Source: Calditrichota bacterium
GTDB lineage: Bacteria > Electryoneota > AABM5-125-24 > Hatepunaeales > Hatepunaeaceae
DNA length: 51,385 bases
NCBI GenBank assembly: GCA_016867835.1
Contig: VGIQ01000005.1
Span: 1 to 51,385 of the forward strand
Direction: 5' to 3'
Shown: positions 1 through 51,385 of the stretch, piece by piece
Position numbering within the stretch: the stretch's first letter is position 1
How the letters are laid out: every line of letters starts with the position of its first letter
Position numbers and translations under genes: made by a program
Notes under the pieces: generated by a model
The model's input: the letters and a program-made list of their open reading frames with translations, nothing else
What the model was told of the DNA's origin: nothing
Database searches by the model: none

Positions 1-2325
1 GGTTCGAATCCGGACGGTGTAACGAATGACGAGACCTCGCTCTATGTTCTCACGGATGGAGTGGACAAGAGCGACGACCGCCTCACCCGTCTCACCGTGC
101 AGGCTGAAGGCGGCGTTCGGCTTTCGACGCTTTATCATAATTACGGTTCGGTCGTTATCGATGACGAGCGCGGTTGGACGTTATGGGTCTATAACGACGG
201 CGCGCAGGCGGCCGAACTGATCGATATCGAAACGGCGGACGGGAATCCCAACATCTTCATTGCCGAACATTGGCGCTTTCCGCAGCGTATCGCTCCCGGG
301 GATTCAGCCGGTCTTACGATCACCTTCTCACCGGCTTGGGTCGATTCGGTTCACATTCGCTTTGGCCTCACCTTTGACCTTGACCGGGTGACGAACTGGG
401 TCGATCTTCGCGGCAAGGGTGTGCGTCGTCAACGGGATATAATCGTCCCCAACCGGGCGATCGACTTCGGTGTGGTCTATTCCGGTCAGTTCGTCCGCTC
501 CTCGGGAATGCGAACTTTGTTTATCGAGAACAACGGCGGCGAACCACTCACTATTCAATCGATGATCTTCGGTGACGACGAGTTTACCTTCGGCTATTAT
601 CAACTGCCGGTAACGCTTCGCGAACCGGGACTTTACCGTATTCCGATCTTCTTTCGTCCTCGAGCCGCCGGACGCTTCAACAGCACCTTGACGATCTTCT
701 CGGACGACCCCGACTCAGCCCGGATAACGGTGCGACTATCGGGTATGTCCGAATCGCGCAACTATCCCGGTGGAGCGCTGTTATGGTCCACTGAGGTAGG
801 CACAAACAACCTTCCCGGCCAGACAGTTCGAGCCATTCTCGACATCTCGGACATCACCAGCGACAATCTTGCCGACGTGGTCATCGCCGGCAACGACTAT
901 AAGATCGAGAGTTTCCACGCCGCATCATCTCAATCTTCGACCCGGGTTTGGACCTACCGGACCGATCTTAATCCCTGGCGCAGTGGACTGGTGCCGGGGC
1001 CAAGAGCTATATCGGGCGGTGAAGACTGGGATAACGACCGGATCGGAGAGGTTGTCGTCGGTCTGGGCGGGCGGGCGCTTTCGGTCGTTACCCTATCCGG
1101 ACGCACCGGTCAGGAGTTGCGCGTATTCGATACGCACCACTTGCCGGGGGGTGGTGGTGAAGTAAAGATCGTTCAAGCGTACCATGATCTGACCGGGGAC
1201 CGGGTGCGCGACATCTTTGCCGGCTGCGCTGCAGTCAGTGAAGTCAACGCCACTAACGGCGCCTTCGTCATCAACGGGCGGACCGGCCAATTGGCATGGT
1301 TCACCCCGACTACCGGCCGGGTTCGGGACATATTCGAAATCGGGGACGTTTCAGGGGACGAAGTCGTCGATCTTGTGGTAGTCTGCGAAAATGGGGATGT
1401 GTTGGCGCTCGATGGGGCAAGGGGACGGCTTCTTTGGGAAGCGTCGGTCTTCGGCACGATCTGTTCGCAATTCGCGATAAGCGATGTGAACCGCGACGGA
1501 AGCCGGGACGTAACCATCGTTACGACCGCCAGCGGCATCAGTATGTTCAACGGTTCGAACGGTGTCCGGCTATGGCTGGCGGGAGCCGGCGTAAGGGCTT
1601 TCGAACAGATCAACAACGCCGTCCCAATGGATGACGTTAATGGCAACGGCAGCCATGACATTGCCGTTGGTGACGGGGTCGCGTTTGCCCGCGCCATCGA
1701 CGGACGAACCGGTGCCGCAGTCTGGGACACAACGATCAACCTCGGCTCAGCCTGTTGGTCTATTGCAACCATGCAGGACATCGATAACGACGGCAAACGC
1801 GACTTGCTGTTCGGGACTTCAGTCGGCCGCCTTTACGCCATTTCGGCCAGCGGTCGTAACGGACTATGGTCATATAGCAACGTTCAGGAGGGTCATGGTT
1901 TTCGCATAGTCACCGCTACCCGGGACCTGGACGGCAATGGCCAAACCGATGTCGTTGCAGGTATGGAAAACGGCAGCGTTTATTGTTTCGCCGGTTCTTA
2001 TGTCGGACTTGCGGTGCCGGACGTTGAACAGACTCCACTCCAGCCGCAAACCGTGTTACTGAATCCGGCCTGGCCCAATCCCTTCAACGGCAGCGTCAAT
2101 TTGCCGTTATTCCTTGCCGCTCCGGCACCGGCCGAGTTGCGGATCTTCGACCTTGCCGGTCGCGAGGTCTATCGCTACGGACCGATCTTGCTCACTACCG
2201 GTGAGCACCGGCTCACCTGGCCGGGAGTCACGAAAGCCGGACTTCCCGCCGCAAGTGGTTTCTATCTGGTGAGGCTTACAGCAAACGGCAGCGAGGTCGT
2301 TCGTTCGATCGAGTTGATGCGATGA
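1..2325 (+). CDS. T9SS-exported beta-propeller protein with ASH-like domain (5' end outside window)
   Basis: The frame is open to the first base, so the N-terminus lies outside the window; a GTG at 61 is the first start-like codon but is probably internal. Visible order, counted from 61: an immunoglobulin-like ASH/choice-of-anchor region (about residues 125-230, with FGVVYSG and the closing strand RITVRLSGM), then a long propeller with repeated DxNxDG-type calcium loops (DVNRDGSRD, DIDNDGKRD, DLDGNGQTD) of the FG-GAP/VCBS kind, then a C-terminal sorting domain opening at PAWPNPFNG and ending in GFYLVRLTANGSEVVRSIEL. That ending is typical of type IX secretion cargo, so the product is probably exported and surface-anchored or released. 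Its ligand is unknown. It overlaps the next gene by 4 bases, and that gene encodes a second protein of the same class. Confidence 0.85.
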   Translation, partial: GSNPDGVTNDETSLYVLTDGVDKSDDRLTRLTVQAEGGVRLSTLYHNYGSVVIDDERGWTLWVYNDGAQAAELIDIETADGNPNIFIAEHWRFPQRIAPGDSAGLTITFSPAWVDSVHIRFGLTFDLDRVTNWVDLRGKGVRRQRDIIVPNRAIDFGVVYSGQFVRSSGMRTLFIENNGGEPLTIQSMIFGDDEFTFGYYQLPVTLREPGLYRIPIFFRPRAAGRFNSTLTIFSDDPDSARITVRLSGMSESRNYPGGALLWSTEVGTNNLPGQTVRAILDISDITSDNLADVVIAGNDYKIESFHAASSQSSTRVWTYRTDLNPWRSGLVPGPRAISGGEDWDNDRIGEVVVGLGGRALSVVTLSGRTGQELRVFDTHHLPGGGGEVKIVQAYHDLTGDRVRDIFAGCAAVSEVNATNGAFVINGRTGQLAWFTPTTGRVRDIFEIGDVSGDEVVDLVVVCENGDVLALDGARGRLLWEASVFGTICSQFAISDVNRDGSRDVTIVTTASGISMFNGSNGVRLWLAGAGVRAFEQINNAVPMDDVNGNGSHDIAVGDGVAFARAIDGRTGAAVWDTTINLGSACWSIATMQDIDNDGKRDLLFGTSVGRLYAISASGRNGLWSYSNVQEGHGFRIVTATRDLDGNGQTDVVAGMENGSVYCFAGSYVGLAVPDVEQTPLQPQTVLLNPAWPNPFNGSVNLPLFLAAPAPAELRIFDLAGREVYRYGPILLTTGEHRLTWPGVTKAGLPAASGFYLVRLTANGSEVVRSIELMR

Positions 2326-4151
2326 CGAGCCTGAAATTGAAAGTACTGAGAATCGTGCTGCTCTGCGCCGTTATGGGCGTTGGCCTGAGTTCTTTGGTCC
2401 TGGCCGAGCCGTCGAATATGTTCCCTCGCACGGATGATCCTGAACTCTGGGGCTTTTATATTGTTGATAGCCCGACATTGCCCCGGAGAGACGATCCGGA
2501 CCGGGTCGGCTTTCTCTTTGGCTGGCCGCGTCAGATGTCAGCCGAAACGCCTGCCTGGGGGCGAACGCCGACGCTGCTCGACATCGATGCCAACGGCGAC
2601 CTGGAGGTTGGTGCGATGAGCGGAGACTTGAAACTGCACATCTATCAGCACGACGGCGCCTATTATCCCGGCTTTCCAACCCGACAGCACTTCGGAGGCC
2701 GTCCGCAGGCTTGGGTTAACCCCAATCATCCGATCACAACGGCAGTCGGGGAGTTCGATGGCAACGGCCGGCTCGATCAAGGCTGGTGTGCCGACATCGG
2801 CTTTCTGCACATTACTGGCGAGTCAGGCGACGAACCGCATCCCTATCCTCTTGACCTGGGGCGTAATCTGCGCTTTGGCTTGCCGGGGATGATCGATCTG
2901 GAAGGTAACAACCGGGTCGAGGTCGTCTTCCATCGCTATCATGCATCGCTCGACTCTCAACGGGCGCTGCTCGACGTTGTCAATGACGAAGGTACCTCGC
3001 TTGAAGGCTGGCCAGTGGCTTATGAAGGCGGGAGCAATTCATCGCCGGCAGTGGGGGATATCGATGGCGACGGCCGAATGGACATTGTGATTGGGTCGCG
3101 GCGCAGCGGCAATGCTTTGGGTGGAGTTTGGGCTTTCCGGCAGGATGGAGTCCGGCTGGGAGGCTTTCCGGTGCGGAGGTATGAGACTATTGGGGGTCCA
3201 ATTGCGCTCGCCGATTTAGACCGCGACGGACGGCTTGAGATTATCCTTTGGGCGCAACTGGCCGACAGCACGCGAGGCGGCATTTTTGCTTTTAACTATC
3301 GCGGTGAAGTTGCCGAAGGCTTCCCGGCGATTACCCGGAGTGGTCATCCAACCGGGTCGGTGGCGATTGCCGATATGGACGGCGATCGCTCGCCGGAAAT
3401 CGCCTTCGGAACCTTCGATCCCGAGCGAGGTGCGCAGATCTACGTCTGGAATGCCGGCGGACGTCTCCTGAATGGCTACCCAGTGACGCTCGGAGGTCCT
3501 GCCGTCGTAGGCTCGGTGATCCTTGCCGATGTGAGTGGCGACCGCCTGGCCGATGTGATAGCAGCGGTGGCTCCCACCGAAGGCGGACAAGGCCACATTG
3601 CTGCTTTCGATATGCACGGTCGTCCCGTAGAGGGATTTCCCATCTCCCTTGTGGAGTGGGGTGGAGGTGCACTCGCCGGAACGCCGACCGTCGGTGACCT
3701 CAACCGTGATGGCAGCAACGACTTGATGGCCGTTACCATTTCCGGCCGGTTATTGGCTTGGAACACTCCCGGCGCACCGGCGGCAGACGAATGGCCGACC
3801 GAGCGCGGCTCGATGGCGCGATTGGGACTCCGTCCCGCAGACTTTCCCCGTGCCGTCGGGTCCGAAGGTCGAAGCACGTTGCCGACGCGCTCTTCGCTTA
3901 AGGTGGCTCCCAATCCCTTCAACGGTTTTGCGACGATAAGCCTGACCCTCACCCGACCGGAGGAAGCCGGCTTGCGTATCTATGACGTTTCCGGACGGCT
4001 CTGCAGCAGGCTCGACTATGGGCGTCTTGCTTCGGGAGTGCATCGCTTGACGCTCGACGTGCGACAGACCGGACTCACGCCCGGAATCTACTATTTACGC
4101 TGGGGACAAGGGAGCGCACCTTTGACCGAGACCCTGCTCTACCTGCCGTAA
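2322..4151 (+). CDS. T9SS-exported FG-GAP repeat beta-propeller protein
   Basis: A 609-residue protein with a Sec signal peptide (basic start, then a hydrophobic stretch ending near VLAEPS). The body is a propeller built from FG-GAP/VCBS repeats, each with an acidic calcium-type loop (DIDANGDLE, DIDGDGRMD, DLDRDGRLE, DMDGDRSPE, DLNRDGSND). The last 75 residues form a type IX secretion sorting domain beginning VAPNPFNGFA and including LRIYDVSGR and LTPGIYYLRW. Similarity of plan to the upstream gene and the ATGA overlap suggest a co-transcribed pair of exported proteins, possibly for adhesion or polymer binding. No catalytic motif was seen. Confidence 0.85.
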   Translation: MTSLKLKVLRIVLLCAVMGVGLSSLVLAEPSNMFPRTDDPELWGFYIVDSPTLPRRDDPDRVGFLFGWPRQMSAETPAWGRTPTLLDIDANGDLEVGAMSGDLKLHIYQHDGAYYPGFPTRQHFGGRPQAWVNPNHPITTAVGEFDGNGRLDQGWCADIGFLHITGESGDEPHPYPLDLGRNLRFGLPGMIDLEGNNRVEVVFHRYHASLDSQRALLDVVNDEGTSLEGWPVAYEGGSNSSPAVGDIDGDGRMDIVIGSRRSGNALGGVWAFRQDGVRLGGFPVRRYETIGGPIALADLDRDGRLEIILWAQLADSTRGGIFAFNYRGEVAEGFPAITRSGHPTGSVAIADMDGDRSPEIAFGTFDPERGAQIYVWNAGGRLLNGYPVTLGGPAVVGSVILADVSGDRLADVIAAVAPTEGGQGHIAAFDMHGRPVEGFPISLVEWGGGALAGTPTVGDLNRDGSNDLMAVTISGRLLAWNTPGAPAADEWPTERGSMARLGLRPADFPRAVGSEGRSTLPTRSSLKVAPNPFNGFATISLTLTRPEEAGLRIYDVSGRLCSRLDYGRLASGVHRLTLDVRQTGLTPGIYYLRWGQGSAPLTETLLYLP

Positions 4152-4195
4152 TGCTATCAAGTGAGTTGCCATACAATGCGCCGGTTGTTGCGCTC

Positions 4196-4225
4196 TTGCG
4201 CCACCGGCGCTTTCGTTTCTATATT
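4196..4225 (+). promoter_or_regulatory. Possible sigma-70-type promoter upstream of the TPR lipoprotein
   Basis: A TTGCGC box (4196-4201), an 18-base spacer and a TATATT box (4220-4225) lie about 50 bases before the lipoprotein start. The match is moderate and the site is called by eye only. Confidence 0.35.
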
Positions 4226-4273
4226 CTCCCCATCCGGTTTCGCCGGAGTATCCTGCAAAACGACTCTGTTCAC

Positions 4274-4738
4274 ATGAAGAAAGGATTCCCTGTGGGTCGA
4301 TCGGGTAACCTGACCACGATGGCTGCCGCACTTCTGATCTTGCTGGCCGGTATGGCCGGTTGCGGCGGTAAGAAGCAGTCAAGCGACGAAGCCGCACTTG
4401 AACTTTTCGCCCAGGCGCAGGAACTGCAGAAGGAGGAGAAGTTTTCTGATGCGGTGCGCATCTATCGCCAGATCGTGCGCGATCACAGTTCGACCCGCCA
4501 GGGGATCAACTCGCAGTTTATGATCGGCTATATTTATGCCAATCATATCCGGGATCTCGAGCAAGCGCGCATCGAACTTAGCCGGTTCATCGAGAAGTAT
4601 GGCTCTACGGCGGACTCAGGTTTGGTAGCAGGCGCGAGGTTCGAATTGGAATACCTCGGAAAGAACATCGACGAGATACCGATTCTCTCAACGATGGGGA
4701 CCGCTGAGAGCGGCGTCGATACCGCCGACGGAAGGTAA
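4274..4738 (+). CDS. Tetratricopeptide lipoprotein (YfiO/TolA-binding-like)
   Basis: About 154 residues. A short N-region and hydrophobic stretch end in the lipobox LAGMAGC, so the mature protein should be lipid-anchored at the envelope. The rest is helical TPR sequence (ALELFAQAQELQKEEKFSDA and an IYRQIVRDH second helix), similar in style to BamD/YbgF tail regions but far shorter. The frame extends up to 4151, but that would put 41 extra residues before the signal peptide. ATG 4274 has no ribosome site, whereas GTG 4292 has AAGGA six bases ahead and would still leave a complete signal peptide, so 4292 is a serious alternative. Function beyond a scaffold role cannot be read. Confidence 0.75.
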   Translation: MKKGFPVGRSGNLTTMAAALLILLAGMAGCGGKKQSSDEAALELFAQAQELQKEEKFSDAVRIYRQIVRDHSSTRQGINSQFMIGYIYANHIRDLEQARIELSRFIEKYGSTADSGLVAGARFELEYLGKNIDEIPILSTMGTAESGVDTADGR

Positions 4739-4766
4739 CGGCATTCGGAGGGGGGGTGAGAGTAGT

Positions 4767-4799
4767 AAGGGGCTGTCCCGAAGATCGGGACAGCCCCTT
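4767..4799. terminator. Bidirectional hairpin terminator
   Basis: Arms AAGGGGCTGTCCCG and CGGGACAGCCCCTT pair across a five-base loop, in the gap between a plus-strand gene and a converging minus-strand gene, so it can serve both. Confidence 0.75.
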
Positions 4800-4834
4800 C
4801 GTTTCTGCGGCCTGGGAGCAGCAGATCGGACTGA

Positions 4835-5503
4835 CTATCGGCGGCCGGCTTGCAACGTGATCTCGACTTCCTCGGTCTCATCCTGAATAACCTCGGCGCG
4901 AGCACGACCGATGCCGACACCGCGCAGACCGGCGGTTACGACATAGTTGCCGACCGGGATGTTCTCAAAGGAAATCTGGCCATTTGCGTCGGTCTCACCG
5001 TGGAAGTGGGCACGAATCATGCCCCGGCGATGAAGCCTAACCGGCATCACGATGACGCGGGCGCCTTCAACGGCATTGCCTTCGGCATCGAGAACCGTGA
5101 TTGCGATGTCACCAGTTACGACGTCGCCGCCGCCACCACCACCGCCACCGCCGCCGCCCATATGGCCCTGCAGACGGAGTTCGACGTTCAGGTCGGCATC
5201 AGCTACTCGTAGTTCAGCGCGAGCGCCACCGGCTACGCGATGCATTGCCATGATGATGTAATTGCCGGACGGCACAGCACGGAACCCGAAGCGGCCTTCA
5301 CCATCGGTTTCTGCACGGGCAACGAAAGGACGCATATTGCGGCCCATCATCATGCCCTGAATCGTCACCTGCGCTCCCGCTACGGCAGCGCCGTCAGCGT
5401 CGAGCACGACTCCGTTGACGGCCGCGTCCGCGAACGCCGGCATCGCCGAAAAGCCGAGCACGAAGCCCAAGGCTACGATGGTTAGAATCTTGATCCCCTT
5501 CAT
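4835..5503 (-). CDS. Exported protein with two carboxypeptidase regulatory-like (Ig-fold) domains
   Basis: A 222-residue protein with a clean signal peptide (residues 1-25, MKGIKILTIVALGF then a hydrophobic core ending AMPAFADA). Two repeats of the transthyretin-like CarboxypepD_reg fold follow: VNGVVLDADGAAVAGAQVTI with GRFGFRAVPSGNYIIMA, and later ITVLDAEGNAVEGARVIV with GQISFENIPVGNYVVTAGL. A run of eleven glycines (about residues 117-127) links them. Such domains are common in surface and periplasmic proteins of this superphylum and bind other proteins or sugars; no catalytic domain accompanies them here. An AGGGAGA ribosome site precedes the ATG. It is monocistronic and converges on the lipoprotein gene. 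Confidence 0.8.
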   Translation of the reverse strand: MKGIKILTIVALGFVLGFSAMPAFADAAVNGVVLDADGAAVAGAQVTIQGMMMGRNMRPFVARAETDGEGRFGFRAVPSGNYIIMAMHRVAGGARAELRVADADLNVELRLQGHMGGGGGGGGGGGDVVTGDIAITVLDAEGNAVEGARVIVMPVRLHRRGMIRAHFHGETDANGQISFENIPVGNYVVTAGLRGVGIGRARAEVIQDETEEVEITLQAGRR

Positions 5504-5981
5504 AATGTCTCCCTTGTGGTTGTGTTAGGTTGAACTATTGCTCTGCGGGTTGCTTCAACAGAGGTTGAATGCTTTCGGTTTGACTTTTCGCAAAGGGTAT
5601 GCCAACTCGAAATCAGGCACAAATACGCCTTGAAGTCTGCGCTTCCCTGCGAAGGTTGTGCTGCCTGCTGTGAACGCTGTTCGCACCAGCATGACTACAG
5701 TCCAGTTTTTCAGGCTCATATTGGCCGGTCATTGAAGCCCCTGGCTTCAGGATACTTGACACTGCTCACTCGCGTTTCCATATTGTTATAAGCATTTGCG
5801 TTCAGTAGGACAGACATTCTTGTCTGTCCGTGCTTGTCTGTCCGTGCTTCCGACGGCAGTTTGCTATCCATGTGTAGGACAGACAAGAATGTCTCTCCTA
5901 CTGAAAACGTGTCCGACTGAATGCAAATTGGTATTACATACCGGCATTGCCGGATCAATAGAACTACGTTGGAGGTGCCTC
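5504..5981. other. Non-coding gap between two divergent genes
   Basis: 478 bases without a convincing gene. It holds the 5' region of the minus-strand gene, a large inverted repeat at 5801-5905 and the leader of sdhC. Open frames across the repeat (for example 5716-5958 minus) only read through the palindrome and have no domain likeness. Confidence 0.6.
5801..5905. repeat. Inverted repeat made of two hairpins (dispersed palindromic element, copy 1)
   Basis: Left arm 5801-5829 and right arm 5877-5905 are reverse complements over 29 bases with one mismatch, separated by 47 bases. Each arm is also palindromic by itself around GACATTCTTGTC or GACAAGAATGTC. The element therefore can fold as two short hairpins or one long one. 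A related copy lies at 18381-18437. Confidence 0.8.
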
Positions 5982-6446
5982 TTGCACTACAAATGGAAGA
6001 CCGGGATGCTGGCTTGGGTCCTCTTCCGGGTAACCGGGCTGGCTCTGGTCGGTTATCTTGCGATGCACATCATCGTTATTAGCAATCTACACGACCCCGC
6101 CAAGTTCGACGAGACGATGCGGTTTCTCGGCTCCTGGCAGTTCCGGGTGCTCGAAATCGGCCTTTTCTTCATCGTCCTCTATCACGCACTTAACGGCGTC
6201 CGTATCTTTATCGTTGACTTCTGGGGCGGAGCCGTCCATCAGGCAAAACTCTTCTGGGGGCTGGCGACTCTCGGAGTGATCCTCTTTGCCGCCGGCACCT
6301 ATCCGATGCTCTCCCATGCCCTCTATTGGAAGGACGTCCAGAGTGGCAAAATTGAGCATCACGGATCCGGCTACGGCGGTGCCGGGCAACCGGTGAACAA
6401 GTCTGTTGCTGCAGGCTCAACGTCGCAGGAGGCCAAAGATGACTAA
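5982..6446 (+). CDS. sdhC: Succinate dehydrogenase membrane subunit C (cytochrome b)
   Basis: A 154-residue integral membrane subunit with three predicted helices. The likely start is TTG 5982, because GGAGGT sits five bases ahead of it; the upstream extension of the frame only translates the palindromic repeat. Helix I carries LFRVTG...YLAMHI, helix II ends in LYHALNGVRIFIVDF, which contains a His in the position typical for heme ligation, and helix III is WGLATLGVILFAAG. The subunit anchors the dehydrogenase and passes electrons to quinone. It overlaps sdhD by eight bases and is followed by sdhA, but sdhB is absent here and lies 4.7 kb downstream. Confidence 0.85.
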   Translation: MHYKWKTGMLAWVLFRVTGLALVGYLAMHIIVISNLHDPAKFDETMRFLGSWQFRVLEIGLFFIVLYHALNGVRIFIVDFWGGAVHQAKLFWGLATLGVILFAAGTYPMLSHALYWKDVQSGKIEHHGSGYGGAGQPVNKSVAAGSTSQEAKDD

Positions 6447-6813
6447 CCGCGACCGCGGACTCGGCTCTGGCGGAGCCTTTCATTGGTTCTTCCAACGGAT
6501 CACCGGCGCAGTCCTCCTGATCGCGCTCCTGCTTCACTTCTGGGTCCTCCATTTCTTCCCGCCCGATCACGGCAACATCACCTACGAGACGGTGATGGCG
6601 CGCCTGCAGCATCCACTTTGGAGAACCATCGACCTCCTCTTTCTGGTAGTCGGCCTCTATCACGGAATGAACGGCGTAGTGCTCGTCGTTCACGACTATG
6701 TCCGCGCCAAAGGCTGGCGGATGGCAATTGTCGGGGCGCTCTGGGTGGCTACGATCGTTTTCCTTATTGTCGGGTCGATGACCATCCTCGGCCTCGCGGG
6801 AGGTAGAGCCTAA
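6439..6813 (+). CDS. sdhD: Succinate dehydrogenase membrane subunit D
   Basis: A 124-residue membrane subunit with three helices. ATG 6439 has AGGAGG six bases upstream. It shows [20 protein letters not shown] and [15 protein letters not shown], resembling the sister subunit SdhC and consistent with a two-subunit, probably diheme anchor. Histidines in the first and second helices are candidate heme ligands. Its stop overlaps the sdhA start (TAATG), so the two are translationally coupled. Whether the quinone is menaquinone or ubiquinone cannot be told from this subunit alone. Confidence 0.85.
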
Positions 6814-8561
6814 TGGCTGATGTGATGATCCACAAGTTCGACGCCGTCGTAATCGGCGCCGGGCTGGCCGGTCTTAGAGCCGCGCTGGAACTGTCGCGCC
6901 ACTTCGGAACCGCCTGCATCACCAAGGTCTTTCCGACGCGGTCGCATTCAGGGGCCGCTCAAGGCGGAATCGCCGCCTCGCTCGGCAACCTTGACGACGA
7001 TAACTGGGAGTTCCATATGTTCGACACCGTCAAAGGGTCGGACTACCTGGGCGACCAGGATGCCATCGAGCAGATGGTGCGCGAAGCTCCTGACGTCGTG
7101 ATCGACCTTGAGCACCTTGGAGTGCCCTTCAGCCGGACGCCGGAGGGCCGTATCGCCCAGCGTATGTTCGGCGGACATACCCTCAACTACGGCGAAAAGC
7201 CGGCACTTCGAGCATGTTACTCTGCCGACTATACCGGGCACGTCGTTCTGCACACGCTCTACGAACAGACCATCAAGCACCACACGCGGTTCTTCAGCGA
7301 ATTTCAGGCCCTGGCGCTCCTGATCGAGAATGACACCTGTGTCGGCTGCGTGGCTTGGGATATACGAAATGGCGGACTGCACGTCTTCCACTGCCGGGTT
7401 CTGGTAATGGGGACGGGCGGCTATGGTCGGGCTTTCAAGATCACTTCGAACGCCCACGCCAACACCGGCGACGGGCTCGGTCTGGTGATGCGCCAGGGAC
7501 TTCCGCTGCAGGATATGGAGTTCGTCCAGTTCCATCCGACCGGCCTCTGGAAGCAGGGCATATTGGTAACCGAGGGCGCCCGCGGCGAAGGCGGTTATCT
7601 CCTCAACAAGGACAACGAGCGCTTCATGCAGCGCTATGCCCCCAAGTTGATGGAACTGGCGCCGCGCGACATGGTCTCGCGCTCAATGCAGCAGGAGATC
7701 GATGAAGGCCGGGGCTTGCCCGGCAGCGAGTTTGGCGATTACATCCTGCTCGACCTCCGGCACCTCGGCAAGGAGAAGATCCTCGAGCGCCTGCCCCAGA
7801 TTCACGATCTGGCGATGAACTTTTCCGGCGTCGATTGCTTCACCGAGCCGATCCCGATCCAACCTACGGCGCACTACTCGATGGGCGGCATCCCGGTCGA
7901 TAACGGCTGCCATGTGCTGAAAAACGGCAGACTCGCGCGGATCACCGGGCTATACGCCGCCGGGGAGTGCTCGTGCGTCTCAGTGCATGGCGCCAACCGG
8001 CTTGGCTGCAACTCGCTGCTGGAGGCGGTTACCTTTGGCCGGTTTGCTGGCCGGTCGGCGCTCGCCGATTTGCCGCATATCCAGTGGAGCGACCTGCCGA
8101 AGAGTCCACGCGAGCAGGCTCAGGAAGAGGTAAGCCGCCTCCTGTCGGCGAACGGTTCCGAAAAGGTGGCTAACATCCGGGCTGAACTGCAGGCTTCGAT
8201 GACGGCGCGATGCGGCGTCTTTCGCAACGGGACCGACCTGGCTGCGCAACTGGCGTTCGTGAGCGATCTTCAAGATCGCTTCCGGCGAATCCGCCTTGAC
8301 GACAAAGGGATGATCTTCAACACCGACCTGATGGAAGCCATCGAGTTGGGGCATCTGCTCGAGTTCGCCGAGGTGATCGTTTCCGGAGCGTTAGGCAGGG
8401 AGGAGTCGCGTGGAGCTCACTCCCGAAAGGACTTCCCCAAGCGCGACGACGGCAACTGGCTAAAGCACACGCTTGCCTGGCGCCGGCCTGAGGGCGGGAT
8501 CGAGTTCGATTGGCGTCCGGTGGTGATCTCGCGGTTTGAGCCGAAAGAGAGAGTATATTAG
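6813..8561 (+). CDS. sdhA: Succinate dehydrogenase flavoprotein subunit
   Basis: 582 residues, the usual length. It oxidises succinate to fumarate and passes electrons through FAD to SdhB. The N-terminus has the dinucleotide fold [16 protein letters not shown] (residues 11-26) and the covalent-FAD segment [10 protein letters not shown] with His45, as in E. coli SdhA. Also present are QFHPTGLW, the catalytic-loop region [21 protein letters not shown] and the C-terminal [16 protein letters not shown]. The first gene in the family operon that is missing is sdhB, which lies beyond the accessory island. A hairpin with a T run follows the stop codon within four bases. Confidence 0.95.
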
Positions 8562-8562
8562 T

Positions 8563-8588
8563 AGGACAGGTTTCCGAACCTGTCTTTT
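8563..8588 (+). terminator. Hairpin terminator immediately after sdhA
   Basis: GACAGGTTT and AACCTGTC form the stem, with CCG as the loop, followed by TTTT. It begins three bases after the sdhA stop. The GTAGGACAG core resembles the arms of the dispersed palindromes at 5801 and 18381, so it may be a related element acting as terminator. It implies that sdhCDA transcription ends here. Confidence 0.65.
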
Positions 8589-8620
8589 CCACGCGGGCGG
8601 GAATGTATCTGAGAAGCATC

Positions 8621-8649
8621 GTCATTCTCGCGCGGGTGGGAATCCAGAT
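8621..8649 (-). repeat. Short dispersed repeat, left copy
   Basis: Read on the minus strand this 29-base stretch matches 11834-11863 at about 25 of 29 positions; both carry ATCTGGATTCCC at one end and GAATGAC at the other. The two copies face opposite ways around the first part of the accessory island. Confidence 0.7.
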
Positions 8650-8709
8650 GGACTGGCTAATCTCAATGCCGGATCACGTTGAGTCCGGCACATTTCAAAG
8701 GAGGTTACG

Positions 8710-8883
8710 ATGGCTAAAGGCGGCAGCAGTTCCGGCGGTGGCAAAGGCTCTGGCGGCGGCGGCGGAAAGGGAGGCGGTAGTGGAGGTGGAGGAGGAAAAG
8801 GTGGTGGGCAAGGTCCGGGTGGAAACTGGCCAAGCTCCACTGGAAAACCCTCAGGCGGTGGACGCAATCCTGGCCCGAAGTGA
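8710..8883 (+). CDS. Small glycine-rich protein
   Basis: A 57-residue frame with an unusually good ribosome site (AAAGGAGG, five bases before ATG). The first 36 residues are almost only Gly, Ser and Lys (starting MAKGGSSSGGGKG), then a less repetitive tail NWPSSTGKPSGGGRNPGPK. The protein is basic and probably disordered. I recognise no family with certainty. A strong hairpin terminator starts eleven bases after the stop, so the gene looks like a complete single-gene unit, which argues against a chance frame. It could bind nucleic acid, but that is only inferred from charge. Confidence 0.6.
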   Translation: MAKGGSSSGGGKGSGGGGGKGGGSGGGGGKGGGQGPGGNWPSSTGKPSGGGRNPGPK

Positions 8884-8894
8884 ATGGAATGGGG

Positions 8895-8919
8895 AAGGGC
8901 GGGTGTCATGCCCGCCCTT
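8895..8919 (+). terminator. Hairpin terminator after the glycine-rich gene
   Basis: AAGGGCGGG and CCCGCCCTT pair perfectly around the loop TGTCATG, between the Gly-rich gene and hicB. Confidence 0.75.
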
Positions 8920-8949
8920 TGCCCCAATCAACAGTGTAAGGACGACGTA

Positions 8950-9141
8950 ATGCAAACACTCGACTACTCTTTCTACGAAGATGACGGCTGGCTGGTCGGC
9001 TGGCTGCTCGATTATCCCGACTACCAAACGCAGGGCGAGTCGATCGAGGAACTCGAGGAAAATCTCCGAGACATTTTCGACGATATTACGGACGGATATA
9101 TACCTCATGTCCGCAGGATCGGGCACTTGACTATCCAATGA
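8950..9141 (+). CDS. hicB: HicB-family antitoxin
   Basis: 63 residues resembling the small one-domain HicB fold (YSFYEDDGWLVGWLLDYPDY, then QGESIEELEENLRDIFDDI). HicB proteins block the HicA mRNA interferase and often repress their own operon; no clear DNA-binding tail is seen here, so repression may be weak or absent. The start is ATG 8950 with AAGGA seven bases ahead; the longer frame from 8884 would run through the terminator hairpin. The stop overlaps the start of hicA (ATGA). Confidence 0.8.
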   Translation: MQTLDYSFYEDDGWLVGWLLDYPDYQTQGESIEELEENLRDIFDDITDGYIPHVRRIGHLTIQ

Positions 9142-9314
9142 AGCGAGGGGATCTCATTCGCCAGTTGGAAAACCTTGGCTGCATCCTGATCCGCCACGGC
9201 AAGAGGCACGATTGGTATCAGAATCCATTGACCAAAGCGTCTCAACCTGTGCCCAGGCACAACGAGATCCGGGATACGCTTGCTCGCGACATCATCAAGA
9301 GGTTGAAGGGTTGA
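9138..9314 (+). CDS. hicA: HicA-family mRNA interferase toxin
   Basis: A complete 58-residue frame. It matches the HicA double-stranded-RNA-binding-like fold: MKRGDLIRQLENLGC, then the active-site region RHGKRHDWYQNP with the conserved catalytic His (residue 24), and the family ending PVPRHNEIRDTLARDIIKRL. HicA cleaves mRNA in translation-independent fashion until bound by HicB. The pair is in the order hicB-hicA with a 4-base overlap. All expected motifs are intact, so this module is probably functional, unlike several others in the island. Confidence 0.85.
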   Translation: MKRGDLIRQLENLGCILIRHGKRHDWYQNPLTKASQPVPRHNEIRDTLARDIIKRLKG

Positions 9315-9328
9315 GGCAAAGAGGCAAT

Positions 9329-9463
9329 ATGGATGACCGCCGCACCCGCGCCGACATCGAGCCAATCCTTCGCGAGGTGGTCGAAATCCTCGTGCGCGAC
9401 TACCAGCCGGAGTTGATCATCCTTTACGGAATGATTAAAGGACGGTTCATGGAGATTAACTGA
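9329..9463 (+). pseudogene. Truncated MNT-type nucleotidyltransferase (N-terminal fragment)
   Basis: 44 residues from ATG 9329 with AAAGAGG upstream. The first 34 residues (DRRTRADIEPILREVVEI onward to ELIILYG) are the same as in the gene at 10034; the DNA is identical for 95 bases (9335-9429 and 10046-10140). The match stops just before the catalytic GSYAWG...DID motif, and ten unrelated residues follow. It cannot be an active nucleotidyltransferase. It is a broken duplicate. Confidence 0.8.
9335..9429 (+). repeat. 95-base exact direct repeat, copy A
   Basis: Identical base for base to 10046-10140. It covers the coding start of the nucleotidyltransferase, and implies a recent duplication or recombination. 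Confidence 0.9.
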
Positions 9464-9490
9464 TTGCAGTTTTGGCTTGGAACCGGCTGG

Positions 9491-9787
9491 ATGAAAGCCT
9501 TAAGAGAACGTCTTGTTGCGTGGCAGATTCATGCCAGCGAGAGGATGGCTGAACGCGGATTTACTCGCGCCGCAGTTCTGGAGGCGTTGGTAGATGCGGA
9601 ATGTATTGAGAGTTATCCGGATGACATACCATTTCCGAGCGCACTGTTTCTTGGTTGCGATAATGGACGACCAATACATATTGTAGCATCGCTTGACCAT
9701 AGTGTCGGAATCATTCACATCATCACGGTCTATGAACCGGATGTGAGCCGGTTTGAACCTGGATTTAGAAAACGGAGACCAAATTGA
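9491..9787 (+). CDS. DUF4258-family protein, probable toxin of a DUF4258/YgiT-type pair
   Basis: 98 residues with the DUF4258 pattern: IHASERMAERGFTRAAVLEA, IESYPDDIPFPSALFLG, GRPIHIVASLD and IIHIITVYEPD, ending in RKRRPN. The family has a RelE-like fold and is commonly found with a small zinc-finger antitoxin, as here: the next gene overlaps by four bases. The frame opens at TTG 9464, but ATG 9491 gives the expected domain start; neither has a strong ribosome site. RNase activity is inferred from context, not shown by a recognised catalytic residue. Confidence 0.75.
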   Translation: MKALRERLVAWQIHASERMAERGFTRAAVLEALVDAECIESYPDDIPFPSALFLGCDNGRPIHIVASLDHSVGIIHIITVYEPDVSRFEPGFRKRRPN

Positions 9788-10023
9788 GATATAAACTCCG
9801 GGAAGGGCTCTGTCCCATTTGCGGCGGTGACCGCAGGCCAGGCACAACTCTGTTTTCAGCCGACATCGGGTCCGGCGTCGTTGTCGTGCGGCGGGTCCCC
9901 GCCTCGGTCTGTGCACAGTGCGGCGAGGCACTCATCGACGATGAGACCGCCGCCCAACTTGAATCCATTGTGGTGGAAGCCCGCGAAAAGAAGCGGCTGG
10001 TAGAAGTGATGGAGATGGGGTGA
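9784..10023 (+). CDS. YgiT-type zinc-finger antitoxin
   Basis: 79 residues. Two CxxC pairs (CPICGG near residue 10 and CAQCGEA near residue 43) form the zinc site found in the N-terminal domain of MqsA/YgiT proteins; a hydrophobic VVVVRRVPASV strand joins them. No helix-turn-helix follows, so it is the short version seen with DUF4258 toxins. It starts at TTG 9784, overlapping the toxin stop (TTGA). It should neutralise the toxin by direct binding. Confidence 0.8.
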   Translation: MRYKLREGLCPICGGDRRPGTTLFSADIGSGVVVVRRVPASVCAQCGEALIDDETAAQLESIVVEAREKKRLVEVMEMG

Positions 10024-10033
10024 GGGTTAAGGA

Positions 10034-11059
10034 ATGAAGAATCAAGACCGCCGCACCCGCGCCGACATCGAGCCAATCCTTCGCGAGGTGGTCGAAATCC
10101 TCGTGCGCGACTACCAGCCGGAGTTGATCATCCTTTACGGCTCGTATGCCTGGGGGAACCCGACGCGGCATAGCGACATCGATCTGTTTATCGTGAAGAA
10201 GACGGATAAGGATCGCATCGACCGCTATGTTGAGGCAGCAGGATTGATTTTCAAGCCGGACCGCCATATTGCATTACAGCCTAACATCTACACGCCGTCG
10301 GAACTGGCTGCCAGAATGCGAATCGGCGATTATTTCGTAGAAGAAGTCCTCACAAAAGGAAAGGTGCTTATCGCAGTACAAAGGCTTCTGATCAGACTAT
10401 GCCGGAATCCTCCCCTCCCCGGAGTGTGGCTTCGAATCGATGCGGCGCCATGCGGGGAGATGCCGTTTGCTGGACGGAACCGTGGTGCAGCGCCTCGAGC
10501 GCTGGCACTGCTTCTCCTGCGGATCAGACTTCTTCGACCCGCAGGCGATGGACAAAATCGCCGCAGAGCGGCTGCGGCAGCGCGGCGCACGGAAGACAAA
10601 GCGACGGGAGCCGGAATATGCGTGAGACGAGCGTCATTCAGTCGTAGCGCCGCAACCTCACCTTTCTGCTGCGAACGACCGCAAAAAACGCACAAACTCT
10701 GGGTCTGGAAGGCTTATTTTCGTGATTCAGGGCGACTCATTGATTGGGAATGCGGTGGTCGTGATCAATCTACCTTCCAGCGGCTTATGAACCGGCCTAA
10801 GCGATGGAAAACGGAAGTCTATTGCACTGACAACTGGAACGCATACGCCTTGGAGATAGAACCTGAAAAGCACTGTATCACCAATCTGGAGACCACTGCA
10901 ATCGAGCGAGATAACGGACGACAAAGGCATTGGCTGGGACGGTTTCGTCGCCGGTCGGTGATCATCTCCAGATCGGCTGAGATGGCAGACCTGAGCATTG
11001 CACTTTTTGCACACCACAGGATCAACGGTGACATGCAAGGACTACCACTTCTTGGTTAA
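10034..11059 (+). CDS. Chimeric frame: MNT nucleotidyltransferase running into an IS1 transposase remnant
   Basis: Residues 1-114 are a minimal nucleotidyltransferase: ELIILYGSYAWGNPTRHSD with the GSx(n)DxD catalytic signature (GSYAWG...DIDLF), ending near FVEEVLTKGKVLIA where such proteins normally stop. These MNT proteins act as antitoxins to HEPN RNases by AMP-ylating them; no HEPN gene is visible nearby. The frame then continues about 100 residues out of frame through a zinc-finger gene remnant and ends in an IS1-family transposase tail (from KTHKLWVWKAYF onward). A stop codon was probably lost or never present after insertion. The first domain may still be functional with a long foreign tail. 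Confidence 0.65.
   Translation: MKNQDRRTRADIEPILREVVEILVRDYQPELIILYGSYAWGNPTRHSDIDLFIVKKTDKDRIDRYVEAAGLIFKPDRHIALQPNIYTPSELAARMRIGDYFVEEVLTKGKVLIAVQRLLIRLCRNPPLPGVWLRIDAAPCGEMPFAGRNRGAAPRALALLLLRIRLLRPAGDGQNRRRAAAAARRTEDKATGAGICVRRASFSRSAATSPFCCERPQKTHKLWVWKAYFRDSGRLIDWECGGRDQSTFQRLMNRPKRWKTEVYCTDNWNAYALEIEPEKHCITNLETTAIERDNGRQRHWLGRFRRRSVIISRSAEMADLSIALFAHHRINGDMQGLPLLG
10046..10140 (+). repeat. 95-base exact direct repeat, copy B
   Basis: The counterpart of 9335-9429, here followed by the complete catalytic motif, so this is the more complete copy. Confidence 0.9.
10401..10625 (+). pseudogene. Degenerate zinc-finger antitoxin-like reading frame
   Basis: In the frame ending at 10625 the sequence reads SPECGFESMRRH, LLDGTVVQRLE, WHCFSCGSDFFDPQAMDKI and then a basic tail. 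The layout resembles the YgiT-type zinc finger: a first CxxC-like pair in which one Cys is replaced by Ser (SPEC), and a second intact CFSC. There is no start codon in the expected place (ATG 10440 is inside the finger). It lies wholly inside the frame of the chimeric gene in another phase. Best read as the remains of an antitoxin gene. Confidence 0.45.
10682..11035 (+). mobile_element. IS1-family transposase remnant (C-terminal part of the InsB-like region)
   Basis: The translation KTHKLWVWKAYFRDSG, then GGRDQSTFQRL, VYCTDNWNAYA, IERDNGRQRHW and ISRSAEMADLSI follows the order of IS1 transposases (LWxW, GDR, TDxWxAY, IERxN, SxxMHD). The second catalytic Asp (in TDNW) and the final Glu (in IERDN) are present, but the first catalytic Asp region and the whole InsA part are missing. 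Terminal inverted repeats were not found. It is a 5'-truncated, immobile fragment. Confidence 0.75.
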
Positions 11060-11075
11060 TACTCTCATCACATCA

Positions 11076-11648
11076 ATGCCAATCAAGTATACTCTTCGTA
11101 TTGCTCTCTTCACTGCGCTTATCTTGCTGGTGCCATTGACGGCGATGCAGTTCACAGATGAAGTTGACTGGAGCCTGTCCGATTTCGTCATTGCAGGTGT
11201 TCTTCTGTTTGGCGCCGGTCTCGTATATAAAGTGGTCACTAATAGGGGGGGCACTACCGCTTACAGGGTCGCTGCAGGCGTTGCGATCTTTGCGGCGTTG
11301 ATGCTCTTCTGGGTGAACGGCGCAGTCGGGCTCATAGGCAGTGAGAACAATCCCGCCAACCTAATGTATCTTGGGGTTATCGGTATAGGCATCATCGGAG
11401 GTGGAATCGTGCGCTTCAAGCCGGGTGGAATGGCGCGAGTAATGTTCGCAGTGGCGTTGGCTCAGGCTCTGATCCCCTTGTTTGCGCTGATAATCTGGAA
11501 ATATCAGGCCATCCCTGAGAGACTCTTTTGGGGCGCACTGGGGGGCACAGGTGTTTTCACTTTCAATTCTATCTTCGTTATGCTGTTTGCCGTCTCCGCT
11601 TTTCTCTTTCGCCATGCCGGCTCGTTAAAGAAGTTATCCTCGTCTTAG
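11076..11648 (+). CDS. Integral membrane protein of unknown function
   Basis: 190 residues from ATG 11076 (the longer frame from 10998 reads through the IS1 tail). About six hydrophobic segments: LRIALFTALILLVPLTAMQF, a FVIAGVLLFGAGLVYKVVTN helix, VAAGVAIFAALMLFWVN, a YLGVIGIGIIGGGIV helix, VMFAVALAQALIPLFALII and FTFNSIFVMLFAVSAFLF. The loop GLIGSENNPANLMYLG separates the middle helices. Similar small membrane proteins occur in Bacteroidetes-type genomes, but I know no assigned role. Its place in a toxin-antitoxin island may be coincidental cargo. Confidence 0.65.
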   Translation: MPIKYTLRIALFTALILLVPLTAMQFTDEVDWSLSDFVIAGVLLFGAGLVYKVVTNRGGTTAYRVAAGVAIFAALMLFWVNGAVGLIGSENNPANLMYLGVIGIGIIGGGIVRFKPGGMARVMFAVALAQALIPLFALIIWKYQAIPERLFWGALGGTGVFTFNSIFVMLFAVSAFLFRHAGSLKKLSSS

Positions 11649-11689
11649 AAAGAGCAAACTATCTGTTAATGTGTGAGTTCAATATCCCC

Positions 11690-11794
11690 ATGAAAATCCC
11701 TACCCAAGCCATCGAAACCACCGGCATCGATGACGCTGCCAACCGCCTTCTACTCGATGAGGTTTTGCGGGTTAAGACCGATACATGCGTTTAG
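11690..11794 (+). pseudogene. Truncated antitoxin-like N-terminus, copy 1
   Basis: 34 residues reading MKIPTQAIETTGIDDAANRL and LLDEVLRV. This resembles the first beta hairpin of a small antitoxin family whose members start with an ETTGxID...LDEPLPV pattern, but the frame stops right after it. The first 55 bases match 12476-12530 with four differences. Confidence 0.5.
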
Positions 11795-11833
11795 GTGTTG
11801 GACAGAGGGCGAAACCGAAGAAGTGGCGCTGGA

Positions 11834-11863
11834 GATCTGGATTCCCCCCTTCGCGGGAATGAC
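11834..11863 (+). repeat. Short dispersed repeat, right copy
   Basis: The inverted partner of 8621-8649 (about 25 of 29 identical). It contains ATTCCC and GGGAAT as an imperfect internal palindrome, as do many REP-like intergenic repeats. Confidence 0.7.
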
Positions 11864-11927
11864 AAGGCCAAACAAGACTCGCTAAATCTATGAACTCTAA
11901 CTTGTGAACTCGAACCCTGAGAGCTTT

Positions 11928-12127
11928 ATGACCACATCTGAATTAGACACAATCGCCGAGCGCATCCGCCGCCTTCCGCCGGACCGCCTCCGCGAGGTGA
12001 TAGACTTCATCGCATTCATCGAGTCGCGCTCCGATACGAGACGTTCGAGAATATGCTCGCCTCACTGGAGGTTCTGGCAAGGGATTGGGACACGCCGGAA
12101 GAGGACGCGGCTTGGGCGAAGTTGTAA
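11928..12127 (+). pseudogene. DUF2281-type antitoxin gene with a frameshift, upstream of mazF
   Basis: From ATG 11928 the frame gives MTTSELDTIAERIRRLPPDR and EVIDFIAFIESRS, the helical start of DUF2281/VapB-like antitoxins. At about 12027-12035 the phase changes; the continuing frame reads YETFENMLASLEVLARDWDT and PEEDAAWAKL, a typical toxin-binding tail ending exactly where mazF begins. A single-base change would restore a protein of about 66 residues. It is either a pseudogene or an assembly error; if real, the toxin lacks an intact partner. Confidence 0.65.
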
Positions 12128-12444
12128 AAGGCGATATCGTCGTCATGCCCTTCCCCTTTTCGGACTTGAGCAAGTCGAAACGGCGGCCCGCTCTTGTTCT
12201 TGCGACTTTGCCTGGCGACGATGTCATCCTCTGTCAAATCACCAGCGTTGACCGCAATGATCGCTGGGCTTTGCCGTTGAGCGATGGTGACATTGAGGGC
12301 GGCGCGCTGGGGCAGCCGGGTTTCATTCGCCCTGCTCGACTGTTCACTGCCGATTGCAGAGTCATCATCTATCGCGTTGGCCGAGTTCGACATTCTCTCC
12401 AAGATAAAGTCGTCGAGCAGATTTTGCGGATATTGCGAGCATAA
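12112..12444 (+). CDS. mazF: MazF/PemK-family mRNA interferase
   Basis: 110 residues. The MazF fold is clear: VVKGDIVVMPFPFSDLSKSK, RRPALVLATLPGDDVILCQI, the conserved RPALVL strand and a C-terminal helix DKVVEQILRIL. The family cuts mRNA at short sequences and is held by a cognate antitoxin. The frame opens at TTG 12085, but TTG 12112 has AGAGG seven bases ahead and overlaps the antitoxin stop, as usual in these operons. The antitoxin in front carries a frameshift, so this toxin may be unrestrained, weakened or silent. Confidence 0.8.
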   Translation: MGEVVKGDIVVMPFPFSDLSKSKRRPALVLATLPGDDVILCQITSVDRNDRWALPLSDGDIEGGALGQPGFIRPARLFTADCRVIIYRVGRVRHSLQDKVVEQILRILRA

Positions 12445-12475
12445 GAAGACCCCTTAGACCCGTGAACTCAATTCC

Positions 12476-12736
12476 ATGAAAACCCATACCCAAGCCATCG
12501 AAACCACCGGCATCATTGACGCTGCCAACCTTAAGGCCCGAAAGAACATGAACACACCCAAAGAATCCCTGGTCGAACTTGCCCGCAATCTTCCTGAGGG
12601 CGCCACCTACGACGACATTATCTACCGCCTCCACGTTCTATCCAAGACCGAACGGGGGCTTAGGGCGGAGGCCGAGGGCCGGCTGATCAGCGTTGAGGAG
12701 GCCAGGAAGAGAACATCGCAATGGCGCTCAAAGTAG
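12476..12736 (+). CDS. RelB/ParD-like antitoxin with a foreign N-terminal segment
   Basis: The frame begins MKTHTQAIETTGIIDAANLK, the duplicated antitoxin N-terminus also seen at 11690, then continues from Met25 (ATG 12548) as a 62-residue protein: NTPKESLVELARNLPEGATY, DDIIYRLHVLSKTERG and LISVEEARKRTSQW. That second part is a common short antitoxin paired with RelE/ParE toxins, and 12548 is probably the native start. The fusion looks like recombination between two antitoxin genes. The stop lies 16 bases inside the toxin gene. Confidence 0.65.
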   Translation: MKTHTQAIETTGIIDAANLKARKNMNTPKESLVELARNLPEGATYDDIIYRLHVLSKTERGLRAEAEGRLISVEEARKRTSQWRSK

Positions 12737-13057
12737 TCTGGACCGAACCGGCTGCCCAAGAACTAAATGACATTGCCGCCTTCATCGCCATCGACTCGCC
12801 GCACTACGCCCAAGTCGTGGAAGACCGCATTCATGAAGCCGCCGACAGTCTTGTTCACTTCCCAGACGAAACCGCGTCGTGCCTGAACTTGACCGTGAAG
12901 ACATCCGTGAGGTATTCGTCTATGATTATAGAGTAATCTATCGGCTGACGCAGAAGAAATCCGGATAATTATGGTGCTTCACGGGGCGCGAGATGCACGC
13001 AGAATTTTGGGCGATGCGAATGGCGAGTTCTATTCTCCTACGTCGGCGGCTGACTAA
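12721..13057 (+). pseudogene. RelE/ParE-family toxin gene broken by two frameshifts
   Basis: The first 49 or so codons give MALKVVWTEPAAQELNDIAA and ADSLVHFPDET, the start of a ParE/RelE toxin. The phase then shifts near 12870 to VVPELDREDIREVFVYDYRV and IYRLTQKK, and again near 12955 to EIRIIMVLHGARDARRI, ending at 13057. All three pieces belong to one toxin in the right order. Each break is explained by one missing base. Either the toxin has been inactivated or the assembly has two indels. Confidence 0.75.
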
Positions 13058-13231
13058 ATGAGGAAGACGCTCAAGAGTTGTGATCCTTTCGCCTACTCCG
13101 TCACCCTTTCGTCACCCTTTCGTCACGCCTTATCTCAGTATTGGGTATGGAGTTACGCGGTTTGTGTGACGAAGTGACGATTTTTCCGCTACACCCCCTT
13201 TCATTAGCATTGGCATTAGCATTGGCATAGT
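13058..13231. other. Gap before sdhB with simple tandem repeats
   Basis: 174 bases without a gene. It contains GTCACCCTTTC twice plus a partial third (13100-13126), a matching GTGACGAA inverted motif near 13167, and the 12-base unit CATTAGCATTGG twice (13202-13225) right before sdhB. Confidence 0.6.
13202..13228. repeat. Tandem 12-base repeat directly upstream of sdhB
   Basis: CATTAGCATTGG occurs twice and is followed by CAT, three bases before the ATG of sdhB. No ribosome site is present in this leader. Confidence 0.7.
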
Positions 13232-13942
13232 ATGCTCATCACCTTCAAAATTTTCCGCTTCGACCCCAACAACGAAGCGCGCGATAAATCGCCGCGCTAC
13301 CAGTCGTTCCAGGTCAAAACCCACCCCGGGATGACCGTCCTCGACGCCCTGCATGACATCAAGTGGCAGCAGGACGGCACACTCACCTTCCGGCGCAGTT
13401 GCCGGTCGGGCATCTGCGGCTCGTGCGCGATGCAGGTTCACGGCCTCAACCGCCTCGCCTGCGAGACGCAGGTCGAGCCGATGGGGAAGAAGACCATTGT
13501 CGTCGATCCGCTCCCCGGCTTCAAGGTCTTGCGCGATCTCGCCGTCGATATGGATCCCTTCTATGAGAACATGGCGCGGGTGAAACCGTTCCTCATCAAC
13601 GACGACCCGCCTCCCGACCGCGAGCGGATTCAATTGCCGGAGGAGTTCCATCACATCGAAGACCCCATCGCCTGTATCATGTGCGGCGCCTGCACCTCGA
13701 GTTGCCCCTCGTTCTGGTATGATCAGGACTACATCGGCCCGGCAGCGATGGCCAAAGCCTACCGCTACATCTTCGATACCCGCGACAAGGGGGCGTCCAA
13801 CCGGCTCGACGTGCTCGACAATAAGCACGGCCTCTGGCGCTGCCATACGATCTTCAATTGCATGGATGCCTGCCCCAAGCGAATCAAAATCACGCAACAC
13901 ATTTCAAGCCTGAAGAAGAAGGTGATCGCGGAAAAGTATTAG
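13232..13942 (+). CDS. sdhB: Succinate dehydrogenase iron-sulfur subunit
   Basis: 236 residues. It carries electrons from the SdhA flavin to the membrane quinone site. N-terminal 2Fe-2S domain with CRSGICGSCAM and a later Cys in RLACETQ; C-terminal domain with CIMCGACTSSCPSFWY for the 4Fe-4S cluster and CHTIFNCMDACPKRI for the 3Fe-4S and remaining ligand. Length and all cluster ligands are normal. It must work with sdhCDA, yet 4.7 kb of accessory sequence and two terminators lie between them, so it needs its own promoter. The leader is a tandem repeat without a Shine-Dalgarno sequence. Confidence 0.95.
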   Translation: MLITFKIFRFDPNNEARDKSPRYQSFQVKTHPGMTVLDALHDIKWQQDGTLTFRRSCRSGICGSCAMQVHGLNRLACETQVEPMGKKTIVVDPLPGFKVLRDLAVDMDPFYENMARVKPFLINDDPPPDRERIQLPEEFHHIEDPIACIMCGACTSSCPSFWYDQDYIGPAAMAKAYRYIFDTRDKGASNRLDVLDNKHGLWRCHTIFNCMDACPKRIKITQHISSLKKKVIAEKY

Positions 13943-13953
13943 GCAGGAACAGT

Positions 13954-13979
13954 GCGGGCGGACGAGGGCGTCCGCCCGC
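13954..13979 (+). terminator. Hairpin terminator after sdhB
   Basis: GCGGGCGGAC and GTCCGCCCGC pair perfectly around a six-base loop, twelve bases after the sdhB stop. Confidence 0.65.
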
Positions 13980-14118
13980 CAGCAACCGGAGAGGGTGTCC
14001 GGTGGCACACCTCAACACGAATCTATGAAGAACGAAGAAACGAAGAAATAATATCTTAAATGATATCGCTTCTGCGCTTCTTTGTGTTGAGAATCGTCAA
14101 CCCCAACTGGAGAGCCGG

Positions 14119-15873
14119 TTGACAGACTATGAATCCCACCTGCAAGCCGACTTCGGCCGATACCCACTTGGCGAAATAGTAGGTCGGACAGCCGAACGAG
14201 TTGGCGGTCGAATTGCCATGCGCGCCTGGACAGGCGAATCTTACCGGGAGATCGCCTATCCCGATCTCGCCGGTCGTATCGAAGCGGTGGCTAAGTGGCT
14301 TGTTGACTACGGCATCAAGCCGGGCGACCGGGTCGCTGTTCTCGGTGAGAACCGACCCGAATGGGGGATGGCATATCTTGGAATCGTTGCTGCCGGCGGG
14401 ACCGTCGTCCCCGTCGATGCGCTTATGCCCCTGCCCGGCATTCGCCACATCCTCGTCGATTCCGAAGCCCGCCTCCTCTTCGCGACTTCCCGCTTTCTGA
14501 AGGACATGGCCGAAACCGAAGAACTCCCTTCGCTTGAGCATCGAATCCTGATCGGAGGCGAACCTGTGGATGGAGCCATCGGATTCAATGAGATTCTCTC
14601 TGCCGGATCAGAATCATCTGCGGTGCTGCCTGAAGTATCCCTATCCGACCGAGCCGCGATTCTCTACACCTCGGGCACGACCGGCCACTCCAAGGGCGTC
14701 GTTCTAACCCACAACAACATCGCCAGCAACATCGCAGCCTGCTGCCGGGTCTTTCCTCTTGGATCGGACGACACCTTCCTCTCAGTCTTGCCGATTCATC
14801 ACGCCTTCGAGTCAACAGCAGGATTCCTCTTACCCCTGTACATTGGATGCTCGATCACCTATGCACGTTCGCTGAAGAGTGCCGACATCGTAGCCGACAT
14901 CAAGAACACCGGCGTAACGTTGATGGTCGGAGTGCCACTTCTCTACGAAAAGATGCACGAAGGCATCGTACGCAATATCAAGAAGAAAGGATGGGCGACG
15001 CGGCAAGTGGTTGGCCTGCTGACGACAGTCTCAGCCATAGGAGATAAGGTCGGACTCGAACTCGGAGCGCTGCTCTTTAGGAGCCTTCGCGAAAAGGCTG
15101 GGTTGGGAACGGTGCGTTTCTTCATAAGCGGCGGGGGGCCGCTTAACCCGGCTACGGCCCTCTTTTTTCATCGCTTGGGCTTGAGACTGTTACAGGGTTA
15201 CGGTCTCACCGAAACAAGCCCGGTCTCGCACGTCAATCCGCCCTGGGATGCCCGGTTCGAGACGGTTGGACCGCCGATACCGGGTGTCGAACACCGGATA
15301 CTCGAACCAAACGCCCAGGGTATTGGTGAAGTCCTCCTTCGTGGTGAGAACATCTTCCTGGGCTACTACAGGAGCGATGAAGCGACACAGGAAGTCATGA
15401 CCCCGGACGGTTGGTTCCGCACCGGTGACCTGGGGAAGATCCACCCCGACGGCCATTTGCAGATCATGGGCCGAAAGAAGAACATGATCGTTACCGGTGG
15501 CGGGAAGAACGTCTATCCAGAGGAGGTGGAGCATTACCTTAACGCTTCCCGATTCATTGCTGAATCGTTGGTTCTGGGTGCGCCAAGGTCCTCAGGTTAC
15601 GGCGAGGATGTCGTTGCACTGATCCATCCTGAATACGAACAAATCGACCTGCACTTTGAGGAACTGGGCCGAGGTAAGCCGACAGATGCCGATGTCGAAG
15701 CCTTGCTAAAGGAGGAACTGCGGCAGACACAAGCCTCACTCGCCGACTACAAACGGGTGCGGCGGTATCGCATCTTAGAGGAGGAGTTTCAGAAAACTTC
15801 AACCCGCAAAATCAAGCGCTTTCTCTATAAGGGGACAATGGTCGATGTCGATTCGTCGTCGCGAACGAAGTGA
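14119..15873 (+). CDS. AMP-forming acyl-CoA synthetase (long-chain fatty acid-CoA ligase type)
   Basis: 584 residues. It activates a carboxylic acid as acyl-AMP and transfers it to CoA. Motifs of the ANL superfamily are in order: YTSGTTGHSKGVVLTH (P-loop), the aromatic HHAFESTAGF region, ISGGGPLNPA, LQGYGLTETSP, DGWFRTGDLGKIHPDGH, GRKKNMIVTGGGKNVYPEEV, and the C-terminal lysine region FQKTSTRKIKRF. The start is TTG 14119 with GGAGA upstream. It resembles FadD/long-chain ligases; substrate cannot be fixed. It stands apart from sdhB and the following permease. Confidence 0.9.
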   Translation: MTDYESHLQADFGRYPLGEIVGRTAERVGGRIAMRAWTGESYREIAYPDLAGRIEAVAKWLVDYGIKPGDRVAVLGENRPEWGMAYLGIVAAGGTVVPVDALMPLPGIRHILVDSEARLLFATSRFLKDMAETEELPSLEHRILIGGEPVDGAIGFNEILSAGSESSAVLPEVSLSDRAAILYTSGTTGHSKGVVLTHNNIASNIAACCRVFPLGSDDTFLSVLPIHHAFESTAGFLLPLYIGCSITYARSLKSADIVADIKNTGVTLMVGVPLLYEKMHEGIVRNIKKKGWATRQVVGLLTTVSAIGDKVGLELGALLFRSLREKAGLGTVRFFISGGGPLNPATALFFHRLGLRLLQGYGLTETSPVSHVNPPWDARFETVGPPIPGVEHRILEPNAQGIGEVLLRGENIFLGYYRSDEATQEVMTPDGWFRTGDLGKIHPDGHLQIMGRKKNMIVTGGGKNVYPEEVEHYLNASRFIAESLVLGAPRSSGYGEDVVALIHPEYEQIDLHFEELGRGKPTDADVEALLKEELRQTQASLADYKRVRRYRILEEEFQKTSTRKIKRFLYKGTMVDVDSSSRTK

Positions 15874-16024
15874 GGCACGCGCTTTATCGTGGACGCAGGC
15901 AGGGATACATGATTGACTTGCCAGACGTCGTCCCACTAGCAGTAACAGATACCAGTAACCGAATGCAGGAGGTTGACGCGCCACCTTCCGGGATCAGACC
16001 CTGACTCCTGAACACCTCGGCGCG

Positions 16025-16942
16025 TTGCTCAGCCTTCTAACAGCCCTTTTCTGGGGCAGCGCGGTTATACTCTTCAAGCGCAGCGGTGAGACTGTCCATC
16101 CGCTTGCGCTCAACATTTTCAAGAACGTCCTTGCCTTTGTGCTCTTCATTCCGACGGCACTGCTTATCGGTGCGCCGATTTGGATTGAGGTTGAGCCCAA
16201 GGTATTGCTGACGATCATGGTAAGCGGCCTGCTTGGTATCGCAATCTCCGACACATTGCTCTTCCAGAGCCTGCAAATGGTTGGCGCCGAACGGAGTGCG
16301 ATCATTGCCTGCCTCTACAGTCCATTAATCATCGGACTTTCTCACCTTAGGCTGGGCGAAACTCTTCACCCCCTGCAGTGGTTAGGGGTAGTTATGATCG
16401 TTGCGGCTGTGTTACTGACCGGGACTGGGTTGAGGAGCGCTCGAACTGTAGTACCCGACGGTGATCTGTCATTGGCGCACCGAATGACTCGCAGGCGTTT
16501 AAGGTGGGGCATACTGCTCGGCGTTCTTGCCAATGCTACGTCAGCGATGGGCATCGTCCTGATGAAGCCCTATCTTGCCCAACTGCCGCTGATCTGGGTA
16601 AGTGAAGTGCGTCTCGCTACCGGAACGACCATATTGGTTCTATTCACGCTTTTGCTACCGGGGAGACAAGTTATCTTTGGCAGCATATTGCGCAACAGTC
16701 GTTGGAACAGCACTATTAGCGGGTCGTTTCTGGGGGCTTATCTGGCGCTTTTGCCCTGGCTGGGTGGATTGAAGTTCGCCCCGGTCTCAGTGGCATCGGC
16801 ATTGCAGCAACTGAGCAGTGTCTTCATTTTCATATTGGCGGCGATTTTCCTTCGCGAGCCGGTTACTTCAGCAAAAGTCATTGGGATAATGTTAGGTTTG
16901 GCCGGTTCAATCCTGGTGATGGTGGGACCGGGCTTACTATGA
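16025..16942 (+). CDS. EamA/DMT-family permease
   Basis: 305 residues with ten predicted membrane helices in two EamA halves (LLSLLTALFWGSAVILFKRS at the start of the first, WGILLGVLANATSAMGIVLM at the start of the second; C-terminal VIGIMLGLAGSILVMVG). Such proteins export amino acids or other metabolites, with no substrate signature visible. Start uncertain: TTG 16025 is the first usual start, but the residues upstream (LTPEHLGA, from CTG 16001) look like the normal N-terminus of the family. The stop overlaps the next gene (ATGA). Confidence 0.8.
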   Translation: MLSLLTALFWGSAVILFKRSGETVHPLALNIFKNVLAFVLFIPTALLIGAPIWIEVEPKVLLTIMVSGLLGIAISDTLLFQSLQMVGAERSAIIACLYSPLIIGLSHLRLGETLHPLQWLGVVMIVAAVLLTGTGLRSARTVVPDGDLSLAHRMTRRRLRWGILLGVLANATSAMGIVLMKPYLAQLPLIWVSEVRLATGTTILVLFTLLLPGRQVIFGSILRNSRWNSTISGSFLGAYLALLPWLGGLKFAPVSVASALQQLSSVFIFILAAIFLREPVTSAKVIGIMLGLAGSILVMVGPGLL

Positions 16943-18321
16943 TTTTCCTACGGAGCCGCGATCCAAACCGGCTGCTTAAGCGTCGATTAGGCAGTGAAAA
17001 GGTACTCGATAAGCCGGAGGACCTGATCCTCTATGGGATGGATGCGACCAGGGAGCGGGCACTGCCGGAGGCCGTCGTTCTTGCCGAGACGACCGATGAC
17101 ATCCGGATCGTCGTTCAAGCCGCCCTGGAGGAAAGCCGTCCGGTTGTGGCTCGCGGTGCGGGATCCGGGCTGTCGGGAGGCAGCGTTCCGGTCGAAAGAG
17201 GGATCGTCGTTTCACTTGAGAAGATGCGGACGATCGAATCCCTCGACGAAGTCAAAAAGATTGCGATCGTCCAACCGGGCGTGATCACCTCGGACTTGCA
17301 GACGGCGGCGGCGGAGAAGCGTCTATTCTATCCTCCCGACCCCTCAAGTTACACAGTGAGCACCATCGGCGGGAACGTTGCGGAGAACGCCGGCGGCCTG
17401 CGCTGTTTCAAGTATGGTGTGACGTCGCACTATGTCCTCGGCCTCGAGTTTATCGACGGCGAGGGCAACCTGCAAACTACGGGCATATGGTCTATCGAGC
17501 ATCGGGAGCCCGATCTGACTCCGTTGCTTATCGGGAGTGAGGGGACGCTGGGAGTCATTACCCGTGTCGCTCTTCAGTTGATAGCACTACCGCCGCAGCG
17601 AGCTACCCTCGCGGCATGGTTTGCATCATCGAAGGCAGCATTCGAAGGTGTCGAAGCGATCCTGGGTGCCGATCTTGTCCCCTCTATCCTCGAATACATC
17701 GACGGATCGGCACTTAGAGCCGCATCCTCTTTTGCCGGGATCGAAGTGCCCGAAGGCACCGGTGCAATGCTCTTGATAGAGGTCGATGGAGATGCAGACG
17801 AGGTGATACAGCAACTTGGCCAGGTGCGGCGCGCCCTCAAGGGACTGACTGCCGGTATGGAAGAGGCTGCATCGGATGCGCGCCGGGAGCAGTTCTGGCA
17901 ACTGCGGCGCAGCATCAGCCCGAGTTTGATTCGCCTCTCGACGGGAAAGATTCACGAGGATATTGCAGTGCCCCGCGATAGACTTGCCGAACTCGCGGAA
18001 CGTGTCTATCTAATCTCAGCTGAGACAGAACTGCAAATCCCTTGCTATGGTCACGCCGGTGATGGGAATCTCCACGCGGTAGTGCTTTATCGCAAGGAAG
18101 ATGAAGAAGAGCGCGAACGCTCAAGGCAGGCCTTCGAATCGCTCCTTCATGCAGCCATCGACCTTGGCGGAACCATTACCGGCGAGCATGGCGTAGGGGT
18201 CACGAAGCGGGACTATCTTCCCTGGCAGCATAGCCCTGAACTGATATCCTATGGACGCCGCATCAAGCAATTACTCGATCCTCACGGCATATTCAATCCG
18301 GGGAAGATATTTGCGCGTTAA
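16939..18321 (+). CDS. glcD: FAD-linked oxidase, glycolate oxidase GlcD / D-lactate dehydrogenase type
   Basis: 460 residues. FAD-binding type 4 domain with VVARGAGSGLSGGSVPVERG and YPPDPSSYTVSTIGGNVAEN, and a C-terminal cap with GHAGDGNLHAVVLY, ITGEHGVGVTKRDYL and NPGKIF. The family oxidises 2-hydroxyacids (glycolate, D-lactate, 2-hydroxyglutarate) and delivers electrons to the respiratory chain. GlcE and GlcF partners are not next to it, so a stand-alone D-lactate or 2-hydroxyglutarate dehydrogenase is as likely as a glycolate oxidase. Coupled to the permease by ATGA overlap, hinting that the permease moves a related acid. Confidence 0.85.
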   Translation: MIFLRSRDPNRLLKRRLGSEKVLDKPEDLILYGMDATRERALPEAVVLAETTDDIRIVVQAALEESRPVVARGAGSGLSGGSVPVERGIVVSLEKMRTIESLDEVKKIAIVQPGVITSDLQTAAAEKRLFYPPDPSSYTVSTIGGNVAENAGGLRCFKYGVTSHYVLGLEFIDGEGNLQTTGIWSIEHREPDLTPLLIGSEGTLGVITRVALQLIALPPQRATLAAWFASSKAAFEGVEAILGADLVPSILEYIDGSALRAASSFAGIEVPEGTGAMLLIEVDGDADEVIQQLGQVRRALKGLTAGMEEAASDARREQFWQLRRSISPSLIRLSTGKIHEDIAVPRDRLAELAERVYLISAETELQIPCYGHAGDGNLHAVVLYRKEDEEERERSRQAFESLLHAAIDLGGTITGEHGVGVTKRDYLPWQHSPELISYGRRIKQLLDPHGIFNPGKIFAR

Positions 18322-18380
18322 AATTACTCCGTGCATCATTTACTGTCTTATTAATGGGTGCAGATAATTGTGGTATTCTC

Positions 18381-18437
18381 CAGTAGGGCAGGCATTCCTG
18401 CCTGCCCTTTGGACGGACAAGAATGTCCGTCCTACTG
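18381..18437. repeat. Inverted repeat made of two hairpins (dispersed palindromic element, copy 2)
   Basis: Starts CAGTAGGGCAGG and ends CGTCCTACTG. Each half is a perfect small hairpin (GGGCAGGCA with TGCCTGCCC; GGACGGACA with TGTCCGTCC), and the outer CAGTAGG/CCTACTG bases pair too. Same plan as 5801-5905, with different but paired stem bases and a shorter spacer. It lies just after glcD and may also end its transcript. Confidence 0.75.
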
Positions 18438-18502
18438 ATGCTACTATTTGATGCCCCGATTAATAATGGAACCACCTTCCAATAAATAAATCGCATAGGA
18501 AA

Positions 18503-19630
18503 ATGAGAAACAAATCGACGACTATTACCGCTGCCATGCTCCTCATCGCAGTGGTCGCTTTCGGTCAGGATGCCCCCCCTGCACCGAAGGTCTCGGGGCT
18601 GGTCTGGGCATCCTACTGGCATGCCGTAGCCGGCGCTCCCGCAACGGGCAATTACCAACTAAGCGGTGACGGGAATGCCAACGCCTTCCAGATCAAGCGA
18701 ATCCACTTTACGCTAACAGGCAGCCTCGACGAGAGGTGGTCCTATCGGACAACGCTTGAGGCTGAAGGCACCGGCAACATCACCCCGATCGCCAAATTCG
18801 CTTTTCTGAAGGCGGGCTTCAAGTCACCGTTCCCCCATTCTATCACCGTCGGGCTGCAAGGCAATCCGGTTGTCGCCCGAAGCGAGGAGGCGTGGGGCTA
18901 CCGTCCGGTGCTCTACCCGGCTCGCGAAACCGTTCAGAATACCGTCCTGGCAACGGCTTGGGGGCTGAAGACCCATGCCACAACTGACGTTGGCATTGGC
19001 TGGACGGGGCAGATTCACGAGCGCGTCGGTATGGGACTGCTCATCTCCAACGGGAGCGGCTTTAAGGCGCCGGAGGCGGATAGTTACAAGAAGGTCGCCT
19101 GGTCTGTCGGGTTCATGCCCATAGCGGGAACGCCGTCGTTGCTCCTTGAACTGTCCGGCGACGCCGAAGCGGGTTACCGGACACCTTCGCCGGACAGAGA
19201 ACCGCGCATTCGGACATCGCTTGGCCTATTGGCCGTCCAGCAATGGGAAGGCTTACGGCTGGGCATAGACTACTATCGCAAGGCCTACCCGGACGTTAAG
19301 ACGACGATAGCGGGAAAGTCTTACGAGGCGAGTCTATCGGCGTTGTCATTCTTCAGTCACTTTGACCTGAACGAACGACTGAAAGCCATTGGCCGCTACG
19401 ACATCTATCAGCCGGTGGAAGATGAGAAGATGTTGGGCAGTGCCTATGGCGGCAAGAGCGGCGAGTCGCTGCTGCTGCTTGGAATCGACTGCCTCTATGG
19501 CCCGCCGAAAAGCCACTTCGTTATATCCTTTCAGTTGACGACCTATCAAGCGCAAAAAGGGGCAAATGGAGTCTGGCAGGACCGCGATCCCTACTCACAG
19601 GCAGCGGTGGACTGGATTATTACGTTTTGA
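18503..19630 (+). CDS. Outer-membrane beta-barrel protein, phosphate-selective porin (OprO/OprP)-like
   Basis: 375 residues with a signal peptide (MRNKSTTITAAMLLIAVVAFG) and alternating strand sequence through to a terminal Phe (WIITF), the usual barrel-end signal. FQIKRIHFTLTGSLDERWSY and the VGLGxxP-like QGNPVVARSEEAWGYRPV region recall the porin O/P family. It is somewhat shorter than typical OprP. GGA lies a few bases before the ATG. Substrate unknown; no phosphate-transport genes are near, so the porin name describes fold rather than solute. Confidence 0.65.
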   Translation: MRNKSTTITAAMLLIAVVAFGQDAPPAPKVSGLVWASYWHAVAGAPATGNYQLSGDGNANAFQIKRIHFTLTGSLDERWSYRTTLEAEGTGNITPIAKFAFLKAGFKSPFPHSITVGLQGNPVVARSEEAWGYRPVLYPARETVQNTVLATAWGLKTHATTDVGIGWTGQIHERVGMGLLISNGSGFKAPEADSYKKVAWSVGFMPIAGTPSLLLELSGDAEAGYRTPSPDREPRIRTSLGLLAVQQWEGLRLGIDYYRKAYPDVKTTIAGKSYEASLSALSFFSHFDLNERLKAIGRYDIYQPVEDEKMLGSAYGGKSGESLLLLGIDCLYGPPKSHFVISFQLTTYQAQKGANGVWQDRDPYSQAAVDWIITF

Positions 19631-19667
19631 CCGGCGCCAATTCGATGAGCAAAGCAGCCTGACAATT

Positions 19668-19698
19668 GAAAGGGGCAGTCCGTTTAGCTGCCCCTTTC
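19668..19698 (+). terminator. Hairpin terminator after the porin gene
   Basis: GAAAGGGGCAG and CTGCCCCTTTC pair perfectly, 37 bases after the stop; the second arm is followed by a T-rich stretch. Confidence 0.75.
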
Positions 19699-19800
19699 GT
19701 TCTGTCATTTTGACAGACGCTGACTCCTGGGTTGTCTGTAACGGACACAGACGCTAACTTATTGTTAGAGTAGGTATCAGTCTCTCCTCCCCCAGTAATC

Positions 19801-19830
19801 TTGAGTTTTCATTAACATTTTCATTATCAT
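19801..19830 (+). promoter_or_regulatory. Possible promoter giving a nearly leaderless transcript of the acyl-CoA dehydrogenase
   Basis: TTGAGT (19801-19806), 18 bases, TATCAT (19825-19830), and only six bases to ATG 19837. No ribosome site is present. Called by eye. Confidence 0.4.
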
Positions 19831-19836
19831 TCCCTT

Positions 19837-21009
19837 ATGGAAACCACCTACCACGCCCTCGACTATTACAACCTCGACGAACTGCTGACGGAGGACGAGC
19901 GTATGGTGCGCGATCTCGTTCGCCAGTGGGTTGACCGCGAGGTGATCCCGATTATCGGCCGCTATGCTGACGAAGGCAAGTTCCCAAACCACCTTATTCC
20001 GCAAATGGCCGGGATGGGTCTCTTTGGGCCTACTCTGCCCGAGACTTACGGGGGAGCGGGCGCAACGGAAGCCGCTTATGGTCTTATGATGCAGGAACTG
20101 GAGCGCGGCGACAGCGGTCTGCGCAGTTTCGCTTCGGTGCAGTCGGCTCTCGTAATGTATCCGATCTATCGCTACGGATCTGAGGAACAGCGCCGGAAGT
20201 ATTTGCCGAAACTGGCGCGAGGCGAGTTGATAGGCTGTTTTGGGTTGACCGAGCCGAACTTCGGATCGGATCCGGGCGGAATGATCACCCGCGCCGAGCG
20301 CGATGGGGAGGGGTTCATTTTAAATGGCGCCAAGATGTGGATCACCAACGGAACGGTCTGCGATCTTGCCGTTGTTTGGGCGAAATTGGACGGCGTCGTG
20401 CGCGGTTTCATCGTGGAGATGGGGACCCCCGGCTTCACGGCGCCGGAAACGAAAATGAAGTGGTCACTGCGCGCCTCGGTTACTTCGGAACTCGTCTTTG
20501 AGGATGTCCGTCTCCCGTCTGAGGCGCTGCTTCCTAACGGTGAAGGCTTGTCGCTGCCGCTCTCCTGCTTAACGCAAGCACGTTATGGCATCGCCTGGGG
20601 CACAATCGGCGCGGCAATGGCGTGCTATGACGAAGCGCGCCGTTATGCGCTGTCGCGCATTCAGTTTGGCAAACCGATTGCTTCGTTTCAGATGGTGCAG
20701 GAAAAACTGGCGATCATGGCGACCGAGATCACCAAGGCGCAGTTGCTAAATTTCCGCCTTGCACAACTGAAGCAGTCCGGCAAGGCAACTCATCAGATGG
20801 TCTCAATGGCGAAGCGCAACGGTTGTTTTCAAGCCTTGAAGATCGCTCGCATGGCACGGGACATACTGGGCGCGGCGGGCATCACCTACGAGTTTCAGTC
20901 CGGGCGCCACATGGTCAACATCGAGTCGGTCTATACCTATGAAGGAACTCACGACATCCACACGCTTGTGATAGGCGCCGATCTTACCGGCATTGAGGCG
21001 TTTCGGTGA
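19837..21009 (+). CDS. Acyl-CoA dehydrogenase, glutaryl-CoA dehydrogenase-like
   Basis: 390 residues. FAD-dependent alpha,beta-dehydrogenation of an acyl-CoA. The FAD/substrate loops GCFGLTEPNFGSDPGGM and KMWITNGTVCDLAVVW, the segment LRSFASVQSALVMYPIYRYG (with the Arg typical of glutaryl-CoA dehydrogenases) and the C-terminal VYTYEGTHDIHTLVIGA with the catalytic Glu closely follow human and bacterial GcdH. Glutaryl-CoA arises from lysine and tryptophan breakdown; other short acyl-CoAs are possible. The stop overlaps the GTG of the cyclase gene. Confidence 0.85.
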   Translation: METTYHALDYYNLDELLTEDERMVRDLVRQWVDREVIPIIGRYADEGKFPNHLIPQMAGMGLFGPTLPETYGGAGATEAAYGLMMQELERGDSGLRSFASVQSALVMYPIYRYGSEEQRRKYLPKLARGELIGCFGLTEPNFGSDPGGMITRAERDGEGFILNGAKMWITNGTVCDLAVVWAKLDGVVRGFIVEMGTPGFTAPETKMKWSLRASVTSELVFEDVRLPSEALLPNGEGLSLPLSCLTQARYGIAWGTIGAAMACYDEARRYALSRIQFGKPIASFQMVQEKLAIMATEITKAQLLNFRLAQLKQSGKATHQMVSMAKRNGCFQALKIARMARDILGAAGITYEFQSGRHMVNIESVYTYEGTHDIHTLVIGADLTGIEAFR

Positions 21010-24000
21010 CCGGTCCCGAAAAAGCCGTCACCTTCGTCCCGGCTTATCTGCTCCGGTGGGTCATCGACGGGACGACCGAGCGTCGCTTCCCGGCGATTGT
21101 CGCCTTTGCCGATGTCTCAGGATTCACGGCGATGTCCGAGCAACTGGCATCCATAGGCAAGGAAGGCGCTGAAACGTTGACCGGCATCCTGAATCGCTAC
21201 TTTACCGCGATGATATCACGTATCCACAGCGGTGGCGGGTTCGTCGGAAAGTTTGGCGGCGACGCGATGACGATCTTCTTTCCGGTGGAGGTGGATGAAG
21301 CGGTATCAAGCACCTGCCGCCGGGCCCTTGCGACCTGCTGGAATCTGCAAGATGCAATGGCCGATTTTGACCGGATTGAGACCAAGGGCGGCATCTTCAC
21401 ATTGGGAATGAAGATCGGTATTGCCTCGGGGGATGTGTTATACCGGCTTGTTGAGTCTCAAGGTGGCAGCCGCGACTGTCTCCTGGCGGGATTGCCGCTC
21501 GATAGTGCTGCCGAAGCTGAGCATCACGGGAAATCAGGCGAGGTCATTCTCTCGCCCGACGCAGCGATGCTCGATTCCTATCCCGGTGAGTTACTTGAAG
21601 GCGGTTTCCTCCGCAGCAAGCCTTTGGGCGATCTCATCGAGCGACAAAGAAAGCCGGCGAGTCTGCCTGATAACGCACCGGATCATGCCCGTGCCTTTGT
21701 CGATGCAGCGATCTACCGCCGGTTGCTTTTAGGGCTTGATTCGGTGGGCGAGATTCGCCGGGTTAGTGTGGTCTTTTTGTCGGTACAGGGGCTCGACTAC
21801 GAATCGGCGTCGAACGCAGGCGAGCAGTTGCAGGAACTCTACAGTTGGGTTCATGGAGTAGTTCGCAAGTATGGCGGGTCGATCAACAAGGTCGATATGG
21901 GGGATAAAGGCTCAAAGGTGCTGATTACCTTCGGTGCCCCGGAGGCTCACGAGAACGACGAGGAGATGGCGCTACGTTGCGGGCTCGAACTGGTGGCGGA
22001 AAACGACATCGTGAAATCGCTGGGGGTTTCGCCGAGGGTAGGCGTGGCGACCGGTGTAGTCTTTTCGGGTGAGGTTGGCTCGGTGGTCCGGCAGGAATAT
22101 ACCGTAATGGGTCGCGCCGTAAATCTGGCGGCGCGATTAATGGGGCATAGCCGGGTTGGGGAGTTATGGGTAGATGAAGCGACCGTCAAGCGAGCCGGTG
22201 AGCCGTTTGAACTTGAGGGACCTATCGATGTGCAGTTCAAGGGTATTCAGCAACCCCTTCCGGTATATAGAGCATTAGGTTTACGCTCCGCTGCCAAGCC
22301 GCAAGCGGCGTCAGATTCGCCGATGATCGGTCGGGATATGCAGCGGCGACAGATAGCTCGGATAGTAGATTCGGTTGCAAGCGGAGAGACCGGTGTCCTG
22401 GTGATGCATGGCGATGCCGGTTCCGGCAAGAGCCGCCTTCTTCGGCAGTGTATAACAACTTTACATGAGCGGGGCTTCCTGATAGGAGCCGGGGAAGCGC
22501 TCAGTTATGCCAAGCAGTCTCCCTATCTGGTATGGATATCGATCCTGCGCGGGATGATGGCGATCCCTCCCGGCAGCGGCGAAGCGGCATTGAACCGGCT
22601 TGATACCGTTGTCAGAGAAATCGACCCCGAACATAGTTTCCGTCTGCCCATCATTGCCTCACTGTTGGGTATTGCCTGCCCTGACAATGAGATCACTACC
22701 CACTTCGATGCCCTCCTGCGCCAGGAAAACCTCTTCGACTTCGTGGTGCAATATTTCCGCTATTCGACAACCGGCAGCGACACCAGGTCGGGAATTCCGG
22801 CAGCCATCCTGATCGAAGATGCCCAGTGGATCGACCGTAACTCGCTTGAACTTGCCGCCTATCTCCTGCGCAATATTGCCGGAGCGCCAATCCTGCTGAT
22901 TATTGCGCGACGGGCTTACAGCCGTGAATTCACCTCGCCTTATATCAAGGAAATCGAGGGGCACGAAGCGGCAGTTAGCATCCACGTTCCGGACTTCACG
23001 TTCGACGAATCGCGGGAATTCCTGCTTATGCAGTTAGGCGCGACGAGCATTGACGAAGACCTGATGCGGTTCATCTTCGACGCTGCGCACGGGAATGCAG
23101 CGTTCCTGCTGGAACTTAACCGTAACCTGATGGCAAGTGGGACGCTCGCACTTGTGCCTTCGGATGATGGCATCCGCGCCGCTCGAACGGGTGATCTGGA
23201 TCAAATTGAGGTGCCCGACTCGCTGAACGGCCTCATCATGAGCCAGATCGACCGCCTCAAGCCGGAAGCGCAATTGACGCTCAAGGTTGCCGCAGTCGTG
23301 GGACGTCAGTTCACCCGCGAGATTGTGCAGGGCTCCTATCCGGTTGATACTGATGAACAACGCCTTCAGGATACCATTGAGGAACTGCAGAGTCTCGACA
23401 TGCTGCTGGCGGAGTTCGACTCCGATATTTTAAACTACGTTTTCAAGAACATCTTGACGCGGGAAGTTGCCTACGACAGCATGCTCTTCGCGCACCGACG
23501 GGAGTATCATCGCAGGGTCGGACTCTGCCTGGAGCGGCTATATCCGGATGGTATTACTGAGCGCGTTGAAGAATTGGCGCGCCACTTCTATCAATCTGAC
23601 GATGACGATAGGGCGTCACGATATCTCGGTATGGCAGGAGACAAGGCGTTCGACCTTTATGCCAACGAAAGCGCAGAGTTACATTACTCCCGCGCTATTG
23701 AGCGATCGCCGGTGGAGCGCGATGCGCGAGGGCGATACCGACTTCTGACGATGCGCGCCAAAGTGGCTGCGGTTCTCGGTAAACTCCACCTAATGAAGCG
23801 AGACCTCGACGAGTCGCTCACGGTAGCCGATTTGACCGGCGATCTAAAGGGCAAGGTCAACACCCTCGACAATCTGGCTCAATACTATATGAAGACGAGC
23901 GATCTCGCCTCGATGGAACAGGTCGCGCAGGAAGCCCTGACGCTTTTAGAGGGGCTAAATCATCCCTTCGGTCGCATCACCGTCTTGAGCAAGTTTGGGA

Positions 24001-25097
24001 TTCTCAATTTTCTAAAGAATGACTACCGGACTGCACTGGGATACTTCGAGCAGGGCAGTCAGGAAGCCGATCGGCTTGGCGATGCCAAAGGGCGCTCGAT
24101 GGCACTCACCAATTGCGGTTTGGCGCATAAGGCGTTGGGGGATATCGACAAGGCTCTCGATTGCTACGAGGCATCCATAGAGTTGGACCGGGCTTCAGGG
24201 AATCTCAAGTCCGAGGCGGTTAACCTTGGCAACCTTGCGGTTTTGCATCACCAGCGAGGAGACTTTGGGCGAGCGTTGGAGTGTTACTCGGAGGCACTTG
24301 AAACGGCTCGCAAGATCGGATCCAAAGAGATGATCGCCCGCAATATGGGAAATCTCGCGGTACTCTATCAATCCCGTGGGGAGAGCGAACGCGCCTTTGC
24401 ATTATTCAAGGAGAAGTTGGCGGTAGAAGAAATGATGGGCTACAAGCGAGGGCAACTCTTCTCGCTTGGGCACATTGGCGAATTCTATTCACTGCAGGGC
24501 GAGTATGACACTGCATTGACGCACTTCGAGAGGGCTCTGCAGTTGGCATCCGAGACCGGTATGCGCGCTGAAATGGCATGGATAATGACCTGCCAAGGGG
24601 TTGCCAAACAGCATCAAGGCCATCTCGAAAGAGCCGAGCAAGCCCTTAGGGATGCTTGCGTCATCGCACTTGAAGTCGGTCATAAAGTCAACGCCGACTA
24701 TGCCCACCGCCATCTGGGATTCTTGCTTGTGGAATCGGATCGGCTTGAGGAAGCGGCGACTCTCTTCTCGGATTTGTTGGAAACATCCACCGCCGGCAAG
24801 GGCAAAGTCGGAATGGTAAATGCCCGGATCGGCCTTGGCTGGATCGAACTCAAGCAGAGCGGCGCTTCGGCAACGCTTGAAGGCGCGCTCGAAGATGCAT
24901 GCCAAATCGGGGATTCGGAGGCGGTCATACGATCGTCGCTTATCCTCGCCCGAGATATCTTGAATCGTGGCAAAGATGAAAGCCGCGCGAAAGTGCTGCT
25001 TGACGAGGCCGGTAAGATCGCCGCTGCAACCGGTCGCAAGCGGGATCAGTTGCACATTGAGGCCCTGATGAAGCAGACGCAAGATAGTTTCGCATGA
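21006..25097 (+). CDS. Soluble adenylyl cyclase-like protein: two class III cyclase domains, ATPase domain, TPR repeats
   Basis: 1363 residues, GTG start overlapping the previous stop. Cyclase domain 1 (about 25-205) has both metal Asp (FADVSGFTAMS with Asp36; KFGGDAMTIFF with Asp86). Domain 2 (about 240-425) lacks the first metal Asp (VVFLSVQGL) but keeps INKVDMGDKGSK and the RQEYTVMGRAVNLAARLM segment with Thr, Asn and Arg for base and transition-state contacts. Next comes a STAND/AAA-type ATPase (Walker A HGDAGSGKSRLL near 470, Walker B AAILIEDAQWID near 600), then TPR repeats from about 870 to the end. The order equals that of mammalian ADCY10. It likely makes cAMP in the cytosol, tuned by the ATPase/TPR module. 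Confidence 0.85.
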   Translation: MTGPEKAVTFVPAYLLRWVIDGTTERRFPAIVAFADVSGFTAMSEQLASIGKEGAETLTGILNRYFTAMISRIHSGGGFVGKFGGDAMTIFFPVEVDEAVSSTCRRALATCWNLQDAMADFDRIETKGGIFTLGMKIGIASGDVLYRLVESQGGSRDCLLAGLPLDSAAEAEHHGKSGEVILSPDAAMLDSYPGELLEGGFLRSKPLGDLIERQRKPASLPDNAPDHARAFVDAAIYRRLLLGLDSVGEIRRVSVVFLSVQGLDYESASNAGEQLQELYSWVHGVVRKYGGSINKVDMGDKGSKVLITFGAPEAHENDEEMALRCGLELVAENDIVKSLGVSPRVGVATGVVFSGEVGSVVRQEYTVMGRAVNLAARLMGHSRVGELWVDEATVKRAGEPFELEGPIDVQFKGIQQPLPVYRALGLRSAAKPQAASDSPMIGRDMQRRQIARIVDSVASGETGVLVMHGDAGSGKSRLLRQCITTLHERGFLIGAGEALSYAKQSPYLVWISILRGMMAIPPGSGEAALNRLDTVVREIDPEHSFRLPIIASLLGIACPDNEITTHFDALLRQENLFDFVVQYFRYSTTGSDTRSGIPAAILIEDAQWIDRNSLELAAYLLRNIAGAPILLIIARRAYSREFTSPYIKEIEGHEAAVSIHVPDFTFDESREFLLMQLGATSIDEDLMRFIFDAAHGNAAFLLELNRNLMASGTLALVPSDDGIRAARTGDLDQIEVPDSLNGLIMSQIDRLKPEAQLTLKVAAVVGRQFTREIVQGSYPVDTDEQRLQDTIEELQSLDMLLAEFDSDILNYVFKNILTREVAYDSMLFAHRREYHRRVGLCLERLYPDGITERVEELARHFYQSDDDDRASRYLGMAGDKAFDLYANESAELHYSRAIERSPVERDARGRYRLLTMRAKVAAVLGKLHLMKRDLDESLTVADLTGDLKGKVNTLDNLAQYYMKTSDLASMEQVAQEALTLLEGLNHPFGRITVLSKFGILNFLKNDYRTALGYFEQGSQEADRLGDAKGRSMALTNCGLAHKALGDIDKALDCYEASIELDRASGNLKSEAVNLGNLAVLHHQRGDFGRALECYSEALETARKIGSKEMIARNMGNLAVLYQSRGESERAFALFKEKLAVEEMMGYKRGQLFSLGHIGEFYSLQGEYDTALTHFERALQLASETGMRAEMAWIMTCQGVAKQHQGHLERAEQALRDACVIALEVGHKVNADYAHRHLGFLLVESDRLEEAATLFSDLLETSTAGKGKVGMVNARIGLGWIELKQSGASATLEGALEDACQIGDSEAVIRSSLILARDILNRGKDESRAKVLLDEAGKIAAATGRKRDQLHIEALMKQTQDSFA

Positions 25098-25154
25098 CCA
25101 GACGGCTCAGTCAATCTAATCTTCACCAATACTGCTGACGGAATAATAGGGACT

Positions 25155-26063
25155 ATGGGTTGGCTCGATCGTCTCATCATATCCGGAATGCCGGTCGTTC
25201 CGAAGCGACTGGTAGGCCGGGTCGCTTCCCGTTACATTGCTGGATCGCAACTGGAGGATGCCCTTGCCGTCGTCATAAGTCTGAACGCGAATGGCGCAAT
25301 GGCAACCATCGATCTACTGGGCGAGGAGACCACCGAAGCAAGGCATGCCGAGGACGCAGCACAAATCTATCACCGCATCCTCGACGCCGCTAAGGCTGCC
25401 GGGCTCGATGCCAACATATCGCTCAAACCGACCCACATGGGTTTACGCATCGACTCCGGGCTCTGCTACAGTCTCGTTGAAGGCATACTTGCGCATGCCT
25501 CTTCGACCGGGAGTTTCCTTCGCATCGACATGGAGGACCGCACCTGCACCGATGCTACGTTTGACCTTTACTACCACTTGCGGAAGCGCTATGATAACGT
25601 AGGCGTCGTCATCCAAGCCTGCCTTAGGCGGACCGAAAGAGATGTCAGGCAGTTGATCGAACATAAGGCTAATCTGCGGCTTTGCAAGGGAATATATAAT
25701 GAACCACGTGAGACAGCCTATAAGAATCGCGCTATAATTATACGGAATTATGCGATGCTACTTGAGGAATTACTTGAGGGAGGATGTTATGTGGGCATCG
25801 CTACACATTGCGAGGAGACCGTCTGGCATGCCTTGCGGATTATAAGGAAGTTGGAACTGCGGCCAGACCGGTATGAATTTCAGATGCTGCTTGGTGTGGA
25901 GCCGGAACTGCGCAAAATCTTGATCGACGCGGGGCATCGCATGCGGGTCTATGTCCCGTTCGGCGAGGAATGGTATGCCTATTCGACGCGCCGGCTCAAG
26001 GAGAACCCCAACATCGCGCGCTATGTGATGCGCGACTTCTTAGGTCTTCCAGGGCAGAAATAG
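25155..26063 (+). CDS. putA: Proline dehydrogenase
   Basis: 302 residues, a monofunctional PRODH of the kind found in Gram-positives and Deinococcus. It oxidises proline to pyrroline-5-carboxylate with FAD and reduces quinone. The beta/alpha barrel is visible in [78 protein letters not shown], and the substrate signature [21 protein letters not shown] partner P5C dehydrogenase was not seen in the window. It lies 57 bases after the cyclase gene. Confidence 0.9.
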
Positions 26064-26076
26064 TTTCGATAATGTA

Positions 26077-28095
26077 ATGAACCAACTGTTCAAACTGGTG
26101 AGTGACTTTGGGCCCCGGGGGGATCAACAGCAAGCCATCGAACTGCTATTAAAAGGCCTTAAGTCGGGCGAGAAGTTCCAGACTCTGCTCGGCGTGACCG
26201 GCTCGGGCAAGACTTTCACTATAGCCAATGTGATTGCCAACTGGGGGCGTCCGGTGCTGGTCATGTCACCCAACAAGACTCTGGCAGCACAACTCTATGG
26301 TGAGTTCAAGGGCTTCTTTCCGTTCAATGCAGTGGAGTATTTCATCAGTTATTACGACTATTATCAACCTGAAGCATACATTCCGTCGAGCGATGTTTAC
26401 ATCGAAAAGGAGACCTCGATCAACGCCGAGATCGACAAACTGCGGCTAAGGGCGACGTCGTCGCTTATGGAGCGGGACGATTGTGTAATCGTGGCTTCGG
26501 TCTCGTCGATCTATGGGCTTGGCTCGCCGGAAGACTATAAGGCGCAGTTGCTGATATTCGAGGTGGGGCAGGAGGTAACACGACGGGAGGCGCTGGAGAA
26601 ACTCGTCTCCATACACTACTCAAGAAACGACTTCGACTTCGCCCGCGGAACATTCAGGGTGCGGGGCGACGTGATCGAGGTGCATCCGGCATATGACGAC
26701 TATGGACTGCGGATTGAACTCGACTTCGACACTGTGGTTCGGGTGAGCCGGGTCGATCTATTGACCGGCGAAGTTACCGAAGGCCTTAAGCGAGCTGTTA
26801 TCTTCCCGGCCAAACACTTCATCACGACTCCGCTAAGGCTTGAAGAGGCAATGCAGGCGATACGTGAAGAGATGAAAGACCGGACTGCTGAATTGGAGCG
26901 GGAAGGCCGGCTGCTTGAAGCGCAGCGCCTTTCACAACGGACCCGATTCGACCTTGAGATGTTAGGGGAAATCGGCTTCTGCAACGGGATCGAGAACTAC
27001 TCCCGACACCTGTCCGGTCGTCATCCTGGAGAACCTCCCTTCACGTTGTTCGACTACTTTCCCAAGGACTTCCTGTTAATTGTCGATGAGTCGCATGTCG
27101 GGGTGCCGCAAATCAGCGGAATGATCGGGGGCGATCAGTCGCGGAAGCGGATATTGGTGGAATATGGCTTTCGATTGCCATCGGCGCTCGATAATCGGCC
27201 GCTGACGCTCAAGGAATGGGAAGCGAAGGCGCAACAGGTGATATTTGTCTCCGCAACGCCGGGTGATTATGAACTGGAGAAGTCAGGCGGTGTGGTAGTG
27301 GAACAGATTATTCGCCCGACCGGTCTGGTCGATCCGGAGATTGTCGTTCATCCATCGGCGGGTCAGATCGACGACCTTTTAGAAGAGATACGCGTCTCAG
27401 TTGAACGAGGTGAGCGGGTACTGGTAACGACCCTCACCAAACGGATGTCGGAAGACCTGACCGACTATCTTTCCAAAGCCGGCATTCGGGTGCGTTATCT
27501 GCACAGCGAAATCGAATCCCTCGACCGGGTAGGTATTTTGCGCGATCTTCGTCTTGCCGAGTTCGATGTTCTGGTTGGGATCAACCTGCTTCGTGAGGGT
27601 CTTGACCTGCCGGAGGTGTCGCTGGTGGCGATTCTCGATGCCGATAAGGAAGGCTTTCTGCGCAGCGAGCGGTCATTGATGCAGACTTCGGGCCGGGCGG
27701 CACGCAATGCCGCCGGTAAAGTGATCTTTTACGCCGACAAGATCACCGACTCGATGCAAAAGGTAATTGACGAAACCACACGCCGTCGGGCCGCTCAAGG
27801 GGAATACAACCGAAAGCACGGCATTGTCCCGGAGACAATCCGCAAGAGCGTAGAGGAGATACTAAGGCAAACCTCGGCAGCTGACGGGAAGGTCTCAAAG
27901 ATTGCCAAACTGGCGCGCCGCGATGCGTTAACAGAGTTTGAGAAAGAGGAACTGATCGAACGGCTGACCAGGGAAATGGCGTTGGCATCCGAGCAACTGC
28001 TCTTTGAACGCGCCGCCGAACTGCGCGACGAACTCTATGCGCTCAAAGGGATCTCGGCCGAGTCGGCGAAGAGACAGATACGAAAGTTCAGATAG
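26077..28095 (+). CDS. uvrB: UvrABC excision nuclease subunit B
   Basis: 672 residues. UvrB receives damage sites from UvrA, verifies them and recruits UvrC. Motifs: Walker [17 protein letters not shown], the beta-hairpin region [45 protein letters not shown], the helicase motifs [18 protein letters not shown] and [40 protein letters not shown], and the UvrC-binding UVR motif near the end ([20 protein letters not shown]). Full length. The next gene starts seven bases later. Confidence 0.97.
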
Positions 28096-28102
28096 AAGGC
28101 CT

Positions 28103-29302
28103 ATGCAGTGGGAAAATAGCCTCTTCTGCGGCGACAACCTCGATATACTGCGCAACTACATCCCGGACGAGTGCGTCGATTTGGTCTATATCGACCCACC
28201 CTTCTTTTCGAACCGCAACTACGCAGTGATATGGGGTGACGAAGCCGAGCGTAGGTCGTTCGAGGACATCTGGGAAGGGGGGATGGAGAGTTACGTATCG
28301 TTTATGGACGTCCGGCTGCGTGAACTGCGGCGGATTATGAAACCGCACGCTTCGATCTACGTCCACTGTGACTGGCATGCGTCGCACCGCATTAGACTTC
28401 TAATGGATAAGATATTTGGAACTAACTGCTTCCAGAACGAGATCATCTGGTATTACCGAGGCGGCGGGGTGTCGAAAAACTACTTTGGAAGACGCCATGA
28501 CAACATCTATTTCTATGGGAAATCACCGGATATAAGGTTCTATCCCGACACCGTCAGGTTACCTTATGCCGAACCGACTATCAAGCGCTTTGCCCATAAG
28601 ATTGGCAATGTTCGCGGCGGCCGAGACTACGGAATTCAGAAGCTTCATCCAACGGGCAAACACCCTGATGATGTCTGGTTGATACAACCGATTGCTCCAT
28701 CAGCCGGCGAAAGGCTTGGCTATCCCACTCAGAAACCAGAGCGACTTCTGGAGAATATCATAGGGGCTTCAACCCAAGATGGCGACCTCGTCTTCGACGC
28801 CTTCTGCGGCTGCGGAACAACGCTTGCTGTTGCGCAGAGACTGGGTCGCAAGTGGATCGGGATCGACATTTCCTACACCGCCATCGAACTTGTTAAGGAG
28901 CGCTTGGCTAAGTTGGGTGTTAATCAATCGCGCATCATAGGAATGCCGACCACTACCGAGGATGCCCTCCGCTTACAGCCATTCGACTTCCAGACCTGGG
29001 TGCTGAAGAAACTTCACTGTTATGCCTCACGTCGTAAGACCGCCGACCTCGGGATAGACGGCTACACCTACTTTCGCCAGCATCCGGTTCAAATCAAGAA
29101 GTCCGAGCGCATTGGGCGTAACGTCATCGACAACTTCGTTGCGGCTATGAAACGAGAAGGCAAGTCGAGAGGTTTTGTCGTGGCTGTCAGTTTTGGCCCA
29201 GGTGCGATCGGCGAAGTCCATCGCTTGCGCAACGACAGTGAGGTTGACATAACATTGATCGAACTTGACGAAGTCATCAATGGCTATATCATAGAAGAAT
29301 GA
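28103..29302 (+). CDS. DNA methyltransferase fused to a C-terminal Mrr-like nuclease domain
   Basis: 399 residues from ATG 28103; the frame opens earlier inside uvrB. Residues 1-280 are a beta-class N4/N6 amino-methyltransferase: motif IV DPPF (VYIDPPFFSNRNY) comes first, and motif I FDAFCGCGTTLAVAQRLG comes late. After about residue 300 the sequence reads TADLGIDGYTYF, HPVQIKKSERIGRNVIDNF and SRGFVVAVSFG, matching the PD-(D/E)xK order of Mrr_cat nucleases (GIDG...QIKKS). No separate target-recognition domain is evident. Probably recognises, methylates and perhaps cuts DNA with one chain. It overlaps purD by four bases. Confidence 0.8.
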   Translation: MQWENSLFCGDNLDILRNYIPDECVDLVYIDPPFFSNRNYAVIWGDEAERRSFEDIWEGGMESYVSFMDVRLRELRRIMKPHASIYVHCDWHASHRIRLLMDKIFGTNCFQNEIIWYYRGGGVSKNYFGRRHDNIYFYGKSPDIRFYPDTVRLPYAEPTIKRFAHKIGNVRGGRDYGIQKLHPTGKHPDDVWLIQPIAPSAGERLGYPTQKPERLLENIIGASTQDGDLVFDAFCGCGTTLAVAQRLGRKWIGIDISYTAIELVKERLAKLGVNQSRIIGMPTTTEDALRLQPFDFQTWVLKKLHCYASRRKTADLGIDGYTYFRQHPVQIKKSERIGRNVIDNFVAAMKREGKSRGFVVAVSFGPGAIGEVHRLRNDSEVDITLIELDEVINGYIIEE

Positions 29303-30588
29303 AGGTCGTCGTCATAGGATCCGGGGGTCGGGAACACGCTCTCTGCTGGGCGCTGGCGCGAAGCCGTCTGAAGCCTGAGGTGCACTGCCTGCCCGGCAAC
29401 GGTGGGACTCATGCAGTCGCCCATAATGAGCCTATTCCGGCGCGTGACTTCGAAGAGATCACTACCTATCTCAATCGCGTCAGACCTGCACTAACCGTGA
29501 TTGGGCCGGACGATCCGATTGCAGCCGGTCTCGGCGATCTGATAGCCGCTGCCGGGCATCCGGTATTTGCCCCGTCCGCTGCTGCCGCCCGAATAGAATT
29601 CTCGAAGGCCTTTGCAAAGGACCTAATGGTTAAAGCCGGTGTTCCGACGGCAGGATACCAATCGTTCACCAAACTGGCTGCGGCTGAGTCCTTCATTCTT
29701 CAGCATGGTGCGCCGGTGGTGGTCAAGGCTTCCGGCTTAGCCCTTGGCAAAGGCGCGGTCGTATGCTACTCGGTCGAGGAGGCAATTCAGACGGCTCGCA
29801 TTATGCTCGAAGATGGGAAATTCGGCGAAGCCGGCAGTGAAATTGTAGTGGAGGACTTCCTGCCCGGACGGGAGGTCTCCCTGACCGCTATTTGCGACGG
29901 GACGGACTACCTTCTCTTGCCCCCTTCGCGCGACCACAAGCGCGCCCGCGACGGCGACGAAGGACCCAACACCGGCGGGATGGGCGTCGTGGCGCCACTT
30001 CCGGATATTCCCGATGCGCTCTATGAAAAGATGGCTCGCAAGGTTGTCAGCCCGGTCTTGAAAGCCCTTGCCGACTTGGGGACGCCGTTTCGAGGGTTCC
30101 TCTATCCGGGACTAATGGTGCTCTCCGACGGTTCTTTCGCCGTTCTTGAGATTAATGCCCGGCTCGGCGATCCGGAAGCGCAAGCCCTCCTGCCACTGCT
30201 GAAGTTCGACCTGTTGGAAACCCTCCTTGCGGCTTCAAAGGGCGAACTCAGATTGTGGATGAAGTCTAAAGGTCTGGCACCGCGCAACTGGCGAAAGATC
30301 ACAAAGCGGGGCTGCTCGGTTGCGATAGTGGCAGCCTCGCGAGGCTACCCGGGCGACTATCAAAAGGGCATTGTGATAACATCACTCCCGGAAACCGACG
30401 AGTCGTTGTTGCTCTTCCATGCCGGAACCAAGGCGGAAGCAGGGCGACTGCTGACGGCGGGTGGACGAGTCCTTGCTTGCACCGGGCTTGGCGACAGTAT
30501 CGATGCGGCACGGCAAAAGGCGCTCGCCGGCGTCACAAAGGTGAAGTTTGATGGTGCGTTCCACCGAATAGATATAGGCCTTCATTGA
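29299..30588 (+). CDS. purD: Phosphoribosylamine-glycine ligase
   Basis: 429 residues, standard length. Joins glycine to phosphoribosylamine with ATP in purine synthesis. N-terminal KVVVIGSGGREHALCWALA; ATP-grasp region with VVVKASGLALGKGAVVCY, EEFLPGREVSL-like VEDFLPGREVSLTAICDG, DGDEGPNTGGMGVVAPLP and INARLGDPEAQALLPLL. Sits in a purine/envelope run that also ends in purA. Linked by a 4-base overlap to the genes on both sides. Confidence 0.97.
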   Translation: MKVVVIGSGGREHALCWALARSRLKPEVHCLPGNGGTHAVAHNEPIPARDFEEITTYLNRVRPALTVIGPDDPIAAGLGDLIAAAGHPVFAPSAAAARIEFSKAFAKDLMVKAGVPTAGYQSFTKLAAAESFILQHGAPVVVKASGLALGKGAVVCYSVEEAIQTARIMLEDGKFGEAGSEIVVEDFLPGREVSLTAICDGTDYLLLPPSRDHKRARDGDEGPNTGGMGVVAPLPDIPDALYEKMARKVVSPVLKALADLGTPFRGFLYPGLMVLSDGSFAVLEINARLGDPEAQALLPLLKFDLLETLLAASKGELRLWMKSKGLAPRNWRKITKRGCSVAIVAASRGYPGDYQKGIVITSLPETDESLLLFHAGTKAEAGRLLTAGGRVLACTGLGDSIDAARQKALAGVTKVKFDGAFHRIDIGLH

Positions 30589-31520
30589 ATCGCGTACTGA
30601 TCACCGGCGGAGCCGGATTCATCGGTTCTCATGTCGCTGACAGGTTCATCAAGGACGGCGCTGAGGTTACGATCGTCGACAATCTCTCGACCGGCGACCG
30701 ACGAAACCTTCCCAAGGACGCTCGGTTCGTCGAAGCCGACATCCGCGATATGAAGGTCGAGGAGCTCTTTGCTAACGAGAGATTTGACATTATGATCCAT
30801 CATGCCGCCCAGATCGACGTTCGAGTCTCGGTGCGCGATCCGCTAAGTGACCTGTTGGTCAACATTGCCGGATCGGTTGGGTTGATGGAGCATTGCCAAA
30901 GGTCTGGGGTTCGCCAGATCATTTTTGCTTCCACGGGTGGAGCGATCTACGGCGAGCAGGATTACTTCCCGGCGGACGAAAAGCACCCTGCACGACCAAT
31001 CTCACCCTATGGCGTCGCAAAACTCGCAGTCGAACGCTATCTCTATTACTACCACATTCAATATGGTATCAACGTCGTTTGTCTCCGCTATGCCAACGTC
31101 TATGGCCCTCGGCAGAATCCACACGGCGAAGCCGGCGTGGTGGCGATCTTCTCAGAACGGATGCTGAAGGGCGTTGCCACCTACATCAATGGCGACGGTC
31201 TTCAGACGCGCGATTATGTCTTTGTCGGCGATGTCGCTGAAGCCAACATCCGGGCGGCTCGACTTGATGGTTTTCATATCTTCAATATCGGAACCGCTAT
31301 CGAAACCGATGTTGTCGCACTTTACGAGCACTTGAACCAACTGACCGGTGGCAAGACAATCCGTCAACATCGCCCCCCCGCCGAAGGCGAACAACGTCGC
31401 AGCGTTATCGATTACAGCCTGGCATACAAGACCTTGGGATGGGCTCCAGCAGTGACTTTGTCAGACGGTCTGGCAAGGACAGTGGACTTCTTTAGAGTTC
31501 GAGAGGCTAATATCCTTTGA
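30585..31520 (+). CDS. NAD-dependent nucleotide-sugar epimerase (GalE-like)
   Basis: 311 residues, extended short-chain dehydrogenase. GGAGFIGSHVADRF for NAD, DNLSTGDRRN, the catalytic serine region FASTGGAIYG and the Tyr-x3-Lys pair in SPYGVAKLAVERY, plus LRYANVYGPRQ and DYVFVGDVAEAN. It most resembles UDP-glucose/UDP-GlcNAc 4-epimerases. Neighbouring LPS-type genes suggest it supplies an envelope sugar. TTG start at 30585 overlapping the purD stop. Confidence 0.85.
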   Translation: MNRVLITGGAGFIGSHVADRFIKDGAEVTIVDNLSTGDRRNLPKDARFVEADIRDMKVEELFANERFDIMIHHAAQIDVRVSVRDPLSDLLVNIAGSVGLMEHCQRSGVRQIIFASTGGAIYGEQDYFPADEKHPARPISPYGVAKLAVERYLYYYHIQYGINVVCLRYANVYGPRQNPHGEAGVVAIFSERMLKGVATYINGDGLQTRDYVFVGDVAEANIRAARLDGFHIFNIGTAIETDVVALYEHLNQLTGGKTIRQHRPPAEGEQRRSVIDYSLAYKTLGWAPAVTLSDGLARTVDFFRVREANIL

Positions 31521-32677
31521 GCCGTTCGATCGACAGAGTTCGCTCACTCGGTGTTGGAGGCAGCGACCTTGTTGCGGATAGTGCAGGCGTACTCGATTCT
31601 CTGGTCAGCCAGTCGCCACTCATTGAAGAACTGAAACGACTAATACGACAGGTGGCGCCAAGCGACATCTCAGTCCTTATTACCGGCGAGAGCGGAACCG
31701 GCAAGGAACTTGTTGCCCGCGCGCTTCATCACTTGAGCCGCCGTGCCAAGGGTCCGTTGATCACCCTGAACTGCGGTGCAATTCCCGAAGGCATCTTTGA
31801 AAGCGAGATATTCGGTCACGAGAAAGGCTCGTTCACTTCTGCAGAACAACGTCGCCGCGGATACTTTGAGATGGCTGACGGGGGGACGCTCTTCCTCGAC
31901 GAAATAGGGGAGATGCCGTTTGCGGTACAAGTGAAATTGCTGCGCGTTCTCGAAACCGGGACCTTTCTGCGCGTCGGAGGCAGCGAGGAGATCCGCGTTA
32001 ATGTCCGCATTGTAACTGCGACCAATCGCGATCTCAGTGTGGAAGTGAGCCGCCGGCGCTTTCGTCAGGACCTTTACTACCGCCTTAAGGCCGTCCAACT
32101 CCATCTTCCACCGCTCCGGGAGCGCAGTGAAGACATTCCGCTACTTACAGAACTCTTCATACACGAATTCGCGGAGCGAAACCGGATCCGACAAGTGCAA
32201 CTGACACCGGCCGCCGTTGAAGTGCTTAAGCGTCAATACTGGCGCGGCAATGTCCGCGAACTGAAGAACTTCGTCGAGAGTCTCGTTGCACTGACGACAA
32301 CCCGGAACATCGACGATGAGCAGATTCTGGAACGGCTCTCCGTTGGATCAGATGCCAGGAATCTTCCGGTTCTGGTGTCGCGTCCAACCGAGGAGACGGA
32401 ACGGGAACTTCTCTATCGCACACTTCTTGAACTGCGTGCCGAAATGGCCGCCATCAAGAGCCTGCTGACTGCCCAGATGGAGCACCGAAACGGTGAAGTG
32501 CGCTATCCGTTGGACTCATTCGAAGATGTAGAACTGCAGCCCCTCGACGACCTTGAGCGAGATCAAATTCAACGCACCCTCGACCGGTTCAAAGGCAGCC
32601 GTCGCCGCGCCGCATTAGCACTCGGCATCGGAGAGCGCACGCTTTATCGAAAGATCAAACGATACGGCCTCGAGTGA
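31517..32677 (+). CDS. Sigma-54-dependent transcriptional activator without a receiver domain
   Basis: 386 residues, TTG start. A short N-terminus without a sensor or receiver domain leads into the AAA+ activator domain: GESGTGKELVARALH (Walker A), FGHEKGSFTSAEQRRRGYFE, GGTLFLDEIGEMPFAVQVKL (Walker B), RFRQDLYYRLK and WRGNVRELKN. The sigma-54 contact loop is GSFTSA rather than GAFTGA. The C-terminus is a Fis-type helix-turn-helix (RRRAALALGIGERTLYRKIK). It precedes lptE, as in Bacteroidetes-type genomes, and may respond to a partner protein or be constitutive. Confidence 0.85.
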   Translation: MSRSIDRVRSLGVGGSDLVADSAGVLDSLVSQSPLIEELKRLIRQVAPSDISVLITGESGTGKELVARALHHLSRRAKGPLITLNCGAIPEGIFESEIFGHEKGSFTSAEQRRRGYFEMADGGTLFLDEIGEMPFAVQVKLLRVLETGTFLRVGGSEEIRVNVRIVTATNRDLSVEVSRRRFRQDLYYRLKAVQLHLPPLRERSEDIPLLTELFIHEFAERNRIRQVQLTPAAVEVLKRQYWRGNVRELKNFVESLVALTTTRNIDDEQILERLSVGSDARNLPVLVSRPTEETERELLYRTLLELRAEMAAIKSLLTAQMEHRNGEVRYPLDSFEDVELQPLDDLERDQIQRTLDRFKGSRRRAALALGIGERTLYRKIKRYGLE

Positions 32678-33162
32678 GAGCGGCATCACTTAAGGTTGTC
32701 CTGGTTCTGCTTGTCGGCTGCGGGATTTATTCTTTTCGCGGGCAGGGCATCAGCGGCATCAAGACCATCGCAGTCGAACCCTTCGACAGTCGGGTAGCCG
32801 AATATGGCCTGCGTGAGGCAATTCAGGAAGCCTTGATCACGCGCCTGCTAAGCGATCGGGTCTTAAAGATCACCACATCCGGCGCCGCAGATGCCATATT
32901 GCGTGGAACGATCACGTCGTTCGACGATCGACCATTTACCTATCAACGGGATGAGTCGGTAACCGAGCGTCAGATCGTGGTTACGTTGGACGTCCGCCTT
33001 GAACGACCGGGTCAGTCCGAGCCGCTCTGGGCCGGGACTCTGGTAGGGGAAGGCAACTACCCGTATCGAACCGGTTCTCCCGATGAGCGAAAAGAAGGCA
33101 TCGACCGCGCCATCGACCGGATTGCCCTCGATTTGATCAACGGCCTGACGGGCGACTGGTGA
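32674..33162 (+). CDS. lptE: LptE-family outer-membrane lipoprotein
   Basis: 162 residues from GTG 32674. The signal ends in a lipobox LLVGC. The mature part begins YSFRGQGISGIKTIAVEPFD, with SRVAEYGLREAIQEALITRL and a DAILRGTITSFDDRPFTY segment, which is the LptE/RlpB-like pattern of the Bacteroidetes-Chlorobi group. LptE plugs the LptD barrel and helps insert LPS into the outer membrane. Position behind the sigma-54 activator and ahead of two GT9 genes supports an LPS role. Overlaps neighbours on both sides. Confidence 0.75.
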   Translation: MRAASLKVVLVLLVGCGIYSFRGQGISGIKTIAVEPFDSRVAEYGLREAIQEALITRLLSDRVLKITTSGAADAILRGTITSFDDRPFTYQRDESVTERQIVVTLDVRLERPGQSEPLWAGTLVGEGNYPYRTGSPDERKEGIDRAIDRIALDLINGLTGDW

Positions 33163-34268
33163 GCCGCAAGCCTTCCGGCGAAAAGAAGATCGTCGTTCAT
33201 GCGGACTTGAGGCTGGCGCTGGAGGCGCTTCGATCCGGCGAATTGATCATCGCTCCGACCGAGACCGTTTACGGTCTTATGGGACGAGCGTTTGATGACG
33301 ACGTGCTAAAGCGGCTCGACCTTGTCAAAGGCGGACGAAGTGCGCCCTATGCAGCCGCATTTGCGGGACTTTCACAAGTTGAGGAGGTGTTAGGTCCGCT
33401 TGATCTCCGTCGTCGGCGGTTTGCCGTATCGCTTCTTCCCGGTCCTATCACCTTAATACTTCCAGCCGCCAACAATTTGCTTGCGATATACGCCGGATCT
33501 TCAGGCGGTATAGGGGTGAGGATACCGGCGCACCCGGTTCCTGTCACGCTTGCCCGTGACCTCGAGGCGCCTATTTGGGCTACGAGTGCCAACCGAACCG
33601 GGCGCCCTGAACCAAGCTCATTTGCGGCAATAGATTCGAGATTGTTGAATGATGTTCGGATTGTTCTGGACGGCGGCACGACGACCTATCATCGCGCTTC
33701 GACAGTCATCGACACGATCTCGACACCTTACAGCGTCGTTCGTCCCGGACCCTGCCCGGAGCGGGTTGAAAAAGCCCTTCTTGAAGCCGCCTCTCCGATC
33801 AATATCCTCCTCCTCTGCAGCGGCAATATATGCCGCTCTCCTATTGCTGAAGTGCTGTTAAGACACATACTTGATAAACGAAATCTGATAGGCTTCGAGG
33901 TCTCATCGGCCGGTCTCGATGCGATGCCGGAAGATGGCGCAACCCCTGAAATGGCTGCCGTTGCTTCCTCCTGGGGGCTTGCGCTAAGCCATCACCGGGC
34001 AAGGCGTGCGACCATAGAATTGCTTGAGAGCATGGATCTGATCCTCGCGGCTACACCACGTCATCGAGAGCGGATCATAATGTTTTCAAGTAAGATCGGC
34101 GAGCGGGTTCGGCTGATGGGCGAGTCGATCGGCATTGAGGTAATCCCCGACCCCTACCAATCCGGATCCGAGACCTACCTCGAATGTGCAATGCTTTTAC
34201 GAGAGGCTATGACGGGGTGGGCCGATCGATTGGCAGGCGCATCATATAGTATATCAGCCGCGAGATGA
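33159..34268 (+). CDS. Fusion of threonylcarbamoyl-AMP synthase (YrdC/Sua5) and low-molecular-weight tyrosine phosphatase
   Basis: 369 residues. Residues 10-205 are YrdC: ELIIAPTETVYGLMGRAFDD, LDLVKGGRS, LLPGPITLILPAA and APIWATSANRTGRPEPS, making threonylcarbamoyl-AMP for the t6A tRNA base. Residues 212-360 are an arsenate-reductase/LMW phosphatase: ILLLCSGNICRSPIAEVLL with the Cx5R phosphate loop, VSSAGLDAMPEDGATPEM, and the general acid Asp in VIPDPYQSG. All catalytic residues of both look intact. GTG start overlapping lptE. Such fusions are known in scattered bacteria; the functional link between the parts is unclear. Confidence 0.88.
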   Translation: MSRKPSGEKKIVVHADLRLALEALRSGELIIAPTETVYGLMGRAFDDDVLKRLDLVKGGRSAPYAAAFAGLSQVEEVLGPLDLRRRRFAVSLLPGPITLILPAANNLLAIYAGSSGGIGVRIPAHPVPVTLARDLEAPIWATSANRTGRPEPSSFAAIDSRLLNDVRIVLDGGTTTYHRASTVIDTISTPYSVVRPGPCPERVEKALLEAASPINILLLCSGNICRSPIAEVLLRHILDKRNLIGFEVSSAGLDAMPEDGATPEMAAVASSWGLALSHHRARRATIELLESMDLILAATPRHRERIIMFSSKIGERVRLMGESIGIEVIPDPYQSGSETYLECAMLLREAMTGWADRLAGASYSISAAR

Positions 34269-35278
34269 TCGATCCCGCCTGGCGTAAGGTTTTGATTGTT
34301 CGCAACGACCGGCTTGGCGACGCCATTCTGGCACTTCCAGCAGTTAGATTGGTGCGAGAGCAACTACCCGATGCGGAGATTTATCTTTGGCTCGCTAAAG
34401 GTGTGGCTCCGCTCGGCAACTGCCTTAAAGAGGTTACCGGGGTCATTGCCGGAGGCGACCGTAGCGGCGATGAAGCCTTGATGGCACTTTTGACGATGGG
34501 CATCGATGCGGCATTCTGCCTTCGCCCAACCTACCACAACGCCCGCACCTTATCCAAGGCCAGGATTGAGCGGCGTTTCGGCACCTCGCGAAGGTGGTAT
34601 TCGCCGCTCTTTAGTGACCGCATTCCCCTCAGCCGCCGCAACAGCGACCGGCACGAAGCCGATCTCAATCTCGACTTTCTGCACCATATAGGACTGACTG
34701 GCGAAGCGAAGTTTCCAGTTCTACACCTGCCCGAACGGGCTCGCAATCAGGCGGCAGAACTCCTGCGATCGACCGGACTAAAGGAAGGCGATGCCTTCGC
34801 AGTGCTCCATCCCGGAAGCGGCGGTTCGGCGCGCGAATGGCCGCCGCAATACTTTTCACTCCTGGCCGGTCGTCTGAAACAGATGGGGCTTGATGCGGTG
34901 GTCGTAACCGGACTCGAGACCGAGTCGTCATCCTGCATCGCAGCCTCTTCACGCTATGGCGCAATCAACCTCTGTGGCCGAACTGACCTATTGACGCTCG
35001 CCGCCATACTCAATTGGGCTGCGCTCTTCGTATCGGCAAGCACCGGCCCGCTGCACTTAATGGTAGCGCTCGGCGGCAAAGCCATAGGTCTCTATCCCCC
35101 GGTTGCCGATTGTCTTCCCTCGCGATGGGGACCCTACGGTCATCCGGAATGGGCGCTTATGCCTGATCTCCCGATTTGCTCAGAATGTAAACCCGGCTCC
35201 TGCGGCGGCTGTTTCTGCATGGAGCAAATCTCAGTTGAACGGGTGGCGGGCCTGGCGAAACATTTCCTTGAGGCTTGA
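34265..35278 (+). CDS. Glycosyltransferase family 9 protein (heptosyltransferase-like), first copy
   Basis: 337 residues. GT-B fold with KVLIVRNDRLGDAILALPAV at the N-terminus and, in the sugar-nucleotide half, AVLHPGSGGSAREWPPQYF and LFVSASTGPLHLMVALGGKA. These are the hallmarks of ADP-heptose:LPS heptosyltransferases. A Cys-rich tail (ICSECKPGSCGGCFCMEQIS) is unusual for the family; five Cys in sixteen residues could bind a metal. It is followed by a second family member with a 4-base overlap. Confidence 0.85.
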   Translation: MIDPAWRKVLIVRNDRLGDAILALPAVRLVREQLPDAEIYLWLAKGVAPLGNCLKEVTGVIAGGDRSGDEALMALLTMGIDAAFCLRPTYHNARTLSKARIERRFGTSRRWYSPLFSDRIPLSRRNSDRHEADLNLDFLHHIGLTGEAKFPVLHLPERARNQAAELLRSTGLKEGDAFAVLHPGSGGSAREWPPQYFSLLAGRLKQMGLDAVVVTGLETESSSCIAASSRYGAINLCGRTDLLTLAAILNWAALFVSASTGPLHLMVALGGKAIGLYPPVADCLPSRWGPYGHPEWALMPDLPICSECKPGSCGGCFCMEQISVERVAGLAKHFLEA

Positions 35279-36354
35279 ACTACGATCTTCAGCGAACGGC
35301 AAGGCAACTGCAGCACGAGGGAGGCAGGGTGCTTGTTGTTCAGACGGCATTCCTCGGCGATGTCGTCCTTGCGACGTCGCTCTTTAAGGGACTTCGGCAA
35401 CTGTTCCCGAAAGTTGAGGTTGCGTCACTAACGCTGCCTGAGACTGAACCGGTGGTGAAGGATTGGGTGGACCGCTCGTTCCTCATCGACAAGCGCACCG
35501 CAACAGATGCTGACTGGCAGAGATTGGCGAATGAGATAAAGTCTGCAAGATTCGACCTGGTCTTAACGCCGCATCGCTCTTATCGCACCGGACTGCTGCT
35601 CAAGAGATGTGGCATTCCTATCCGGATAGGGTTCAACCGGGGAGGTGGGGCTTTCTTTATGACTCATAGAGTGCAATACGATCGTTTTGCCTACGAAGGT
35701 GCACGCAACACGATGCTCCTGCAGGTGCTTGCCCCTGATTCAGCGTTTGACCCGCTGCCGGAGTTGCCATCCGATACGGCGGCGTTGGACTCTGCGAGAC
35801 GCACCCTTGTCCGACTTGGTCTGACTGAAGGCGATTTTGTTGTGCTCGCGCCGGCTTCGGTGTGGACAACCAAAGCCTGGCCAACAGAATCCTATCGGGA
35901 GTTGGCGCAAGGTCTTAGGGATACTTATGGGATTCGCTCGGTCATCATCGGCGGCCCCGGCGACCGGGATTGCGGCGATGCAGTTGCGCTCGAACCGTCC
36001 CTCAACCTAACCGGCAGGTTGACACCCCTCGAAGCGGCGGAGGTCATTCGCAAATCGCGTTTGTTGGTCAGCGGCGATTCTGCACCGGCACATCTGGCAA
36101 CGGCCGTCGGTGCCTGTCAGGTCGTCATCTATGGCTCGACGACACAGCGTTATGGATTCTTTCCGCCGACCGAACGGGCGAGAGCCCTGGGGATCGATTT
36201 ATGGTGCCGGCCCTGCACCGACCACGGACGCAAGCGATGTCCACAATGGGGACACCTCCATTGCCTGCGGCGGATAACGCCTCAAGATGTGATCGAAACG
36301 ACGGCTCACTGGCTAATGAGCCCTCATCAAGTTGACTTTGGGAAGCAGCCTTGA
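35275..36354 (+). CDS. waaF: Lipopolysaccharide heptosyltransferase II-like (GT9), second copy
   Basis: 359 residues from TTG 35275. RVLVVQTAFLGDVVLATSLF, then LVLTPHRSYRTGLLLKRCGI, VVLAPASVWTTKAWPTESY and LLVSGDSAPAHLATAVGACQ. It adds a heptose (or related sugar) to the LPS inner core. The N-terminal pattern and the SVWxTKxWP motif fit WaaF better than the preceding gene. The tail includes WCRPCTDHGRKRCPQWGHLH. Together with the epimerase and lptE it makes this part of the operon an LPS cluster. Confidence 0.8.
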   Translation: MNYDLQRTARQLQHEGGRVLVVQTAFLGDVVLATSLFKGLRQLFPKVEVASLTLPETEPVVKDWVDRSFLIDKRTATDADWQRLANEIKSARFDLVLTPHRSYRTGLLLKRCGIPIRIGFNRGGGAFFMTHRVQYDRFAYEGARNTMLLQVLAPDSAFDPLPELPSDTAALDSARRTLVRLGLTEGDFVVLAPASVWTTKAWPTESYRELAQGLRDTYGIRSVIIGGPGDRDCGDAVALEPSLNLTGRLTPLEAAEVIRKSRLLVSGDSAPAHLATAVGACQVVIYGSTTQRYGFFPPTERARALGIDLWCRPCTDHGRKRCPQWGHLHCLRRITPQDVIETTAHWLMSPHQVDFGKQP

Positions 36355-36402
36355 TATATTGTTCGCTTGCCCTCAAACGACCAAGGTAGTGGAACACCTG
36401 GA

Positions 36403-38445
36403 ATGAAACCGAAGAACTTGCGCACCCGCGCCATCGTTGTGCTCATAGTGCTGCTGGTGGCGGGCTATTATCTCTATCCGACGCTGCATTACAATCAATT
36501 GCGCAGCCAGGAGGAGCGCGAGGCGCAGTGGATCGCTCAGAAAATGGGCGTCTCCTATGCCTATGTCATCGAGAGTCTCTATCGCGCTGACTCGCCGCTC
36601 CTGGACCGGCTCCATTCCAGTACACTTGAACCATCCGACAAGGCTGAAGTTGAGCGCCGCATATCGGTTCTTCAAACCGAACTGCGGGACAAGATGATAG
36701 CCAGTCGCAAGGCAGCCATCAAGCAGGGTCTCGATTTGCAGGGTGGTATGCACCTTGTCCTGGAGGTCGATATTGTCCAATTGATGCGCAATCTGGCTCG
36801 GCAGCGGGATGCCCGTCTCGACCGTATGCTTGCCACGCTCGACCGGCAGTTATCGGACAACCCCCAGATAACGTTCGAAGAAGCAGTAACCACGGTCTTC
36901 GACGCGGAAGGGGTGAAACTCTCACAGTATTTCGGTGAAGCGGGGGAGTCGAACGCCACGGTCATTGGCTATCTTATCAAGCAAGCTGACGACGCCATCG
37001 ACCGTTCGCTCGAGATCCTGCAGAACCGAATAGACCAGTTCGGGGTGTCGGAGCCGACTATTGCCAAGCAAGGCAGCCGCCGGATAGTGCTTGAATTGCC
37101 CGGCATTCAGGATCAGGCGCGCGCTCGAGACCTGATCGGGCGAACCGCTCTCCTGGAGTTCAAACTTCTCGTGGAGCCCGAAAAGGCCAATGACATCTTG
37201 AGGGGGATAGACAAGGCACTGGCTTCGGGAATAACCTCGACGAACATTACCGACACGACAACTGCGACTGCAGGGACCGATACAGCCGAAGCGATTGACC
37301 TTTCCAAGGCGATGGAGGGTGAATCGTCATCCGGAGATACTACCGCAGCGGCGGACATCGGCGAGGGTGCAACACCGTTCACCGGACTTCTGCGCGGCAT
37401 CGGGAACGACATGGCGGTGGCTTCGGGATCGGTCCGATCGGTTCGCAATCTGCTGTCTGATCCTCGTGCACAAAGTGCGATCCCATCGGGGATTCAGTTC
37501 CTCTGGTCGGCGCAGCCGGTGGCAGCCGGTGACGGGCAGGAGTATCACTTGCTCTACATGGTGAAGAGCGATGCCGAGTTAACCGGTGGAGCGCTATCCG
37601 ATGCGATGGTGACAATTGGCGGTGGAGGTGACAATTTTGGACGCGCCGGGCAGCCGATCGTCAATCTGAGTCTCAATCGTCAAGGCGCACGCAAGTTTGC
37701 CCGTGTGACCGGTGCCAATATCGACAAGCGGCTGGCAATCGTCCTTGACGATAATATCTATATGGCGCCGGTCATTCGCTCGAAGATACCCGACGGACGG
37801 GCCATCATCGAAGGCACGAGCAGCGTTGAGGAAGCTAACGACCTCGCCATCGTGCTGCGCGCTGGTGCGCTGCCGACCAGTGTCGTTATTGAAGAGGAGC
37901 GCACCGTAGGGCCCAGTCTTGGACGCGACTCTATACGCAAGGGGATGTCCTCTGCCATCATCGGAGGGGTGTTGGTCATGGTCTTCATGATTTTCTACTA
38001 TCACTTCTCCGGCGTCATAGCCAATATAGCGCTGTTGCTCAACATCCTGCTGCTCTTTGCCGGACTCGCCATCTTCGGTGCTGCCGGGCTCGGGGCAACG
38101 CTATCACTGCCCGGCATCGCCGGCATAGCGCTGACGATCGGAATGGCAGTCGATGCCAATGTGCTGATCTTTGAGCGCATCAGGGAGGAGTTGGAGTCCG
38201 GCAAGACCATCTGGCATGCCATTTCGGCCGGTTATGATCGGGCTTTCGTAACCATTCTCGACGCCAATGTTACGACCCTGATTGCGGCTTTGGTGCTTCT
38301 CCAATACGGCGCCGGCCCGGTGCGCGGATTCGCGGTTACGCTGGCCGTTGGACTGGTCGCCAATCTCTTTTCGGCGGTTTTCGTCACGCGGCTGGTCTAT
38401 GACTGGATTGCCAGCCGCCGCACCTTGACCAGCCTAAGCATCTAA
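36403..38445 (+). CDS. secD: Protein-export membrane protein SecD
   Basis: About 680 residues. N-terminal helix (AIVVLIVLLVAGYYLYPTL), periplasmic P1 domain starting KQGLDLQGGMHLVLEVD, then the five-helix core with GPSLGRDSIRKGMSSAII, GIALTIGMAVDANVLIFERI and GYDRAFVTILDANVTTLIAA. It uses the proton gradient to pull exported proteins from the Sec channel. The P1 region holds a Thr/Ala/acid-rich insert (about 37225-37370) of low complexity. The frame opens at TTG 36367, but ATG 36403 fits the family start better; neither has a strong ribosome site. Confidence 0.95.
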   Translation: MKPKNLRTRAIVVLIVLLVAGYYLYPTLHYNQLRSQEEREAQWIAQKMGVSYAYVIESLYRADSPLLDRLHSSTLEPSDKAEVERRISVLQTELRDKMIASRKAAIKQGLDLQGGMHLVLEVDIVQLMRNLARQRDARLDRMLATLDRQLSDNPQITFEEAVTTVFDAEGVKLSQYFGEAGESNATVIGYLIKQADDAIDRSLEILQNRIDQFGVSEPTIAKQGSRRIVLELPGIQDQARARDLIGRTALLEFKLLVEPEKANDILRGIDKALASGITSTNITDTTTATAGTDTAEAIDLSKAMEGESSSGDTTAAADIGEGATPFTGLLRGIGNDMAVASGSVRSVRNLLSDPRAQSAIPSGIQFLWSAQPVAAGDGQEYHLLYMVKSDAELTGGALSDAMVTIGGGGDNFGRAGQPIVNLSLNRQGARKFARVTGANIDKRLAIVLDDNIYMAPVIRSKIPDGRAIIEGTSSVEEANDLAIVLRAGALPTSVVIEEERTVGPSLGRDSIRKGMSSAIIGGVLVMVFMIFYYHFSGVIANIALLLNILLLFAGLAIFGAAGLGATLSLPGIAGIALTIGMAVDANVLIFERIREELESGKTIWHAISAGYDRAFVTILDANVTTLIAALVLLQYGAGPVRGFAVTLAVGLVANLFSAVFVTRLVYDWIASRRTLTSLSI

Positions 38446-38463
38446 CGATCCGAGACATATCCA

Positions 38464-39660
38464 ATGATTCGCTTCATCGGCAAGACAAACATCGACTTTC
38501 AAAGCAAGCGCCACTTCTGGATGACGCTCTCCGGCATCGTTATCCTGGCAGGACTGGTATCGCTGGTCTTGCGCGGCGGACCGAACTACTCCATCGACTT
38601 CACCGGCGGACTCGCGGTGCTGCTTCGCTCCCATGCGCCTCAAGGCGCCGCTCCGCTTGACGAGGAGATGATGCGCCGCTCTCTCGATAAGATCGGCATA
38701 TCCGGATCCGAGGTGAAGACGAGCCGCTCGGCGGAGGGTGAAGATCTCCTCATTCGTATGAAGGAGGAGACGCGCTTCAAGCCACCGGAAGCACTTATCC
38801 GCGCCCGCCTTGACGAGACGCATTCCGGTGAGTGGCAGGTTGTTCCCGACAATCAGTTGAACCAGACCGGTTTGGAAAGGCTCAAAGGGCGCAGTTATGT
38901 CGCAGTTTCGACAGAACTTTCTGAAGCGGTTCTATCGGGTCTATTACGGACGGTCGAAATCGACAATCCGGAGGCTATCAGATATGCAACCGAGACGGGC
39001 GATCAAGTTTGGATACTATCAGGAGACGGCAGGGACCCGATAAGTCGCCTCCTCAAGGTGCTTCGTGAGGATTATCCCGGCTACACCTTCGATGTGCGCT
39101 CCATAGAACTGGTTGGTCCCCGCATCGGCGCCGAACTGCGAGGCAAGGCGATGCTCGCACTCCTTGTTTCGTGGGGACTCATCATCCTCTACCTATGGTG
39201 GCGGTTCGATCTGGTCTTCGGCATCGCAGCGATTATAGCGCTGGTGCACGATATTCTGATTACGATCGGGGTTCTCGGATTCCTTAACTACGAGATTTCG
39301 ATGACCGTCGTCGGCGCGCTTTTGACTCTCATTGGATTCTCGGTCAACGACACAATTGTAACCTTCGACCGGATACGAGAGAACTTGCGTCGCTTCAAAG
39401 ATCATCCTGTCAAGGAAGTGGTCAACAATTCAATCAACCAGACGCTGGCTCGCACGATCATTACCAGTGGAACGGTTCTCCTTGTAGTCATAGTGCTCTT
39501 CTATAATGGTGGTGAGGTGTTGCATGGTTTTGCACTGGCAATGCTGATCGGTCTTCTGGTCGGGACTTACTCGAGCATCTACATCGCAGCGCCAATCCTG
39601 ATAGACTACACCGAGCGGACCGGCAAGCCGCTCGCCAAGCGGATCAAAGCCAAGTCGTGA
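38464..39660 (+). CDS. secF: Protein-export membrane protein SecF
   Basis: 398 residues, somewhat longer than most SecF. It starts IRFIGKTNIDFQSKRHFWMT and has SIDFTGGLAVLL, VGPRIGAELRGKAMLALLVS, and the conserved core LLTLIGFSVNDTIVTFDRIR and NQTLARTIITSGTVLLVVIV. It acts with SecD. The periplasmic part between helix 1 and 2 (about residues 40-215) is enlarged and carries an LxxLxG-like linker region. Eighteen bases follow secD. Confidence 0.93.
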   Translation: MIRFIGKTNIDFQSKRHFWMTLSGIVILAGLVSLVLRGGPNYSIDFTGGLAVLLRSHAPQGAAPLDEEMMRRSLDKIGISGSEVKTSRSAEGEDLLIRMKEETRFKPPEALIRARLDETHSGEWQVVPDNQLNQTGLERLKGRSYVAVSTELSEAVLSGLLRTVEIDNPEAIRYATETGDQVWILSGDGRDPISRLLKVLREDYPGYTFDVRSIELVGPRIGAELRGKAMLALLVSWGLIILYLWWRFDLVFGIAAIIALVHDILITIGVLGFLNYEISMTVVGALLTLIGFSVNDTIVTFDRIRENLRRFKDHPVKEVVNNSINQTLARTIITSGTVLLVVIVLFYNGGEVLHGFALAMLIGLLVGTYSSIYIAAPILIDYTERTGKPLAKRIKAKS

Positions 39661-39679
39661 GCGAAAGGTCGGTACCTTA

Positions 39680-40978
39680 ATGCCGGTAACGATTGTTGTC
39701 GGCGGACAGTGGGGGGATGAGGGCAAGGGGAAGATCGTCGATCTACTGACCAGCCAGGCCGATATCGCAGCCCGCTATCAGGGCGGCGCCAACGCCGGGC
39801 ACACGGTAGTCCTGGAAGGTCGCAAATATATCCTGCACTTGATACCGTCGGGTATCTTGCATCCCGACTGCGTCTGCGTATTGGGAGCCGGCTGTGTCAT
39901 CGACCCGGCGCAACTCCTTGAGGAGATCGAGCAACTTGAGACTGCCGGTATCGAGGTAGTCGGACGGCTCTTTGTGAGCCATCAGGCTCACCTCATTATG
40001 CCGTATCACAAAGTGTTGGATGAGTTGAACGAGCGGTCACTTGGCAGCCGGGCAATCGGTGTAACCGGTCGGGGTATCGGTCCCGCTTACACCGACAAAT
40101 ATACCCGCACCGGAATCCGCATCGTCGATTTGCTCGACCGCGACCTCTTCGTAGAAAAACTCGATTCCAATCTGGCTGCCAAGAACCGACTGATTCAGCA
40201 GGTTCATGGCGAGCCGGCCCTCGACCGGGATACGGTGATCAACTACTATATCGAATTCGACCGCCGGATAGACCCTCTGGTCAAGGATGTGTCGCGATAC
40301 TTGAACGACGCCATCGATGCCGGTTTAAAGGTCGTTTGCGAGGGTGCTCAGGGGACGTTTCTCGATGTCGATTGGGGGACCTATCCGTTCGTAACTTCCT
40401 CCAGCCCTACGGCTGGTGGAGCCATGACCGGGCTCGGCATCGGTCCGACCCGGGTCGATGGGGTGTTAGGCGTGATCAAGGCTTACACAACTCGGGTCGG
40501 TCAGGGTCCGTTTCCAACGGAGTTTGACGCCGAATTGAATGCCCGGGTTCGCAGTGCCGGCGATGAATTTGGATCTACGACCGGCCGGGCGCGTCGCTGT
40601 GGATGGTTCGATGCAGTGATGGCGCGTTATGCTGCACGGGTTAACGGTATAGAGTCCTGGGCTTTAACGAAACTCGATGTCCTATCGCACTTCGATCAGA
40701 TTAGTATCTGCAATGGCTACGAATACGACGGGCGAAGGATAGAAGAATTCCCGGCTGAAACCCGTGTGATAGGTTCCTGCCGACCGATCCTTGAGGAGAT
40801 GCCGGGGTGGGGCGAGCCTATATCGCACCTCAGACACTTCTCCGATCTTCCTTTGCAGGCACAGCGTTACATCAAACGCATCGAGGAACTGACCGGCACT
40901 CCGGTGGAAATCGTCTCCGTGGGCAGCGACCGTGCCGAGACGATTGTCAGGGAAAATGGCCGGGATGTGGTTCAGTAG
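39680..40978 (+). CDS. purA: Adenylosuccinate synthase
   Basis: 432 residues. Makes adenylosuccinate from IMP, aspartate and GTP. Motifs: VVGGQWGDEGKGKIVDLL, YQGGANAGHTVV, IGVTGRGIGPAYTDKYTRTG, EGAQGTFLDVDWGTYPFVTS, GVIKAYTTRVGQGPFPTE and FGSTTGRARRCGWFDAVMAR. Full length with all GTP and IMP loops. Last gene of the long run that starts at uvrB; a tRNA follows about 50 bases later. Confidence 0.97.
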   Translation: MPVTIVVGGQWGDEGKGKIVDLLTSQADIAARYQGGANAGHTVVLEGRKYILHLIPSGILHPDCVCVLGAGCVIDPAQLLEEIEQLETAGIEVVGRLFVSHQAHLIMPYHKVLDELNERSLGSRAIGVTGRGIGPAYTDKYTRTGIRIVDLLDRDLFVEKLDSNLAAKNRLIQQVHGEPALDRDTVINYYIEFDRRIDPLVKDVSRYLNDAIDAGLKVVCEGAQGTFLDVDWGTYPFVTSSSPTAGGAMTGLGIGPTRVDGVLGVIKAYTTRVGQGPFPTEFDAELNARVRSAGDEFGSTTGRARRCGWFDAVMARYAARVNGIESWALTKLDVLSHFDQISICNGYEYDGRRIEEFPAETRVIGSCRPILEEMPGWGEPISHLRHFSDLPLQAQRYIKRIEELTGTPVEIVSVGSDRAETIVRENGRDVVQ

Positions 40979-41028
40979 TTCCGAATCACCCCCTTTCCGA
41001 TAGATTGGGTTCAAGCAACATACATATC

Positions 41029-41101
<73 letters not shown>

Positions 41102-41164
41102 CTGCCTGCCCGTTAAGGGTTCAATCCTGCAGGTATATGACCAACCTCTATAAGGCAGGACAGA

Positions 41165-41190
41165 CAAAGCCCCGTCAATCCGGGGCTTTG
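41165..41190 (+). terminator. Hairpin terminator between tRNA-Lys and the UMF1 gene
   Basis: CAAAGCCCCG and CGGGGCTTTG pair around a six-base loop, 64 bases after the tRNA. It ends 17 bases before the next ATG, so that gene needs a very short leader or read-through. Confidence 0.7.
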
Positions 41191-41207
41191 GCCGTTTTGG
41201 GGTGCTT

Positions 41208-42533
41208 ATGAAGCGTCCTGAATGGCTCACCCGACCGATCCTCGGCTGGGTCTCCTACGACTTTGCCAATTCGGCATTCGCAACGACGGTCCTGGCGGTG
41301 ATCTTCAACCGCTATTTTTCAGAGGTCGTCGCGGGCGGCGAATCCGGGACGCTGTTCCGCTTCTTTGGACAGGAAGTCCGTCTAAATGGTGCGACAGTCT
41401 GGAGTTACATCGTCGCCCTCTCGACCGGGTTGGTGGCCATCACCTCTCCAATACTGGGAGCCATTGCGGATCAGGCTGGCTGGCGCCGGTTGATGCTGGG
41501 TCTATTCACCTATATAGGTGTCGTCGCAACCCTGGGGCTCTCCCTGGTGGGGGAGGGGGAAGTTGGATCCGGATCGCTGCTCTTCATAGTTGCCAATTTC
41601 GGCTTTGCCGGCGCGCTTGTCTTTTATAATGCTTTTCTGGTAGATCTTGGTACGGCGCAAACCTATGGCCGTATATCGGGACTGGCGTGGGGGGTGGGAT
41701 ATGTAGGAGGCGGACTCTGTCTGGTATTGAATTTGCTTATGCTTCAGAAACCGTCAGTGCTTGGCTTTGGCCCGGAGCCGTTTAGTGTAGGGGCCTGTGT
41801 AGCGGTCTCGGGTCTGTGGTGGGGTATTTTTACGCTTCCAACACTTTTATGGGTGCGCGATAAGGCGAAGCCGAAACGGAATGTGGGCATTGTCCGGCTG
41901 ACCTTCCTGAGTTGGCGAAGGGTCATTGAGACGCTCCGGCAGGTGCGCCGCTATCGACAACTGGCGCGTTTCCTGATCGCCTATCTCTTTTTCAATGACG
42001 GTATTGAGACGGTGATTGTGATGGCATCGATCTTCGGAGCCCAGGTGATTGGGATGGAAGCCGGTGAACTGGTGCTTTTCTTTATCATGATCCAGGGAAC
42101 AGCGCTTATAGGTTCGCTCATATTCGGCTATCTGGCAGACCGCATCGGCAACCGGCGGACACTGCTCCTCTCGCTATGGGTCTGGCTGGCAGTTGTTCTC
42201 TGGGCTTACAAGATCGGCTGGCTGTTCGATATGCGGACGGAATACTACTTGCTTGGCATTCTGGTCGGTCTGGTGATGGGGGGGAGTCAGGCTGCAGCGC
42301 GTTCACTGCAGGCGCTCTTTACACCATCCGCACACTCGGCGGAGTTCTTTGGGTTTTTCTCGGTAAGCGGCAAGGTCGCATCAGTCTTTGGGCCGCTTGT
42401 TTATGGGACTGCCATCTATTTTACCGGTGGGCTGCAATCCGGCATCCTGGCCCTTGGACTCTTCTTCATTGTCGGAATAATCCTGCTCATCACGGTGAAT
42501 GAAGGTGAAGGCCTTGCCGTCGCAAGGTCTTAG
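41208..42533 (+). CDS. Major facilitator superfamily transporter, UMF1/Atg22-like
   Basis: 441 residues, twelve predicted helices. The N-terminus WVSYDFANSAFATTVLAVIF followed by FNRYFSEVV is the signature of the UMF1 (Atg22-like) family. Later AYLFFNDGIETVIVMASIFG and LGILVGLVMGGSQAAARSL fit as well. Bacterial substrates are not established; yeast Atg22 exports vacuolar amino acids. GTG 41202 is an alternative start two codons upstream. The terminator hairpin just upstream reduces co-transcription with the tRNA. Confidence 0.85.
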   Translation: MKRPEWLTRPILGWVSYDFANSAFATTVLAVIFNRYFSEVVAGGESGTLFRFFGQEVRLNGATVWSYIVALSTGLVAITSPILGAIADQAGWRRLMLGLFTYIGVVATLGLSLVGEGEVGSGSLLFIVANFGFAGALVFYNAFLVDLGTAQTYGRISGLAWGVGYVGGGLCLVLNLLMLQKPSVLGFGPEPFSVGACVAVSGLWWGIFTLPTLLWVRDKAKPKRNVGIVRLTFLSWRRVIETLRQVRRYRQLARFLIAYLFFNDGIETVIVMASIFGAQVIGMEAGELVLFFIMIQGTALIGSLIFGYLADRIGNRRTLLLSLWVWLAVVLWAYKIGWLFDMRTEYYLLGILVGLVMGGSQAAARSLQALFTPSAHSAEFFGFFSVSGKVASVFGPLVYGTAIYFTGGLQSGILALGLFFIVGIILLITVNEGEGLAVARS

Positions 42534-42554
42534 ATAAAGAGCTGTTCAAATGCG

Positions 42555-42583
42555 TTGACAAGAGTTAGATGTCTGCTTATATT
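42555..42583 (+). promoter_or_regulatory. Strong sigma-70-type promoter placing the transcript start at the response-regulator ATG
   Basis: A perfect TTGACA (42555-42560), exactly 17 bases, then TATATT (42578-42583). The ATG begins at 42592, eight bases after the box, where transcription would start. No ribosome site fits in between, so the mRNA should be leaderless. Confidence 0.65.
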
Positions 42584-42591
42584 GATGCACT

Positions 42592-43008
42592 ATGACACTG
42601 GAAACGACTTCGATCCTCAGGACCGTCAAGGCGGTTGTCCCGTCGCGAATCCTGATCGTCGATGACGAGCGGCCAATCGGCGAGTTTCTGACCGAGTTCC
42701 TGACTGAAAAGGGCTATGAAGTCTTCTTCGCCGACAACGGTCCGGATGCCTTGACGCTGGTCAAGCGCATTCGGCCTCATGTTGTCCTGCTCGACATCAA
42801 CATGTTTGGTATGAACGGCTTGGAGACCTTGCGCCGCATCAACGAGATCGACCCTCGGGTCGGGGTTTTAATGGTAACTGCGATGCGCGAGGAGGAGATC
42901 GGTCGCGAAGCGCTTCAACTTGGCGCGGTTGATTTCATCACCAAGCCGATCGACTTCGACTATCTCGAATCGAGTCTGCTTTATAAACTGTCGGCTATGC
43001 TGGAGTAG
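42592..43008 (+). CDS. Single-domain CheY-like response regulator
   Basis: 138 residues with only a receiver domain after an 18-residue extension. Phosphorylation site Asp68 (VVLLDINMFGMNGLE), acidic pair Asp24-Asp25 (ILIVDDE), Thr96 (LMVTAMRE) and Lys118 (DFITKPIDFDYLE). There is no output domain, so it likely acts by binding a partner protein or as a phosphorelay step. No histidine kinase gene is nearby. Upstream lies an excellent promoter that appears to give a leaderless mRNA. Confidence 0.88.
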   Translation: MTLETTSILRTVKAVVPSRILIVDDERPIGEFLTEFLTEKGYEVFFADNGPDALTLVKRIRPHVVLLDINMFGMNGLETLRRINEIDPRVGVLMVTAMREEEIGREALQLGAVDFITKPIDFDYLESSLLYKLSAMLE

Positions 43009-43064
43009 AATCGCTCGGAGCGATCTTACCCGTCTACATATCAACTGTTCGGAGAATCCACCTA

Positions 43065-43601
43065 ATGAAGCGAATCGTATCCATTGTCATCGCGGGGCTC
43101 ATTACGAGTTCCCTGTCCATCGCCCAGGACAAGCCGGCCGAGAAAAAGCCGGTCTTCGAAGGCGCCAAGAAGTGCATGATCTGCCACAAGGGCGATGCCA
43201 AGGGCAACGTTCATGAGAAGTGGCTCGCTTCCAAGCATGCCAATGCCTTTCAGACGCTGGTGAACAAGAAGGACGGCTCTGAGAAGAAGCCGGAGTGCCT
43301 CGCCTGCCACACAACCGGCTACGACAAGAGCGGTTACAAGGTTGGCGCTGAGAATGCAGCACTGTTCGAAGGCGTTCAGTGTGAAGCATGCCACGGCGCC
43401 GGAAGCGACTACCGGACCATTCACGGCAAAGATCTTGCCGCCGCCGCCAAAGCCGGTTTCGTCGCCAAGCCAACCGAGGCGACCTGTAAGGAATGTCATA
43501 ACGATAAGAGCCCGACCTTCGACAAGGACAAGCCCTTCAAGTTCGAAGAGATGCACAAGAAGATCGACCACCGCTACAAGGCGGCCAAGGCCGGCAACTA
43601 A
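43065..43601 (+). CDS. Periplasmic tetraheme cytochrome c (cytochrome c554-like)
   Basis: 178 residues. Signal peptide (MKRIVSIVIAGLITSSLSIA), then four CxxCH heme sites: CMICH, CLACH, CEACH and CKECH. The layout with HEKWLASKHANAFQTL before the second heme recalls cytochrome c554 and related electron carriers. As first gene of a cluster with Rieske protein, cytochrome b and a nonaheme cytochrome, it probably takes electrons from that complex. A hairpin at 43644 separates it slightly from the Rieske gene. Confidence 0.85.
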   Translation: MKRIVSIVIAGLITSSLSIAQDKPAEKKPVFEGAKKCMICHKGDAKGNVHEKWLASKHANAFQTLVNKKDGSEKKPECLACHTTGYDKSGYKVGAENAALFEGVQCEACHGAGSDYRTIHGKDLAAAAKAGFVAKPTEATCKECHNDKSPTFDKDKPFKFEEMHKKIDHRYKAAKAGN

Positions 43602-43643
43602 ACGGGGCAGTGCGGTATGTCAAAGTGCCGCAACGGGTGATTG

Positions 43644-43674
43644 GAAGCCCCTGCCTTCAGCGGGCGGGGGCTTC
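43644..43674 (+). terminator. Hairpin between the tetraheme cytochrome and Rieske genes
   Basis: GAAGCCCC and GGGGCTTC pair with further C/G pairing inside. No long T run follows, so it may only reduce read-through or protect the upstream mRNA end. Confidence 0.5.
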
Positions 43675-43698
43675 ACCATATGGCGAACGAGGAGTCCT

Positions 43699-44166
43699 TT
43701 GGAACAGCACTCTCCACCGCCTCTTACCAGGCGAAAGTTTCTCGACCACTTCCTGACCGGGACGGGTTTGGCCGCGCTTGCGGGTGTGGTCTATCCGCTA
43801 TTCCGCTATCTGACGCCGCCGCCTCAGGAAGAAGCCGTTGTCTCATCGGTCAACTTGGGGCCAGCCAAAGACTTCCCCCCCGGCAGCGGGAAGATATTCC
43901 GGCTCGGCAGCAAGCCCGGCATTCTGGTTCGCGGTGTAGATGGGAAGTTCCGCGCCTATTATGCGACGTGCACTCACCTGGACTGCATCGTCCAATATGA
44001 CGGCCGTGCCGACAACATCTGGTGTGCCTGCCATAACGGTCGCTACGACCTTAACGGGCGAAACGTCTCCGGACCTCCGCCCCGACCGCTTACTGCACTA
44101 AACGTCAACGTCCTGCCCGACTCGGAGGAGATCCTGATCACCCTCGCTGAAGGAGGCAAAGGATGA
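43699..44166 (+). CDS. Rieske iron-sulfur protein of a quinol-cytochrome c type complex
   Basis: 155 residues from TTG 43699, with GAGGAG four bases ahead. The N-terminus has a twin-arginine signal (LTRRKFLDHFLTGTGLAALA), which also serves as the membrane anchor. The 2Fe-2S site is CTHLDC and CACHNGRYD, the usual CTHxxC...CxCH pattern, in a fold that ends RPLTALNVNVL. It carries electrons from quinol to a c-type cytochrome. It overlaps the cytochrome b gene by four bases. A tatA gene lies two genes downstream, matching its Tat export. Confidence 0.9.
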   Translation: MEQHSPPPLTRRKFLDHFLTGTGLAALAGVVYPLFRYLTPPPQEEAVVSSVNLGPAKDFPPGSGKIFRLGSKPGILVRGVDGKFRAYYATCTHLDCIVQYDGRADNIWCACHNGRYDLNGRNVSGPPPRPLTALNVNVLPDSEEILITLAEGGKG

Positions 44167-45230
44167 TCGCCCGTCTCTTTAACTGGATCAACAGCCGCTA
44201 TAAGATCGAGAAACTGCTCTACTTCTCGCGTGAGAAGTCGGTTCCGCTTCATAGGGGCACAATGTGGTATTACTTCGGCGGGATCACACTCTTTCTGTTC
44301 GGAGTGCAGGTCATCACCGGTCTGGTGCTTCTCTTTTACTATCGCGTAGGGTCGGATGCCTCTTTCGAGAGCGTCAAGTTCATCATAACGCAAGTGAAAT
44401 TCGGCTGGCTTCTCCGCTCGATGCACTCCTGGTCTGCAAATCTGATGGTGCTGGCGGCGATCATCCATATGATGAGTGTCTTCTTTCATCGTTCCTACCG
44501 TAAGCCGCGCGAGATGACCTGGGTGACCGGAGTGACGATGCTCTTTCTGCTGATGGTCTTCGGTTTTTCGGGCTACCTCCTGCCATGGAATGAACTCGCC
44601 TTCTTTGCGACCAAGGTAGGAACCGACAGTGCACGGGCAATTCCCCTTATCGGCGATTTCCTTCTTAAACTGATGCGTGGAGGATCGGATGTAACCGGAG
44701 CCACCTTGTCACGCTTCTTCGGGCTGCATGTCTCGGTCCTTCCGCCGATCTTCACAGGCCTTCTGGCGCTGCATCTCTTTTTCGTTCAGGTGCAGGGTAT
44801 GTCGGAGCCGCTCGAATCGGCGGGGCATGGCAGGAAACGGACGATGCCCTTTCTGCCTGACTTTCTCCTGCGAGACCTGATGGTCTGGCTGGTGACGTTC
44901 GACATCCTGCTTCTCCTTTCGGTCTTTTTCCCCTGGGAGTTGGGCGTCAAAGCCGATCCCTTCTCACCCGCGCCCGCCGGCATCAAGCCGGAGTGGTATT
45001 TTCTATTCGTTTTTCAGTCTCTCAAGATGCTTCCGGCTCACATTTGGGGCATCGAAGGCGAGGTGCTGGGGGTGATGGTGATGGGTGTGGGGGCCGGCGT
45101 GCTCTTTATCCTTCCCTGGCTAGATAGGGCATCATCGCAGGGACTAAGGAATCGCCTTTTCGATGTGATCGGCGTCTTTGGGCTGCTCTATTTTGCAACG
45201 TTCACCATTCTCGGCTATCTGATCGACTGA
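44163..45230 (+). CDS. Cytochrome b subunit (b6-like N-terminal half plus PEWY region)
   Basis: 355 residues, about eight membrane helices. Heme-ligating His pairs lie in MHSWSANLMVLAAIIH (13 residues apart) and HVSVLPPIFTGLLALH (14 residues apart); the 13/14 spacing is that of cytochrome b6, not of mitochondrial cytochrome b. The quinol-site motif PEWY is in GIKPEWYFLFVFQS. The final helices resemble subunit IV fused to the b6 part. It pumps charge by quinol oxidation with the Rieske protein. Confidence 0.92.
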   Translation: MIARLFNWINSRYKIEKLLYFSREKSVPLHRGTMWYYFGGITLFLFGVQVITGLVLLFYYRVGSDASFESVKFIITQVKFGWLLRSMHSWSANLMVLAAIIHMMSVFFHRSYRKPREMTWVTGVTMLFLLMVFGFSGYLLPWNELAFFATKVGTDSARAIPLIGDFLLKLMRGGSDVTGATLSRFFGLHVSVLPPIFTGLLALHLFFVQVQGMSEPLESAGHGRKRTMPFLPDFLLRDLMVWLVTFDILLLLSVFFPWELGVKADPFSPAPAGIKPEWYFLFVFQSLKMLPAHIWGIEGEVLGVMVMGVGAGVLFILPWLDRASSQGLRNRLFDVIGVFGLLYFATFTILGYLID

Positions 45231-45239
45231 GGAAGACCA

Positions 45240-46532
45240 ATGCCAAATCAACTAAGAATCTTCCTGCCGGTAGGCGTCGCCGTGGTAGCCTATGCACTTG
45301 GAGCGATAGCCGCCTTCGCTGCCGCGCCGAACTCCTGTGTGGACTGCCATTCGCAGATACACGAGCAGATCATTGCCGACTCAAAGGAGGATGTTCATAC
45401 CCGGGTTGGGCTCACCTGCGTCAGTTGTCATGGTGGAAATCCGTCGATTGCGGACGAAAAGTCGATGGATCCTAAGGAAGGCTTCATCGGTGCGCCCAAG
45501 CCGAAGGACATCCCCCAATTCTGCGCCCGGTGCCATAGCGACCCGGCCTATATGCGCCCCTACAATCCGTCACTGCCGGTCGATCAACTCGAAAAGTATG
45601 CGACCAGCCGCCACGGGGAGTTACTCAAGAAGGGCGATGCCAAGGTCGCCACCTGCATCAGTTGTCACAAGAGCCATGGCATCCTGCCGGCTTCGAATAC
45701 GCGTTCGTCTGTACATCCGCAGAAGGTGCCGTTGACTTGTTCGATGTGCCATTCCGATGCAAACTACATGGCCGAATACGGCATCCCGACCAATCAATTC
45801 GCCCAGTATGCCGACTCGACGAATGTGCATGGCTATGCGCTCTTTGTGAAGGGCGACATTGGCGCACCGGCTTGTAATGACTGCCACAGCAATCATGGTG
45901 CATTACCGCCCGGGGTCGAGCAGGTAGGACAGGTCTGCACACAATGCCATGCGCTGAACGGGGAGTTTTTCAGGACGAGTCCGCACAAGGATGGCTTCGA
46001 TGCCCTGGGTCTGATGGAATGCGCGTTCTGCCATCAAGCCTCGCCCGATTTGAACGACCCGAAGGCGCGTATCCATACTATCGTCAGCCCGAAGCACAGC
46101 ATGATCGGCACCAAAGAGCCTTCGCTTTGCGCTAAATGCCATAGCGGCGATCCAGGTGCTGAGATGGCTGCGGTGGTGTCGAAGGACCTCGATTCGCTTG
46201 AGGCACGGCTCCATCATGCCCGCGAACTTCTTGAGCGCGCAGAACGGAGGGGGCTTGAAGTATCGGATGCACAATGGAAATTGAAGAGTGAGGTCTTGCA
46301 GGCGCGAATGGAACTGCGCACCTCAATCCACTCCTTCAATCTGAAGCAATATGTCCCCTTCTACGAGCGCGCCGATACGGCACTGAACAGTGTAGTCATC
46401 GCAGGGATTGCCGCAGCCGATGAGACCCGACACCGGATTACGTATTACATTGTGATGACCGTGATCATCGCGCTACTGGTAGCCGGTCTTGGGCTAAAGA
46501 TGCGCGACATCGAGCGGTCGCGTAAAGAGTAG
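45240..46532 (+). CDS. Nonaheme cytochrome c with C-terminal membrane anchor
   Basis: 430 residues. N-terminal signal/anchor (FLPVGVAVVAYALGAIAAFA), nine CxxCH sites (CVDCH, CVSCH, CARCH, CISCH, CSMCH, CNDCH, CTQCH, CAFCH, CAKCH), a helical coiled region around LEARLHHARELLERAERRGL, and a final helix (YYIVMTVIIALLVAGLGL). Standing where cytochrome c1 would be encoded, it likely replaces it as the electron exit of the Rieske/cytochrome b complex. The repeated heme blocks suggest internal duplication. Nine bases follow cytochrome b. Confidence 0.9.
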   Translation: MPNQLRIFLPVGVAVVAYALGAIAAFAAAPNSCVDCHSQIHEQIIADSKEDVHTRVGLTCVSCHGGNPSIADEKSMDPKEGFIGAPKPKDIPQFCARCHSDPAYMRPYNPSLPVDQLEKYATSRHGELLKKGDAKVATCISCHKSHGILPASNTRSSVHPQKVPLTCSMCHSDANYMAEYGIPTNQFAQYADSTNVHGYALFVKGDIGAPACNDCHSNHGALPPGVEQVGQVCTQCHALNGEFFRTSPHKDGFDALGLMECAFCHQASPDLNDPKARIHTIVSPKHSMIGTKEPSLCAKCHSGDPGAEMAAVVSKDLDSLEARLHHARELLERAERRGLEVSDAQWKLKSEVLQARMELRTSIHSFNLKQYVPFYERADTALNSVVIAGIAAADETRHRITYYIVMTVIIALLVAGLGLKMRDIERSRKE

Positions 46533-46558
46533 TCGTTAAAGGCTTTGACGGAGGCACT

Positions 46559-46771
46559 ATGCGGCTTGGACCGTGGGAAATCGCCTTGATCGTAATGTTC
46601 GTGATCGTCCTCTTTGGTGCGCGCAAGATTCCTGAGATAATGCGCGGTTTCGGATCCGGAATCAAGGAGTTTAAGAAGGGGATGAAGGAAGAGGATGCGG
46701 AGTCCGCGAGTGCCGGTCCGACGCCGCCGATGAACAGCGGTCCCAACGGCCGGCCTCCGGAAGGTAAATAA
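46559..46771 (+). CDS. tatA: Twin-arginine translocase subunit TatA/TatE
   Basis: 70 residues. A single N-terminal helix (WEIALIVMFVIVLFGARKIP) followed by the amphipathic segment PEIMRGFGSGIKEFKKGMKE and a short disordered tail. GGAGG lies seven bases ahead of the ATG. It forms the pore part of the Tat system; tatC is not in the window. Its place right after the Rieske/cytochrome cluster fits the Tat signal of the Rieske protein. Confidence 0.92.
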   Translation: MRLGPWEIALIVMFVIVLFGARKIPEIMRGFGSGIKEFKKGMKEEDAESASAGPTPPMNSGPNGRPPEGK

Positions 46772-46809
46772 TCTCACGTGCCGTGAGGAGGAACGAGCAA
46801 GTTAAATGC

Positions 46810-46844
46810 AAGCGCCCGGCCGTGTCAGTTTCGGTCGGGCGCTT
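46810..46844. terminator. Bidirectional hairpin terminator between tatA and the phosphatase gene
   Basis: AAGCGCCCG and CGGGCGCTT pair, in a gap between converging genes. The second arm overlaps the last codons of the minus-strand gene. Confidence 0.7.
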
Positions 46845-47685
46845 TGTTCACTTGACGGGGAATCGGAAAGTGCTCGGCGGCAAGTTGCAAAACGGTGCTC
46901 AACACCGGCTCCCGTCCGGCTACGATGTCACCCTGGGTTAGAATGTCGTTCTGGCCTTGAAAGTTCGTTATCATGCCGCCTGACTCTTGAATGATCAGGC
47001 TGCCCGCTGCGATGTCCCAGGGCGAAAGATCGAGTTCCCAGAAGCCGTCGAATGTTCCGGTGGCAACATAGCAGAGATCTACGGCTACCGCACCGGGACG
47101 GCGGATGTTGGCACATTGCTCCATAAGTTCGGAGAGCATCGCGAGGTAAGGCTTGCGGTAGCCTGCGACTCGAAAGGGGAATCCAGTGCAGAGTAGGGCA
47201 GAACTGAGAGGGCGGGAGGCATTCAGGCGAGGGAGGGGGGTCTCGTTTCGACGGACACCTTCACCTCGAGCCGCTGAAAAGGTCTCATCAAAGGTCGGTA
47301 TGGCAATCGCCCCGGCGAAGATATCGCCCCAAGTTTCACCGGTCTTGGGATGGCTTTCTATGGCAATCGAAACCGCCCAAATGGGCAGCCCGCGCAGGAA
47401 GTTAGTTGTCCCGTCAAGTGGGTCGATGATCCAGGTCCAAGGCGAGTCATTGCTTCCCGAGAGGTAGCCGGCTTCTTCTGTCAGAAAGGCGGCGCCGGGC
47501 AATTCCCGACTTAGGAACTCCAGAATAGACGCCTCGGCAGCCCGGTCGGCTTCGCTTACCCAGTCGTTGGTGCGTTTGGCAAAGATCGAGTCGGGATTCA
47601 CATGCCCGAAGAGTCTCTTTAACAGTTGCCCTGCATCATTAGCGGCGCGGCAGGCTAATAGTCTTAGTTCTTCGCCTTCGGTCAC
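46825..47685 (-). CDS. suhB: Inositol monophosphatase family protein (SuhB/CysQ-like)
   Basis: 286 residues from GTG 47685, which overlaps the stop of the upstream gene (GTGA); the longer frame would overlap that gene heavily. Metal and phosphate motifs are complete: NDWVSEADRAAE, FLTEEAG, WIIDPLDGTTNFLRGLP and SPWDIAAGSLIIQESGG. The family hydrolyses inositol phosphate or related sugar phosphates with Mg2+, and SuhB also works in ribosome-RNA processing. Substrate cannot be read here. Coupled to a membrane lipoprotein gene of unknown role. Confidence 0.9.
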   Translation of the reverse strand: MTEGEELRLLACRAANDAGQLLKRLFGHVNPDSIFAKRTNDWVSEADRAAEASILEFLSRELPGAAFLTEEAGYLSGSNDSPWTWIIDPLDGTTNFLRGLPIWAVSIAIESHPKTGETWGDIFAGAIAIPTFDETFSAARGEGVRRNETPLPRLNASRPLSSALLCTGFPFRVAGYRKPYLAMLSELMEQCANIRRPGAVAVDLCYVATGTFDGFWELDLSPWDIAAGSLIIQESGGMITNFQGQNDILTQGDIVAGREPVLSTVLQLAAEHFPIPRQVNKAPDRN

Positions 47686-48782
47686 CGACGCCCGCCAGAC
47701 CTGCGAATCCGCCTCCGAAAGGTGATCAATCCAATCCCACTCATCAATATGACCAGTATGCCCAGGATATTGACGTAGTCGGGAAGGATCGCTACGGCTA
47801 TCATAAAGCCGTCCGATCTTTGAAGGGTCTCGCCTTTGAACTCCCAAACCACCTTACGAGGCGATTCCCGGTCGCCATTGGTGCGGATGAGGATGCCGGG
47901 CAGCGACGCCTTCACTTCAAACTTGTCGTCCTGTAAATCGCGAGTTGCTTTGTACTCTTGCTCGAGGGCGTCGGCGATGTCGCCAATCATCGGTATCCGG
48001 GCGGGATCCACAAAGTCGGCAAAGCGGCCCAGGAACTGCGGCCGCAGGTCTTCCCACCAGTCGAGATTGGCGGATTCGGGATTCGGGATGTCGAGACTAT
48101 TAAGGTATCGGCGCAGGTCATCAGCCCAGCCGGTTCGGGTGATGCTGTGAACATCGCTGCCGCTGTCGGGAAGCGCGATGCCGCGGCTTTGAGCAATACT
48201 CCAAAGGCGATCGAAGGCGCGTTCGTAACGGGCGCGGTTCCACTGGATGATTCCGAGGGCGAACATTTTCTCGAGTTCTTCTTCACGACCGGGTGCCAGT
48301 GCCTGGCGCGACTCATCATCCTCCAAAGCATGGCATTCGGGAGGAATGAAATCCCATGTATCGCCGTAACGAGCAAGGTATTCGCGAGAGCCGAAGAGAC
48401 CGGCGAATCGATAGATCGTGTAGAGCGGATTGCGGTTCAGATCGAGGATGAAACTTCGCGAGGGGTAAATGGTGTCGGCGGGCAGCCTTGCCCAGTCGAA
48501 TAGGCGCCCCCAATCGTCCACGGAGACTGCTCTGGCACTTGCGGTGATGCGGTGAACGGTCTTGCCTTCGCGCTCTTCGACCGTGCGGTTCATCTCCCAA
48601 ATCGTTGAATCGGGGTGCAGTTCAAGTCCATCCTCAAGGTCGGCGACATCACCGCTCACTTCATAAACGATGTTTGCACTCCCGTCGGGATGGATCACGA
48701 ATTCATAGGAATGCTGAAGACAGCCGGCCAGGAAGGCGAGAATGAGGGGAAGGCACCAGAAGGAGTTATATAGGCGGCGCAT
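47682..48782 (-). CDS. Lipoprotein with a C-terminal membrane helix, unknown function
   Basis: 366 residues from ATG 48782. The N-terminus is a lipoprotein signal (LPLILAFLAGC), followed by HSYEFVIHPDGSANIVYEVS, the start of a beta-rich domain seen in several uncharacterised exported proteins. A helical middle (WNRARYERAFDRLWSIAQSR) is followed by a strand region and a final helix (YVNILGILVILMSGIGLITF) with a basic tail, so both ends are membrane-attached. The frame runs on to 49328, but that would antiparallel-overlap thyX. A TTGGAG/TATATT promoter puts the transcript start near the ATG. Confidence 0.75.
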   Translation of the reverse strand: MRRLYNSFWCLPLILAFLAGCLQHSYEFVIHPDGSANIVYEVSGDVADLEDGLELHPDSTIWEMNRTVEEREGKTVHRITASARAVSVDDWGRLFDWARLPADTIYPSRSFILDLNRNPLYTIYRFAGLFGSREYLARYGDTWDFIPPECHALEDDESRQALAPGREEELEKMFALGIIQWNRARYERAFDRLWSIAQSRGIALPDSGSDVHSITRTGWADDLRRYLNSLDIPNPESANLDWWEDLRPQFLGRFADFVDPARIPMIGDIADALEQEYKATRDLQDDKFEVKASLPGILIRTNGDRESPRKVVWEFKGETLQRSDGFMIAVAILPDYVNILGILVILMSGIGLITFRRRIRRSGGRR

Positions 48783-48790
48783 CAACAATA

Positions 48791-48819
48791 AATATATGTC
48801 GGCTTTAACGGCACTCCAA
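48791..48819 (-). promoter_or_regulatory. Possible promoter for the minus-strand lipoprotein, near-leaderless
   Basis: Read on the minus strand: TTGGAG, 17 bases, TATATT, then eight bases to the ATG at 48782. No ribosome site is present. This repeats the spacing seen at 42555-42592. Confidence 0.5.
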
Positions 48820-48899
48820 AGAGCAGGGATCAGGGCGACGGGCAACTTGTATGAAAGGGACGGGGGGATTAGATTGGAATCAGTCATCATAGGAACCCC

Positions 48900-50411
48900 A
48901 TGCGTGTAACGTTGGCCGGTTTCAATGTAGATACCGGCTATTTCGAAGCTGTCCAAAAGATACTGCGTGAAGTCGTGGATCCGGACCTCTCCCCGATTGA
49001 CCGTCGTGAAATTTTGATGCGTTTCGAGCAGGAGCCGGTCACTCCTGAGACCATCTCGGCAGCCTACGCCCGGATCAGTCGCAGCGAAAAGAGCGTCCGG
49101 GACCTCCGCATCGACGCCCGGGCCTCGGTTGCGCGTGCCCGTCAATCTAACGAGCGGATAGTCTTTGGTCTGGGGCACGCCTCGGTCGCCGAACATGCCG
49201 TCTTCAACATCGACATAACCGACGCTTCCCGACTGGCACTCGAGGACCTTGAAGCCCACCGGCTCACTTCGTTTACCGAAGCTTCGCAGCGATACATTTC
49301 TATGAAGGGCGAGTATGTTCTTGCTCAAGAGTTAGAAAGTAGTGAACTTAGAGACGAATGCCGCGCTCACTTCGAGTCGCTCTTCGAAAACTATCGCGAA
49401 CTGTCGGACGAACTTACCTCCTTTCACCATGACCTGCCGGAAAAAGAGCGCGTCGGTCGGGCGCGTGAAGATGCGAGGTATCTTCTCCCACTCGCTTGTC
49501 CCGGTCAGGTCGGAATGACGGTCAATGCACGCACCGCTGAGGTGATGATTCGCCGGTTTGCCGGTTCAAGCCTCTCTGAGGTGCGTGAAATGGGCCGTCA
49601 AATGCACCACGAACTGCGCCGGCTTGTCCCTTCGCTGATCAAATACACCGAACCTAATCCCAAGCGCGCTGAGGCGGAGGACGATCTTACTCAAGCAGCG
49701 CACAATCTGATGAACGGAACGGAGATGCATAGGGGAGTCTCTGCCCGACAGGAAGTGCAACTGCTCGCCTCCCCGAACGAACAGGAACTTCAGGTCGTAT
49801 CGGCGCTGCTCTTTCGTGCCGGTGGCAGGTCGTTTGAGGAAGCGCGATCCTGTGCCAGAGCAATGGGCGGGCGCGAGCGGCAGCGGCTATTGGCGACGGC
49901 GCATCGCTACATAAACGAGCACGACGAGGTGCTTCGCGAAATGGAGTTGGCAGTCTTCCAGTTTGAGGTTGTCCTGTCAGCATCGGCTTTTGCGCAATTG
50001 AAACGGCACCGGATGGCCACTATTGTTCGCCAGCCGTATGACCCCGCGTTAGGTGTGACCATACCACCCGCCATTGAGGAAGCCGGGCTTGCGGTGAGGT
50101 TTCTTGCAGCGTTGGAACCTGGGGAAGTCCTGTTTAAGAAGATCGGTGATGTGCTGCCAAAGGAGGCATCAGTCGCAGCCAGCTATGTCCTCTCTAATGC
50201 CCATCACCGCCGGGTTATTTTTCAGGCCAATGCGCGGGAGTTGACACACCTTTCGCGACTGCGAATGGATGCCCATGCGCAATGGGACATCCGCCGACTT
50301 GCCGGACAAATGATCGAGTTGGCTCGCGATGCGGCTCCGGTGCTGATGATGTTCGCAGCCGGTAAGGACAGTTTTGCGGCAGTTAACAAACGGATCGGTG
50401 AGTTTCTGTGA
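48900..50411 (+). CDS. Double-length ThyX-like (FAD-dependent thymidylate synthase family) protein
   Basis: 503 residues, about twice the usual ThyX length. The N-half has GHASVAEHAVFNIDITDASR and EAHRLTSFTEASQRYISMKG (residues about 118-137), matching the ThyX signature RHRxxSxNExSxRY. The C-half has LKRHRMATIVRQPYDPALG (about 365-383) but no SQRY, and then NARELTHLSRLRMDAHAQWD (about 440-460), the dUMP/FAD-binding tail of ThyX, which is poorly preserved in the N-half (NARTAEVMIRRFAG). It looks like a tandem duplication in which each half kept a different part of the active site. AGGA lies ahead of the ATG. It may make dTMP or have drifted to another flavin reaction. Confidence 0.75.
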   Translation: MRVTLAGFNVDTGYFEAVQKILREVVDPDLSPIDRREILMRFEQEPVTPETISAAYARISRSEKSVRDLRIDARASVARARQSNERIVFGLGHASVAEHAVFNIDITDASRLALEDLEAHRLTSFTEASQRYISMKGEYVLAQELESSELRDECRAHFESLFENYRELSDELTSFHHDLPEKERVGRAREDARYLLPLACPGQVGMTVNARTAEVMIRRFAGSSLSEVREMGRQMHHELRRLVPSLIKYTEPNPKRAEAEDDLTQAAHNLMNGTEMHRGVSARQEVQLLASPNEQELQVVSALLFRAGGRSFEEARSCARAMGGRERQRLLATAHRYINEHDEVLREMELAVFQFEVVLSASAFAQLKRHRMATIVRQPYDPALGVTIPPAIEEAGLAVRFLAALEPGEVLFKKIGDVLPKEASVAASYVLSNAHHRRVIFQANARELTHLSRLRMDAHAQWDIRRLAGQMIELARDAAPVLMMFAAGKDSFAAVNKRIGEFL

Positions 50412-51271
50412 AGCGAACTCTTACGCTGGTATTTCTGTCACTCATCCTCTGCGGCTGCGGTCTCAGCAACCGGCTGGTCGTCCGGATGAGCCGCCCCCTG
50501 ATCGAAGGCACGATGGAGGCAATCCTCTCGGAAACGGATCCGGAGATAGCCCGGACGGCAATGGAGGCACATCTTAAACTGCTCGAGGGGATGATCGTCA
50601 CGGCTCCCAATGACCGGCAACTTCTGACGCTCGCCGCCCAAGGATTTACGGGTTATGCCCTGCTCTTTGTTGAGGCGGAGTCTAAGGAACGGGCATCGGG
50701 CTTCTACCTGAGAGGTAAGGAGTATGGACTCCGGGCGCTATTCACAGGGCAGAGCAAGTTAGGCCAACAGGATCCAACCTTTACAGAATGGGAGCGGGCG
50801 GTAAGACGACTTGACAGAAGCGATGTCGCTGCGGCCTACTGGACCGGTGCCGCATGGAGCGCTTATATCAATCTGAATCGTGACCGACCAGCAGCCATTG
50901 CCTCGTTTGCCCGTGCCAGGCTGCTCTTCGAGCAAGTCTATCGTCTCGACCCAAATTACTACTATTCCGGCCCGAGGTGGATGCTCGGACTTTCCTATGC
51001 CGGACTTCCCAAAATGGTCGGTGGAGGCCCTGAAATTGCCTGGCCTTTCTTTAGGGAAGCGCTCGACGCTGACGGCGACCGGTTTCTTTTAGGCAAAGTG
51101 CTTTGTGCTGAATACTACGCCGTGAGTGCCGGTGATTCGGTGCTTTTTCGACGGTTGCTTCAGGAGGCGATTATACCACCGCCAGTCGAACCTCCCGAAT
51201 TACGGCTTCTTAACCGGATGGCTGCCCGGCGGGCAGCGGAGTTACTCAGGCGTATCGAGGAGTTGTTTTGA
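50408..51271 (+). CDS. TRAP transporter T-component (TatT-like) lipoprotein
   Basis: 287 residues from GTG 50408. Lipobox LILCGC, then a helical TPR-like protein: RMSRPLIEGTMEAILSETDP, LAAQGFTGYALLFVEAE, the AAYWTGAAWSAYINLNRD segment and a YYYSGPRWMLGLSYAGLPKM block typical of TatT. In Treponema the homologue forms a trimeric periplasmic partner for the substrate-binding protein of a TRAP transporter. The next gene begins like such a binding protein, which supports the call. Overlaps neighbours on both sides by four bases. Confidence 0.8.
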   Translation: MKRTLTLVFLSLILCGCGLSNRLVVRMSRPLIEGTMEAILSETDPEIARTAMEAHLKLLEGMIVTAPNDRQLLTLAAQGFTGYALLFVEAESKERASGFYLRGKEYGLRALFTGQSKLGQQDPTFTEWERAVRRLDRSDVAAAYWTGAAWSAYINLNRDRPAAIASFARARLLFEQVYRLDPNYYYSGPRWMLGLSYAGLPKMVGGGPEIAWPFFREALDADGDRFLLGKVLCAEYYAVSAGDSVLFRRLLQEAIIPPPVEPPELRLLNRMAARRAAELLRRIEELF

Positions 51272-51385
51272 CTAACTTTCGGGAATATAGAACGCGACTA
51301 TGCCTTCTGTTAGGGCTTCTGGCTCTGGTATTGGGTGTAGAAGTTGCGAGCGGGATGACCCTGATTCGCTTTGCGACGTTGGCGC
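51268..51385 (+). CDS. Probable TRAP substrate-binding protein DctP (3' end outside window)
   Basis: 39 residues are visible from TTG 51268: a basic start (TNFREYRTR), a signal-peptide core (LCLLLGLLALVLGVEV) and MTLIRFATLA, which resembles the first mature strand of DctP proteins (IKIATLAP). The start overlaps the TatT stop (TTGA). The call depends largely on the gene next to it. Confidence 0.6.
   Translation, partial: MTNFREYRTRLCLLLGLLALVLGVEVASGMTLIRFATLA

Follow-up and report, generated by a model that had tools for sequence, protein, structure and literature searches.

Introduction

ThyX is absent from humans and is therefore an antibacterial target. Canonical members of the family, such as T. 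maritima TM0449 (1kq4) and M. tuberculosis ThyX (3gwc), are chains of ~210-250 aa with a complete residue set per chain and four identical sites. Each site of the homotetramer is built by three subunits (PMC6514825). In the M. tuberculosis enzyme, the RHR motif (Arg95) and Arg199 come from subunit A, Ser71 and Arg190 from subunit B, and Arg87, Ser105, Arg107 and the lid residue Tyr108 from subunit C (PMC6514825). Gln75 and Arg182 (the Arg174 equivalent) were assigned to the same monomer and Ser88/Gln89 to a different one (PMC3498832), and His53 is supplied by 'monomer-3' (PMC11940539). In T. maritima ThyX, mutation of Ser88, Arg90 or Tyr91 causes strong impairment, and dUMP is activated by Arg174 (PMC8316439). 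Throughout, we use role A for RHR, Gln75 and Arg174, role B for Ser/Thr55, Arg165 and His53, and role C for the Ser88-Arg90-Tyr91 loop. Because the sites of ThyX are common to three identical subunits, each residue serves several roles, which are hard to test apart.

A ThyX with a domain duplication was reported in 2009 from Chloroflexi and 'a few other species', and was called uncharacterised (Valas and Bourne, PMC3224940); that report gives no residue analysis, no site division and no model. In the literature we searched, which included few subscription journals, no characterised fused ThyX was found beyond this remark, nor were a division by subunit role, its near-universality, dead sites or a two-chain model; the architecture has already been remarked on, the mechanism, in that literature, has not. 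Proteins of ~490-530 aa with two ThyX halves are also on record from large Bacillus/Paenibacillus, Euzebya and Miltoncostaea plasmids and from a Microcystis and a Tunturiibacter phage, several of them on phages or phage-like plasmids. NCBI annotates such fused proteins simply as FAD-dependent thymidylate synthase.

Here we describe a fused ThyX from a Calditrichota genome. Compared by description only, it shares with the form of Valas and Bourne a ThyX with domain duplication and is very probably of that kind; it is 23-29% identical to the plasmid and phage proteins, which show the same residue division where examined. With a probability of about 0.83, we consider it a ThyX-type thymidylate synthase whose site residues are divided between its halves and whose chains pair into a pseudo-tetramer in which two sites are live and two dead.

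Results and discussion

A ThyX gene of double length

The window, i.e. the whole 51,385-nucleotide stretch of DNA analysed (contig VGIQ01000005.1), carries on its forward strand a fused, domain-duplicated thyX gene (48900..50411). The ORF list gives a single 503-aa frame with its ATG start at 48900 and its TGA stop at 50411. Pfam Thy1 matched the chain in two stretches (6.9e-56; 189.5 bits against a cut-off of 24.8), and also matched each half alone, with 3.1e-33 and 115.6 bits for the N-half (residues 48-245) and 1.2e-23 and 84.3 bits for the C-half (residues 62-214 of the C-half fragment). Consequently, both halves are ThyX homologues, and the possibility raised by a preliminary description of this DNA, that one half is unrelated to ThyX, did not materialize. 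Profile comparison gave E-values of 8e-24 and 2e-25 for the halves against single ThyX, and of 4e-12 for half against half. With the NCBIfam thyX equivalog TIGR02170, the entire chain scored 126.8 bits, above the cut-off of 87.9, and the separated halves 83.7 and 54.3 bits, both below it.

On the basis of these matches and the residue counts given below, we delimited, all on the forward strand, an N-terminal ThyX half with the B-role and C-role residues (residues 1-255; 48900..49664), a variable inter-domain linker (residues 256-285; 49665..49754) and a C-terminal ThyX half with the A-role residues (residues 286-503; 49755..50408). The linker is unconserved in the alignment and has the lowest model confidence (pLDDT 66 in block 271-280).

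A full-chain structure was predicted from a 74-sequence alignment and reached a pLDDT of 92.5 and a pTM of 0.90. Its secondary structure runs through the series strand-helix-strand-long helix-helix-strand-helix-helix two times, at 101-240 and 352-478. All 50 PDB matches listed are ThyX chains, with TM-scores over the target of up to 0.76 for M. tuberculosis chains and about 0.65-0.69 for T. maritima, and the predicted fold is common to the fused and canonical proteins. Since every solved ThyX chain that we found has ≤ 270 aa, the fused form appears to be without a solved structure. The window protein is not a canonical ThyX: the contiguous signature (RHR ... S-x-R-Y) was not found in any one stretch.

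We found no point in favour of explaining the double length by an assembly artefact, a frameshift fusion or a pseudogene. Full-length frames of ~480-530 aa were seen in 30 of the phylum's genomes and at every one of the 80 loci kept from a species-genome scan with at least 568 confirmed relatives, and fused frames also occur in the named plasmids and phages, which makes such an explanation next to impossible.

Active-site residues are divided between the halves

To assign residues, the N-half was aligned with M. tuberculosis ThyX (3gwc) gap-free from residue 86 (Mtb 62) through the substrate loop, and the C-half gap-free over residues 421-481 (Mtb 165-225). The T. maritima reference sequence agrees with PDB TM0449 over all 220 aligned positions apart from the last but one. 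Conservation was counted in 120 distinct fused homologues drawn from phylum relatives, the 80 species-genome loci, viral contigs, and phage and plasmid records. Coordinates below refer to the forward strand.

The preliminary description had read an HRxxSFTEASQRY signature in the N-half, and an RHR together with an NAREL...LR...AQWDIR tail in the C-half. These motifs are where it placed them: the N-half reads A119-H-R-L-T-S-F-T-E127-A-S129-Q-R131-Y132, and the C-half contains R369-H-R371, N444-A-R446-E-L and L454-R455...A460-Q-W-D-I-R.

Role A falls to the C-half. Q366-L-K-R369-H370-R371 (49995..50012) corresponds to T. maritima Gln75 and Arg78-His79-Arg80, the RHR being aligned by profile comparison, and belongs to the predicted live site. 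Gln75 is kept in 113/120 C-halves against 2/120 N-halves, and the RHR is complete in 120/120 C-halves. In the N-half, its first Arg, replaced in the window protein by A119 (Mtb Arg95) just upstream of the H120-Y132 loop, is retained in 14/120 sequences. The claim that RHR is confined to the C-half holds for the complete motif, but its middle His persists in 34/120 N-halves and its last Arg in 109/120 (H120 and R121 in the window protein; Mtb His96 and Arg97). The division is sharpest at Arg174: R455, within H450-W462 (50247..50285, including L454-R455), is the equivalent of this dUMP-activating residue, aligns with 3gwc Arg199 and is invariant (120/120), whereas the same position of the N-half, F220 in the window protein (49557..49559; predicted dead site), is an Arg in 0/120.

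Roles B and C fall to the N-half. G92-H93-x-S95-x-x-E98-H99 (49173..49196) corresponds to T. maritima His53, Thr55 and Glu58, with S95 equivalent to Mtb Ser71, and would contact FAD in the predicted live site; H93 is kept in 118/120 and S95 in 120/120 N-halves, counts that are inflated for scanned sequences because the search patterns contained both residues. In the C-half, His53 is found in 43/120 and Thr/Ser55 in 1/120; there, R346-x-x-E349 (49935..49946) has R346 in place of the FAD-contacting Thr55 (109/120; predicted dead site), and E349 corresponds to Glu58 (109/120). N209-A-R211 (49524..49532), equivalent to Asn163-Arg165, supplies the remaining B-role residue of the predicted live site. 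Arg165 is kept in 117/120 N-halves and also in 109/120 C-halves, where the corresponding N444-A-R446 (50229..50237; R446 aligns with Mtb Arg190, N444 is kept in 104/120) is retained despite its predicted dead site.

The substrate loop H120-Y132 (49257..49295) carries the C-role residues of the predicted live site, E127, S129, R131 and Y132 (T. maritima Glu86, Ser88, Arg90 and Tyr91; the last three Mtb Ser105, Arg107 and Tyr108), each conserved in 120/120 N-halves. R111 (49230..49232), equivalent to the dUMP-contacting Mtb Arg87, is likewise assigned to role C and is an Arg in 116/120 N-halves and 0/120 C-halves. The degenerate loop of the C-half, M372-P389 (50013..50066; MATIVRQPYDP in part), has lost Glu86, Ser88 and Arg90 and is assigned to the predicted dead site. 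Ser88 is present in 14/120 and Arg90 in 5/120 C-halves; the Tyr91 equivalent, probably Y380, is found in 107/120. In addition, E190-R193 (49467..49478), equivalent to Glu144 and Arg147, is conserved in the N-half (E190 in 114/120, the others having D; R193 in 120/120) and lost in the C-half.

Taken together, all ten scored residues stand in the predicted division in 116/120 homologues and in the opposite division in 0/120, the opposite assignment accounting for only 0-5 of the ten per sequence; the division is therefore not due to chance. Mean entropy at live positions was 0.17-0.28 bits compared with a background of 1.95 bits in the N-half, which is the more conserved half, and 2.30 bits in the C-half. 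Dead-site A and C positions lie at background entropy (2.20 and 2.32 bits). The genome and viral scans had used short N-half patterns, which included H93 and S95, and the C-half and substrate loop lay outside every pattern. Nine fused proteins obtained by Thy1 profile search in an even draw of genomes from one phylum, with no motif pattern, have the same division, including a very distant one (L253). As judged from sequence, the division matches the published subunit roles exactly, the C-half taking role A and the N-half roles B and C. The complementary losses, with no half carrying a full set and neither holding all FAD and dUMP residues, agree with what the preliminary description had seen in the window protein, and are shared by 116/120 homologues. 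Once the fused halves are pooled, every dUMP/FAD contact scored is present, as in canonical ThyX.

These counts bear on the view that catalysis resides in a single half, with the other serving as a degenerate scaffold or regulatory domain. The N-half, with its higher Thy1 score and lower background entropy, would be the natural candidate; however, it lacks Arg174 in 120/120 and the first RHR Arg in 106/120, and the invariance of both in the C-half means that the latter is no pure scaffold. We regard this view as very improbable. Another possibility is that all four sites are active, the second pair using the substituted residues R346, Y380 and K/S119. Equivalents of Asn163, Arg165, Glu58 and Tyr91 are indeed present in the second site of most members, and R346 and P389 (120/120) are conserved. 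The losses of Arg174, Ser88, Arg90, Thr/Ser55 and the first RHR Arg from that site nevertheless include residues whose mutation strongly impairs T. maritima ThyX and the one that activates dUMP, and four active sites seem to us quite improbable.

Thymidylate synthase content of the genomes

The preliminary description had also suggested looking in the full genome for thyA or a normal thyX. The genome that contains the window (2.9 Mb, 100% complete) lacks both ThyA and any further ThyX. ThyA (PF00303) is absent from it and from 39/39 genomes of the phylum, of which 30 have fused ThyX, seven a single ThyX only and two neither. In 29 of the 30, no other thymidylate synthase accompanies fused ThyX; the remaining genome, G026, carries a single ThyX as well. 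Among 30 genomes of other lineages, all with the fused form, 27 lack any other thymidylate synthase, the exceptions being two with a weak ThyA match and one with a single ThyX. Given the lack of ThyA and other ThyX in its own genome and in 29/30 fused-ThyX genomes of the phylum, the fused protein is very probably, on this genomic evidence, a working thymidylate synthase rather than the catalyst of a new reaction.

A shift to another flavin-dependent reaction or substrate, with thymidylate made otherwise, had been offered as an alternative. ThyX relatives with other substrates do exist, e.g. the PolB-type uracil methylases (PMC5003785), and the C-half substrate loop has been remodelled, with conserved residues of its own. 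Against this, the predicted live site retains all the dUMP/FAD contacts scored (116/120), and without fused ThyX no known route to dTMP would be left to lineages lacking ThyA and other ThyX; the complete genome considered here offers no second gene type for the job. With the contacts kept in the only recognizable thymidylate synthase of the genome, a new reaction is not favoured, and we think it improbable. As a side observation, the two fairly complete genomes of the phylum in which neither ThyX nor ThyA was found (G014 and G027) either miss sequence or use an unknown route.

A putative two-chain assembly with two live sites

A duplication with subsequent partition of the active site, as initially proposed, is consistent with all the sequence evidence, and the losses follow the published subunit roles. 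The further proposal that this division occurred within one chain is borne out insofar as the residues are split between the halves, but a site formed strictly by one chain is not, since the published geometry needs three subunits per site. It follows from this geometry that each live site would consist of one C-half and both N-halves, and that two of the four sites would be dead. A pseudo-tetramer of two chains, also put forward at the outset, would fit all of this evidence.

In our model, two chains would form a D2-like pseudo-tetramer in which a true two-fold axis relates the N-halves to each other, and likewise the C-halves. If the subunits of a D2 tetramer are labelled such that A, B and C make up site 1, B, A and D site 2, C, D and A site 3, and D, C and B site 4, then C-halves at A and D with N-halves at B and C would complete sites 1 and 4 and leave sites 2 and 3 without catalytic residues. 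Under the published roles, this would be the assignment that places the observed losses in dead sites. The two live sites, each of one C-half and both N-halves, would bind FAD, dUMP and methylene-tetrahydrofolate and produce dTMP through ordinary ThyX chemistry. The other two sites, each of one N-half and both C-halves, would have lost their catalytic residues and, after fusion, drifted under relaxed selection. Thus, in contrast to the complete chains and four identical sites of canonical ThyX, the 503-aa fused protein has its residues divided and is predicted to have two live sites.

Several residues are at odds with drift of the dead sites, as R446, N444, E349 and probably Y380 persist in the C-half and R121 in the N-half. 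The equivalents of Asn163/Arg165, Glu58 and Tyr91 in the C-half and of Arg80 in the N-half may be structural, or the dead pocket may have a use. Moreover, R346, Y380, G385 and P389 of the C-half (49935-50066) display strong new conservation in the predicted dead site, and the newly conserved R346, G385 and P389 indicate that drift of the second site is under some constraint. One may speculate that the vacated sites have become conserved regulatory pockets for an effector, such as a nucleotide, built from R346, the Y380/G385/P389 loop and Asn163/Arg165. Although we consider this unlikely, it would, if true, give the enzyme an allosteric control that is impossible for homotetrameric ThyX, and makes the vacated pockets a place to look for regulation.

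The divided, two-live-site arrangement would separate roles that coincide in homotetrameric ThyX, so that an A-role residue could be changed with the B or C roles untouched. It would also be a clear example from nature of how duplication, fusion and reciprocal loss can leave an enzyme with half as many active sites, in many bacterial phyla and on mobile elements. For the design of inhibitors, it is relevant that the subunit logic would differ in a large part of the ThyX family.

Distribution and origin of the fused form

The 80 loci kept from the species-genome scan come from lineages that include Calditrichota, Aminicenantes, Syntrophaceae/Smithella, Elusimicrobia, Omnitrophota, WOR-3, Eisenbacteria, Krumholzibacteria, KSB1, Margulisbacteria, Nitrospinota and Myxococcales. 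Of 198 genomes drawn evenly from one phylum, ~11 had two Thy1 matches in one frame of ~480-560 aa, and roughly 100 had a single ThyX. When halves and single ThyX were placed in one tree, the N-halves all fell into one clade and the C-halves all into another, each with support of 1.0, and the divergent phage and plasmid forms fell within these clades. One N-clade and one C-clade point to one ancient fusion that then spread widely, probably with the involvement of horizontal transfer. Single ThyX was placed between the two clades, on long branches, and the origin may therefore be a fusion of two already distinct ThyX genes.

Two candidates were rejected as fused ThyX: L263 (Desulfobacterota), whose Thy1 match is marginal, and L262 (G241:C65:35700-38000), a single ThyX of 590 aa split by an apparent intein directly after the RHR motif. 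In about a dozen Desulfobacterota ThyX of ~320 aa, L264 among them, the Thy1 match is split (12-67, then 56-190), which suggests a long insertion within the Thy1 domain.

Neighbouring genes

Downstream of fused thyX, and overlapping it by 4 nt, lies a gene on the forward strand (50408-51271) for a TAtT (TRAP transporter T-component, PF16811) lipoprotein-like protein. At many loci of the phylum (L004, L006, L011, L013, L016, L017, L022, L025, L028, L036, L037, L039 and L040), a TAtT homologue adjoins fused thyX, a pairing that is conserved without obvious reason. On the other side, a divergent lipoprotein-like ORF of 366 aa (47682-48782, reverse strand) has no Pfam match; its homologues are found in the corresponding neighbourhood of family relatives. 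Further upstream, a row of forward-strand genes (43065-46771) encodes a multihaem cytochrome, a Rieske-like protein, cytochrome b, and a second multihaem cytochrome (Pfam cytochrome c7/c3), with TatA next in line, and resembles the gene set of a bc-type complex that includes multihaem cytochromes. Finally, inspection by eye of 33159-34268 (forward strand) revealed an apparent fusion, in one frame, of a Sua5/YrdC-like and a low-molecular-weight tyrosine phosphatase-like domain.
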